Below, in pieces: positions 1 through 43,460 of a stretch of 43,460 nt of DNA. The first letter of the stretch is position 1. Each line of letters opens with the position of its first letter. The DNA is from Verrucomicrobiota bacterium (GTDB lineage: Bacteria > Verrucomicrobiota > Verrucomicrobiia > Chthoniobacterales > JAFAMB01). The notes beneath the pieces are model-generated. The model was not told the origin of the DNA. It searched no databases and saw only the letters and a list, made by a program, of their open reading frames with translations. The position numbers and the translations under genes were made by a program. The DNA is taken from NCBI GenBank assembly GCA_019247695.1, contig JAFBAP010000110.1, positions 1-43,460 of the forward strand. The letters are read 5' to 3'.

Positions 1-950
1 CTAAGCGCTCGAGCGCCTCTTCGGCGTTGCCGTGCCAGAGCAGGTGCTTCACGCTCTCGAGCTGTTTTGCCACCTTTTCGCCGACCTCTGGCTGTTCGGC
101 CTGGAGCGCCTTCCTTTGCTGCAGCAGCACGGTGAGCCGCATCGTGAGGTGGAACCAATCGATCAGATGCTCGCTGAATGGATGAAGGTACTCTTGCACC
201 CGGCGGACATTCTCGCCGCCATCCGACATGAACACCACCTGCTGGTTTTCTTGCATTCCTTGCGCCTTCATCAGCTCCCACAAGCGCCGGCGGGGCTTTT
301 CGTCGTAGGTTTGCACGAATCCGAAGCACTTCGCCCTCATCCTGCCGCCGGAAAGCAACGACGCTTTTGCCCGCGATCACCTCAAACCATCCCTGCTTGT
401 GCGCCCCCCGGACGTAACCGCCATCGATGCCCACCGTGATCGGACCATCGGGTAGCGGCTGTTGTTCCCCCTCCTCTTCCGAGCCCTCGAACAGACAAAC
501 GGCTTCGTCGCCCAGCGCCTGCTCAATCCGCTCCGCGGTCGCGTGCAGATGATTGCGCACGGTCTCTGGATTCAAGGTCTCAGCAACGGGCAGCACGTCT
601 TTCAGAAGCTGGGCCACCTTGGCGTAGGGAATCAGCGAGGCCCACTTCGTCTCCAAATACCGCAGCTCTGGACTGGCCTGTGCATTGAGCCAGTTTGTGG
701 TGGGCCGAAACGTGTGGGGGCCCATGGACTGGCATGCACACCGATGCCAGCGGGGACTGGGCACATCGACGGGACCAAACACCGTCTTCACCTCGATGCT
801 GCCTTGGCCTTTGCTCGTGTGCCGCTTGCCGCAATGCGGACAGGGACGCCGTCGTTCAAGCTCATCGGCGACTTGCTCCACGACCACGAAGTCTTGCACT
901 CCCCGTAACAGCGCTTTGCTTTCCTCGAGACTGAGCCCGAGCGTCTCCAT
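1..950 (-). pseudogene. ISKra4-family transposase, frameshifted, cut by window edge
   Basis: Reading from the ATG at 950 gives a protein beginning METLGLSLEESKALLRGVQ, then a zinc-like CPHCGKRH motif and a CACQ motif, typical of ISKra4 transposases. The first catalytic aspartate lies in the motif VGIDGGYVRG. After FRRQDEG the frame must shift, at about 325-335, to continue as KCFGFVQTYDEKPRRRLWE, FMSDGGENV (second aspartate) and DWFHLTMRLTVL, and then it leaves the window. An in-frame TAA lies just upstream of the ATG, but family members normally have about 30-40 more residues before METLGLS; that piece sits separately at 958-1158. The shift could be programmed, as in some ISKra4 subgroups, but I see no classic slippery heptamer and favour decay. 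Confidence 0.75.
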
Positions 951-957
951 CGCTAGT

Positions 958-1158
958 CTACTGTCTCTCAGTTAATTGTGATTTCTTCTGGGGTACGCAA
1001 CGCTGCCTCCCACGCCCGCTGAATTTTGGCCAGCACCGCTGCGCCGTCCGCCCGCCACACGTAGCGTTTGGGTGCCAGATCTCGCGCGCGATTTCGAACA
1101 CCTGCTGGCGCCGCTCGGCAGCTTCGGAGACACAGATCACCTGCACGAGGAACTTCAT
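958..1158 (-). pseudogene. Detached N-terminal fragment of the ISKra4 transposase
   Basis: The frame starts MKFLVQVICVSEAAERRQQV, which resembles the usual first residues of ISKra4 transposases. Homology appears to end after about 30 residues (near EIAR). The rest of the frame is unrelated and stops at 958, while the continuation METLGLS begins at 950. The ATG overlaps the stop codon of the upstream pRiA4b-like gene (ATGA). The most economical reading is an N-terminus separated from its body by inserted or rearranged DNA. Confidence 0.5.
968..1081 (-). pseudogene. Possible IS630-type transposase C-terminal remnant
   Basis: In the frame overlapping the detached N-terminus, the last 37 codons read KRYVWRADGAAVLAKIQRAW and end at a TGA. 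This resembles the C-terminal tail of IS630-family transposases (pattern F/Y-V-W-x-A-x-x-x-x-I/L-A-K-I/L). No other part of an IS630 transposase is visible. The call rests on a short motif only. Confidence 0.3.
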
Positions 1159-1712
1159 AGCCGGCTCCTCCCGCGCCGAGCGAGCATCGCCAAACGCTCG
1201 TTGGCTTCTTGCAGGCTGAAACGGCCTGGTTGCAATGGCCCGTGCTGCTCGAGTCGCCGATCGACGCTCTGCCACCCCTTCCCAACGGCGTCTCGAAGCA
1301 AATCCCACGTGCTGGCTGGTTGATCGGGATGAGTAGCCACCAGCAACTGTATCGTTGCCTCAACAAGCGCCGGATCATTAACGGCCGCGCCCTGTTGTCG
1401 ACGTTTGAGCATCAGCCGATAACCCCGACGCCCGCCGCAACCTTCCGGGGGCGGCGCACCGCGGTCGCCGAGGCCAAGCGGTTCTGGGTCTTCTGCCACG
1501 CCTTCCTGAATGTCCAGGACGCGGAGGTCCCATTCCCACAGGTCCAGGAAATCGTAGCGGTAGAGAAACTTCTCTTGGCGATGCAGGCGAAAGGCTCGCA
1601 GTGGCTTAGAGCGTGAGCGACGCCGGAAGCTGTTGAACTCCTGGCCGTGGATCCGAAAGGCGTACCCAAGCTGGCCGCCCCAGCCCAATACCTGCTGGAG
1701 GACGTCGTGCAA
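1155..1712 (-). CDS. pRiA4b ORF-3-like protein of the insertion sequence
   Basis: The protein opens LHDVLQQVLGWGGQLGYAFR and continues with EKFLYRYDFLDLWEWDLRV and a proline-rich PPEGCGG segment, the hallmark order of the plasmid pRiA4b ORF-3-like domain. The homologous frame continues upstream of the first ATG (IHAPVSDDTELTDLHDVL) to about 1770 with no ATG, so the true start is either an alternative codon or lost. The C-terminal half (LMLKRRQQ to RRGRSRL) is basic and unrecognised. Proteins of this family often sit beside insertion-sequence transposases; their role in transposition is not established. Confidence 0.6.
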   Translation of the reverse strand: MHDVLQQVLGWGGQLGYAFRIHGQEFNSFRRRSRSKPLRAFRLHRQEKFLYRYDFLDLWEWDLRVLDIQEGVAEDPEPLGLGDRGAPPPEGCGGRRGYRLMLKRRQQGAAVNDPALVEATIQLLVATHPDQPASTWDLLRDAVGKGWQSVDRRLEQHGPLQPGRFSLQEANERLAMLARRGRSRL

Positions 1713-1791
1713 ATCGGTCAGTTCCGTGTCGTCGCTTACAGGCGCATGAATTGATAATCGGGCGGCAGCAAAAGTTCAGGCTCACGCGGCC

Positions 1792-2160
1792 TTAAAGGGC
1801 GCCTTCAGGGTCTGGCCCCTGCGCCCACCGGTTCCGTCGAAGCATGAACAGCCACCGGTAGTTGCCTTGTTGCTCGCCTTTGGTGAAGATTTCGGCCCAC
1901 CCCTCCAGGGGGCCATCTATGGGGCACGCCTCGCCGGTCCAGAGGAAGAACAGCAGGGTGTTCTCTCGGCGCAGCTCGGCGAGCGCCCACTGCCTGATGA
2001 GACGATAACGCACGTGGAAAGCCGCAAAGATCGCCATGAGCGCGGCGCCGGAATTGCCGTTGAAATACTCGAGCAGCCGTTCGTGCAACTCGGGCGTGTA
2101 GTCCTCCAGGTTGCGTAGGGTGCGGAGTTCGAGAATGCCGGGGTCAGCAGGGGTGTTCAT
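1792..2160 (-). CDS. Unknown 122-residue protein
   Basis: The protein begins MNTPADPGILELRTLRNLED and contains an aromatic, charged stretch (FHVRYRLIRQWALAELRREN) followed by LLFFLWTGEACPIDGP. It has no signal peptide or clear membrane segment. I do not recognise the family. No strong ribosome-binding site precedes the ATG. It lies between the insertion sequence and the HTH cluster and may be island cargo. Confidence 0.45.
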   Translation of the reverse strand: MNTPADPGILELRTLRNLEDYTPELHERLLEYFNGNSGAALMAIFAAFHVRYRLIRQWALAELRRENTLLFFLWTGEACPIDGPLEGWAEIFTKGEQQGNYRWLFMLRRNRWAQGPDPEGAL

Positions 2161-2239
2161 GGGTATGGATAAGCAGGGTGATGTACACTTGAAGGCCGAT
2201 CAGCGTGAAGGAGGGAAAAGAGAATTCTTTTCCCGATCT

Positions 2240-2545
2240 ATAGCCGCCCCCTGCCGCCCGAGGTCCCGGTCACGGCGCCAAGGGAGGAACCCGGCAAATG
2301 GAGGGGACCCGCCGAAGGCGGGGCGTAGGCCGTTTAAGGAGGGTAACGACCTTGCGCCTGTCGGGCCGAGGCGGCCTAAATCCCCAACCAGGGCTACCCT
2401 CACGGGTGGGGCGTGAAACTAGGGAAAAGCCCCGAGGTCGCGTCGTGACCGCACCCCCGGTGCGGGAACTCAGGGCGCCAGGCGGCCGGCGCGAAGCTCA
2501 TGCCCAGCGCGAGGATCGAGGCCACCCTGGCTTTTTCTCTTTCCA
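2240..2545. ncRNA. Candidate structured RNA, hairpin-rich stretch without a convincing ORF
   Basis: Several short perfect hairpins sit close together: CCCGCC-GAA-GGCGGG near 2308-2322, GGCCG-AGG-CGGCC near 2364-2376, a 6-bp stem opening at GGTCGCG and closing at TGACC near 2436-2450, and CGCACC-CCC-GGTGCG near 2451-2465. Unpaired purine-rich linkers (GGAGGGTAACGACC, GTGAAACTAGGGAAAAG) separate them. No reading frame across it looks like protein. This density is unusual even for GC-rich DNA. The strand is unknown and no known RNA class was recognised; RNase P, tmRNA and group II intron signatures were looked for and not seen. Confidence 0.3.
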
Positions 2546-2563
2546 AGCCGTTTCCGGGTGAGG

Positions 2564-2824
2564 TCAGGGTCGATCAGGTGATTCTGGCTTTTGGGATTGT
2601 CGCGCTTTGAGAAAGGCGATGAGTTTTAACCCAATGGCCAGGGACGGTTCAGTCCGCCCGTTCAGCCAGTCAGTGATTCGGGACGGCTTTACCCCAAGGG
2701 CGTTGGCGAGTTCGATTCGCCGCCCGTATTTTTCTTCGCACCACTCCCGGACTTCTCCCAAAAGCTTGGCGACTTTCGGATCTGGTTTTCTCGGGAGTTT
2801 CGGCGGCATGTTGATGGCTGCCAT
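2564..2824 (-). CDS. Small HTH (XRE-like) protein, third of three paralogues
   Basis: An 86-residue protein built as a LPRKPDPKVAKLLGEVREWC helix region followed by a helix-turn-helix, IELANALGVKPSRITDWLNG, and a short hydrophilic tail. It is clearly paralogous to the next two genes upstream on the same strand. By alignment with its neighbour the ancestral start is probably the second ATG (2809), because the five codons before it match the untranslated leader of the neighbour. It lies 7 nt after the stop of the preceding paralogue. It is probably a DNA-binding regulator; its target is unknown. Confidence 0.7.
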   Translation of the reverse strand: MAAINMPPKLPRKPDPKVAKLLGEVREWCEEKYGRRIELANALGVKPSRITDWLNGRTEPSLAIGLKLIAFLKARQSQKPESPDRP

Positions 2825-2831
2825 TTAGGGC

Positions 2832-3071
2832 TCACTCGGACGTTTCCGAACTTGGAGGTTGTTGCGCTCTCAAGAATTTCTGGATTCGAAGCGCGATTCC
2901 TAACGACGGCGCCGACCTCCCTGCGAGCCACTCGCTTACCCGGCGTTCGTCCACGCCGAGCGTATTCGCCAGTTTTCTTTGCCGTCCGTACTTTGCCTTA
3001 CACCACGTCCGCAGCTCGTTGATGAACTGTTCTACCTCGGGGTCGTGGCCTCGGGGGAGCTTGCGCGGCAT
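2832..3071 (-). CDS. Small HTH (XRE-like) protein, second of three paralogues
   Basis: A 79-residue protein with the same plan as its neighbours: MPRKLPRGHDPEVEQF, a WCKAKYGRQ segment, a helix-turn-helix (KLANTLGVDERRVSEWLAG), and a C-terminal amphipathic stretch ending in SSETSE. It is separated by 15 nt from the upstream paralogue and 7 nt from the downstream one, consistent with one transcript started at the palindromic promoter near 3450. Confidence 0.7.
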   Translation of the reverse strand: MPRKLPRGHDPEVEQFINELRTWCKAKYGRQRKLANTLGVDERRVSEWLAGRSAPSLGIALRIQKFLRAQQPPSSETSE

Positions 3072-3086
3072 GTTGGTGGCTGCCGG

Positions 3087-3401
3087 TTAGGGCTGATCGG
3101 GGGTTTCCGGATTCTGGGCTTGCTGCGTTTGGAGAAACCTCAGGATACGCAAGCCCATGCCGAGTGACGGCTCCGTTCTTCGTGCGAGCCAGTCATTTAT
3201 CCGTTTCCTGTCAACTCCCAGGAAGCGCGCAATCTCGCTTTGGCGTCCATATTCTTGGTCGCACCAAGCCTTCAAATCGTCGAGCAGGCGGGTTACTTCC
3301 GGGTCGGGTTCCCTCGGGAGTTTTTTGGGTGACACCGCGGGAGTGTACGGAAGATGAGGACGGTCTTTCAATCCTCGGGCGGGATCAGTTTGGGTCACCA
3401 T
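3087..3401 (-). CDS. Small HTH (XRE-like) protein, first of three paralogues
   Basis: I chose the ATG at 3401 (104 residues) because AGGAAA lies directly before it and a consensus promoter lies about 50 nt upstream; the frame stays open further upstream but would run through that promoter. The conserved core is KKLPREPDPEVTRLLDDLKA, then a helix-turn-helix, EIARFLGVDRKRINDWLARR, then a helical tail. Compared with its two paralogues it has an extra N-terminal segment of about 26 residues. It is likely to be the autoregulator of the cluster (inference). Confidence 0.7.
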   Translation of the reverse strand: MVTQTDPARGLKDRPHLPYTPAVSPKKLPREPDPEVTRLLDDLKAWCDQEYGRQSEIARFLGVDRKRINDWLARRTEPSLGMGLRILRFLQTQQAQNPETPDQP

Positions 3402-3443
3402 TTTCCTGGATATTCTTGGTTTGCTAAGAAAAGTACTTGCATT

Positions 3444-3479
3444 TGTCCTTATTATAAGGACAGTATGCCGTAGAAGCAA
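3444..3479 (-). promoter_or_regulatory. Consensus promoter overlapping a perfect palindrome, likely operator
   Basis: On the minus strand a TATAAT hexamer (3456-3451) lies 17 bp after TTGCTT (3479-3474). The -10 box is the centre of a perfect 9-bp inverted repeat with a one-base centre, TGTCCTTAT-A-ATAAGGACA (3444-3462). The arrangement fits a repressor dimer occluding the -10 box of the HTH operon. It could also control the rightward ORF starting at 3543. Confidence 0.65.
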
Positions 3480-3542
3480 AACGGCCCGAGCTGGCGCAGT
3501 CAACGCCAAACCCGGGCCTAAACCGACCCATGAGGATAATTC

Positions 3543-4004
3543 ATGCATCGATCGGCAATTCTTTGTAACGCCGTCCGTGCGGATGGCAACTTTAACGGTT
3601 CGCTAAAGGCGAATAATCCTAACGGCTGCCGTTTCCCCATCGGGAGCATCGTCGTCAGCAAGAACTTGAATTTTCTCCAGGTGACCGGCCCCCACAACCG
3701 CCCGGCGCCTGGCCGAGCGGGAATACGACACGGTAAAGTTCCACGACTTGGGCAAAGGCGTGGTGGTCGACTTACCCAGGTCGAACGCACGCCCGTCCCC
3801 GGCCTTTTTTTGCCCGGTTCGAAGTCCAAAAAAATCCGGCGCACCTATACCCCTTGGAACGGTTGGCCCTTGCCGAGCGGGCGTTTTGTCCCCACGGTGG
3901 TGTCCGATTCCAATAAGGCGTTTCTGTTCTCGATCGGGAACGTTGCTGTGGGCGCATTTTCAGGTTCCGCGCGAGAGGCTTGGGAGGAGGGAGACGGGCG
4001 ATGA
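3543..4004 (+). CDS. Unknown protein, possibly frameshifted in the middle
   Basis: The 153-residue frame has a protein-like start (AVRADGNFNGSLKANN, PIGSIVVSKNLNFLQVTGPH) and end (TYTPWNGWPLPSGRFVPTVV, AFLFSIGNVAVGAFSGS), but a strange arginine/glycine-rich middle. Between about 3710 and 3775 another frame gives a more natural sequence, AEREYDTVKFHDLGKGVVVD. This suggests a compensating pair of frameshifts in an originally continuous gene. No family recognised. It is divergent from the HTH operon. Confidence 0.35.
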   Translation: MHRSAILCNAVRADGNFNGSLKANNPNGCRFPIGSIVVSKNLNFLQVTGPHNRPAPGRAGIRHGKVPRLGQRRGGRLTQVERTPVPGLFLPGSKSKKIRRTYTPWNGWPLPSGRFVPTVVSDSNKAFLFSIGNVAVGAFSGSAREAWEEGDGR

Positions 4005-4131
4005 ATCCTGGTATTTCCCTTTATCAGCCCGTCTCTTCTCTGGAAGGGAAGTCCCCTGACCCCCTCCGGTATAAGGTTGGGACGTCCTAACCTCCCCCCA
4101 CTCGACGTTTTACCAAGTCATTTCTCCGGGC

Positions 4132-4383
4132 GTGGCTCGGCGGCTGAGGACGTTGATCGATTTTGAGCCGAACGTGTTCGACCTGGGTCGGGGCTTGCGG
4201 TTTGTTTTTCGGGGCCACGAAAACCCCCTTCCCGGGCTTTTTGACCCAAGCCGCCGTCCGGTCAAGGTTCGGCCCTCCTATGCCTTGTGGGACGGGCGGG
4301 ATGTGGTCCAGGAGGTATCCCGGGGCGTTGAACTGGTTCGGCAAGCCGTCGAACCCGTGCAGGGGCGCTACCAGGCGTTTTGA
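4132..4383 (+). CDS. Unknown 83-residue protein, followed in frame by a membrane segment
   Basis: The frame reads MARRLRTLIDFEPNVFDLGR, then GLRFVFRGHENPLPGLFDP and DVVQEVSRGVELVRQAVEP, and ends in a TGA at 4381. After this stop the same frame continues without a break as a membrane anchor and soluble domain to 4673. It is either the first of two genes or one gene split by a nonsense change. No family recognised. Confidence 0.35.
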   Translation: MARRLRTLIDFEPNVFDLGRGLRFVFRGHENPLPGLFDPSRRPVKVRPSYALWDGRDVVQEVSRGVELVRQAVEPVQGRYQAF

Positions 4384-4437
4384 AAAGCGGGGCGCGGTTG
4401 GCTGATCGCCCTTATAGCGGCGGCGGTAGCCCTCCTG

Positions 4438-4671
4438 GTGGCCGGTGCCTTGCTGGGGTACCACGCGGCCACCGAACGGTTCGAGGCACGGGTGGTCGGG
4501 ACGGCCGGGACGGATCGCCTGCAGTCCATGCTGGCTCAGGTGGGCGGCTCGGCGCGGTACGCGGGCGGTGGCCAAGTCGTGCTGGACCCCGGCCGGCTTG
4601 CGGTGAGCGGCGCGAGCGTTCGGGACGGGAAAGCCGTCATCGCCCTCTCGTCTCCGGGGTTGACCCGGTGA
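4438..4671 (+). CDS. Unknown membrane-anchored protein (start uncertain)
   Basis: The open frame begins right after the TGA at 4381 and reads WLIALIAAAVALLVAGALLG, one transmembrane helix, then an alanine/glycine-rich soluble part (TDRLQSMLAQVGGSARYAGG) to a stop at about 4671. No ATG precedes the helix. The GTG at 4438 lies inside the helix, so the true start is more likely an alternative codon near 4400, or the frame belongs to the preceding ORF. The one-helix anchor plus small domain resembles many phage or island proteins, but no family was recognised. Confidence 0.35.
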   Translation: MAGALLGYHAATERFEARVVGTAGTDRLQSMLAQVGGSARYAGGGQVVLDPGRLAVSGASVRDGKAVIALSSPGLTR

Positions 4672-4749
4672 TTTACGGTAAGGCACAAAAGGGGGATGTA
4701 TCGGTATTGTCTGTGATGCTATACGTTGTGTGGAAACCTGTCATTCCCA

Positions 4750-4970
4750 TGAAAGCCCTCGTGCAAGAGCTTCAGACCTACCGAGAAAAATTGCCCAGCT
4801 TGCTCCCGGAGGAAGGCAAATTCGCCCTCATCCGCGGCGACAAAGTGGTCGGGACGTTCGACACCTACGCCGACGCCCTTGGGGAAGGCTACCGGCTTTT
4901 CAAGCTCGAGCCGTTCCTGGTTAAACAAATCCAGGCTGTTGAGCAGGCGCACTTCATCGCCGCCGCCTGA
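4750..4970 (+). CDS. Small conserved protein, partner of a retropepsin-like protein
   Basis: The ATG at 4750 gives 73 residues: MKALVQELQTYREKLPSLLP, then KFALIRGDKVVGTFDTYADA and EPFLVKQIQAVEQAHFI. I recognise this as a small conserved hypothetical family (pattern LIHGDxVVGTFDTYADAL...EPFLVKQI) that is usually encoded next to a retropepsin-like aspartyl protease homologue. The decayed neighbour at 4991 fits that pairing. It appears intact. Function unknown. Confidence 0.7.
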
Positions 4971-4990
4971 GTGGCCCTTCTGCTCTAAGC

Positions 4991-5419
4991 GTGCCGCACT
5001 TTACGCTTCAATTCCAAGCCGGCGGTCCGCCGTTGCAGCTTTTCGTCGGGGCAAGCCAACCCCGGCAACAGGCCTTGCAACAATCGGGCCTTGTCATCCC
5101 GCAGCCTGGTTGACACGGGGGGCCTCATCAACGGCGGTTGACCCGACGATCATTCAACAATTAGGGCTGCAATCCACCGGATCCATACCGATCGTCACCC
5201 CCTCGACGGATGCAACGGCGGTTCAGGTTAACACGTACGACGTCAGTTTGATCATCCCCCCTTGGCGCGGTAGGATCGACGTTTACGCTTGGCGCCATCC
5301 AGGTGTTCGAGTCATCGCTCAACGTTCAAGGTTTCCAGGCCCTGATCGGACGCGACGTGCTCAAGCATTGACTGCTCGTTTACGACGGCCGCAATAGCCT
5401 CTTCAGCTTGGCTTTCTAA
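4991..5419 (+). pseudogene. Retropepsin-like aspartyl protease homologue, broken
   Basis: Three frames together rebuild one protein. From the GTG at 4991 it reads VPHFTLQFQAGGPPLQLFVG and reaches VDTG. At the G-run 5117-5122 one extra G shifts the frame, and the match resumes as GASSTAVDPTIIQQLGLQST and NTYDVSLIIP. Near 5270 it shifts again to LGAIQVFESSLNVQGFQALI and GRDVLKH. An in-frame TGA then interrupts before LLVYDGRNSLFSLAF and the stop at 5417. The DTGAS active-site motif is the one destroyed by the G-run. The gene is clearly non-functional. Confidence 0.75.
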
Positions 5420-5434
5420 CGCAGGGGTCAATGC

Positions 5435-5911
5435 ATGTCACCTCGCGCGAGACAAAACATGCAAAATATCGGTGCTGCGCTGCTGGGAATCCAGCTGGTC
5501 GAACACCATTTGGACGTTTGCCTTCACCTTGCCTTCCGGGACAAGGATCACCTTTCAGCTCAGGAGATAGAGAATTTAGGTCGCTTGGAACGTCACGAGA
5601 CGCTCAGGAACCTGCTTAAACAACTCCGGGCCAGGACCACGGTGCCGACCCAACTTGACCTCGTTTTGAGCAAATTCCTGGATGAGAGAAATAAATTCGT
5701 GCACCGCCTCTTTGAGACTGGATTTCACCTGGACGAAGATCCGGGCGCCGCGTGCCTGGGACAATTTCTTGAGGAGATGATCAAAGAGACGCGCAGGCTG
5801 ATTGAGCTCTTCACGGCGGTTCTGGACCATAAAATGGTACGCTCTGGGGCGCCCCTCGAGCAATGGCCTCCGGACGTTAAATGGCTCTTTGATGGCCCGA
5901 TCCGGGATTAA
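5435..5911 (+). CDS. Unknown helical protein with HEPN-like RNxxxH motif
   Basis: A 158-residue, largely helical, soluble protein. The centre reads LVLSKFLDERNKFVHRLFET, so RNKFVH fits the R-x4-6-H motif of HEPN-superfamily ribonucleases, placed after a long helix as in those folds. Upstream is an acidic helical region (SAQEIENLGRLERHETLRNL) and downstream another helix (LGQFLEEMIKETRRLIELFT). It stands alone, without a recognisable antitoxin. HEPN membership is inference from the motif and predicted helices. Confidence 0.55.
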   Translation: MSPRARQNMQNIGAALLGIQLVEHHLDVCLHLAFRDKDHLSAQEIENLGRLERHETLRNLLKQLRARTTVPTQLDLVLSKFLDERNKFVHRLFETGFHLDEDPGAACLGQFLEEMIKETRRLIELFTAVLDHKMVRSGAPLEQWPPDVKWLFDGPIRD

Positions 5912-5984
5912 GACGTTTTGGGAGCGGTGGAGGGTTGATGGATTTCCATTTTTCCAGGGGCGGCGCGAGGATTGGTTGTGCCCT

Positions 5985-6021
5985 CCCGCGAGAAGGCCTT
6001 GAGGGTTTTGGCGGGCTTTTT
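5985..6021 (+). terminator. Putative rho-independent terminator of the HEPN-like gene
   Basis: An imperfect hairpin with outer stem CCCGC (5985-5989) and GCGGG (6011-6015) is followed by CTTTTTG. It sits about 75 nt after the stop at 5911. The inner stem is partly mismatched, so the call is tentative. Confidence 0.4.
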
Positions 6022-6262
6022 GCTTTGGCGAAGGTAAGGACAGCGGGCAGTTCCGCAGAATGTGCCGGAACGGCGAGGGGTTCTCACGGGAAAAATTCCT
6101 GGGGGTGGGGAGCGAGGCGAGGTGCCCGGCCGTCTGGGGCTGCGCCTCCATCCATTTGTGGGCGGTGCCCCAAAAAGAAGGCTTAAGATGTCTTGAGTAA
6201 TCGGGTGCCAAGCCACCGGCCACGGGTGACACGACGGGCTCACTCGTGTTAAGCTTCCCGGC
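6022..6262. other. Gene-less spacer in the accessory arm
   Basis: I see no coding frame with protein-like composition on either strand between the putative terminator and the GTG at 6263. A long minus-strand open frame covers it but is arginine/serine/proline-rich, typical of a shadow of GC-rich DNA. Confidence 0.4.
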
Positions 6263-6571
6263 GTGGGCACCGGGACAAGGCGCGTGATTTTGAAGCGTTG
6301 GAGGGACAGACCAACGGCCGACATCCTGGCGTGCGTCCGCGTGTTGCTGTTCTACCTGGGCGTGCCCGTGCCCCCACCCGACCGGCACGGTCCGGTGCGG
6401 CCGTTGACGTCCATGGCGATGAATCAGGCCAAGGTGCTGCTGAACGTGCGCGGCAGGGCGGGCGCGTGGACGCTCAACCCGAAGTGGCGCGAACGGCTTG
6501 AGCTTGCGGGCGTTGACCCGGACGGCTTGCGGGTTATCGATGAACGCCGGTGGGCCTGGGCTTGGGTTTAG
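6263..6571 (+). CDS. Unknown protein, in-frame TAG separates it from a second block
   Basis: From the GTG at 6263 the frame gives 102 residues with a plausible helical core (ADILACVRVLLFYLGVPVPP) and a protein-like end (LNPKWRERLELAGVDPDGLR). The TAG at 6569-6571 is followed in the same frame by another protein-like block to 6772. No family recognised. Confidence 0.4.
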   Translation: MGTGTRRVILKRWRDRPTADILACVRVLLFYLGVPVPPPDRHGPVRPLTSMAMNQAKVLLNVRGRAGAWTLNPKWRERLELAGVDPDGLRVIDERRWAWAWV

Positions 6572-6572
6572 T

Positions 6573-6772
6573 TAAAGCGCGCCCACTTTCGAATCGGTGA
6601 ACAGCATCGCAACATTGCGTTCGGGAAGCTACCGCCCGAGCCGGTGCCGGACAGTTACGAACGCAGCGCCATGGTCACGATCGACCGGTCAGAACCCCAA
6701 CCCGAACCGGCGTTTGGCAGCACGCACCTGGGGCTGGCCGAGCGCATGGCGGCATTGCGGGGAACCTGGTAG
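6573..6772 (+). pseudogene. In-frame continuation of the preceding unknown ORF
   Basis: Directly after the TAG the same frame reads RAHFRIGEQHRNIAFGKLPP, EPVPDSYERSAMVTIDRSEP and LGLAERMAALRGTW, ending at the TAG at 6770-6772. Its composition matches the preceding block much better than the other frames do. This suggests one ancestral gene split by a nonsense mutation, or an unannotated separate gene without a good start. Confidence 0.3.
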
Positions 6773-6924
6773 CCGGGAAGAAAAAAAGGCGCCTGCCTAA
6801 CCCCATTCACCGGCATCCAAGGGTGGACTTCGGGAGACACGGTAGCCGATTTGTTAGCAGGTTGAGCCGGAGCCCGTCGCTTGGAATGCGCAATATGCTG
6901 GCGATGAAAAGGTTGCGATAACCA

Positions 6925-7012
6925 CGGTGAGGGCGGGATTCGAACCCGCGGTACCCTTTTGGGGTACAACGCTTTAGCAAAGCGCCGCTTTCGACCGCTC
7001 AGCCACCTCACC
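6925..7012 (-). tRNA. tRNA-Ser (anticodon GCT)
   Basis: The minus strand folds as a class II tRNA. The acceptor stem is GGTGAGG/CCTCACC with discriminator G, the anticodon stem GCGCT/AGCGT closes the loop TTGCTAA (anticodon GCT), a long variable arm has stem GTACCC/GGGTAC, and the T arm is GCGGGTTCGAATCCCGC. CCA is not encoded. Its 3' end points into the accessory region at 1-6900. Confidence 0.95.
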
Positions 7013-7226
7013 AGCGGGAGGGACCAAGGCTAACCGCACCCACCAGGGACGTCAAACGAAACCTCACCGGCCGGTACGGCAGGGCTTGTCTCGGTCACTT
7101 CATCAGGTCCAACCGGGCTGCGTACAGTTCGCCTTGCTTCCGCCACTTTCGACGCCAGGCTTTTTTGGTTATATTTTCTCGCCTGAGCGCTGATATGATT
7201 ATACACCGGTTCTCCCACGCAAAGCT

Positions 7227-8330
7227 ATGAGTTTGCGTTTGCTCGCTCTAGCCTGGCCCAGGTTGGGCAACGGGGCTGCGGGTACCGTCCACCTGGTACC
7301 GTCCCTGCCGTTGCCGGATGTCTTCTCGTGGCCGGTGGGGTTGGTCGTAGTCCTGGTCTGCCTTTTGGCCGGAGTGACCTGTTCCCGTGCGCTCGATGGC
7401 ACCCGCGCGGTCTTCGCCAGGTCCGCCCCGGCTACCCTCCTGACCGGGATTGGCCTCGTGGCCGGCACTCTCCTGCTGTGCATCTTCCTTTTACTAACCG
7501 GTGTGGGAATCATCGGCCTGCCGGTCGTGGTCGGCATCGCCACCGCCTTCATGGTCGTCGGTAATGCGGCCATTTTCCGGTTTATCGGACAGCGGCTGGC
7601 CCCCGGCCTGTCTGCCCACCCCCGGGGTGACCTTCTGACGATATTGCTGGGCGCCCTGGTCTGCTGGGTGCTTTACTGCATTCCGCTCATCGGCTGGCTG
7701 GTCGGCGGCTTGGTTTCGACGGCAGGTTTGGGGGCGTTCGCCCTTTACTTGCTCGATTCAGTCGACCCGTCCCGGCGGCTCCGGCACCGCCTGCAGCGAT
7801 ATTACCCTAAACCGATACGGCGGCTGCCGGTCACCAAGCCCGATGCAACCCGACGGGCCGAGGCCGCACCCCTCGATCCCGTCACCCTGGCAATACCACG
7901 TGCAACGTTCTGGCCGCGCCTGCTTGCCAACCTGATCGACTTTGCCGTGGTCTATTCCCTTTTGTCCTTCCTCGGGATTACCCGTGTGCTTTTGCCGGCG
8001 TGGGTCTTTTACCGGTTCACAATGTACGTCTCACGCAGTGCCACCCTGGGGAACATCGCGCTTGGACTGGACGTGATCAAAGCCGACGGAAGTTTTCTGA
8101 CCGGCGATTTTTCCACCTCCCTGGTCCGGGCCCTGGCCAGCTTGCTTTCTTTGCTGCCCTTCGGGCTCGGTTTTGTCTGGATCCTTATCGATCCGGAGAA
8201 GAACGCGTGGCACGACCGCATCAGCCGGACGTTCGTCGTGCAAATACAGTTGCCCCCAAAGCCGCGGACGCCCCGGCTTCCGGTGCAGGCACGGGCGGGT
8301 AACGCGTATCCGGCAGCAGGCAACGGGTAA
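7227..8330 (+). CDS. RDD-family membrane protein with N-terminal multi-helix domain
   Basis: A 367-residue integral membrane protein. The N-terminal half has about five hydrophobic helices (for example GLVVVLVCLLAGVTC and CIFLLLTGVGIIGLPVVVGI). The C-terminal third is an RDD domain: FWPRLLANLIDFAVVYSLL, with the second conserved part GNIALGLDVI and the terminal DPEKNAWHDRISRTFVV. RDD proteins are poorly characterised; some act in ion exchange. The last codons (AGNAYPAAGNG) and the TAA fall in a degenerate 7-bp repeat of the GGGTAAC type, so the tail may not be ancestral. Confidence 0.8.
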   Translation: MSLRLLALAWPRLGNGAAGTVHLVPSLPLPDVFSWPVGLVVVLVCLLAGVTCSRALDGTRAVFARSAPATLLTGIGLVAGTLLLCIFLLLTGVGIIGLPVVVGIATAFMVVGNAAIFRFIGQRLAPGLSAHPRGDLLTILLGALVCWVLYCIPLIGWLVGGLVSTAGLGAFALYLLDSVDPSRRLRHRLQRYYPKPIRRLPVTKPDATRRAEAAPLDPVTLAIPRATFWPRLLANLIDFAVVYSLLSFLGITRVLLPAWVFYRFTMYVSRSATLGNIALGLDVIKADGSFLTGDFSTSLVRALASLLSLLPFGLGFVWILIDPEKNAWHDRISRTFVVQIQLPPKPRTPRLPVQARAGNAYPAAGNG

Positions 8331-8576
8331 TCGAATCGACCCCGGTCGTTACGCCCTGAGGCGCCGGCGAACAAACAAAAACAGACTTAACCGCGTCCCG
8401 GGAAGGCCGAAATCAAAAGACAAACGTACTTAACCACTAATATACCATTGCCAAGTTGCATTCCGAAAGCGCGGCGGGCTGCAAGCCTGGCGCCCCTCCC
8501 TAATCCACATTCGCCCGGCTTTGCTTCTCTCATTGACCGCGCCCATGCAGGGCGATAGGAAACTGGCGCATCACTG

Positions 8577-10655
8577 TTGAATCTGCCCGACGTGCTCTGG
8601 ACACCGAAAAGCGTTAACTGGCCTGCAGTCGAAGGCTCCCCCACCGTACTTGGCGTTTCGTACATTCCGGAGCAAAGGGCGTTGAACTTTGCGCTCTATT
8701 CCCGTTACGCCCAAAGGGTCACTTTGCTGCTTTACGGCGCGGATGATTTTGTGACGCCGCTGCGCGAGATCTGGCTGGTTCCGCTCGTGCACAAGACCAA
8801 ACGGGTGTGGCACTACCGGGTGCCCGAAGATGAGCTCCAGGACGCGGTGTACTACGCCTACCGCGTCGATGGGCCTTCTCCCCAGGAGCCGTACTGCTGG
8901 CATAGCTTCGATCCCGAGAAAATTTTACACGACCCGTACGCGAAACGCATTTTCTTTCCGCCCGACTTCAGCCGTGAGGCGGCCAGGCAGAAGGGCAGCA
9001 ACGCCGGACGCGCCCCGCTCGGGTTGATTCGCGCCCAGGATGAACCGTTTCAGTGGTCTCGGGGTCCCCGTCCACGGCGCTATTCGGATGCCGTGATCTA
9101 TGAAATGCACGTGCGCGGCTTTACGGCGAGCCCGACCAGCGGCGTCGTGGCGCCGAAGGCCGGGACGTTTGCCGGGGTAACGGAGAAAATCCCGTTCCTC
9201 AAGGAACTGGGCGTTACCATCGTGGAGCTCATGCCGGTCTACCAATTCGACCCGCAGGAGAACAACTACTGGGGATACATGCCGCTCAACTTTTTCGCCC
9301 CTCACCTGGGATACGCGGCGGACCAGCAGCAGCCCCTGAGAGAGTTCAAGCAAATGGTCGACGCGCTGCATCAGGCCGGCATCGAGGTCATCCTGGACGT
9401 CGTCTATAATCACACGGCGGAAGGGGATCACAACGGCCCGGTTTATTCGTTTAAAGGCATCGATAACGCGAGCTTTTACCTGATGACCGATGAGCGGGCG
9501 CAACCGTACGCAAACTTTTCCGGGACAGGCAACACGCTCAACGTGAGCGACCCTTGCATTACGAGCCTGATTCTTGACAGCCTGCGGTACTGGGTCACGG
9601 AAATGCACGTGGACGGTTTCCGGTTTGACCTTGCGTCCATTCTGACCCGGCGGCCGGACGGTTCGATCGTGGATGACCCGGCGATCCTGGTCGCCATGCG
9701 CACCGATCCGATCCTGAGCCAGGTCCGAATGATTGCCGAACCGTGGGATGCCGGGGGCGCCTACCAGCTCGGCACGGCTTTTCCCGGCATGTTCTGGCAC
9801 CAGTGGAACGGCAAATTCCGCGATGACCTGCGGCGGTTCGTGCGCGGCGATCCCGGCATGGTGCCGAGCGTCATGCAGCGGCTCTACGGCAGTGACGACC
9901 TGTTTCCTGACCGGATCGAAGAATCGCGCCGGCCATTCTACAGCATCAATTACGTCACCTCCCACGACGGTTTCACGTTGTATGACCTGGTTTCCTACAA
10001 CGAACGCCATAACGAGGCCAACGGGCACGACAACACGGACGGTCCGTCGGATAATTACAGCTGGAACTGCGGGGGCGAAGGCGACGAGGTGTCCCCGGAA
10101 GTCTTCAAGTTGCGCCTGCAACAGGCCAAAAACCTGTTTTGCCTGCTCATGCTATCCAACGGTCTGCCCATGTTTATGGCCGGGGACGAATTCCTGCACA
10201 CGCAGCAGGGCAACAACAACCCTTATAACCAGGACAACGAGATCAGCTGGTTGAACTGGAATCGCCTGCGCAAACACGCCGATTTTTTCCGCTTCTGCAA
10301 AGGTATGATCGCCTTTCGCAAGGCGCACCCGACGCTTTCGCGGAGCCGGTTCTGGCGGGAGGATGTCCGGTGGCGCGGGGTCGGCAACGCCGTCGATCTG
10401 TCGTTTCCGTCCCGATCGCTGGCGTTCTACCTGCAGGGTGGTGAATACGACGACGTTGACCTCTACGTGATGATCAACGCGTACACCGAACCCCTCACCT
10501 TCACGATCTGCGACGGTTTCTATAAACCTTGGTTCCGGGTCATCGACACCAGCCGGCCGTCACCGTTCGACATCCTGGAACCCGGCCACGAAAAGCAGGT
10601 CGCCGGTTCGCAGTACATTGTACCGGCGCATTCGGTCACGGTCCTGGCGCAGTGA
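8577..10655 (+). CDS. glgX: Glycogen debranching enzyme GlgX
   Basis: A 692-residue GH13 (subfamily 11-like) enzyme that hydrolyses alpha-1,6 branches of glycogen limit dextrins. An N-terminal CBM48-like domain (residues ~20-100) precedes the catalytic barrel. Catalytic signatures are VVYNHTAEGD, GFRFDLAS (nucleophile Asp near 350), IAEPWDAGG (acid/base Glu near 387) and VTSHDGFTLYDL (Asp near 463), followed by YNERHNEANG. The start is TTG at 8577: an in-frame TAG lies seven codons upstream, no ATG is available, and AGGAAA lies about 15 nt before it. The length is normal for the family. It stands alone, with no other glycogen gene in the window. Confidence 0.95.
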   Translation: MNLPDVLWTPKSVNWPAVEGSPTVLGVSYIPEQRALNFALYSRYAQRVTLLLYGADDFVTPLREIWLVPLVHKTKRVWHYRVPEDELQDAVYYAYRVDGPSPQEPYCWHSFDPEKILHDPYAKRIFFPPDFSREAARQKGSNAGRAPLGLIRAQDEPFQWSRGPRPRRYSDAVIYEMHVRGFTASPTSGVVAPKAGTFAGVTEKIPFLKELGVTIVELMPVYQFDPQENNYWGYMPLNFFAPHLGYAADQQQPLREFKQMVDALHQAGIEVILDVVYNHTAEGDHNGPVYSFKGIDNASFYLMTDERAQPYANFSGTGNTLNVSDPCITSLILDSLRYWVTEMHVDGFRFDLASILTRRPDGSIVDDPAILVAMRTDPILSQVRMIAEPWDAGGAYQLGTAFPGMFWHQWNGKFRDDLRRFVRGDPGMVPSVMQRLYGSDDLFPDRIEESRRPFYSINYVTSHDGFTLYDLVSYNERHNEANGHDNTDGPSDNYSWNCGGEGDEVSPEVFKLRLQQAKNLFCLLMLSNGLPMFMAGDEFLHTQQGNNNPYNQDNEISWLNWNRLRKHADFFRFCKGMIAFRKAHPTLSRSRFWREDVRWRGVGNAVDLSFPSRSLAFYLQGGEYDDVDLYVMINAYTEPLTFTICDGFYKPWFRVIDTSRPSPFDILEPGHEKQVAGSQYIVPAHSVTVLAQ

Positions 10656-10854
10656 GGCAGGCAGGGCCTGGGGGCGGCCGCGAGGGCACCTTCAAACGTC
10701 GCGCCGGACGGGTGGTGCGCTGCGGTCTGAGCCGGCTGATCTGCCGTGGTGACGCCGCCTCGTTCATTCAGGTCGGGCCGGTCAACATTAACTCTTCACA
10801 CCGGAGCGGTGAACTCATAATTGATAATCGCAGCATTACGGAAGAGATATCGCT

Positions 10855-12150
10855 ATGAGTCAACAAGCTGAACTCTCTTGGGACGGACACCAAGCCAAGC
10901 TCCCCCTGGTCGAAGGCACTCTCGGTGAGAAAGCCATCGATGTCAGTAAGCTTCGTGATCAAACCGGTCTGATCACCCTCGATGTCGGTTACGGGAACAC
11001 CGGGTCCTGTCTGAGCGCCATCACGTTCATCGACGGAGATCAGGGAATCCTTCGTTACCGGGGGTTCCCGATCGAAGAACTGGCCGAACACTCGACGTTC
11101 ATCGAGACCGCTTACCTCCTTATTTACGGGAAGCTGCCGACCGATTCCGGGCTGAAGTGCTTCTCCGATCTGCTTACCAAGCATGAACTGATCCACGAGG
11201 ACATGAAGTTTCATTTTGAGGGGTACCCGCCCAACGCTCACCCGATGGCGATCCTCTCCTCAATGATCAACGCCGCCGGCTGCTACAACCCGCAGCTGCT
11301 CGCCCCCCAGGAGACCAAGGATTTTGACGATGAAACGGCGTTCCTCATTTCTCAAGTTCGTACGATTGCGGCGTTTGCTTACCGCAAGTCGCGCGGGCTG
11401 CCCTTCATTTATCCTGATCCGAAGCTCAAATATTCGGCAAATTTTCTGCACATGATGTTCTCCGAGCCGAACGCCGACTACGACCTGAAACCTGAAGTCG
11501 TGCGTGCGCTGGACCTGATTTTCCTGCTCCACGCCGACCATGAGCAGAATTGTTCAACGTCCACGGTACGAATGGTCGCGTCCAGCAAGGCCAACCTCTT
11601 CGCCAGCGCGGCCTCCGGCGTTTGTGCCCTCTGGGGACCGCTCCACGGCGGCGCAAACCAGGCGGTGATCGAAATGCTCGAACAAATCCGCCGCGAAGGC
11701 GATGACGGCTCCCGCTTCCTGCAAGCGGCCAAGGATAAAAAGAGCGGGCGCCGCCTGATGGGTTTCGGGCATCGCGTTTACAAGAACTACGATCCGCGGG
11801 CCAAGATCATCAAAAAACAGTGCGACGACTTGCTTGCCGCGCTGAAGATCGATGACCCGCTGCTGGATATCGCGCGGCAACTGGAGCAGACCGCCCTGCA
11901 TGATTCGTATTTCATCGAGCGTAAACTCTATCCGAACGTCGATTTCTACAGCGGCATCATGATGCGTGCCCTCGGAATCCCGGTGGAGATGTTCACGGTG
12001 CTCTTTGCCATTGGCCGTATGCCGGGCTGGATCGCAAACTATCGCGAGGTCAGTGAGAGCCAGGGCGGACGCATCTGCCGTCCCCGGCAGATTTATACCG
12101 GCACACCACTTACCCACTACGTGCCCGTCGACCAGCGCAAAGACGGGTAA
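10855..12150 (+). CDS. gltA: Citrate synthase
   Basis: A 431-residue type II (hexameric-class) citrate synthase that condenses oxaloacetate and acetyl-CoA, the first step of the TCA cycle. Visible motifs: [32 protein letters not shown] (substrate-binding His) and [17 protein letters not shown] (active-site His), plus the C-terminal arginine region [17 protein letters not shown] lies about 8 nt before the ATG. It is transcribed alone, with a stable hairpin just after the stop. Confidence 0.97.
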
Positions 12151-12169
12151 GCCGTCTGAAGGCCGGCCC

Positions 12170-12199
12170 GCCGGGGATGGCCGGCAAGCTATCCCCGGC
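12170..12199 (+). terminator. Hairpin after gltA without T-tract
   Basis: A perfect 9-bp stem, GCCGGGGAT and ATCCCCGGC, with a 12-nt loop, starts 20 nt after the gltA stop. No run of T follows, so it may protect the 3' end or act with Rho rather than as a classic intrinsic terminator. Confidence 0.45.
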
Positions 12200-12270
12200 A
12201 GCGGATTGGCAGTTTCCCGCTTCCTTCCCCACCCGCTTGCCCGACGATAATCTGAGGCGCCGGGGTGCCG

Positions 12271-12483
12271 TTACCCCGGCAGAAGGGATGATGACGATGA
12301 AGCCAGGCTTTTGCGGGCCTGTTCGATGGCGGCTTTACGCGTCGGGAAACCTCGCACAGGGTCGCGGCCCAGTAGCCAAAAACACCAACCGCCGGCGTGC
12401 ATTCCGCTCAGGCGCCCCTTGAAGATATAAACCGTCCGGCCACAGATGCGATACTGCTGTGGCGAACGAGCTTCGTGCTTCAT
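12271..12483 (-). CDS. Unknown 70-residue protein
   Basis: The frame reads MKHEARSPQQYRICGRTVYI, GWCFWLLGRDPVRGFPTRKA and AIEQARKSL. It is rich in aromatic residues around a plausible small beta-rich core. Its stop overlaps a 7-bp-stem hairpin (CCGGGGT/ACCCCGG, 12261-12280) that could terminate the transcript. No family recognised and no clear ribosome-binding site. Confidence 0.45.
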   Translation of the reverse strand: MKHEARSPQQYRICGRTVYIFKGRLSGMHAGGWCFWLLGRDPVRGFPTRKAAIEQARKSLASSSSSLLPG

Positions 12484-12659
12484 GGCATCACGCCGACGGT
12501 TAACGCATTAAGTCTCCACCTGCAGCAGGTATTTCTCCTGCAAGAGGGTACAAAAGACTTCCGTGCGACGGTATTGATGAGGCGTTCACGCGCGATTGTC
12601 AAAGCCTGTGTGAAAAAGGGGACGCATTTTTGATAATTTCCTTCCCTAAGCGGCACGCG

Positions 12660-12950
12660 GCGTGGAGTTCGGAGTTCGGAGCGGCAGAGAATGCCACAAA
12701 TAAAGAGGCGCCGGGCGGCATGGCTTTCCGCCGTGTTCGCCGTGGCCCGCCGTGTTCGCCGTGTGAACTCTTACGTTGTGCCCGCCTTTTCGCCGTGCCC
12801 GCCGCGTGACCGTGTGAACTCTTACGTCGTGCCCGCCACCCCTGCCGTGTGACCGTAATCTGTGGAATCTGTGTAATCTGTGGATGTTTCCTCTTTTCTG
12901 CGTCCTTCTGCGTGTTCTGCGGATGATTCTGTCTTCCGGCACAGCCGGGC
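12660..12950 (+). repeat. Mosaic intergenic repeat, copy A
   Basis: Modules in order: GGAGTTC heptamers, GAATGCCACAAATAAAGAGG (12689-12708), CGCCGTG-rich units, GTGAACTCTTACGTTGTGCC, a second GTGAACTCTTACGTCGTGCC, ATCTGTGTAATCTGTGGATG, and TTCTGCGTGTTCTGCGGATG. The same modules recur at five other loci here in either orientation. The copy lies just before the HAD gene. Confidence 0.85.
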
Positions 12951-12977
12951 TCAGCGGTCTATGCGAACTTTCGCCCA

Positions 12978-13649
12978 GTGCGTAAAAAGGCAGCTATTTT
13001 CGACATTGACGGCACCCTGGTGGATTCGGTCGACATTCACGCGGAAGTCTGGCAACGGGTCCTCGCCAAGTTTGGCAAGAAGGTAAGTTTCACGGACGTC
13101 CGGAGCCAGATCGGTAAAGGTTCCGACACCCTGCTTCCCGAATTTTTGACCAAGGAAGAGCTGGAGCAAAAGGGAAAGGCGATTTCCGAGGACCGGGCAG
13201 AGCTATTCAAACGTGAGTACCTCAGCCGGGTACGGCCTTTTCCAAAGGTGCCGGATCTGCTGCGCCGGATTCGCCGTGAAGGGATCCGCATCGCCTTGGC
13301 CTCATCGAGCAAGGCGAACGAGGTGGCGCATTACAAAAAGCTCTGCGGCCTCGAGGACTTGGTGGATGCGGAGACGTCCGCCGACGAAGCGCAAAAATCG
13401 AAACCGCACCCGGACATTTTCGAAGCGGCGCTGGGGAAGCTGCCGGGCGTGGCGCCCGGTGAAGCGCTTACGGTTGGAGACACGCCGTACGACGCGGAAG
13501 CGGCGGCCAAAAGCGGGATTCAGACGATAGGCCTGCTCAGCGGCGGGTTTCCGGAAGAGGATATCCGTAAGGCAGGTGCGATCGCGATTTACCGCGACTG
13601 CGCCGATCTGCTGGAGCACTTTGAGTCCTCGCCGTTCATGGCTGAGTAA
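12978..13649 (+). CDS. HAD-superfamily phosphatase (phosphoglycolate phosphatase-like)
   Basis: A 223-residue HAD subfamily I hydrolase. Motif I FDIDGTLVDS (nucleophile Asp9, acid/base Asp11) is followed by a helical cap of about 70 residues, motif II LASSSKAN, motif III lysine in QKSKPHPDIFE, and motif IV VGDTPYDAEAAAKSG. The substrate cannot be read from the sequence; phosphoglycolate and beta-phosphoglucomutase-like relatives are both possible. The start is GTG at 12978, and the repeat module ends just upstream. Confidence 0.85.
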   Translation: MRKKAAIFDIDGTLVDSVDIHAEVWQRVLAKFGKKVSFTDVRSQIGKGSDTLLPEFLTKEELEQKGKAISEDRAELFKREYLSRVRPFPKVPDLLRRIRREGIRIALASSSKANEVAHYKKLCGLEDLVDAETSADEAQKSKPHPDIFEAALGKLPGVAPGEALTVGDTPYDAEAAAKSGIQTIGLLSGGFPEEDIRKAGAIAIYRDCADLLEHFESSPFMAE

Positions 13650-13665
13650 GGACAGGGACCCCCCG

Positions 13666-13701
13666 GGCCGGTTCAGGAACCGCGCCCGGCTGGAACCGGC
13701 C
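13666..13701. terminator. Inverted repeat between convergent genes
   Basis: A perfect 9-bp arm pair, GGCCGGTTC (13666-13674) and GAACCGGCC (13693-13701), lies between the convergent HAD and ABC-F genes. It could serve as a bidirectional transcription end; there is no T-tract. Confidence 0.45.
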
Positions 13702-13728
13702 ACGCTCCGGGATCATAAAAGCTATCGC

Positions 13729-15582
13729 TTATACTTCCTGGATGGCTTCCGCCAGTTCATCCCATTGTGCGGTGAGTTGTTTTAGGGTGCCGGTCACCTG
13801 CGCAAGTTCCAGCGCCGCCCGGCCAGCATCGGCTGCCTGGAGACGGTCGATAAGCGATTTCTGCCGGTCCTCCAACTCCAGGATTTCGGCTTCCACCCGG
13901 CTCAATTGTTCCTCCAGCGCCTTACGCCGACGGGAACGCTCCTGGCGCGCCTCGGCTTCCTGACGGCGGCGCTCCTTCTCACTCGTGCGCGCCCCGCGCG
14001 AAACCGGAAGTTCAACCGGATCCGGTTCGCCACGGGCGCTCTCGGCATCCGCCCGTTCCGCCGCGAGGCGATCCTGGAAGTATTCGTAACCGCCCGGGTA
14101 AAAGCGGACTCGCTCTCCATCGAGGTAAAGGACGGAGGTCGCCAGTTGTTGGGTCAGGTAAAGGTCATGGCTCACGAAGACCATCGTACCGTCGTACTGC
14201 CGCAACGCGGCCACCAACGCCTCGACGCTCTGGATGTCCAGATGGGTGGTGGGTTCGTCCAACAACAAGAAATTGGGTGGATCGAGAAGCAATTTCACCA
14301 GAGCCAGACGGCTCTTTTCACCGCCGCTGAGCGCTGAGACCGGTTTGAATGCATCTTCTCCCTGGAAAAGGAATGCGCCCAGCACATTTCGTGCGGCCGC
14401 CTCAGCAGGCGAACGCGACAGATCAAGCGCCTCCTCCAGGACAATGCGGTCAGGATGAAACATCTCCATCCGTTGTTGGGAGAAATAGCTCAGCTCGACG
14501 TTATGCCCCACCTTCCGCTCGCCGCTGCTCAGCGGCAGCGAACCCGCCATCAGTTTGAGCAGGGTGGATTTGCCGGTGCCGTTCCGGCCCAGCAACGCCA
14601 ATCGCTGGCCACGGGGGATTTCCAGCGTCAGATCCCGGAAGAGCACCCGATCGCCATAGTTGAAGCCGGCGCGATTCAGGCGCAGCACTTCCGCGCCGCT
14701 GCGGCGCGGTTGCGGGAATTGGAAAGCGATCCCGGCCGCCTGAGCCTCCGGTGCGTCAAGGGTCCGAATCTTTTCAATCTGTTTTAACTTGCTCTGCGCT
14801 TGGGACGCCTTACTCGCCTTGGCCCGGAATCGGTCCACGAATGTCTGGAGCCGCTCCACTTCGCGTTCCTGGTTGCGATAGGCGGCCGCGAGTTGCTCCC
14901 GGCGCGCCGTCTTCTGGCCCAGATAGGCGTCGTAATCGCCTTTGTACTGGGTCAAAGTCCCGCGTTCCAACTCGATGATCCGCGTCACCAAACGATTCAG
15001 AAAGGTCCGGTCGTGCGAAATGATCAGCAACGCGCTCCGGCTGCTTTGCAGGTACTGCGTAAGCCAGGTAACCGAGTCGAAGTCAAGGTGGTTGGTAGGC
15101 TCATCAAGAAGCAGCAGATCCGGTTCACTGACCAGTAGACGGGCCAGGTGAGCCCGCATGACCCAGCCGCCGCTCAACTCGCGTGCCTCACGCCCGAAGT
15201 CGGTTTGCTGAAACCCCAGGCCGCGCAGGATGCGTTTGGCTTCCGCCTCCCGGGCCGGATCATCAATCAGGTCTTCCGCTTCCGGGGTTCCCGAAGCGTG
15301 TAAGGCATCCCTGCCCGCACCGGACAAAGCCATCTCCAGAACGGTTTCGGCAGATGCAGGCGCACTTTCCTGCGGGAGATAGCCGAGGGTGGCGCCGCGG
15401 TCGCGAGTCACCTCACCGGCATCGGCTTCCTCCAACCCCCCGATAATCTCGAGCAGGGTTGATTTGCCCGCCCCGTTCGGACCAACCAATCCGATCCGGT
15501 CACCAGGATTAACCTGGAAGGAAATCGCCTGGAACAGGGCATCGCCCCCGAACGCCTTGCTTAAACCCGTTACCGTCAACAT
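13729..15582 (-). CDS. ABC-F family ATPase (Uup/YheS-like)
   Basis: A 617-residue soluble protein with two ATP-binding cassettes and no membrane helices, the ABC-F pattern; these proteins act on the ribosome. Cassette 1: Walker A GPNGAGKST (residues ~34-42), signature ELSGGWVMR, Walker B LLLLDEPTNHLDFD. The linker is rich in charged helices (ERLQTFVDRFRAKASKASQA). Cassette 2: GRNGTGKST, LSGGEKSRLAL, LLLDEPTTHLD. The C-terminal ~90 residues form a charged coiled coil, as in Uup/YheS. Which ABC-F subgroup, and whether it gives antibiotic protection, cannot be decided here. Confidence 0.92.
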   Translation of the reverse strand: MLTVTGLSKAFGGDALFQAISFQVNPGDRIGLVGPNGAGKSTLLEIIGGLEEADAGEVTRDRGATLGYLPQESAPASAETVLEMALSGAGRDALHASGTPEAEDLIDDPAREAEAKRILRGLGFQQTDFGREARELSGGWVMRAHLARLLVSEPDLLLLDEPTNHLDFDSVTWLTQYLQSSRSALLIISHDRTFLNRLVTRIIELERGTLTQYKGDYDAYLGQKTARREQLAAAYRNQEREVERLQTFVDRFRAKASKASQAQSKLKQIEKIRTLDAPEAQAAGIAFQFPQPRRSGAEVLRLNRAGFNYGDRVLFRDLTLEIPRGQRLALLGRNGTGKSTLLKLMAGSLPLSSGERKVGHNVELSYFSQQRMEMFHPDRIVLEEALDLSRSPAEAAARNVLGAFLFQGEDAFKPVSALSGGEKSRLALVKLLLDPPNFLLLDEPTTHLDIQSVEALVAALRQYDGTMVFVSHDLYLTQQLATSVLYLDGERVRFYPGGYEYFQDRLAAERADAESARGEPDPVELPVSRGARTSEKERRRQEAEARQERSRRRKALEEQLSRVEAEILELEDRQKSLIDRLQAADAGRAALELAQVTGTLKQLTAQWDELAEAIQEV

Positions 15583-15604
15583 TTAAAATGCCAGAAGCCG
15601 AAAA

Positions 15605-15740
15605 ACGCCGCGAATGCCACAAATGAAAAGGAAGTGGCGGCATCTTACGCCAGTTTCGACGTCTGTGCCTCTCTAGTACGGTCACACCGCAGAAAAGGAA
15701 CTCATCCCCGCCGTGTGACCGCGTGAGCGAACGTCGAACC
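15605..15740. repeat. Mosaic intergenic repeat, short copy B
   Basis: It contains CGAATGCCACAAATGAAAAGG (15611-15630), a CACACCGCAGAAAAGGAA fragment and CCGCCGTGTGACCGCGTGAG. It is a degenerate, shorter version of the mosaic found at copies A, D and E, placed between the ABC-F gene and msrA. Confidence 0.6.
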
Positions 15741-15768
15741 GCCTTTGGCACCTGTTACGATTTACCCT

Positions 15769-16386
15769 CTACTCCTTCGTGGCCTTGAGGTGTTCCTGAA
15801 ATTTTTTCACCTTCGGAGCGACCACCAGCCGGCAGTACCCCTGGTTGGGATTTTTGGCGAAATAGTCCTGGTGATAGTCTTCCGCCGCGTAAAAGGCTCG
15901 CAACGGAACGATCTCGGTCACGATCGGGTCCGGCCAATCCTTCTGGGCTTCGGCTTTCATCCGTTCGGCGATGGCTTTCTGCCCGTCATCCGCATAAAGG
16001 ATGATCGACCGGTACTGGGCGCCTTCATCCGCCCCCTGACGGTTCAACGTCGTGGGATCGTGCGCGTGGAAAAACTTTTCCAGCAACGCCTGATACGAAA
16101 CGACGGAGGGATCGAATTCAACCTGGATCACCTCGGCGTGACCGGTTTGCTCGCTGCAAACCTGTCCATAGGTGGGATTGGCGGTGTGGCCGCCAGCGTA
16201 GCCGCTGGTAACCTTTTTCACCCCATTGACCAGCTTGAATTGTGCGTCCAAGCACCAAAAGCAGCCGCCGCCAAAAACGGCCGTCTCCGTTTTCTGAGGT
16301 TTCTGGGATGTAGTCATATCGGCAAAACAAACTGCTGCCGGACCAAACAGGCAAACGATAAGCAGCAGGCGAAGGGATGCGCGCAT
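15769..16386 (-). CDS. msrA: Peptide methionine-S-sulfoxide reductase MsrA, exported
   Basis: A 205-residue protein with an N-terminal signal peptide (LRLLLIVCLFGPAAVCFA) and the MsrA core: the catalytic motif GGCFWCLDAQF (Cys42 catalytic), GYAGGHTANPTYGQVC, HAEVIQVEFDP, and YRSIILYADDGQ. It reduces the S-epimer of methionine sulfoxide, here probably in the periplasm. It lies 9 nt after msrB on the same strand, so the two stereospecific enzymes are co-transcribed. Confidence 0.95.
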   Translation of the reverse strand: MRASLRLLLIVCLFGPAAVCFADMTTSQKPQKTETAVFGGGCFWCLDAQFKLVNGVKKVTSGYAGGHTANPTYGQVCSEQTGHAEVIQVEFDPSVVSYQALLEKFFHAHDPTTLNRQGADEGAQYRSIILYADDGQKAIAERMKAEAQKDWPDPIVTEIVPLRAFYAAEDYHQDYFAKNPNQGYCRLVVAPKVKKFQEHLKATKE

Positions 16387-16395
16387 CGAAGTTCG

Positions 16396-16830
16396 TTATT
16401 TGAAAAGCTTCTCGTACTCGCCGTACCCCTCCTCAGCGAGCTTTTCCCGGGGAATGAACCGCAACGACGCTGAATTTACGCAGTACCGCAAGCCCGTCGG
16501 CTCGGGTCCATCGTCGAACAGGTGACCGAGGTGGGAATCACTACCGGCGCCCCGGACCTCAGTCCTGATCATGCCGTGAGAAATATCCCTCTTTTCGGTC
16601 ACGGCTTCTTCCTTGAGGGGGCGAATAAAACTCGGCCACCCGGTGCCTGAATCGAATTTGTCGGTCGAGCTGAAAAGCGGTTCACCCGAAATTACGTCGA
16701 CGTAGATCCCTTCAGCGTGGTTATTCCAATACTCGTTACGAAAGGGCGGCTCAGTGCCGTTCTGGCACGTAACGCGGTACTGCTCAGGTGTAAGCTTTTG
16801 TTTGAGTTCTTGATCGGACGCTTTGTTCAT
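16396..16830 (-). CDS. msrB: Peptide methionine-R-sulfoxide reductase MsrB
   Basis: The ATG at 16830 gives 144 residues starting [20 protein letters not shown]; a longer frame exists upstream, but this start matches the family. Motifs: [22 protein letters not shown] and [15 protein letters not shown], with catalytic Cys117. The paired CxxC zinc ligands of many MsrBs are absent (the site reads [10 protein letters not shown]), so this is the zinc-free type, and Cys22 may be the resolving cysteine. No signal peptide is visible in this frame, in contrast to its exported operon partner msrA. Confidence 0.93.
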
Positions 16831-17048
16831 ATCGGAAAGTCTGGGTAAAGCGATCTGGCCGGCAACCGTTGCCATCCCGGCTGGGCAATCAATCTGACGC
16901 CAAGCCGGCCAAAAAGCGAATTTTCTAGGATGCGAATCCTGCCGTATGAGATAGCGCCGGCCGCAAATATTCCCGGGATCACATTTCGGACGGCTTGACG
17001 CCGGATTGTCTGCTGACAAAGACGCCGGCGTTGTTCTAAATTTGTCAG

Positions 17049-17489
17049 ATGCGAATTCTCCCTGGACTTCTCGCCCTGGTTACGACCGTCTCAGCCCTGG
17101 CGGCACCTGCAACGACTGAACCGCCGACGTTTCATGTCCGGTCTCAGGGCGGCGACCGAGTGTATCACTTTGAAATTCCGGCCGGCCGGAGCAGTACCGG
17201 CCAGCCGATCTCGCAGCAGCAGGCCATGCTGGCGGCGCTCCAATGGGCAAAAGGGTTCTACAGCGCTACCAACGTGAAGGTAACCTCGATCCAGTATCAA
17301 AACGGGCCGAACCCATATTACCTGGCTGAATTGACCGGCGATACGGGAGGCTCCTCTCAGATCCTGTACGCGGCGGTGTTGCCGGACGGCAAAATCGCCC
17401 GTCCTGTTGCAGGCCCGGCCCCGAGCGAAAGGAACGTGGGCGGACCGGCAAAGAAAAAGGGTCATAAAGTGGACCAGCACAATGCCTGA
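17049..17489 (+). CDS. Unknown secreted protein
   Basis: A 146-residue protein with a signal peptide ([20 protein letters not shown]) followed by a small domain with [39 protein letters not shown] and [10 protein letters not shown]. The C-terminus is basic and disordered ([13 protein letters not shown]). It resembles PepSY-like small periplasmic domains in layout, but I cannot confirm this. It is divergent from msrB and followed by a strong terminator. Confidence 0.65.
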
Positions 17490-17562
17490 GGACTCCACCT
17501 GCCGGACTCCGCAGGCTGCCATCCCAAAAGGTCCTTTCCGATCGAGAATCGGTTAAACGACG

Positions 17563-17593
17563 GCGGCCGGCCCTCCAGGGCCGGCCGCGGTTT
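17563..17593 (+). terminator. Rho-independent terminator
   Basis: A perfect 11-bp stem, GCGGCCGGCCC (17563-17573) and GGGCCGGCCGC (17578-17588), with loop TCCA, is followed by GGTTTTCTG. It lies about 75 nt after the secreted-protein gene and before the convergent DUF4142 gene. Confidence 0.85.
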
Positions 17594-17638
17594 TCTGTTC
17601 AGTTCTGATGGGGTTGCGGCCGCAGATCAGGGGCACGC

Positions 17639-18154
17639 CTACATCTTGGAAGCTTTCTCGCCGTGGCTGAGCTGTTGGGCCATGTCGAGGTGATGCTTCA
17701 CGATGGGCTCAACGGTTGCGACAAATTCCTTCAGTTTCGCGTCCTGGACTTTGCCGGACGCACTCTGAAACGCCTGGAGAGTACTTTGATGGTCAGCAAC
17801 CATCGTCTGCATATACGCCTTGTCGAAGGCTTTGCCTGACTTGCCTTCCAACGTCCGGTACTTCGCATCGTTCGCCGGACCCGGGTTTTCAGGTATCGCC
17901 ACGTTGTGGCGCGCTGCGATCGGCTTCAAAAGGGAGGTCGACTTGGTATGGTCGGTGACCATCATCTCCGCAAACTGCTTGATCTGCGGATCGTTGCTCT
18001 TCTGCAGAGCCAACTTAGAGAGTGTAATTTCCGTCTCATCGCTCTTCGCCGCCTTGAGCACGAACTTCTGCTCTTCCCCCGTCAGACCTTGTGCAGCTAG
18101 ACCGAGCGCAGCAAAACAGATGGTAAGGGCCGTTGTTAAGATTGTCTTTTTCAT
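17639..18154 (-). CDS. DUF4142 secreted protein
   Basis: A 171-residue protein with a signal peptide (MKKTILTTALTICFAALGLA) and a ferritin-like helical DUF4142 domain: GEEQKFVLKAAKSDETEITL, IKQFAEMMVTDHTKSTSLL, KAYMQTMVADHQSTLQAFQS and VEPIVKHHLDMAQQL. The repeated His/Asp/Glu positions are typical of the family. DUF4142 proteins are periplasmic and often stress-linked, but their biochemical role is unknown. Confidence 0.88.
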   Translation of the reverse strand: MKKTILTTALTICFAALGLAAQGLTGEEQKFVLKAAKSDETEITLSKLALQKSNDPQIKQFAEMMVTDHTKSTSLLKPIAARHNVAIPENPGPANDAKYRTLEGKSGKAFDKAYMQTMVADHQSTLQAFQSASGKVQDAKLKEFVATVEPIVKHHLDMAQQLSHGEKASKM

Positions 18155-18331
18155 ACCTGATTGGGTTATTTCTTAAATTAGATCGCAATCTTTTACGGCA
18201 CGGTTCCTCGCCGTGATCATTGCTGATGCTCAACTAGGGAACGGCCCTGAAAATTTTTTTTGCAGCCCGGGTACGCAGCGCCGGGATGTGGGCCTAGCGC
18301 GAAACTGGGAAAAGCAACCAAGGACTTACCT

Positions 18332-18583
18332 ATGCCTCGAGGTGCCAGTCCCAAGCGAGAACGGGAGTATAACGAGCTTAAGGAAAAATTTCACGAGGAG
18401 GGCCGCTACGAGGGTCGCGAGGAGGAAGTGGCCGCTCGCATCGTCAACAAGCAACGCGCTGAGAAGGGCGAGACGAAACAGCAAACCGCCGATAAGACAA
18501 AGGCGAAGAGCGGCTCGCCCCCAAGTGCCAAAAGCGGGTCGGCTTCTTCCAAAAAGCCGGGAACGCGAAAAAAATCGGCCTGA
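18332..18583 (+). CDS. Small conserved 'plasmid stabilization'-type protein
   Basis: The ATG at 18332 follows AAGGA by about 7 nt. The 83-residue protein begins MPRGASPKREREYNELKEKF and has the conserved GREEEVAARIVNKQRAEKGE block, then a lysine/serine-rich disordered tail (KPGTRKKSA). Homologues are annotated as plasmid stabilisation protein without experimental support. Its 3' part overlaps the end of the opposite-strand gene. Confidence 0.75.
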   Translation: MPRGASPKREREYNELKEKFHEEGRYEGREEEVAARIVNKQRAEKGETKQQTADKTKAKSGSPPSAKSGSASSKKPGTRKKSA

Positions 18584-19149
18584 GCCGCCTTGCTGCGGCT
18601 ATGTCCCTTAGGCTTAATCGCCGGTCTGCATGCTCCGCCTGGCATCAGCCAGAACCGCGCCCGGCCGGAGCCTGCTTTTATCCTGTTTTGGGTGGCACCG
18701 GCTCGCTTTGCGAAGCCCTCTCCGGGTTGCCGCTCTCGAGCGGCCTCAACAGCCCATTTGCCGTATTTGGTGAGAAAACGGGCGTGATGTTCAGCCAGGA
18801 TCTGCTGGACCTTTTCAACCTCTGCGTCACTCTCGGTCACCACCGCCAGCACCGTCCGGCCTCGCTCGAGTTCCTGCTTGTACTGCTGCATGTACGGGTT
18901 GTCCTGGTCTCCAAAATCCAGGCCGAAGTGGCTTAACTTTGCCCAGAAGCCTTCCTCCCCGGTCGCATCCGCGAGTTTCCCGGCATCCGCGGCTCCCTGC
19001 AGCAAACCTACTTTTTCGGGTCCGAAGCCCCCCTCGTTGAGGTGCGAAGCGGCATGGCCGGCATCAGGTGATTTATCAAACACCGCATACACCTGATTCT
19101 GCGGATGACCTAACGAACGTTGGCCTTCAAAATTCCTGGCGTTTTCCAT
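18406..19149 (-). CDS. General-stress-type protein with an antisense-overlapping tail
   Basis: The ATG at 19149 gives MENARNFEGQRSLGHPQNQV, then YAVFDKSPDAGHAASHLNEG and GRTVLAVVTESDAEVEKVQQ. This is the ferredoxin-like layout of general-stress proteins of the YflT/GSP17M kind: a protein regulating itself by paired alpha/beta halves with FWAKLSHFGLDF between. Recognisable sequence ends near KYGKWAVEAARE (about residue 140). The remaining ~105 residues look like non-coding GC-rich translation and run antisense through the end of the gene at 18332-18583. I suspect the original stop was lost. Confidence 0.6.
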   Translation of the reverse strand: MENARNFEGQRSLGHPQNQVYAVFDKSPDAGHAASHLNEGGFGPEKVGLLQGAADAGKLADATGEEGFWAKLSHFGLDFGDQDNPYMQQYKQELERGRTVLAVVTESDAEVEKVQQILAEHHARFLTKYGKWAVEAARERQPGEGFAKRAGATQNRIKAGSGRARFWLMPGGACRPAIKPKGHSRSKAAQADFFRVPGFLEEADPLLALGGEPLFAFVLSAVCCFVSPFSARCLLTMRAATSSSRPS

Positions 19150-19494
19150 CGTCACTTCCGGGTCGTTTTCCGGGGGGAACGGCAACAACCGCCGGATGGA
19201 GCCGTCTCGGCCACATCGCAACGCGTCCGCAAATGGTGACGGGAACGGTTTTACGGCTAAGCCCTGGAGCGTTGGCACCGTTTCGGAGCGCCCGTCGCGG
19301 GCTCATTTTTCGGGCAGAACGCAAAATCCAGTACCTGCGAATCCCGCGAAGTTCATGAGGTGTCCTCGACAGAGACACCACAAACCACTCGCGCCGGTCA
19401 TCCCGTTCTGGACCGACAACTTGCGATGCAAGTGTAACCGCGCGAGATGGTCGGGGGACCGTCCCGCTCCAGCGGGTCGGCCCCTCGCACCCCC
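19150..19494. other. Gene-less stretch upstream of the stress-type gene
   Basis: No frame on either strand looks like protein. It presumably holds the leader and promoter of the minus-strand stress gene, but no hexamer pair stood out. Confidence 0.35.
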
Positions 19495-19760
19495 CGGGTA
19501 AGAATGCCACAAATCAAGAGCTCACACGGTCACACCACGGGCACGGCGGGTATGGCGGGCACAACGTAAGAGTTCACACGGCGACCACGGCGGGAAGATA
19601 GAATCATCCGCAGAACACGCAGAAGGACGCAGAAAAGAGGAAACCTCCACAGATTACACAGATTGACACAGATTAAGGACCCGTGGGGCGAAGCCGCTCC
19701 GAACTTCGAACTTTACCCGACACCCGACACCCGACACTCACTGTCATTTCTGGCATTTTC
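19495..19760 (-). repeat. Mosaic intergenic repeat, copy C
   Basis: Mostly the reverse orientation of copy A: GAATGCCACAAATCAAGAG (19502-19520), GGCACAACGTAAGAGTTCAC, ATCCGCAGAACACGCAGAAG, AGATTACACAGATTGACACA, GCTCCGAACTTCGAACTT and three CCCGACA heptamers. Its left boundary lies in the gene-less stretch and its right part overlaps the last ~27 codons of the glycosyltransferase gene at 19673-20689. Confidence 0.8.
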
Positions 19761-20689
19761 TGCAGGTCCGCGGCGGTGCGTTCGATCACGTCCCGCCATT
19801 CTCCGGCCACTGTTTGGCGATAGAGGCGCATCGTCGGGTACCACGGGCTGTCGTCCCGATCCCGGAACCAACGCCAATCGGCTTCTGCATGCAGCAAGGT
19901 CCAGACTGGTTTTGCCGAAGCGCCTGCCAAATGGGCCACCATCGAATCGATGGTGATCACCAGGTCGAGTTCGGCCACAAGGGAACCGGTCGCGGAGACG
20001 TCCATGGTTTCATCCCCGAGGTTCTCAAACCTGAATCCGGCTTGAGCGATTTGTGCAAGGGCCGGGCCACGCTGCAGCTGCCAGAAGCGGATTCCCGGCA
20101 CATTCTGCAGGGGCGCCAACGCGGCCAGGGGCACGTGGCGGCGGGCGTCGTAATCGCCTCCGGCCCAGCACAAGCCGACATTTCGATGCCCGTCGTTCGG
20201 CACCCGGCCGGCCGGTTCTGTCCAGAGGTAAGGTACGGTCTGCGGGATCGACGCCAGGGTGGTCCGCAGGGCATACGGCAACTCCGTGGATTCGATCTGG
20301 ACAAACTCCGGGCCGATCCGTCGCCCTTCGTCGATCACGACAAGCTCATCAATTCCCGGCACCTTCGCGAACAGCCGGTGCAATTCGTCCGGGGCCTCAA
20401 CGATCAGCCGGGTGCAGCGCGCACGCACGGGGGCCGCGTAGCGGATGTAATGGATTGCGTCGCCCAGCCCGCGCCAGCATTTAAGCCAGACGTCTGCGCC
20501 TGAGAGCGGGCGCCCGTCCCAGATCGGGCGGAAAAACCGGGGCAGGTGCGACAGGTCGACGCGGGCATGCAGGAGGCGGTCACTTTGCCGCCAGGCTTGC
20601 TCGAGGTCCCCGGCCATGGCATGCTGCCACCAGAGACGGCCGACTTCCTCCTGGAGTGCCTGATGGTCCATGCGGATGAGAGGCGACAT
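19673..20689 (-). CDS. GT9-like glycosyltransferase (heptosyltransferase fold)
   Basis: I take the ATG at 20689 (338 residues). A short helical N-terminus (LWWQHAMAGDLEQAWRQSDR) resembles the end of a TPR. The rest matches TPR-linked GT9-type enzymes: WLKCWRGLGDAIHYIRYA, VGLCWAGGDYDARRHVPLAA, LVITIDSMVAHLAGASAKPV and ADWRWFRDRDDSPWYP. The final ~27 residues, from about MPEMTVSVG, are encoded by the intergenic repeat and are not family-like. It is divergent from the CgeB-like gene at 20828. Donor and acceptor sugars are unknown. Confidence 0.75.
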   Translation of the reverse strand: MSPLIRMDHQALQEEVGRLWWQHAMAGDLEQAWRQSDRLLHARVDLSHLPRFFRPIWDGRPLSGADVWLKCWRGLGDAIHYIRYAAPVRARCTRLIVEAPDELHRLFAKVPGIDELVVIDEGRRIGPEFVQIESTELPYALRTTLASIPQTVPYLWTEPAGRVPNDGHRNVGLCWAGGDYDARRHVPLAALAPLQNVPGIRFWQLQRGPALAQIAQAGFRFENLGDETMDVSATGSLVAELDLVITIDSMVAHLAGASAKPVWTLLHAEADWRWFRDRDDSPWYPTMRLYRQTVAGEWRDVIERTAADLQKMPEMTVSVGCRVSGKVRSSERLRPTGP

Positions 20690-20827
20690 ACTTAACCGAG
20701 TCAGAACGTCAAGGTTCCGCGTCGCCAATGGGACGGCCACCTGATAAATCGGACAGAGATTATCCCTACCGTCTCGCCGGATGAACCTCGCGATCTTGTC
20801 GTGCTTGTACCCGCAGTTGCCAGTCCC

Positions 20828-21886
20828 ATGCACGTTTCGATTTTCGGCCTCACGATCTCGTCTTCCTGGGGAAACGGGCACGCTACGCTCTGGCGGGGTC
20901 TCTGCCGCGGTTTGGCGGAGCGCGGACATCAGGTTACTTTCTTTGAACGTGACGTACCGTACTACGCGCAGCACCGTGATCTGCAGCACTGGCCCGATGG
21001 AGAACTTCAGCTTTACCCATCCTGGGAACAGCTTGTTCCAATAGCGCGGGAGCGCCTGGCGCGTTCCGGCGCGGTTATCATCACTTCGTTCTGTCCTGAC
21101 GCCAATCCGGCCCTGGAATTGGCGGAGACGTACCCCGGCCTAAAGAAGGCGTTTTACGACATGGATACGCCGGTTACGCTGCAAAGCCTGGCCGAAGGTA
21201 AAGAGGTGGCTTACCTGCCGCCGGACGGTCTTCGTCGGTATGATACGGTGCTGAGTTTCACGGGGGGCCCGGTCCTCAACGCGCTGGTTGAGCGCCTGAG
21301 GGCGCGCGACGTTCACGTCCTTTTCGGCCACGCTGACCCCGAGGTGCATCGTCCGGTAGCCCTCAACGCCGCCTACCGTTCGGACCTGTCTTACCTGGGT
21401 ACGTTTGCCGCCGACCGCCAGCCCGCCTTGGAGCGTCTCTTTGTGGCGCCGGCGAAACAATGCGTCGAAAAGAAATTCCTGCTGGCCGGCTCGCTCTACC
21501 CGGCTACGTTTCCCTGGACACCGAACATTTATTTTATTCCCCACCTCGCGCCGCCGGATCACCCGGCGTTTTTCAGCTCTTCGGCGCTTACTCTGAACGT
21601 GACCCGCCGCGCCATGGCGGAAAACGGCTATTGCCCACCAGGCAGGCTGTTCGAGGCGGCCGCGTGCGGGGCGCCGATCCTGTCCGACGTGTGGGATGGG
21701 CTGGAACGATTCTTCCTGCCGGGTAAAGAGATCCTTCTGGCCGAGACGACCGAGGATGTGCTTGCCGTCCTGAGCCTTCCACCGGCAAGCTTGCAACAAA
21801 TCGGCGAAGCCGGCCGCCTGCGGGTGCTCAAGGAGCACACCTCGCAGGCCCGGGCCCGCGATTTGGAACAGATCCTTTTCGCATAA
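20828..21886 (+). CDS. CgeB-like glycosyltransferase, copy 1
   Basis: A 352-residue GT-B-type protein: N-terminal MHVSIFGLTISSSWGNGHAT, a DUF3880-like middle (AFYDMDTPVTLQSLAEGKEV), and the C-terminal donor-binding region [20 protein letters not shown] followed by DVWDGLERFFLPGKEILLAE. It is closest in the window to the gene at 28568-29659. It is the first gene of a rightward operon, 16 nt before the nucleotidyltransferase. CgeB relatives attach sugars to spore or capsule polymers in other bacteria; the substrate here is unknown. Confidence 0.8.
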   Translation: MHVSIFGLTISSSWGNGHATLWRGLCRGLAERGHQVTFFERDVPYYAQHRDLQHWPDGELQLYPSWEQLVPIARERLARSGAVIITSFCPDANPALELAETYPGLKKAFYDMDTPVTLQSLAEGKEVAYLPPDGLRRYDTVLSFTGGPVLNALVERLRARDVHVLFGHADPEVHRPVALNAAYRSDLSYLGTFAADRQPALERLFVAPAKQCVEKKFLLAGSLYPATFPWTPNIYFIPHLAPPDHPAFFSSSALTLNVTRRAMAENGYCPPGRLFEAAACGAPILSDVWDGLERFFLPGKEILLAETTEDVLAVLSLPPASLQQIGEAGRLRVLKEHTSQARARDLEQILFA

Positions 21887-21902
21887 GATAGAACACGGAC
21901 CT

Positions 21903-22691
21903 ATGTGGGGCATCATTCCAGCTGCAGGCGAAGGTAAACGCATCCAGCCATTGGCTTTTTCCAAAGAGTTACTGCCGGTCGGCGCCACGTTAGCTGCCTC
22001 GTCACGTAATGCGCCCCGTGCGGTCAGCGACTTCATTGTCGAACGCATGGCGTGCGGGGGCGTTCACACCATCTCGTTTGTGATTTCCCCTTACAAAACC
22101 GATATTCTCCGTTACCACGGCGCGGGCCGGGACAACGTGCGTTACGTCTATCACGTGCAAGGGACGCCTAACGGGTTATGCGACGCAGTCTTCTGCCCCG
22201 CACCACTGATCCCGGCAGCCGAAACGGTACTCATCGGATTACCCGATACCGTTTGGTTCCCGATGGATGGTTATCGCCAGCTTCCTGACGGCACGCTCTC
22301 CTTTCTGCTTTTCCCGGTGCAGTCGCCGTGGAATTTCGACGTGGTTAATACCGCTGAGAACGACGAAGTGCAAAGCATTCAGGTGAAAGATCCGCAAGCG
22401 CGTAATCCATGGATCTGGGGGGCGATCAAAATGCCGGGGCACGTCTACCACGCGCTGCACCAGTTGTGGGAGCGGCGCCGGCGCATGGATGAGTACCTTG
22501 GCACGCTGGTCAATGAATGGCTGGCCCAGGGTGAGAAGGCGGTTGGAATCCGGGCCGGGACGCAATATCTCGACGTGGGGACGATCGAAGGTTTTCACCA
22601 GGCATGCGGCCTGTTGGGCGCTAACCATCAACCCTCGCCCGCGTCGACGGTGACCCAAGGCCCTGAATTGACGGAGCATGCACCGAGGTAG
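21903..22691 (+). CDS. Sugar-phosphate nucleotidyltransferase
   Basis: A 262-residue protein with the activation loop WGIIPAAGEGKRIQPLAFSK followed by ELLPVG, the GxG...K signature of nucleoside-diphosphate-sugar pyrophosphorylases. Further blocks are FVISPYKTDILRYHGAG, VLIGLPDTVWFP (metal-binding Asp) and YLDVGTIEGF. It is shorter than typical GlmU or RmlA and lacks a left-handed helix domain. It probably makes the NDP-sugar donor for the adjacent glycosyltransferases. Which sugar and nucleotide cannot be read. Its end overlaps the next gene by 14 nt. Confidence 0.82.
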   Translation: MWGIIPAAGEGKRIQPLAFSKELLPVGATLAASSRNAPRAVSDFIVERMACGGVHTISFVISPYKTDILRYHGAGRDNVRYVYHVQGTPNGLCDAVFCPAPLIPAAETVLIGLPDTVWFPMDGYRQLPDGTLSFLLFPVQSPWNFDVVNTAENDEVQSIQVKDPQARNPWIWGAIKMPGHVYHALHQLWERRRRMDEYLGTLVNEWLAQGEKAVGIRAGTQYLDVGTIEGFHQACGLLGANHQPSPASTVTQGPELTEHAPR

Positions 22692-23784
22692 GATTGTATC
22701 CTCAGACGCCCGCCTGTCGGTGCTGAACGTGGCGTTCCCGTTCGCGCCCGCCGGCCCGGACGCTGTCGGGGGTGCCGAACAGATCCTCAGCCGCCTCGAT
22801 CACGCCCTGGTCGAGACCGGTCACCACTCTTTGGTGCTTGCGGCGGATGGATCCCGCGCCCAAGGCATGCTCACCGAGGTATCGCACCCAAAGGGGTTGA
22901 TTGATGACTCCGTTCGCGTTGCCCACTACCGGCGGTACGCCGGGGTTCTCAATGCACTCATCGAACGGCACCGGCCACAGGTGGTTCATCTCCACGGGGT
23001 TGATTTTGATCGTTACCTGCCTGAGCCCGGTGTTCCGGTGCTGGTGACCCTGCACCTGCCGTACACGTTCTACCACGTCGATTTCAATGCTGTCAGCCGG
23101 CCGTGCACGTACCTGCACTGCGTGTCCGAAACGCAGCGCGCCACGTTTCCGCCATTACCAAATCTGCTGCCCACCATCGAAAACGGGGTGCCGTTGACTA
23201 TCACAACGCCCTGCCGCAACCGCGATGCTTACGCCGTCTGCCTTAGCCGGATTGCCCCGGAGAAAAACGTGCACGCCGCTCTGGATGCCGCCAAATCCGC
23301 GGGCGTCCCGCTTTTTCTCGGCGGCGAGGTTTACTCCTACCGCGAACATCAAAGGTACTATGAGGAGGAGGTGGCGCCGCGCCTGGATGAATACCGGAGG
23401 TTTCTCGGTCCGCTGGACGAAAAGTCCAAGTTTTCCCTGCTGCGGCGTGCCCGCTGCCTGCTTCAGCCAAGCCTGGCGGCCGAAACGAGTTCCCTGGTCG
23501 CCATGGAAGCGTTGGCCAGCGGAACGCCCGTGATCGCCTATCCTTCAGGTGCGTTGCCAACCTTGATCGAGCACGGACGCACGGGTTTCCTCGTCCATGA
23601 CGTTCAGGAAATGGCCGAAGCCATCGGCCGGGTCAGCCGTATCGATCCGGCTGACTGTCTGTCCGCAGCCGCAACCCGTTTCGACCTCGCTCGCATGCTT
23701 CAGCGCTACTTCGATACCTACGCGGACCTGGCAAACGGCCGGGTCCGGATTCATGCCCCGTCTGCCTCTTCCTTTGAGGGATGA
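22678..23784 (+). CDS. GT4 glycosyltransferase
   Basis: A 368-residue retaining GT-B enzyme: N-terminal VAFPFAPAGPDAVGGAEQIL, acceptor-domain HRPQVVHLHGVDFDRY, the donor-binding ICLSRIAPEKNVHAALDAAK-like block (SRIAPEKN), and the E-x7-E region LAAETSSLVAMEALASGTPV followed by HGRTGFLV. It overlaps the nucleotidyltransferase by 14 nt and the next gene by 4 nt, so it is translationally coupled within the operon. Confidence 0.88.
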   Translation: MHRGRIVSSDARLSVLNVAFPFAPAGPDAVGGAEQILSRLDHALVETGHHSLVLAADGSRAQGMLTEVSHPKGLIDDSVRVAHYRRYAGVLNALIERHRPQVVHLHGVDFDRYLPEPGVPVLVTLHLPYTFYHVDFNAVSRPCTYLHCVSETQRATFPPLPNLLPTIENGVPLTITTPCRNRDAYAVCLSRIAPEKNVHAALDAAKSAGVPLFLGGEVYSYREHQRYYEEEVAPRLDEYRRFLGPLDEKSKFSLLRRARCLLQPSLAAETSSLVAMEALASGTPVIAYPSGALPTLIEHGRTGFLVHDVQEMAEAIGRVSRIDPADCLSAAATRFDLARMLQRYFDTYADLANGRVRIHAPSASSFEG

Positions 23785-24806
23785 TCCCCGCGAACCGGCA
23801 CCGGGTAGAAATTCTCGACCAGATTGCCCCCTTGGAGGACCTGGTCGAGCCATGGACCGAGCTGTGGAGTTGCGCCCGGTTTGCAACGCCGTTCCAGCAC
23901 CCGGCCTGGATCCTGGCGTTCTACCGGGAGTTGGCCATCCCGGAACCTCGGATCCTGGCGGCCTGGCAGGGTCCGCGACTCAAGGTGCTGGCGCCGTTTT
24001 ATCTGTGGAGAACCGCAGACGGTCCGGCGAGCCTCATCCTGGCCGGAAACGGCGTGTCGGATTACCTGGACGCGCTCGTTCGGCCGGGCGCGGAACCGTG
24101 CGCCGCTGAAGCGATCCGCGTTTTCATGGCCCGATCCGGCTCGGAATGGACGACGGCTGATTTCCGTGACCTTGATCCTCAAGCCTCTCTGTGCCTTCTG
24201 CCCTGGCCGGGAGCGGTTTCAGACGCGAAATTGCCCGAGGAAGGTTGTCCGCGCCTGGCGTTAGGGTCGAGACGCCTCGATGACGCGCTCGCGACGGCCT
24301 CCAAACGGCTCCGTCGCGACCTTGAGCGCGCACGACGCAAACTGGACGACGAAGGACTGCTCGAGGTTTCCGTAGCCGGCCCTGACACGCTGATTTCGGA
24401 TTACGCGGAGTTAGTCGCGCTTCACACTGCGAGATGGCAAACCGCGGGAGGGCCCGGCATTTTCGGGGCCGATTATCACCGGCGTTTTTTTCGGGCCGCT
24501 TTCGCCGGACTGATGCGCGCGGGCCTCCTCCGTCTTTTCGTGATCCGGTTGAATGGCGAACCGATCGCGGCTACCTGCGGCTTCCTGCACCACGGGCACT
24601 ATTACCATTTCATCGCCGGTTATGACCCGCGCTGGTCTCACCTGAGCCTGGGCAGTTTTGCCGTGTACGTCGCGTTGCGAGCCGCGGTAAACGAAGGGGC
24701 CGCGTGCTTCGACTTCTTAAGGGGCAAAGAAGCCTACAAATACCGTTGGGGCGCACGCGATCACCAGACGTACCGGAGACAGTTACGAGTGGCGGGTAAC
24801 GGGTAA
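23781..24806 (+). CDS. CelD/BcsL-type acyltransferase (GNAT fold)
   Basis: A 341-residue protein matching the double-GNAT CelD/BcsL family: RFATPFQHPAWILAFYRELA at the N-terminus, KRLRRDLERARRKLDDEG in the middle, and the C-terminal HYYHFIAGYDPRWSHLSLGS plus FDFLRGKEAYKYRWGA. Relatives act in exopolysaccharide export or modification, probably acylating a sugar. It starts inside the stop of the GT4 gene (ATGA). Its last residues (VAGNG) and TAA lie in GGGTAAC heptamers of repeat copy D. Confidence 0.8.
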   Translation: MIPANRHRVEILDQIAPLEDLVEPWTELWSCARFATPFQHPAWILAFYRELAIPEPRILAAWQGPRLKVLAPFYLWRTADGPASLILAGNGVSDYLDALVRPGAEPCAAEAIRVFMARSGSEWTTADFRDLDPQASLCLLPWPGAVSDAKLPEEGCPRLALGSRRLDDALATASKRLRRDLERARRKLDDEGLLEVSVAGPDTLISDYAELVALHTARWQTAGGPGIFGADYHRRFFRAAFAGLMRAGLLRLFVIRLNGEPIAATCGFLHHGHYYHFIAGYDPRWSHLSLGSFAVYVALRAAVNEGAACFDFLRGKEAYKYRWGARDHQTYRRQLRVAGNG

Positions 24807-25070
24807 CGGGTGTCGAGTGCCGGGTGTCGCGTGTCGGGTAAAGTTCGGAGCGGGAGGGAATGCCACAAATAAAGAGGCGCCGATGCCGTCCTGCGGTGTC
24901 CCTTTAATCTGTGTCAATCTGTGGATGTTTTCTCTTTTCTGCGTTCTCTGCGTGTTCTGCGGATGATTCTGTCTTTCGGCCGTGGTCGCCGTGGCTCGCC
25001 GTGTGAACTCTTACGTTGTGCCCGCCGTGTGACCTTAATCGGCGTCAATCTGCGGATGATTACCTTTGAG
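24790..25070 (+). repeat. Mosaic intergenic repeat, copy D
   Basis: It starts with GGGTAAC and GGGTGTC heptamers (24793-24840), then GTTCGGAGCGGGAGGGAATG, CCACAAATAAAGAGGCGCCG, AATCTGTGTCAATCTGTGGA, TGCGTTCTCTGCGTGTTCTG, GCCGTGTGAACTCTTACGTT and ATCGGCGTCAATCTGCGGAT. It overlaps the ends of both convergent genes (24806 and 25035), filling the whole space between them. Confidence 0.88.
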
Positions 25071-25703
25071 GTGTTGGCTCACCAGCGTCAGGTCCTCGAC
25101 CAGACGCGCGAATTCGGCTTCCTTTAGCCGTGGATCCGGCACGCGGAGGATTGCCGAGGGGTGAATGGTGACCAGGTTCTGCGGGGCGTAATCGCTCTCG
25201 AAGAGCCGTCCTCGGTGGGTTGAAACCTTTACCTTGGAGCCGAAGAGCGAACCTGCGGCGGTGGCCCCCAGGCAGACCAGGACGTCCGGTTTGATCAGCT
25301 TGATTTCCGTCAACAGCCAGGGCTGGCAGGCCGCAATTTCCTTCGCATTCGGTTTTTTGTGCAAGCGCCGTTTACCGAGCGGTTCCCATTTAAAATGTTT
25401 AACTGCATTCGTTACGTAGGTTAACGAGCGGTCGATTTTCGCTTGCGCGAGCGCTTCATCGAGCAGTTTGCCGGCAGGCCCGACAAACGGTTTGCCCTTT
25501 ACGTCTTCATGATCTCCCGGCTGCTCGCCCACCAGGATCACCCGCGCCGTGACCGGTCCTTCCCCGAAGACGGTCTGGGTGGCCCGCTCCCACAGGTCGC
25601 AGTTTCGGCAAGTCCGAGCCGCCGCCCGGAGCTCCTCCAGACTTGACGGCATCTCCGGGTGATCGTCGTCCGTGGCACCAAACAGACCTGACTCACCACT
25701 CAT
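25035..25703 (-). CDS. UdgX-type uracil-DNA glycosylase/crosslinker
   Basis: The ATG at 25703 gives 222 residues. Motifs: GEQPGDHEDVKGKPF (residues 59-73), NAVKHFKWEPLGKRRLHKKP with the UdgX-specific KRRxH loop (His115), and TIHPSAILRV (181-190). Cys32, Cys35, Cys126 and Cys144 are placed for the 4Fe-4S cluster. In characterised UdgX the loop histidine forms a covalent bond with the abasic site after uracil removal. The gene lies 7 nt after the glycoside hydrolase gene, as the last member of the leftward operon. Its last ~8 codons (NHPQIDAD) are repeat-derived. Confidence 0.9.
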   Translation of the reverse strand: MSGESGLFGATDDDHPEMPSSLEELRAAARTCRNCDLWERATQTVFGEGPVTARVILVGEQPGDHEDVKGKPFVGPAGKLLDEALAQAKIDRSLTYVTNAVKHFKWEPLGKRRLHKKPNAKEIAACQPWLLTEIKLIKPDVLVCLGATAAGSLFGSKVKVSTHRGRLFESDYAPQNLVTIHPSAILRVPDPRLKEAEFARLVEDLTLVSQHLKGNHPQIDAD

Positions 25704-25710
25704 CGTGCTA

Positions 25711-26652
25711 TTATACGCCTGACGCGGCAGCGCCGGTCGCCTGGAGCGCAACCTGAAAAGGCCTTCTCGGCGCGTAGCGGGCGACCATTTCCGAGCAGAA
25801 CGTCGCGAAGGTTTGCAGGTCTTTCGGCGCGCTGGTGTGGTGCGGAACCTCGCCCAGGTGTTCGGGGGTGAAACAGAATGTGATCGTGAGGTTGAAGTCC
25901 TGGAGCGCTTCCATCTGCCGGTCGAACCAGTCCAGGGCCTGGGGACGGAATGAATCGGCCCAACTCAGCCCGGTCCGCAGATCCCTGACGCCCAATTCCT
26001 TCAGCCGGATAACGGCTTCATCCAGCCGGTGGTCCTGGAAATGGAACCATTGGCAGACACCGAGATCGGGAGTAAACCGCCGGAACAGGTCGTAAGCCGG
26101 CTTTTCCGTACCGTCCTCGCGCACCAATCCCATGTAGAAATGGCGGTAATAAGCGGACCCTTCCGACTCACGGTGACGGGTGGTGGCCGGCCATGCTTTC
26201 GGCAGGTCGAACAGGCTGTACCAGAAAATCTTCGGCACGCAGCCGCGCAACAGGTTCGCGGTTCGCTCCAGGCCGAACACCTGCACCTCGTCGGCGCCGA
26301 AGGTTGAGACCCCCACCTCGGTGACCCAGATGGCCGGATCGATAACCTCCGCGACGGCCTTGATGCGCTCCGGCCATTCGTTGATCTGCCAATGGTTCCA
26401 GTCGAGCGGGAAACCGTGTACGCCGAATGCGTCCAGAAGGTCCAGGACGCCCTGGCCCTTTAACCGTAACGCAAACTGAGGATCGATGGGTGAGGTGCCG
26501 CCGAGCACCTGGGTCAGGTCCGAATTAACCTCGCGGACGGCCTTCGAAGCAGCCTCGACCATCCTCGAGAACTTAAGCCACTCAGGGTCAACCTCGAAAT
26601 CCCAATGCGACTTGTTGTTAGGCTCGTTCCAGAAGGTGACTGCTTCGATCAT
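25711..26652 (-). CDS. Glycoside hydrolase-like protein, apparently circularly permuted barrel
   Basis: The ATG at 26652 gives 313 residues beginning [20 protein letters not shown]. This is strand 4 of a GH-A clan barrel with the acid/base Glu (residue 10). Strand 7 with the nucleophile is at WVTEVGVSTFG (Glu112), and strand 8 at PKIFWYSLFDL. After about residue 195 comes what is normally the N-terminus: GVCQWFHFQDHRLDEAVIRL, GVRDLRTGLSWADSFRPQAL and LTITFCFTP, ending at EMVARYAPRRP, the segment that normally precedes the WNEP strand. Such proteins are often called beta-xylosidase. It overlaps the methyltransferase gene by 35 nt. Substrate unknown. Confidence 0.8.
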   Translation of the reverse strand: MIEAVTFWNEPNNKSHWDFEVDPEWLKFSRMVEAASKAVREVNSDLTQVLGGTSPIDPQFALRLKGQGVLDLLDAFGVHGFPLDWNHWQINEWPERIKAVAEVIDPAIWVTEVGVSTFGADEVQVFGLERTANLLRGCVPKIFWYSLFDLPKAWPATTRHRESEGSAYYRHFYMGLVREDGTEKPAYDLFRRFTPDLGVCQWFHFQDHRLDEAVIRLKELGVRDLRTGLSWADSFRPQALDWFDRQMEALQDFNLTITFCFTPEHLGEVPHHTSAPKDLQTFATFCSEMVARYAPRRPFQVALQATGAAASGV

Positions 26653-27409
26653 TGTTGAAAAATTCTTGGGTACGGGCTTTGCAGAGAAAGACTTCCGGCT
26701 CGGGATGCGCCACCGGCTCGAAACCGGCGCTGCGCAGCATCCCTTCGAGGCAGGCCCGGTTCGGGATCCACCAGTTGGTCCAGTCACCTGCATAGGAATG
26801 CTCGACGAAATGGAGGTGCGGGTAGCCCGGCTGATCAAAAATCCCGGTTTGCCAAAAGGTGTAATCCTTTTCCAGCGGCAGCACCTCGGGGGACCCACGC
26901 AGCATGGATTGCACCAGCAACACGTCGTGAGCGACGTGCTTGCGGATCAGGTCCAGCGCCAGCAGCGGGTAACGCAGGTGATAAAGCACGCCCAGAAAGA
27001 GAACGTAATCGAAAGACTCCCCAAGTTCTCCCACGTCGTAGACGGAGAGCTGTTTGAACTCGACCTCGAGCCCCAGTTGGCCGGCCATGAACTCAGCCTG
27101 CCGCAGGTAGCGGTCGTCCGTGTCGATGCCCACCACCCGGCCGGCCCCCCGCTTTTTCATCTCGAAGCTGTAAAAGCCGGCGTTGCAGCCGATGTCCAGC
27201 ACGGACGCGCCCTCGAGCCGCTCGGGCACCGCGCTTCGGAATCCGTTCCACTTGATGGCGGGATAATCGCCCAGGGGGTGGAGCGGCGCCGTCTGGACTT
27301 CGCCTAAATGAAAGTTCTGAAACCAATCCCCAAGGCGCTCGATTTCCTGACGCACCACTTCGGGATCACTCTTAACCGTATCCATCATCTCCTTGTTAAA
27401 CTTAAACAC
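26618..27409 (-). CDS. SAM-dependent methyltransferase, TIGR04290-like
   Basis: A class I methyltransferase with the glycine motif [20 protein letters not shown], acidic loop [14 protein letters not shown], and [20 protein letters not shown]. The aromatic C-terminus ([20 protein letters not shown]) and CmoB-like layout match the TIGR04290 (Rta_06860) family, which occurs with glycosyltransferase genes. The start is uncertain: GTG at 27409 overlaps the ino1 stop, while AAGGAG lies right before two ATGs at about 27388. The acceptor is probably a sugar or lipid intermediate of the cluster product (inference). Confidence 0.85.
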
Positions 27410-28535
27410 GCATGAGGTTCACGCCGTCACCGCTGGGCTCGGCCGGGGTGTGCCCCGCCCATTGCTCCCCGGCGATGAATGCTTCAACCAGGTGGCGCGC
27501 CTCCTCATCAGAATACTGCACCGGCGGGCTTTTCATGAAGTAGCTGGAAGGCCCGATCTGCGGGCCCGACCAGCCTCGATCCAAAGCCAGCTTCGCGCAG
27601 CGAATCGCATCGACGACCACCCCGGCCGAATTGGGCGAATCCCACACTTCAAGCTTGAGCTCGCACATGATCGGCGAACCGCCGAAACCGCTTCCCTCCA
27701 TGCGGATGTGGCAAAATTTGCGATCTTCCAACCATTCCACGTAATCGCTTGGGCCGACGTGAACGTTGCTTGCGGCCACCGGCCCTTCCATCTGGCTGGT
27801 GACGGCCCGGGTCTTGGACACCTTCTTGGAAGCCAGGCGATCGCGCTCCAGCATGTTCATGAAATCGGTGTTGCCGCCGAAATTGAGCTGGTAAGTCCGA
27901 TCGACGTGCACCCCGCGTTTCTTGAACAGATCCACGAGGAGCCGGTGAAGAATCGTCGCCCCGACCTGGGATTTGATGTCATCACCGATGATTGGTAGTC
28001 CGGCCTCGATGAAACGCCTCTTCCATTCCGGCGATGAAGCGATAAACACCGGCATGCAATTGACGAAAGCGCAGCCCGCCTCCAGGCACCGTTCGGCGTA
28101 CCAGGCAGCCGCCTGCTCGGAGCCGACCGGCAGATAAGACACCAGGACTTCAGTGCCGGTGTCATTGAGAATCCGGCCGACGTCATCGCACGCCTGCGCA
28201 TCGACCGGGATGATCTCGCGCGGGTACTTGCCCAACCCGTCCAACAGGTTGCCCTGGTGCACCGTAACGCCGAGTCGCGGAACCTCCGCGAAGCGCCTCG
28301 TGTTATTGGGCGGGGCAAAGATCGCCTCGCTCAGGTCACGGCGCACTTTGCGCAGGTCAACGTCGAAAGCCGCGGAAAACTCGACGTCGCGGGGCAGGTA
28401 ACTGCCGAGGTCGGCGTGCATCAGGCCGGGCACGACATCGTCACTGGTGACGCCACGATAATAATGGATGCCCTGCACCAACGCCGAAGCACAGTTGCCA
28501 ACGCCTACAATAGCAGTTCGAATCGGTTTGCTCAT
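27402..28535 (-). CDS. ino1: myo-Inositol-1-phosphate synthase
   Basis: The ATG at 28535, preceded by GGAAGG, gives 377 residues. The Rossmann start [20 protein letters not shown] and the catalytic-domain blocks [54 protein letters not shown] and [20 protein letters not shown] match bacterial Ino1. It converts glucose 6-phosphate to 1D-myo-inositol 3-phosphate using NAD. Placement inside a glycosyltransferase operon points to inositol as part of the glycan or lipid anchor made here. It overlaps the methyltransferase start by up to 8 nt. Confidence 0.95.
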
Positions 28536-28567
28536 GCCTTCAAGGAATCCTTCCTTTTCAAAGATGA

Positions 28568-29659
28568 TTAAGGATGATGGTTGTTCAGCGTCCGCGCCCC
28601 TGGGCTGCACCCCAAAAGCCGCTCCAAAACGATGACGCGTTGCTCGGCGGTGTGGCTGGCTAAAATGCGCGCCCGGGCCCGCGAAGCCATCGCGGTGCGT
28701 TCGCCCTCGGGCAGTTCACGCAGAATCCGGATCACGTCATCCATGGAATCAACGATCAACACCTCACGGCCGGGCTCCAGGAACTGGTCGATACCCTGCC
28801 ACCGGTCGGAGATGATCGGTGTGCCGCACGCTGCGGCTTCGAACAGCCGGGTACTTGGCGAGTAACCGTTCGACGTCATGGCCTGGCGGGTCAGGTTCAG
28901 GGTGAACCGTTGCGCCGCATAGAAATCCCGGTGCTGACCCGGTGAGACGTGTTCGAGGTGAAGGACGTTGGGCGGCCAGATGGTGGTTTCCGGGTACATG
29001 GGACCGGCCACCACGAACGCTCGGCCCGGGAGTTTCGTCGCAGTGCCGAAAAGCATCGCGTCCAGCTTGGGTTGGCGGTCAGGGCTATAGGTACCAAGGT
29101 AGCCCAGTTCCCAGCGGTTCTTGGCCTGCACCGGGTAATGGACCGCCGGATCCACGGTGCACCAGAACGCGACCGGCCTTTTCACCTTAAACCGCTTAGC
29201 CAGTTTATCGAGGACGGCACCGCCGGCAAAGGAGAGGTAATAATCAAACGCCGGGATCAATTCCGGAGCAAGGTACTCGTAGTCCTCGTTTTCCAGTTTC
29301 GACAGCGTTACCGGCGTGTCCAGGTCGTAGAAGATTCGGCACCCGTTGCTGCCGGTACGGGCAATCCATCGAGCAACCTCAACTCCCTGGGGCACATAGG
29401 ACCCCTGGATGAGGCAATCGGCCTGGCGGACGTCGTTTTCAAAACGCGTAAACAGGGTATCGAGATCCTGATACAGCTCGATCCTGCCGTAAGCGCCGTT
29501 TAACTCGTCCCGGAACGGCCGGTACCACGGCGTATCTCTCTCCAGGAACAGCACCTCGTGGCCGCGGGCGACCAGCGCTTTGGACAACGCCCGGAACGTC
29601 ACCGTGTGTCCGTTGCCCCATGCCGAGGTGATTGATAACCCCAGGATGACGACCCTCAT
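28568..29659 (-). CDS. CgeB-like glycosyltransferase, copy 2
   Basis: A 363-residue protein starting [20 protein letters not shown], with [40 protein letters not shown] and the C-terminal [20 protein letters not shown]. It is the closest paralogue of the 20828 gene: both share the LxITSxWGNGH start and the DLDTPVTL block. It starts within the stop of the preceding gene (ATGA) and ends 32 nt before ino1. Confidence 0.82.
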
Positions 29660-30732
29660 GGCCGGCCTCCTCCCTCCGCCACCGCCGCCTCGAATTGAAC
29701 GGCCCGCTGCGCATAGGTGTGCTGCGTCAACGCGCGTTCCCGGGCCCGTGCACCGATGTTCCGGGCTTGTTCCGGGGTGAGTTTCTCCATCAGGCCGGCC
29801 ACTTCGTCTCCGTTGCGGGCCACCAGAATCTCCTGTTCCGGGGCAAAGAACTGCTCGATGCCCACCCAATCGTCGGTGATGATGCAAGCACCCGCTCCCG
29901 CGGCTTCAAATACCCGGGTAGCCGGCGAGAACCCGTTTTCAGCCATGCTGTTACGACAAATGTTCAAAACGGCCCGTGCGCTGCAGTTGAAAACGTTGTG
30001 AAGCGCCGTGGGCAGGTGGCCGAGGTAGCTGACGTTTTTCGGCCGCGGTTTGTCGGCCCAGCCATTACCTGCCAGCAGCAGGTGCAGGCCGGGGCTCACC
30101 TCGGCCGCCCGGAAAAAGAAACCTTCCACCCTCTGTTCACGATCGGGTAAACGGTTGCCCAAAAATCCAAGGTCACACTCATATTTTCCGTCCATCTCCA
30201 CCGGGTGATGCGTTTCGGGATCCAGGCCGTTGTAGATCGGGTGGCAGGATTTCGCCCCCAATTTGAGGTAATCCCTCACCACCGGGTCACCGCCCCCGTA
30301 GGTCAGCACAAGGTCAAATGACGGCAGCGTGGCCCGAAGCGGTCCGGGCCGGTCGCTCCGGAGACGGGCAATGGTAACCGGCGCGTCGACGTCCCAATAG
30401 ATTACCCGGTTGCCGCCGGTGCGGGCCGCCGGGATTCGCCCTTCGAAAAAATCATCCAGAACGCCGATCCCGCTCGTTTTGATCAGCAGATCCGCGGACT
30501 GCGCCGCCCGCACCAACCGGTCCGCCTCTTGCTCCGACGGCTCGTAAACCACCACCTCCGCCCAGGGCGGCGGCTCGATGTCCCGGTGTTCCTGGCGCTG
30601 GTACGCGTTGGGCTCGTAAAACGTCACTCGATGGCCGCGGCCAGCCAGCGCCTTGACCATGCCGCGGTAATAAGTCGCAGCGCCGTTCCAATACGCGGAC
30701 ACCAGGCTTGAACCGAAAATGGCGATCCTCAC
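29656..30732 (-). CDS. CgeB-like glycosyltransferase, copy 3
   Basis: A 358-residue protein: MRIAIFGSSLVSAYWNGAAT, VIYWDVDAPVTIARLRSDRP, YNGLDPETHHPVEMDGKYEC, and C-terminal ENGFSPATRVFEAAGAGACI followed by TDDWVGIEQFF. It keeps the family plan but differs more from copies 1 and 2 than they do from each other. It is coupled to both neighbours by 4-nt overlaps, so the three glycosyltransferases 28568-31850 are probably made in fixed ratio. Confidence 0.82.
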   Translation of the reverse strand: MRIAIFGSSLVSAYWNGAATYYRGMVKALAGRGHRVTFYEPNAYQRQEHRDIEPPPWAEVVVYEPSEQEADRLVRAAQSADLLIKTSGIGVLDDFFEGRIPAARTGGNRVIYWDVDAPVTIARLRSDRPGPLRATLPSFDLVLTYGGGDPVVRDYLKLGAKSCHPIYNGLDPETHHPVEMDGKYECDLGFLGNRLPDREQRVEGFFFRAAEVSPGLHLLLAGNGWADKPRPKNVSYLGHLPTALHNVFNCSARAVLNICRNSMAENGFSPATRVFEAAGAGACIITDDWVGIEQFFAPEQEILVARNGDEVAGLMEKLTPEQARNIGARARERALTQHTYAQRAVQFEAAVAEGGGRP

Positions 30733-31850
30733 GCCACGACTCCTGCGGTTATTGGGCCGGGGGCAGACCGTTTCAACAGGGATCCGTAGAGCTCGAGGTA
30801 ATGCGTCACCATACGGGAACTGGAAAACTGCTGTGCCCTTTGGATGGCGACCGAGGCAAGCCGCCGGCGCCGGGCTTCATCCCCGGCCAACCCGTTCAGC
30901 GCGTCCCGCCAGGCTGCCGGATCGTGTGGCTGGACAAACTCCGCCGCGCCGTCCCAGTTCTCGCGCAAGGACGCGAGGTCACTGAGCACCAGCGCGCAAC
31001 CGGCCCCGGCAGCCTCCAGGATAGAAAGGCCGAAAGGCTCGTAACGAACGGGCGCCGCATAGATCGAGGCATCCGCGAACAGGGCGCGCGTCCGGCGAAG
31101 CGACAATGGTCCCAGTAACCGCAGGTTCCCGACCCGGGTCTCCCCGGCGTCCGCCTCCCGGCCGGCGCCGGCCACAACCAGGGGCCAAAGTAGTTTCGGC
31201 GCAACGCTCTCCAGCAGGCTTATTCCTTTGGCGGCGTCCCACAAACGCCCGGCAGACGCAATGACCGGCTTTTTCGGCCCGGGAGTTACACCCGAAGACT
31301 CGATGCCATTCGGGATCACCGCACCCCTACCCATCCACTCGTACGCGTCGCGCAAAGCGGCCAGCATGGCCCGGGTCGGTGCGACCACCGCGCCGGCAGC
31401 GTCCAACCCGGCCCGTACGCGCCGCCCGTACTCAGCATATTCGTCCCGAGGGGGCCGGCAGCCGTGCACGGCCTGCCACCACGTGAAGACGCACGAGTGC
31501 GCTACCACCACCGCCGGAGCCGGCCAGGGCAAGGCCGCGTGCGCGTACCCGTTGAGGTGCACTACGTCCGGCTCTTCCGCCCGGGCAAGCCCCTGGAGGA
31601 ACCTGCCCGCCTCATCCACGTCGGACCAGGGGTCAGGCATCCACTCAAGCTTGTACCGGGTCTCAACCAGCGTGATGCCCGCAACCTCGGCAACTTCGGC
31701 CCGTTGCGCCTCGCCGGCGGGTGCGCCGAAAGTCACCAGGGTCACCTCGCAGCCGCTTGCCGCCAAACCACGGCAAAGACCCAGGGCGTAAGTCCAGACG
31801 CCGCCCACGGTATCCGCGGTCATCAATACTTTTCTTGGCGCACTTAACAT
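30729..31850 (-). CDS. GT4 glycosyltransferase
   Basis: The ATG at 31850 gives 373 residues: VLMTADTVGGVWTYALGLCR, EEPDVVHLNGYAHAALPWPA, a long aromatic acceptor loop (CVFTWWQAVHGCRPPRDEYA), SAGRLWDAAKGISLLESVAP and the donor-site VRYEPFGLSILEAAGAGCAL (E-x7-E). It matches retaining GT4 enzymes. It starts 70 nt after the epimerase, the largest gap inside the operon. Confidence 0.87.
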   Translation of the reverse strand: MLSAPRKVLMTADTVGGVWTYALGLCRGLAASGCEVTLVTFGAPAGEAQRAEVAEVAGITLVETRYKLEWMPDPWSDVDEAGRFLQGLARAEEPDVVHLNGYAHAALPWPAPAVVVAHSCVFTWWQAVHGCRPPRDEYAEYGRRVRAGLDAAGAVVAPTRAMLAALRDAYEWMGRGAVIPNGIESSGVTPGPKKPVIASAGRLWDAAKGISLLESVAPKLLWPLVVAGAGREADAGETRVGNLRLLGPLSLRRTRALFADASIYAAPVRYEPFGLSILEAAGAGCALVLSDLASLRENWDGAAEFVQPHDPAAWRDALNGLAGDEARRRRLASVAIQRAQQFSSSRMVTHYLELYGSLLKRSAPGPITAGVVA

Positions 31851-31920
31851 TGCTGACGGCAGCCGCCGCTGAACGGGTGAGTCGTGCCACTGCACGCTTA
31901 CCGGGCTGCAAGCGATACGT

Positions 31921-33039
31921 TTACACGGTCAACCCGCGCCGGGACAACTCCCGAAAAGCTTCCGCCACGTTGTCCTTTGCCGTCTGGCCGTCCAACCAGG
32001 GCACCATCTCTTCCAGACCGGAACGCAGGTCGTACCTGGGTTCGAACTTCAGGAGGGTTCGCGCCCTGGTGATGTCCGCGTAACAGTTGCGAATGTCACC
32101 CACCCGGTATTTACCCGTGATCTCCGGCTCAAGTTCCGGGTGCCCCAACAGCCTGGCCAGATCCATGGCCAGATCCGAAATCGCGTAAGGTTTGCCGCTG
32201 CCGACGTTGAATACCTCGTTATCAACGTTCGGTGATTCCAGCGCCAGGCGGCACGCCAGGGCGATGTCCTTGACGTAAATGAAATCGCGTTGCTGACGGC
32301 CATCTTCGTTGATGAGCGGTGGCTGCCCGTTCAGGATACGCGAGGCGAAAATGGCCAACACCCCGGTGTAAGGGTTCGATAAGGCTTGCCGCGGGCCGAA
32401 GATGTTGAAGAAACGGAGGGCAACCGTCGGGACCCCGTAGGCGGGCCCTACCGTCAGGCAAATGCGTTCCTGATAATATTTTGTGAGCGCGTAAACCGAA
32501 GGGGCGGAGGGGTACTTTGATTCAGGCGTCGGCACGGGCGTCAACTCGCCGCCGTCCGGCCCCAGGACCTCCCAGTGGCGCCCTTCGAGCTGGCGGCGGG
32601 ACCTTCCGGTGGGTTCCACGGTTTGGCCGTTACGATCGCGGTAGCGCCCTTCCCCATAGATGCTCATGCTGGAAGCAACGACCAGCTTCTCGACGGGACT
32701 TTGGGAGAGTGCTTCCAACAAGGCGGCAGTTCCCTGGCAATTCACGTCGGTGTAGTTGCAGATCTGGTACATGCTCTGGCCCACACCTACGGCTGCACCG
32801 AAGTGAACCACGTAATCCACCCCGCGAAGCGCCTCTTTCAACCGCTTGGCGTCCCGTACGTCCCCGTGGATCAATTCGACCTCGTCAGCGAGGTAATGCG
32901 GCCGCTTACACCGCTCTCCGTGCACTTGCAGAACGAGGGCATCGTAGGCCCTGACCCGGTAACCCTTCGCCAACAATTCATCTGCGAGATGAGATCCAAC
33001 AAAGCCTGCTCCGCCAGTGATAAGGACTTGACCCGACAT
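31921..33039 (-). CDS. NAD-dependent sugar-nucleotide epimerase (dTDP-L-rhamnose 4-epimerase-like)
   Basis: The ATG at 33039 gives 372 residues. Extended-SDR motifs: VLITGGAGFVGSHLADELLA (NAD binding), VDYVVHFGAAVGVGQS, the Ser/Tyr/Lys site in ASSMSIYGEG and SVYALTKYYQE, and RFFNIFGPRQALSNPYTGVL with RDFIYVKDIA. The insertion around RSRRQLEGRHWEVLGPDGG is typical of dTDP-L-rhamnose 4-epimerase-like members, but UDP-sugar epimerases cannot be excluded. It is the first gene of the leftward operon and supplies a sugar donor. Confidence 0.87.
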   Translation of the reverse strand: MSGQVLITGGAGFVGSHLADELLAKGYRVRAYDALVLQVHGERCKRPHYLADEVELIHGDVRDAKRLKEALRGVDYVVHFGAAVGVGQSMYQICNYTDVNCQGTAALLEALSQSPVEKLVVASSMSIYGEGRYRDRNGQTVEPTGRSRRQLEGRHWEVLGPDGGELTPVPTPESKYPSAPSVYALTKYYQERICLTVGPAYGVPTVALRFFNIFGPRQALSNPYTGVLAIFASRILNGQPPLINEDGRQQRDFIYVKDIALACRLALESPNVDNEVFNVGSGKPYAISDLAMDLARLLGHPELEPEITGKYRVGDIRNCYADITRARTLLKFEPRYDLRSGLEEMVPWLDGQTAKDNVAEAFRELSRRGLTV

Positions 33040-33280
33040 GACAAGTAATTGGGAATGGGTAGAAAAGGTGTTTACTGTGGGGCTGTTCGCGAAGGTAAGT
33101 AGCTGCGCACGTACAGGGTATCCCTGATATGGCCATAAGGACAAGGCATTACCCGGCGCCAAGGCAGGGAAAAATTGATCTTCAAGCCATGTTGCCCACC
33201 TAAAGTTATCCTTTCCGAAAGCAGTCGCATTCTCGTCTTTGACGTGTTAAAAAGCTTCACGGGAGGTGGAGTCAAATCGT

Positions 33281-33709
33281 ATGGGTTGTAGATTGGCGAA
33301 CAATCCCAAGCAAGTTCAAGGTATGACCAGACAAACTGGCCACCTCAGCATTCTGCTCGTTGAGAATCACGAGGATACCATCACCTACGTACGCCGCTTT
33401 CTGGAACATTACGGGCATGAAGTCCGCGTCGGGCGGACCATGCAGGAGGCCATCAGGCAAGTGGAAGAGAAAGAGCCTGACGTGATCCTCAGTGATATCG
33501 GGTTGCCCGACGGCGATGGGTGGAATCTCCTGCAGCAGCTCCGGCTTAAGACGAAGGCCTACGCCATCGCGATGAGCGGGTTCGGCGCCCGGGCAGATCT
33601 GGATCGCAGCCTGGCGGCCGGCTACCAGGATCACCTCGTCAAGCCGTTTGCCCCCAATAAACTTTTGGACGCGTTACGACGGGCCGAACAGCGGCGGCAG
33701 AAGCAGTAA
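33281..33709 (+). CDS. Single-domain response regulator
   Basis: I take the ATG at 33281 (142 residues), with GGGAGG about 14 nt upstream; ATG 33324 is an alternative. Only a receiver domain is present: LLVENHEDTITYVRRFLEHY, phospho-acceptor Asp72 in VILSDIGLPDGDGW, Ser99 in AIAMSGFG and Lys121 in HLVKPFAP. There is no output domain, so it would act by protein contact or phosphorelay. It is divergent from the glycan operon. The orphan hybrid kinase at 38835 is a possible partner (inference). Confidence 0.85.
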   Translation: MGCRLANNPKQVQGMTRQTGHLSILLVENHEDTITYVRRFLEHYGHEVRVGRTMQEAIRQVEEKEPDVILSDIGLPDGDGWNLLQQLRLKTKAYAIAMSGFGARADLDRSLAAGYQDHLVKPFAPNKLLDALRRAEQRRQKQ

Positions 33710-33714
33710 GGATT

Positions 33715-34008
33715 CGGTCACACGGCGGGCACGACGTCACACCACGATCACAGCGGAGGAGACTAACACGGCGCCACGGCGGAACACGGCGACCACGGCG
33801 GGAAGAGGAAGCGTTCGGAGCTCGGGGTTCGGGGTTCGGAGCGGCAGAGAATGCCACAAATGAAGAGGCGCCGGGTCCGATAATCTTTTTTCTGCGTTCT
33901 CTGCGTGTTCTGCGGATAATTCTGTCTTTCCGCCGTGGTCGCCGTGTTCGCCGTGTGAACTCTTACGTTGTGCCCGCCCCACCCGCTGCGTCCGCCGTGT
34001 GACCGCTA
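33715..34008 (+). repeat. Mosaic intergenic repeat, copy E
   Basis: CACGGCG-rich units are followed by GTTCGGAGCTCGGGGTTCGG, GAGCGGCAGAGAATGCCACA, AATGAAGAGGCGCCGGGTCC, TTCTGCGTTCTCTGCGTGTT, GTGGTCGCCGTGTTCGCCGT and GTGAACTCTTACGTTGTGCC. A 27-bp block (TTCGGAGCGGCAGAGAATGC onward) is identical to copy A. It fills the space between two convergent genes. Confidence 0.87.
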
Positions 34009-34467
34009 ATGGGAAAGCGCGGCGAATTTTTCGTCCACGATCCGCAGCCGCCGGGAGAGGTCGCGCGCGATGTTCAAAATCACAATCGCGTACTGGTCAG
34101 GGTAGCCCTGAAAGAGGCGATAGAGGTCAGTGCCCTTGAGGGCAAACAGAACCGTGTCTTCCAGGGCTCGAACCGAGGCGGAACGGGTCACGCATTCTAT
34201 GATGGACATCTCGCCCAGGAAATTGCCGGGACCCAAAACCGCCAGGACAGTTTGATGGGGTTGCGCCAGGTGCTTGATCACTTCCACCTGTCCGGAGCGG
34301 ATGATGAACATGCGGTTGCCGGCCTCGCCCTCCCTGACGATAATCTCGCCTGCACGGAAAGCGGCTTCTCCGGCTGACCGCGCGATTTCGGCCAGCGCGA
34401 CGCGGTTGAGGCCGGCAAAGATCGGGATGGTTTCGAGAAAATCCTGGCGCGCTTCGGTTGTGGTCAT
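34006..34467 (-). CDS. Lone cyclic-nucleotide-binding (CRP-like sensor) protein
   Basis: The ATG at 34467 gives 153 residues. It has the CRP/cNMP beta-roll: IPIFAGLNRVALAEIARSAG, IIVREGEAGNRMFIIRSGQV, the phosphate-binding cassette PGNFLGEMSIIECVTRSASV, and a C-terminal helix (ILNIARDLSRRLRIVDEKFA). The helix-turn-helix of CRP/FNR is missing, so it is a sensor-only protein rather than a transcription factor. Confidence 0.85.
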   Translation of the reverse strand: MTTTEARQDFLETIPIFAGLNRVALAEIARSAGEAAFRAGEIIVREGEAGNRMFIIRSGQVEVIKHLAQPHQTVLAVLGPGNFLGEMSIIECVTRSASVRALEDTVLFALKGTDLYRLFQGYPDQYAIVILNIARDLSRRLRIVDEKFAALSH

Positions 34468-34577
34468 AAGGCGTGGAAGCCGTGGCGGCCGTGCCGGGAA
34501 CCGTCCTGCGGACGATGCGCCCATCATCACCGGCCGGCCACCCGGCTCGTCGCGTTTCCGACGTGATGTTTCGCCGG

Positions 34578-35672
34578 TTACGGCTCGAGGGTCACCTTTA
34601 CGGAAGTTACCCCGGACAAGACCATATCGATCCCCTTCTGATAATCGCTGAGCGGCAACCGGTGCGTCACGATTTCGTCCATCGGCAACAAGCCTTGCTC
34701 GATCATGCGAATGGCAACGGGATAACAGTTTGGTCCAAGGTGCGACCCGTGGACATTAAGCTCTTTGCTGTCCCCGATGATGGTCCAGTCAACGGTGACC
34801 GGTTCCCGCATGACGCTGAATTCAACGAACGTCCCAAGTTTCCGGATCATGAGCAAACCCTGTTCGACCGCCGGCGGAGCTCCCGTGGCCTCGATGTACA
34901 CATCGCAGCCGTAGCCGCCCGTCAACTCGCGCACCTTGGCCACGGCGTCCTCCTTCTTCGGATTGATTCCGAGGTCAGCACCGGTTCGTTTGGCAACTTC
35001 GAGCCGGTCATCGCTCAGATCCAAAGCGATGATGCGTTCCGGCCCCTTCATTTTGGCGGCTGCCACCATCCCAAGCCCAAGCGGGCCGCACCCGGCGATA
35101 ACGACGGTATCCTGATACCGGATGTCACCCCGTTCCACTGCATGGATTGAACAGGCCAGCGGCTCGATGAAGACCGCGTGATGCAACGGAAGCGATTTCG
35201 GCACCTTGTAGTTCAGGGCCCCGGCCGGGAAAAGCATGTACTCGGCCCAGGCCCCAAAAGTCCGCTGCCGAAAACCGTAGATATCGTGCACTTCACACAT
35301 CCAGTAGGCCCCCATCTTGCAGTACTTGCACTTCCAGCACGGAACGATCTGTTCGCTGACCGCATGGTCGCCGATCGCCAGACCGTAAGCTTCGGCCGCG
35401 CCGTCACCGAGCGCCACAACTTCGCCGACGAACTCGTGTCCCGGAGTGACGGGCGCCTGACAGTACCCGACCCGCTTTTTGTCACCCCAGAACATCGCGG
35501 CGCCGGTATAACATTTGATGTCGCTCGCACAGATCCCCGTACTCCTGACCTTGACAAGCACTTCTCCGGGACCCGGCTTCGGCACATCCCGTTCTTCCAG
35601 GCGATAGTCTTCCGGCGCGTGACAGATCACGGCGCCCATGGATTTCGGCAATTTATCGGTTACAGCGCTCAT
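34578..35672 (-). CDS. Zinc alcohol dehydrogenase, erythritol/L-threitol dehydrogenase type
   Basis: The ATG at 35672 gives 364 residues. MDR-family zinc dehydrogenase: catalytic site GICASDIKCYTGAAMFWGD (Cys48) and TPGHEF (His79, Glu80), structural zinc cysteines in PCWKCKYCKMGAYWMCEVHD, and NAD site VVIAGCGPLGLGMVAAAKMK. The blocks DIYGFRQRTFGAWAEYM and DWTIIGDSKELNVHGSHLGP match enzymes annotated as erythritol/L-threitol dehydrogenase. It probably oxidises a polyol to a ketose. The divergent SorC-type gene is its likely regulator. Confidence 0.83.
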   Translation of the reverse strand: MSAVTDKLPKSMGAVICHAPEDYRLEERDVPKPGPGEVLVKVRSTGICASDIKCYTGAAMFWGDKKRVGYCQAPVTPGHEFVGEVVALGDGAAEAYGLAIGDHAVSEQIVPCWKCKYCKMGAYWMCEVHDIYGFRQRTFGAWAEYMLFPAGALNYKVPKSLPLHHAVFIEPLACSIHAVERGDIRYQDTVVIAGCGPLGLGMVAAAKMKGPERIIALDLSDDRLEVAKRTGADLGINPKKEDAVAKVRELTGGYGCDVYIEATGAPPAVEQGLLMIRKLGTFVEFSVMREPVTVDWTIIGDSKELNVHGSHLGPNCYPVAIRMIEQGLLPMDEIVTHRLPLSDYQKGIDMVLSGVTSVKVTLEP

Positions 35673-36292
35673 AATAATAGATTCTCGGTATGGTCCGGTC
35701 AGGAGTTGCCTGCGGCGGGCAGAAGGGATCGGCACGGCTTGATTACCTTCAGGTTGGAAAAGGCGGCCTGTGGGTCGCCTCCGGCTCCCAATTCATTTCC
35801 GGCCAGGAATTTAACTCCTCGGTTACGATGGTTTTCGAACGTTCAGAAATTCGCTCCTCAAAGAGGCAGCCGGGGGAGACAGGCACCTAAGCAGTGACTC
35901 CCCGGGTAGGCAGTCACTAACTTCCGTGTAGGCCCAGGGGTTCCGTGCGTCAAGCCGAATATGGGATTCGAGCTTGCCTCCGGGCTGCACGGGTAAGCGG
36001 TGGTCAACCAGCGTTCGCGGAGGTGTGCATGGATCGGCACGAATCCAGGTCCGGCACGCAACGTTTCATGTACCGGCGGCCGGGGTGAATCGTCCTGACC
36101 GGGTCAACCTTGTGTTTTCGATGAACGGCGCCCGCCGCGGATACGCTTTTGGTTGAAAGCTCGCGCGGTGAAGAGCAACCTTGCCCTGACTGGGCGTCCT
36201 GGTAATGGAAGGGACCTTATCCCTGATTGATGGCGCCGGCGCATGGACATCCACGGTCCACACCCGATCAGGCGTGAGCAGCTGAGGGAAGA
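35673..36292. promoter_or_regulatory. Long divergent intergenic region with an inverted repeat
   Basis: No coding frame is convincing in these 620 bases. An inverted repeat AGTGACT (35893-35899) and AGTCACT (35912-35918), 12 nt apart, is the clearest signal and could be a SorC-type operator. Promoters for both flanking genes should be here, but no hexamer pair is strong. The length is much greater than other divergent gaps in the window. Confidence 0.4.
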
Positions 36293-37375
36293 ATGAACCA
36301 GAACGATACCCACCTCAAAATCGGGGGCGGCAAGCGGGGCCGCAAACCGACGGCCCACAAAGCCGCTCGGACTATTCTGCTGGACGAACAGGACGCCTTG
36401 GCGCGGGTCACCTGGCTCTATCATCACCGTAAACTGACTCAGGCTCAGATCGCCCAGGAACTGGGGTTGTCGCGGCCCACCATCGGCCGGCTGCTGCGCC
36501 AGGCGGCCGCCACCGGCCTGGTGACCGTGTCATTGCGCCTGGACGTGTTGCGCCGGCTGCAAACCTCGGCCCAATTGGCGCAGCGTTTCGGTCTGCGCGA
36601 GGTCTTCGTGGTGCCCACCTCCGGCCTGGATGCCCCGGCTGATGTCACCCGTGCAGTGGCCAAGACCGGCGCGCTGTATTTGGAAGCCGTTTTGCAACCC
36701 CGCCAGATCCTGGCCGTTTCCTGGGGCCAAACCATGTTCGAGGTTGCCCGTGCCTTGAGTGATACGCCGGTCGAAGGCCTCGTGGTGGCCCAGTCCATGG
36801 GCGGGCTCAACAGCGGCGGCACTTTCAACCCGTCGCGAGTGGTGTCGCTCGTCGGCGAGAAACTGCACGCCCGCGTGTACCATCTCTATGTGCCGGCGAT
36901 CGTCGCCAGCCCGGAACTGCGCGACGTTCTCCTTGCGGACCCCGGGATCGGCGCCGCGCTCGACGTTGCCCGTCAGGCATCCTGTTTCATGGCAGGAATC
37001 GGCAAAGTCGAACCGGGCGCCACGGTCCTGCAGACCGGGTTTCTGGATCTGGCCAGCATCGACCGGCTCCGGGCCCGGGGCGCCGTCGGCGATATTTCTT
37101 CGCGTTACTTCGATCTGCTGGGACGCCCGGTGCCCGGCGACGTCGAGGAACGCACCGTGGGGCTGTCATGGCAGGACCTGCGCCGCTTGCCGAACGTGGC
37201 CGCCGTGGCCTGCGGCCTGGATAAAACGCAAGCCATCGTCGGCGCCTTGCGAAGCGGCCTGCTGCACGTTCTGATCATCGACGACCGTACAGCCCTCAAC
37301 GTGCTCGATTACTGCGAACGCGAAAAAGCCGGCTCAAATCCTGACGCCATTTCCCCGGCCAGTCCAGGGAACTGA
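36293..37375 (+). CDS. SorC/EryD-like sugar-responsive transcription regulator
   Basis: A 360-residue protein. The N-terminus is basic and disordered (KIGGGKRGRKPTAHKA), then a helix-turn-helix, KLTQAQIAQELGLSRPTIGR (residues ~46-66), and a SorC effector domain: FGLREVFVVPTSGLDAPADV, QILAVSWGQTMFEVARAL, SMGGLNSGGTF and CFMAGIGKVEPGATV, with GDISSRYFDLLGRPV. Members such as EryD bind phosphorylated polyols or sugars. Divergent placement from the dehydrogenase supports control of polyol use. Confidence 0.88.
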   Translation: MNQNDTHLKIGGGKRGRKPTAHKAARTILLDEQDALARVTWLYHHRKLTQAQIAQELGLSRPTIGRLLRQAAATGLVTVSLRLDVLRRLQTSAQLAQRFGLREVFVVPTSGLDAPADVTRAVAKTGALYLEAVLQPRQILAVSWGQTMFEVARALSDTPVEGLVVAQSMGGLNSGGTFNPSRVVSLVGEKLHARVYHLYVPAIVASPELRDVLLADPGIGAALDVARQASCFMAGIGKVEPGATVLQTGFLDLASIDRLRARGAVGDISSRYFDLLGRPVPGDVEERTVGLSWQDLRRLPNVAAVACGLDKTQAIVGALRSGLLHVLIIDDRTALNVLDYCEREKAGSNPDAISPASPGN

Positions 37376-37430
37376 CGTTTGCATTTGAACCGGCCACGGC
37401 CCAGCGGCCGCCTCAACGCCTAACCCTCAA

Positions 37431-37595
37431 TCATTGCCCCTCATCCTTTTTTTCAGGGGCTTGCTCCCGCCGCTTTTCGAGCGGGCTTGGCGCGGCCTTG
37501 CCGCTATCCGCCGGCGGCCGCTGGCCCGATTGGTTCGTGTCCTCTTTTTCAGGGTGATCCTGAGTCGGGCCAGGGTAGTCTTCAGTGCTTAACAT
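37431..37595 (-). CDS. Small disordered charged protein
   Basis: A 54-residue frame from ATG 37595: MLSTEDYPGPTQDHPEKEDT, NQSGQRPPADSGKAAPSPLE, ending KKDEGQ. It is hydrophilic and disordered, with Pro, Glu, Lys and Gln. It sits just downstream of the membrane-protein gene, and a similarly composed small protein sits upstream (38166-38333). No family recognised. Confidence 0.4.
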   Translation of the reverse strand: MLSTEDYPGPTQDHPEKEDTNQSGQRPPADSGKAAPSPLEKRREQAPEKKDEGQ

Positions 37596-37637
37596 AAAAT
37601 TGTCTGCTGCAGAATTCCGAATGCGCGTGAAAACGCA

Positions 37638-38147
37638 TCAGTGCTTGACCTCCGCCGGATGGACCGGTGCAGCCGCCTGAGTCTTCAACAGGGCGTCATG
37701 GATTCTGGCCGCTTCCTGATCGGAACTGGCCGTGACGATCATTATCGGTCTCTCCGCTGCCGCACTCTCGTTGACCGGGCTGACCGCCAGCTTGTTCATC
37801 CCGATGCTGAAGAGCGCACCAAAAATGCCGAAAAAGACGATGCAGAGGATGTTCAGCCAGACGACCTGCCCGAAATCGGCGTTTTCCGGACGCAGCCAAT
37901 GCCGCATCATTGACGCGTGACCTCCGATGAGACCGATGAGCAGGCCGATGATCGCGCCGGCGATCAGACCATAGAGCCCGGCCTTTTTCCAACTCTTCGC
38001 CTTGGATTTGGTTTCACGCGCATTCTGCGCCGGAGGGGGCTTCTCCACGCGCACCTGCTCGCGTCTGATGCCTGCCTGCGTCAGCGCCTGAATCACCCGA
38101 TCCACGTCGGCTTCGCTGTAGATTATCGCTCGAATCTCTTTCGCCAT
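37638..38147 (-). CDS. Two-helix membrane protein with flanking soluble halves
   Basis: A 169-residue protein. The N-terminal soluble segment MAKEIRAIIYSEADVDRVIQ looks like half of a ferredoxin-like stress domain, followed by a basic linker (ARETKSKAKSWKK). Two transmembrane helices follow (GLYGLIAGAIIGLLIGLIGG and WLNILCIVFFGIFGALFSIG), then a second soluble segment (PIMIVTASSDQEAARIHDAL) that could complete the fold. It resembles general-stress membrane proteins; function unknown. Confidence 0.65.
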   Translation of the reverse strand: MAKEIRAIIYSEADVDRVIQALTQAGIRREQVRVEKPPPAQNARETKSKAKSWKKAGLYGLIAGAIIGLLIGLIGGHASMMRHWLRPENADFGQVVWLNILCIVFFGIFGALFSIGMNKLAVSPVNESAAAERPIMIVTASSDQEAARIHDALLKTQAAAPVHPAEVKH

Positions 38148-38165
38148 AGAAGGAAGGGAACCAGG

Positions 38166-38333
38166 TTAGGGGTTTTTCGGCTGAGAGGGCGCCTTCTCCG
38201 TTTCCGGTTTCCGGTCCGCCCCCGAAAGATCGGACGAAGAAGGCTGCTGCTCAGCCGGCTGATTAAACCTCTGATCTACCTCACTCCCCTGCTCTCTGTC
38301 TTCAAAATTCTCGTCTTCTTGGTGATCACGCAC
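38166..38333 (-). CDS. Small acidic disordered protein (GTG start, tentative)
   Basis: A 55-residue frame from GTG 38333: VRDHQEDENFEDREQGSEVD, QRFNQPAEQQPSSSDLSGAD, ending PSQPKNP. Its bias for Glu, Asp, Gln, Ser and Pro resembles the small protein at 37431-37595, and it ends 18 nt before the membrane-protein gene. No clear ribosome-binding site. Confidence 0.35.
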   Translation of the reverse strand: MRDHQEDENFEDREQGSEVDQRFNQPAEQQPSSSDLSGADRKPETEKAPSQPKNP

Positions 38334-38369
38334 ACTTAAGGATCGCGTAAGTACCGATCAGCGGATGGT

Positions 38370-38662
38370 AAGAGTTCACACGGTCGCACGGCGGCCACAG
38401 CGGGTGTGACGGGCACAACGTGAGAGTTCACACGGCGAACACGGTGAGCCACGGCGACCACGGCGGGAAGAAGGGGGAAAGAGTTTGGAGTTCGGAGTTC
38501 GGGGTTCGGAGCTCGGAGGCGTCGTAGAACCGGGTCCGATCTCCCGCGAGGGTCACGTTCACACGGTGCGAAGACCGAAACATCCGCAGAACACGCAGAA
38601 GAACGCAGAAAAAGATCCACGAAACCGGAGCTTGACATCGGCATCTCGCCCCCATGCTGCCG
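38370..38662 (-). repeat. Mosaic intergenic repeat, copy F
   Basis: Reverse-orientation modules: GTGACGGGCACAACGTGAGA, GTTCACACGGCGAACACGGT, GGAGTTCGGAGTTCGGGGTT and ATCCGCAGAACACGCAGAAG. It runs directly into the 7-bp tandem array, which is an expanded form of the GTTCGGA module seen in one to three copies at A and E. Confidence 0.82.
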
Positions 38663-38834
38663 CTCCGAACTCCGAACTCCGAACTCCGAACTCCGAACTC
38701 CGAACTCCGAACTCCGAACTCCGAACTCCGAACTCCGAACTCCGAACTCCGAACTCCGAACTCCGAGCTCCGAACTCCGAACTCCGAGCTCCGAACTCCG
38801 AGCTCCGAGCTCCGAACTCCGAACTCCGAGCTCC
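38663..38834 (+). repeat. Tandem array of a 7-bp unit (CTCCGAA)
   Basis: About 24 head-to-tail copies of CTCCGAA with scattered CTCCGAG variants toward the right end. It ends immediately after the stop codon of the histidine kinase (TAA at 38837-38835). The homogeneous left part and variant right part suggest growth on the left side. Confidence 0.95.
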
Positions 38835-41285
38835 TTATGCATGCAGCATGCGCTGCAACATCAGCAAAAGGGGTCGGGCCGTGTACGGTTTGGCCAGAAA
38901 ATCGTTCGCCCCGGCTTCCGATGCCGCGGCCGTCTGGGTTTTGGTGGCCAAGCCGGTGACGGCGATGATTCGCACCTGGGGATTAAGCCGGCGTAATGCG
39001 CGCATGGTGGCGATCCCGTCCAGGATCGGCATCATCAAGTCGGTCACCACGACGGCAATCTCGGACTGGTGCTGCACGTAAAGTGCCAGCGCCTCCGAAC
39101 CATCGCCCGCCAGGAGCACCCGATAGCCGGCGCCCTGCAGCACCCGCCGGGTGCTTTCGCGAATCGCCACTTCATCATCGACCACCAGCACTAATTCGCC
39201 ATTGGCAGTCGACAGATCGATTAATTCGCTCACCGGATCCGATTCGGCGGCCTGTTCGTGCTCGACCGGAAAATACACGCTGAACGTGGTACCTTTGCCA
39301 ATCTCGCTATAGACGTTGATAAATCCGCCGTGACTCTTGACGATTGCCGCCGTCGTTGACAGGCCCAAGCCGGTACCCTTGCCGATCTCCTTGGTCGTGA
39401 AAAACGGTTCGAAGATCTTCTCGCGGATTTCGGGTGTGATTCCCGTGCCGGTGTCGATGACGCGAAACAGAACGTAGGGTCCCGGTCTGGCGTCCAGGTG
39501 CATCGCCGCGTGGGCTTCGTCCACCACCACGTTCTCGGCCGAGAGCGTCAGCAGGCCGCCCGTCGGCATCGCATCGCGCGCGTTCACGCACAGGTTGAGC
39601 ATCGCCTGCTGCAATTGCGTGGAATCGCCGACCACGGACCAGGTATCACGCCCCACACGCAGATGAATCTGAATCTGTTTCAGAAAAGTGGTGCTGAGGA
39701 TTTTATCCAATTCATGCAGCAGCTCTCGCGGTTGAATGGGTATCCGCCGGCCTTCAACCCCGCGGGCAAAACTCAACACCTGGCGTACCATCGCCGCTCC
39801 CCGCTGCGCGCTGTGCTCCAGCAACTCCAGAAACTCGCGGTCTTCCGGGTCGGACACCTTCGCTTGCAGCGCCTCAATCGCCAGCAGCATCGGCGCCAGC
39901 ACGTTGTTGAGGTCATGGGCGATGCCGCCGGCCAGCGTGCCCAGGCTCTCCAGCCGTTGCGCCCGAAAAAATTGCGCTTCGAGCCGTTTGCGGTCGGTTA
40001 CGTCGGTGTTGATCGACAGAATGGCTTTGGGCTGGCCTTGGGCGTCGTGGACCAGCGTCCAACTGGTGCGCACGGTCAGGCGACGGCCGTCTTTGGTCCA
40101 TTTGGCTGTTTCGCCGGTCCACTCGCCTTTCTGCAGTAACGCCCGGCGCGCCTCGGCAAATTGGGCGCCGTCAACGTAGAGGAAGTCCGCGGCCGAACGC
40201 CCCAGCACCTCGTCCGCTTTCCAGCCATGAACGCGTTCGGAACTCCGGTTCCAGTACACCAGGCGGCCTTCCAGGTCTTTGACGTGAATGGCGTCCTGAG
40301 CCTTATCCAACAGGGCCGCCTGCTCGCTTACGCGCGCTTCGGCCTGACGCTGCATCGTAACGTCGCGCAGCGAGCCCACCAACCGCACCGGCGTGCCGTG
40401 AGCGTCCCGGAGAGCTTTCGCAACCGAAATAAAATGGCCGTAGCTGCCGTCCTTGCGTTGCATGCGCAACTCAACCCGATAAGGGACCTGCGTGGCCAGG
40501 TGCGCGCTCAAGCCCTGCTGCATGCGGTCTCGATCGTCGGGATGCACCAAAGTGAAAAGCTCTTCGAAAGAACGCAACTGGCTGGGCGGGTAGCCGAGCA
40601 TTTCTTCAACCTGGCGGTCCGGCCAAGTGATCACTCCGGTCACCAGGTCCCGTTCCCAGATGACGTCCTCACTGGCCTCAATGACCGTTCGCAGCACCTG
40701 CTCGCTGCGGCGGATCCGCTCCTGCATCGCCTGCGGCGAGGTAATGTCGACGTGTACGAGCACCGCGCCTCTTATGCGCCCGATGGTGAGGGGACGCACC
40801 ACGAGCCGGAACCACCGTTCTTCACCGGGTGAATGGCACGTGTGTTCCAAGGTGAAATCCGGGGTCTGACCCGACAACACGGCACGGATGCCGTCCGCCA
40901 CCATCCGTGCCGGGCCGGCTTCGTCCCCTTGTACCCGGTCGCAGATGTTCAAGTAATTTTGGCCCACGTCGGCCTGGGGGTCCGCAAAGGGATTCTCCTG
41001 CGCGAAACGGCGCCAGGCGTCATTCACGGCCAGGATGATTCCCTCAGAATCCAGCACGGCGATGCGGGCCGGCAGCGCGTCAAATATTGCACGCTGCTGA
41101 TCTGCGGCTTGGCGCAGCACCTCCTCGCTCTCGCCCAGTTCCGGTTGGGTGCGGGCCGACAGGCGGATCTCGTCACCTGCCAGGCCCAGCAAAGAGCAGC
41201 GCCCAGCCAGAAACTGCTCAACCGCCTTCGAAACATCCGCGTCGCGGAATCCCTCTTGAACCAAAGTTCCATCCGGCTCGCTCAT
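38835..41285 (-). CDS. Hybrid sensor histidine kinase with PAS domains and receiver
   Basis: The ATG at 41285 gives 816 residues. It appears soluble, without transmembrane helices. Three PAS/PAC units lie at about residues 60-190 ([20 protein letters not shown]), 195-325 ([32 protein letters not shown]) and 325-445 ([20 protein letters not shown]). Then HisKA with [20 protein letters not shown] (His457), HATPase with [31 protein letters not shown] and [11 protein letters not shown], and a C-terminal receiver [20 protein letters not shown] with Asp749 in [12 protein letters not shown]. It senses a cytoplasmic cue; the signal is unknown. Confidence 0.93.
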
Positions 41286-41995
41286 AATTCCTGAAATCGG
41301 CTCGCACACGGGAACGCAAGCACCGGATTCGCGGCATCGACCGGTCCAGGAACCCGGAGCGGGGGCTGAACCGATGGGCCGGAGCATACTACTGAGTGCT
41401 CCGGCGAACGCGACGCGCGGGGAAGCAGAATATGGGCTTGCCTCTCCATAATGTCTATTACCTACGACACTATAAGGGTATTATTGAATCCACTAGAAAA
41501 ATTAGTTCGCGAGCGGTCATCCGATTGGATTGACAAAGCGCCCCGCCAACGCGCAAGAAAGAAGAAGGCCGGTGCGGTTAGAAACGGTCCGGGTACGCTC
41601 CGCCGCAAGAGTCGCGTCCTGACATGGCGGAGGAACGCAGCCCGGAGCCGCCGGGCATTGAACTTAAATCGTCAAGCGACAAATTATCACGTGGTTGCCT
41701 TCATCTATTTCCATTTCCTGGGTGATCGGAACCTATTCCCTCCACCCCGGCTTGACGCCGCACCGAACGTCCTGATCTCACCGGCTGCCGGCGAGCATCT
41801 TCATGATCTTCTGACCGGACGTCTAAAACGTGTCGAACCCTCAACTCTCTCCTCGGACTCCTCCGCTTCTGAGGTCACGAGGCCGGCCTCGCAGAGCACG
41901 ACAAACCTGGCGCCCTCCGAAGCCGCTCGTCGTGATGAAGGAAAGCCGGAGCCGAACGGTGATGAGTGGTGATGCAGGTTTCCTGGAGGGCCGGG
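41286..41995. other. Region without a convincing gene; doubtful rightward ORF
   Basis: A plus-strand open frame 41451-41972 reads MSITYDTIRVLLNPLEKLVR then becomes arginine- and serine-rich with no recognisable domain. Its start region is distinctly AT-rich (41440-41520) compared with the rest. I cannot tell a small real gene from the upstream regulatory DNA of the kinase. No ribosome-binding site precedes the ATG. Confidence 0.25.
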
Positions 41996-42448
41996 TCAAG
42001 CCTCAACCCTTTGCTCTGTCTGCCCGCTGCGCTGTAAGCTGGTCCCTTGGCTGTAGTGGCGCCTGATCCGCCGGAGCCATTCCCGGATCGGCAGGGGCGA
42101 TGCGGTTTCCTGTCCCGGGTTCCAAAGTTCGACGCACTGGTGAGCTATCTGCCGGCTCAAGCCGTGCTCGACCAGCTTGCGCACGAGTTGTTCGGGCGTC
42201 ATCAGCAAGGTCGAGCCGCTGTCGATTTGGAGGCTTCGAATGGTTTCGCAGACCACGTGGAGCACGGCGCACCCGTAAGTTCGGGCAGGCAGCAGGTCCC
42301 AGGTCCGCACCGGGAGCACTTGTTGGTCCGCCGATGAACTAACCAATACCCACGCGTCTGAGCCATCCAGCGCAACGATCCGCGCGCGAGTACCGGGCTC
42401 CAGCCCCGGCTTGTAGGAAATGATGAAAACAGGATCACCGACCTTCAT
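41996..42448 (-). CDS. Unknown protein downstream of csrA
   Basis: A 150-residue protein. The N-terminus (MKVGDPVFIISYKPGLEPGT, ARIVALDGSDAWVLVSSSAD) looks like a small SH3-like beta barrel. A helical C-terminus follows (LLMTPEQLVRKLVEHGLSRQ, IREWLRRIRRHYSQGTSLQR). It lies on the same strand as csrA, 115 nt further on, at the end of the flagellar-linked gene string. fliW is the usual csrA neighbour but this does not match FliW. No family recognised. Confidence 0.6.
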   Translation of the reverse strand: MKVGDPVFIISYKPGLEPGTRARIVALDGSDAWVLVSSSADQQVLPVRTWDLLPARTYGCAVLHVVCETIRSLQIDSGSTLLMTPEQLVRKLVEHGLSRQIAHQCVELWNPGQETASPLPIREWLRRIRRHYSQGTSLQRSGQTEQRVEA

Positions 42449-42563
42449 GGCGCGAATGGGGATAGATAAGCGGCGGGATTCCCATCAACGTCCGGCGGGT
42501 CACCGGCTGCGGTAAGGAGCCCCGTATCCGATCGAAAGATCCCGCCCGCTATTAAGGCGTAAT

Positions 42564-42770
42564 CTACCTGATTTGATCCGAGCGACCGGAGCCATTCGGG
42601 CGGTGTTGGGACTGGTCGCGGCCCGGATAAATTTCCGTGCGGAAAATCGGAATCTCTTTGGGCGCTTCGATGCCAATCTTGACAACGTCACCGTCAATCC
42701 GAGTCACCTTCAACCGGATGGAGTCCCCAATGATAAGTTCTTCGTTGACCTTGCGGGATAGAATTAACAT
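42564..42770 (-). CDS. csrA: Carbon storage regulator CsrA
   Basis: A 68-residue RNA-binding regulator: [20 protein letters not shown] and [20 protein letters not shown], followed by IFRTEIY, the complete beta1-beta5 core with the RNA-contact residues at both ends. CsrA binds GGA-containing leaders and controls flagellin and carbon storage. The C-terminal ~20 residues ([19 protein letters not shown]) are divergent. It lies in a flagellar context. Confidence 0.95.
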
Positions 42771-42862
42771 CTGCTGTACTTTCAGGTTTAAAGAGAAGCT
42801 TCATCCACAGGTCTCGGACCCTCCGAAGCGTTTAAAGCATCATCGGCATCGGCCGCCTGCAT

Positions 42863-43267
42863 TTAAGAGCGCGGTGTGATTTCAGTCAGGAAATGTTCCT
42901 TGAGCTGCTGGTTCTGCCGGAGCCTCTCAACTAAGCGCCCGTTCAGACACTCCACTTCAGTGCAAAGCGCCTCAAGCAAAGGTTGCACGTACATCGGAAA
43001 GTGAGCGAGAATCGTTTCAGAGGAAGCCTCCTCCCCAAGCGCAAGGCTGCTGGCGGTCTGCCTCAGGATCGTCTCACGGGATTGCCGGCAGCGAATGGCG
43101 ATCCGGATCTGGCTGCGGATCTGGTCTTCCAGACGGGTATTTTCGTCCCTGTCGTACCGGTACAGGGCCTTGGTTTGCTGGTTCAACAATCGGATCAGGC
43201 CGCCGTTCTCCTGCAGTTCATTCCTCAGCGCGGCCACCAGGTCGTTCCAGGCCAGGGTTGAATCCAT
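42863..43267 (-). CDS. FlgN-like flagellar chaperone
   Basis: A 134-residue all-helical protein: WNDLVAALRNELQENGGLIR, LLNQQTKALYRYDRDENTRL and VERLRQNQQLKEHFL. Length, long amphipathic helices and position between fliA and csrA fit FlgN, the export chaperone of the hook-filament junction proteins. FlgN sequences are poorly conserved, so the call depends on context. Confidence 0.6.
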   Translation of the reverse strand: MDSTLAWNDLVAALRNELQENGGLIRLLNQQTKALYRYDRDENTRLEDQIRSQIRIAIRCRQSRETILRQTASSLALGEEASSETILAHFPMYVQPLLEALCTEVECLNGRLVERLRQNQQLKEHFLTEITPRS

Positions 43268-43308
43268 AGGTTAAAGGCAAAGCTCAAGCTCGCAAGCTGT
43301 GTCCACCG

Positions 43309-43460
43309 TTAAGCCATGACGCTCTGGAGGTAAGCGCGCAGCTGTTTGACGGCTTGGGTGTGGATCTGGCAGATGCGCGACTCGGTGAGCCCGAAGGCGG
43401 CGGCGATGTCGGCCAGCCGCAGGTTTTCGTAGTAGTACATGGCCAGCACCTTCTTTTGCA
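43309..43460 (-). CDS. fliA: Flagellar sigma factor FliA (sigma-28), C-terminal part
   Basis: Only the last ~49 residues are inside the window: KVLAMYYYENLRLADIAAAF, GLTESRICQIHTQAVKQLRA and YLQSVMA before the TAA at 43311-43309. This is region 4.2 of a sigma-28-type factor, with the HTH that contacts the -35 element. The N-terminal part continues past the right edge. Confidence 0.88.
   Translation of the reverse strand, partial: QKKVLAMYYYENLRLADIAAAFGLTESRICQIHTQAVKQLRAYLQSVMA

Follow-up and report, generated by a model that had tools for sequence, protein, structure and literature searches.

Three tandem helix-turn-helix genes

The window analyzed here is an entire contig of 43,460 nt from a genome of the order Chthoniobacterales (Verrucomicrobiota). 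Three paralogous genes for small helix-turn-helix (HTH) proteins, here called A, B, and C, lie head to tail on its minus strand (Table 1), as the preliminary description of this DNA had claimed: all three reading frames are open and intact, the gaps measure 15 nt (A-B) and 7 nt (B-C), and a search of the genome with A recovered both B (E = 1.0e-23) and C (E = 1.1e-28). Beyond B and C, that search gave no further copy in the genome at E ≤ 1e-3; a looser 13-row profile (A2) reached three additional weak places on other contigs (1.0e-5, 8.5e-5, and 4.7e-4). Gene C has an alternative start at a homologous ATG at 2809, from which the product would be 81 aa long and the B-C gap 22 nt. The N-terminal extension of A is absent from B and C. 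Over the 78 ungapped codons of the core, identity is 0.50 (A-B), 0.54 (A-C), and 0.47 (B-C), and 29 columns of the three-way alignment are invariant. The shared motif plan described earlier, including DPEV and EPSLG, is present but looser than had been stated, with DPKV and EPSLA in C and APSLG in B.

Table 1. Coordinates of the genes and sequence features discussed in the text
Feature	Position	Strand	Remarks
Gene A	3401-3087	minus	104 aa; first in array; HTH_3; N-terminal extension of ~23 residues
Gene B	3071-2832	minus	79 aa; paralogue of A; HTH_3
Gene C	2824-2564	minus	86 aa; paralogue of A; HTH_3
40-nt junction repeat, copy 1	3055-3094	minus	Last nt of A, first nt of B, and the 15-nt gap between them
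40-nt junction repeat, copy 2	2793-2832	minus	Last nt of B, first nt of C, and the gap between them; 85% identical to copy 1
19-bp palindrome TGTCCTTATTATAAGGACA	3444-3462		Perfect; 9-bp arms, 1-bp center; proposed operator
TATAAT, proposed -10 box	3456-3451	minus	Inside palindrome; read directly from sequence
TTGCTT, proposed weak -35 box	3479-3474	minus	17 nt from TATAAT; 3/6 consensus letters; read from sequence
GC-rich hairpin, then short T run	3483-3518	minus	Upstream of promoter; possible insulating terminator
tRNA-Ser (gct)	6924-7013	minus	3' end faces unaligned DNA; proposed boundary
ISKra4-family transposase	2-971	minus	Split over two frames; contig edge
Plasmid pRiA4b ORF-3-like protein	1712-1155	minus	PF07929, 55 bits
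Divergent region	3543-4671	plus	Two related units, the first apparently split by frameshift, then a protein bearing a hydrophobic stretch
73-aa protein	4749-4967	plus	Nine relatives

All three proteins match Pfam HTH_3 (PF01381) above its gathering cutoff of 23 bits (A, 24.4; B, 27.0; C, 33.7). Scores fell below the cutoff for YdaS (PF15943; A, 19.0; B, 23.8; C, 19.0 bits; cutoff, 30) and for the RstR phage repressor (NF041951; B, 19.6 bits; cutoff, 80), to which A and C had no match at 0.01. The lambda-repressor-like helical fold with an HTH was judged on A alone, in a predicted (AF2) structure with helices at residues 34 to 49, 53 to 61, 65 to 72, and 80 to 96, block pLDDT values of 86 to 95 over residues 31 to 90, and a low-confidence N terminus. 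Among solved structures, the trio profile matched CylR2 (2.7e-4), a Bacteroides DNA-binding protein (9.5e-4), and a designed DNA-binding protein (0.0036), with homeobox chains and others from 0.15 and P22 c2 at just 0.49; the family profile A2 matched CylR2 (6.3e-6) and P22 c2 (1.7e-4), with homeobox chains from 0.016. Foldseek on the A model likewise returned CylR2 (probability 1.00; E = 0.13) and P22 c2 (probability 0.98; E = 0.34). By a structural aligner whose own warning is that Z values of this size are common, HNF-1 chains (Z = 8.2 to 9.3), the MuB N-terminal domain (8.0), and POU-domain chains (7.8) all scored above CylR2 (7.0) and P22 c2 (6.6). The fold comparisons point to nothing more specific than a small HTH protein. 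A defense-library match of C to PDC-M64B, in two weak rows (0.0048 and 0.0066), was not credible.

The recognition helices had been described as different, and the predicted third helices do differ by position: RKRINDW in A, ERRVSEW in B, and PSRITDW in C. Invariant in this region are W71, L72, and R67 (A numbering). Going by the predicted fold, residues of helix 3 would be those touching DNA.

The duplicated unit is the gene plus its gap, according to an alignment of the units. An untranslated leader had been reported as duplicated. What stands is a 40-nt junction repeat common to the starts of B and C, with copies whose starts are spaced 262 nt; the DNA preceding A does not match it in the unit alignment. 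With 2824 as the start of C, the repeat lies partly within the coding sequence of C (MAAINMPPKLPR). B begins 15 nt after the TAA of A and in the same frame. The 3' ends of A and C are also in the same frame in the unit alignment, and B differs from both by an additional nucleotide close to its end, which brings a slightly early stop. Compared with the identity of the junction repeat, the coding cores share just 15 to 21% of codons. Nei-Gojobori estimates over the 78 codons gave dN values of 0.40 (A-B), 0.37 (A-C), and 0.45 (B-C) and dS values of 2.3 (A-B) and 1.9 (A-C), with B-C saturated. For the two computable pairs, dN/dS was 0.17 (A-B) and 0.20 (A-C); dS this high makes the ratios imprecise, and their direction is clear. 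Since synonymous sites are near saturation and dN/dS is low, these are old tandem duplicates encoding constrained proteins. Third-position G+C is 0.59 to 0.68 in the trio, against 0.78 and 0.72 in two other genes of the window.

Palindrome and proposed promoter upstream of gene A

The palindrome upstream of A, already noted in the preliminary description, is real and perfect over both arms. An inverted repeat with 9-bp arms arose in 55 of 20,000 mononucleotide shuffles of the 141 nt upstream of A, and in a second test the score of the palindrome was reached in 0 of 300 shuffles. The whole window holds seven perfect inverted repeats with 9-bp arms and spacers of ≤6 nt, three of them overlapping at 17564-17566, so one somewhere in the window is expected. 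No second site was found in the 5.19-Mb genome with up to three mismatches allowed. This weakens the earlier suggestion that each protein may bind a different site and makes self-repression the best reading of the palindrome.

A promoter for A likely overlaps the palindrome, judging from the hexamers listed in Table 1. The palindrome would then span about -18 to +1 relative to the proposed transcription start, and an AGGA lies 2 nt ahead of the ATG of A at 3401. A promoter scan with a threshold of four matches per hexamer did not list the TTGCTT/TATAAT pair and listed a different candidate at 3371-3342. Farther upstream, the 80-nt stretch that holds the hairpin (3463-3542) had a z score of -3.46 on the minus strand, with 1 of 200 shuffles as good, and of -1.14 on the plus strand; the hairpin at 3483-3518 was absent from the list of a terminator scan.

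Among the 12 upstream regions tested (the window and 11 relatives), 0 of 300 shuffles reached the observed score in the window and in one relative alone. In that relative (L043), a single-copy HTH gene on the minus strand (ORF 8610-8311) is preceded, 25 to 4 nt before its ATG, by a 22-nt perfect palindrome that holds a TATAAT. The other regions gave 1 of 300 (L045, a GC-rich repeat), 12 of 300 (L044), and 88 to 292 of 300 (the remaining eight). An upstream palindrome as a family-wide feature is therefore unsupported, with 1 of 11 relatives convincing, and a stricter rule applied to 10 of the 11 had the same outcome. By eye, the neighbors of the L043 gene resemble respiratory-chain genes.

Surrounding DNA and relatives in other genomes

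The window aligns to a genome of the same genus (G001) from 6913 rightwards, that is, from 11 nt beyond the 3' end of tRNA-Ser, and the DNA left of 6913, including the trio, had no DNA match in 10 other genomes of the family. From the position of this boundary, the DNA with the trio was likely inserted at the tRNA-Ser 3' end. The window contains the tRNA end just once, no integrase was recognized among the ORFs scanned, and the contig stops before the left end is reached. At five loci in relatives, the flanks of the same tRNA are 282 to 2,273 nt long and unlike both the window and one another, except for 130 nt common to two loci of one genus. Since the flank is variable in relatives too, the homology boundary may reflect a general loss of synteny and no insertion peculiar to this genome; the variable flank may be either a hot spot for integration or simply a place where synteny ends across the family. 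We therefore treat insertion into the tRNA as likely and not as established.

The surroundings had been called decaying, an impression that agrees with our reading, in which frameshifts appear to break both the transposase and a gene of the divergent region. The transposase at the contig edge is probably the reason the assembly stops there. The two units of the divergent region are related to each other (a 25-residue match with 44% identity and E = 4e-5 in one frame, and a weaker 46-residue match, 0.014, in another), so tandem duplication seems to have occurred on both sides of the promoter. The region had no Pfam match at 0.1 and, in the three frames given, no PHROG match at 0.1; a single-sequence structure prediction for the unit at 4102-4380 was useless (pLDDT 39.6). 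It is possibly a former target of the repressors, and because its genes look broken, no present target is visible beyond the trio's own promoter. Relatives of the 73-aa protein (43 to 61% identity, one over just 28 residues) occur in Bryobacterales, Burkholderiales, Latescibacterota, and other genomes; the frames that follow this gene are presumably broken retropepsin-like frames. ORFs 5435-5911 and 4132-4380 had no confirmed relative among viral contigs. At 1e-5, the DNA of the window had one match among phage records, in the tRNA part, and six among plasmid records, five at 129-435 in the transposase and one at the tRNA. Between C and the next ORF (2161-2563), a structured RNA was considered and rejected (z = -1.33 on the minus strand and -1.92 on the plus strand, 3 of 100 shuffles as good); Rfam gave no family there at E = 1.

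Relatives of the trio were sought in overlapping sets of 57, 384, 213, 387, and 252 genomes, with scoring in the last four capped at 14 to 26 candidates for each genome. Profile A1 matched 8 of 57 relatives at 1e-3 and 7 of 384 genomes of the class at 1e-5, the trio's own genome being included in both counts. At 1e-7, profile A2 matched 13 of 213 genomes of the order, the own genome with three copies and the other twelve with one each, and 24 of 387 genomes of the phylum; at 1e-6, it matched at least 129 of 252 genomes in the family of G191, with copies dispersed among the matches listed. The array, which the preliminary description had proposed to look for elsewhere, did not recur: relatives were single or dispersed, and no second array was found in the 57, 384, 213, and 387 genomes or, among the matches listed, in the 252. 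Within these sets, the outcome counts against the preliminary description, which had named homologues that occur singly and never in arrays as one half of its refuting condition. Genomes with two or more copies had them dispersed, and the closest pair by eye among the matches listed was ~10 kb apart (G821, L081). In a local scan of 51 loci, some of them repeats of one location, L081 alone had a second, separate copy, 10 kb away, and L020 had a weak second domain (0.27) inside one protein. Three side-by-side copies are unusual among the genomes searched; the protein type itself and the proposed mechanism are ordinary. We found no description of this three-gene array in the literature searched, although an earlier account may exist. 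Pattern searches of genome contigs and viral contigs gave no confirmed relative. When C was searched by tblastn at 0.01, plasmids had no match and phages had two, both weak and partial, at 2e-3 (annotated as a transcriptional regulator) and 4e-3.

Neighborhoods outside the family of G191 were read at 11 loci (L038-L045 and L049-L051), and the PHROG comparison covered the neighbors at L038, L041, L042, L045, L049, and L050. Clear phage or mobile neighbors appeared at four loci: L045 has genes for a tail tape measure and for tail assembly, L050 has one for scaffolding, L041 has an antirestriction protein together with an XRE-type repressor, and L049 has a transposase, an anti-repressor, a ParB-like protein, and a repressor. 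The relative at L049 lies downstream of the repressor, in the same direction and opposite the anti-repressor, a position like that in a lysogeny module; in G174, two copies of this kind, scoring equally, sit on separate contigs. Weak cases were L042 (HNH endonuclease) and L038 (helicase-like). No PHROG matched the long, tape-measure-like ORFs at L050 and L042. The family of G191 (L067-L086) appears to hold a large, dispersed family of small HTH genes, with at least seven copies in one genome, and in most of these 20 loci a TP(L/M)WN segment precedes the HTH.

Interpretation of the trio

With modest confidence, we interpret the trio as a Cro/CI-type autorepressor cassette that was triplicated and kept, on DNA probably inserted at the tRNA-Ser 3' end and perhaps once mobile. 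One ancestral gene would have undergone two tandem duplications, and the copies would have diverged under purifying selection. Transcription would begin just downstream of the TATAAT at 3456-3451 and read through A, B, and C as one transcript, with translation of the three probably coupled. The products would dimerize, with helix 3 entering the DNA groove, and a dimer on the palindrome would cover the -10 box and the start site, blocking RNA polymerase and holding the operon low. The same repressors may once have controlled the divergent genes from 3543. Possible values of keeping several copies are dose, mixed dimers, or different readers.

An unlikely alternative to a set of redundant copies is a combinatorial one, in which homodimers and heterodimers differ in affinity or half-site preference and act as a switch that is graded or buffered. 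In its favor, the copies diverged under selection, their predicted recognition helices differ while W71, L72, and R67 of A are invariant, and heteromers of paralogous XRE proteins from Caulobacter and its phage phiCbK were demonstrated by two-hybrid assay (PMC10688885); by analogy, mixed dimers of the trio are possible. Set against this, the sole strong operator candidate suits a homodimer, being symmetric and occurring just once in the genome. We consider quite improbable the fuller version, a three-protein repressor on a tRNA-adjacent element, whose homo- and heterodimers would share the self-controlling operator and, via their differing recognition helices, read further sites as a graded switch.

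It is also rather doubtful that the array is a functionless remnant whose frames are open merely through shortness and recent decay. The split transposase nearby, the apparent frameshift in the first divergent unit, the extra nucleotide near the end of B with its early stop, and the lack of a DNA match to the trio in the 10 other family genomes would all suit a remnant, but low dN/dS across a long divergence indicates selection during most of the trio's history, and the promoter palindrome is perfect. Antitoxin-like regulators of the HigA/HipB type, their toxin partner lost or never present, are a very improbable explanation: HipB is among the fold and profile matches, but the weak matches to the HigA model (TIGR02607; A, 0.0066; B, 2.3e-4; C, no match at 0.01) score 16.3 and 20.9 bits, far under the NCBIfam cutoff of 47.7, and no toxin family was found among the neighboring ORFs scanned.

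If the trio is an autorepressor cassette, the tandem retention of three diverged minimal repressors would offer a natural test of what duplication brings in dosage, mixed dimers, and new specificity. The trio and its proposed operator occupy less than 1 kb, which is small enough for complete laboratory testing. Repressors of the P22 c2 and lambda-Cro type share with it HTH_3, a four-helix core (predicted here), and a palindrome over their own promoter (a proposed one in the trio, with binding likewise presumed). In contrast to them, the trio has no C-terminal CI domain, no visible lytic or lysogenic partner, and no recognized phage genes among the neighboring ORFs scanned, and it comprises three tandem copies instead of one. 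CylR2 of Enterococcus faecalis, the best profile match among solved structures, is similarly a small stand-alone HTH regulator (66 residues). It is a single-copy gene. Unlike the trio, it controls cytolysin expression and lies in another neighborhood, and it has 30% identity to A in the structural alignment. The XRE paralogues RtrA, RtrB, CdxA, CdxB, and TgrL of Caulobacter and phage phiCbK resemble the trio as a radiation of paralogues in genomes and phages, although they are described in separate conserved neighborhoods, with the word tandem absent from the main text, whereas the trio is tandem (PMC10688885). Their DNA-binding domains are 64 to 80% identical (PMC10688885), compared with 47 to 54% over the core of the trio.
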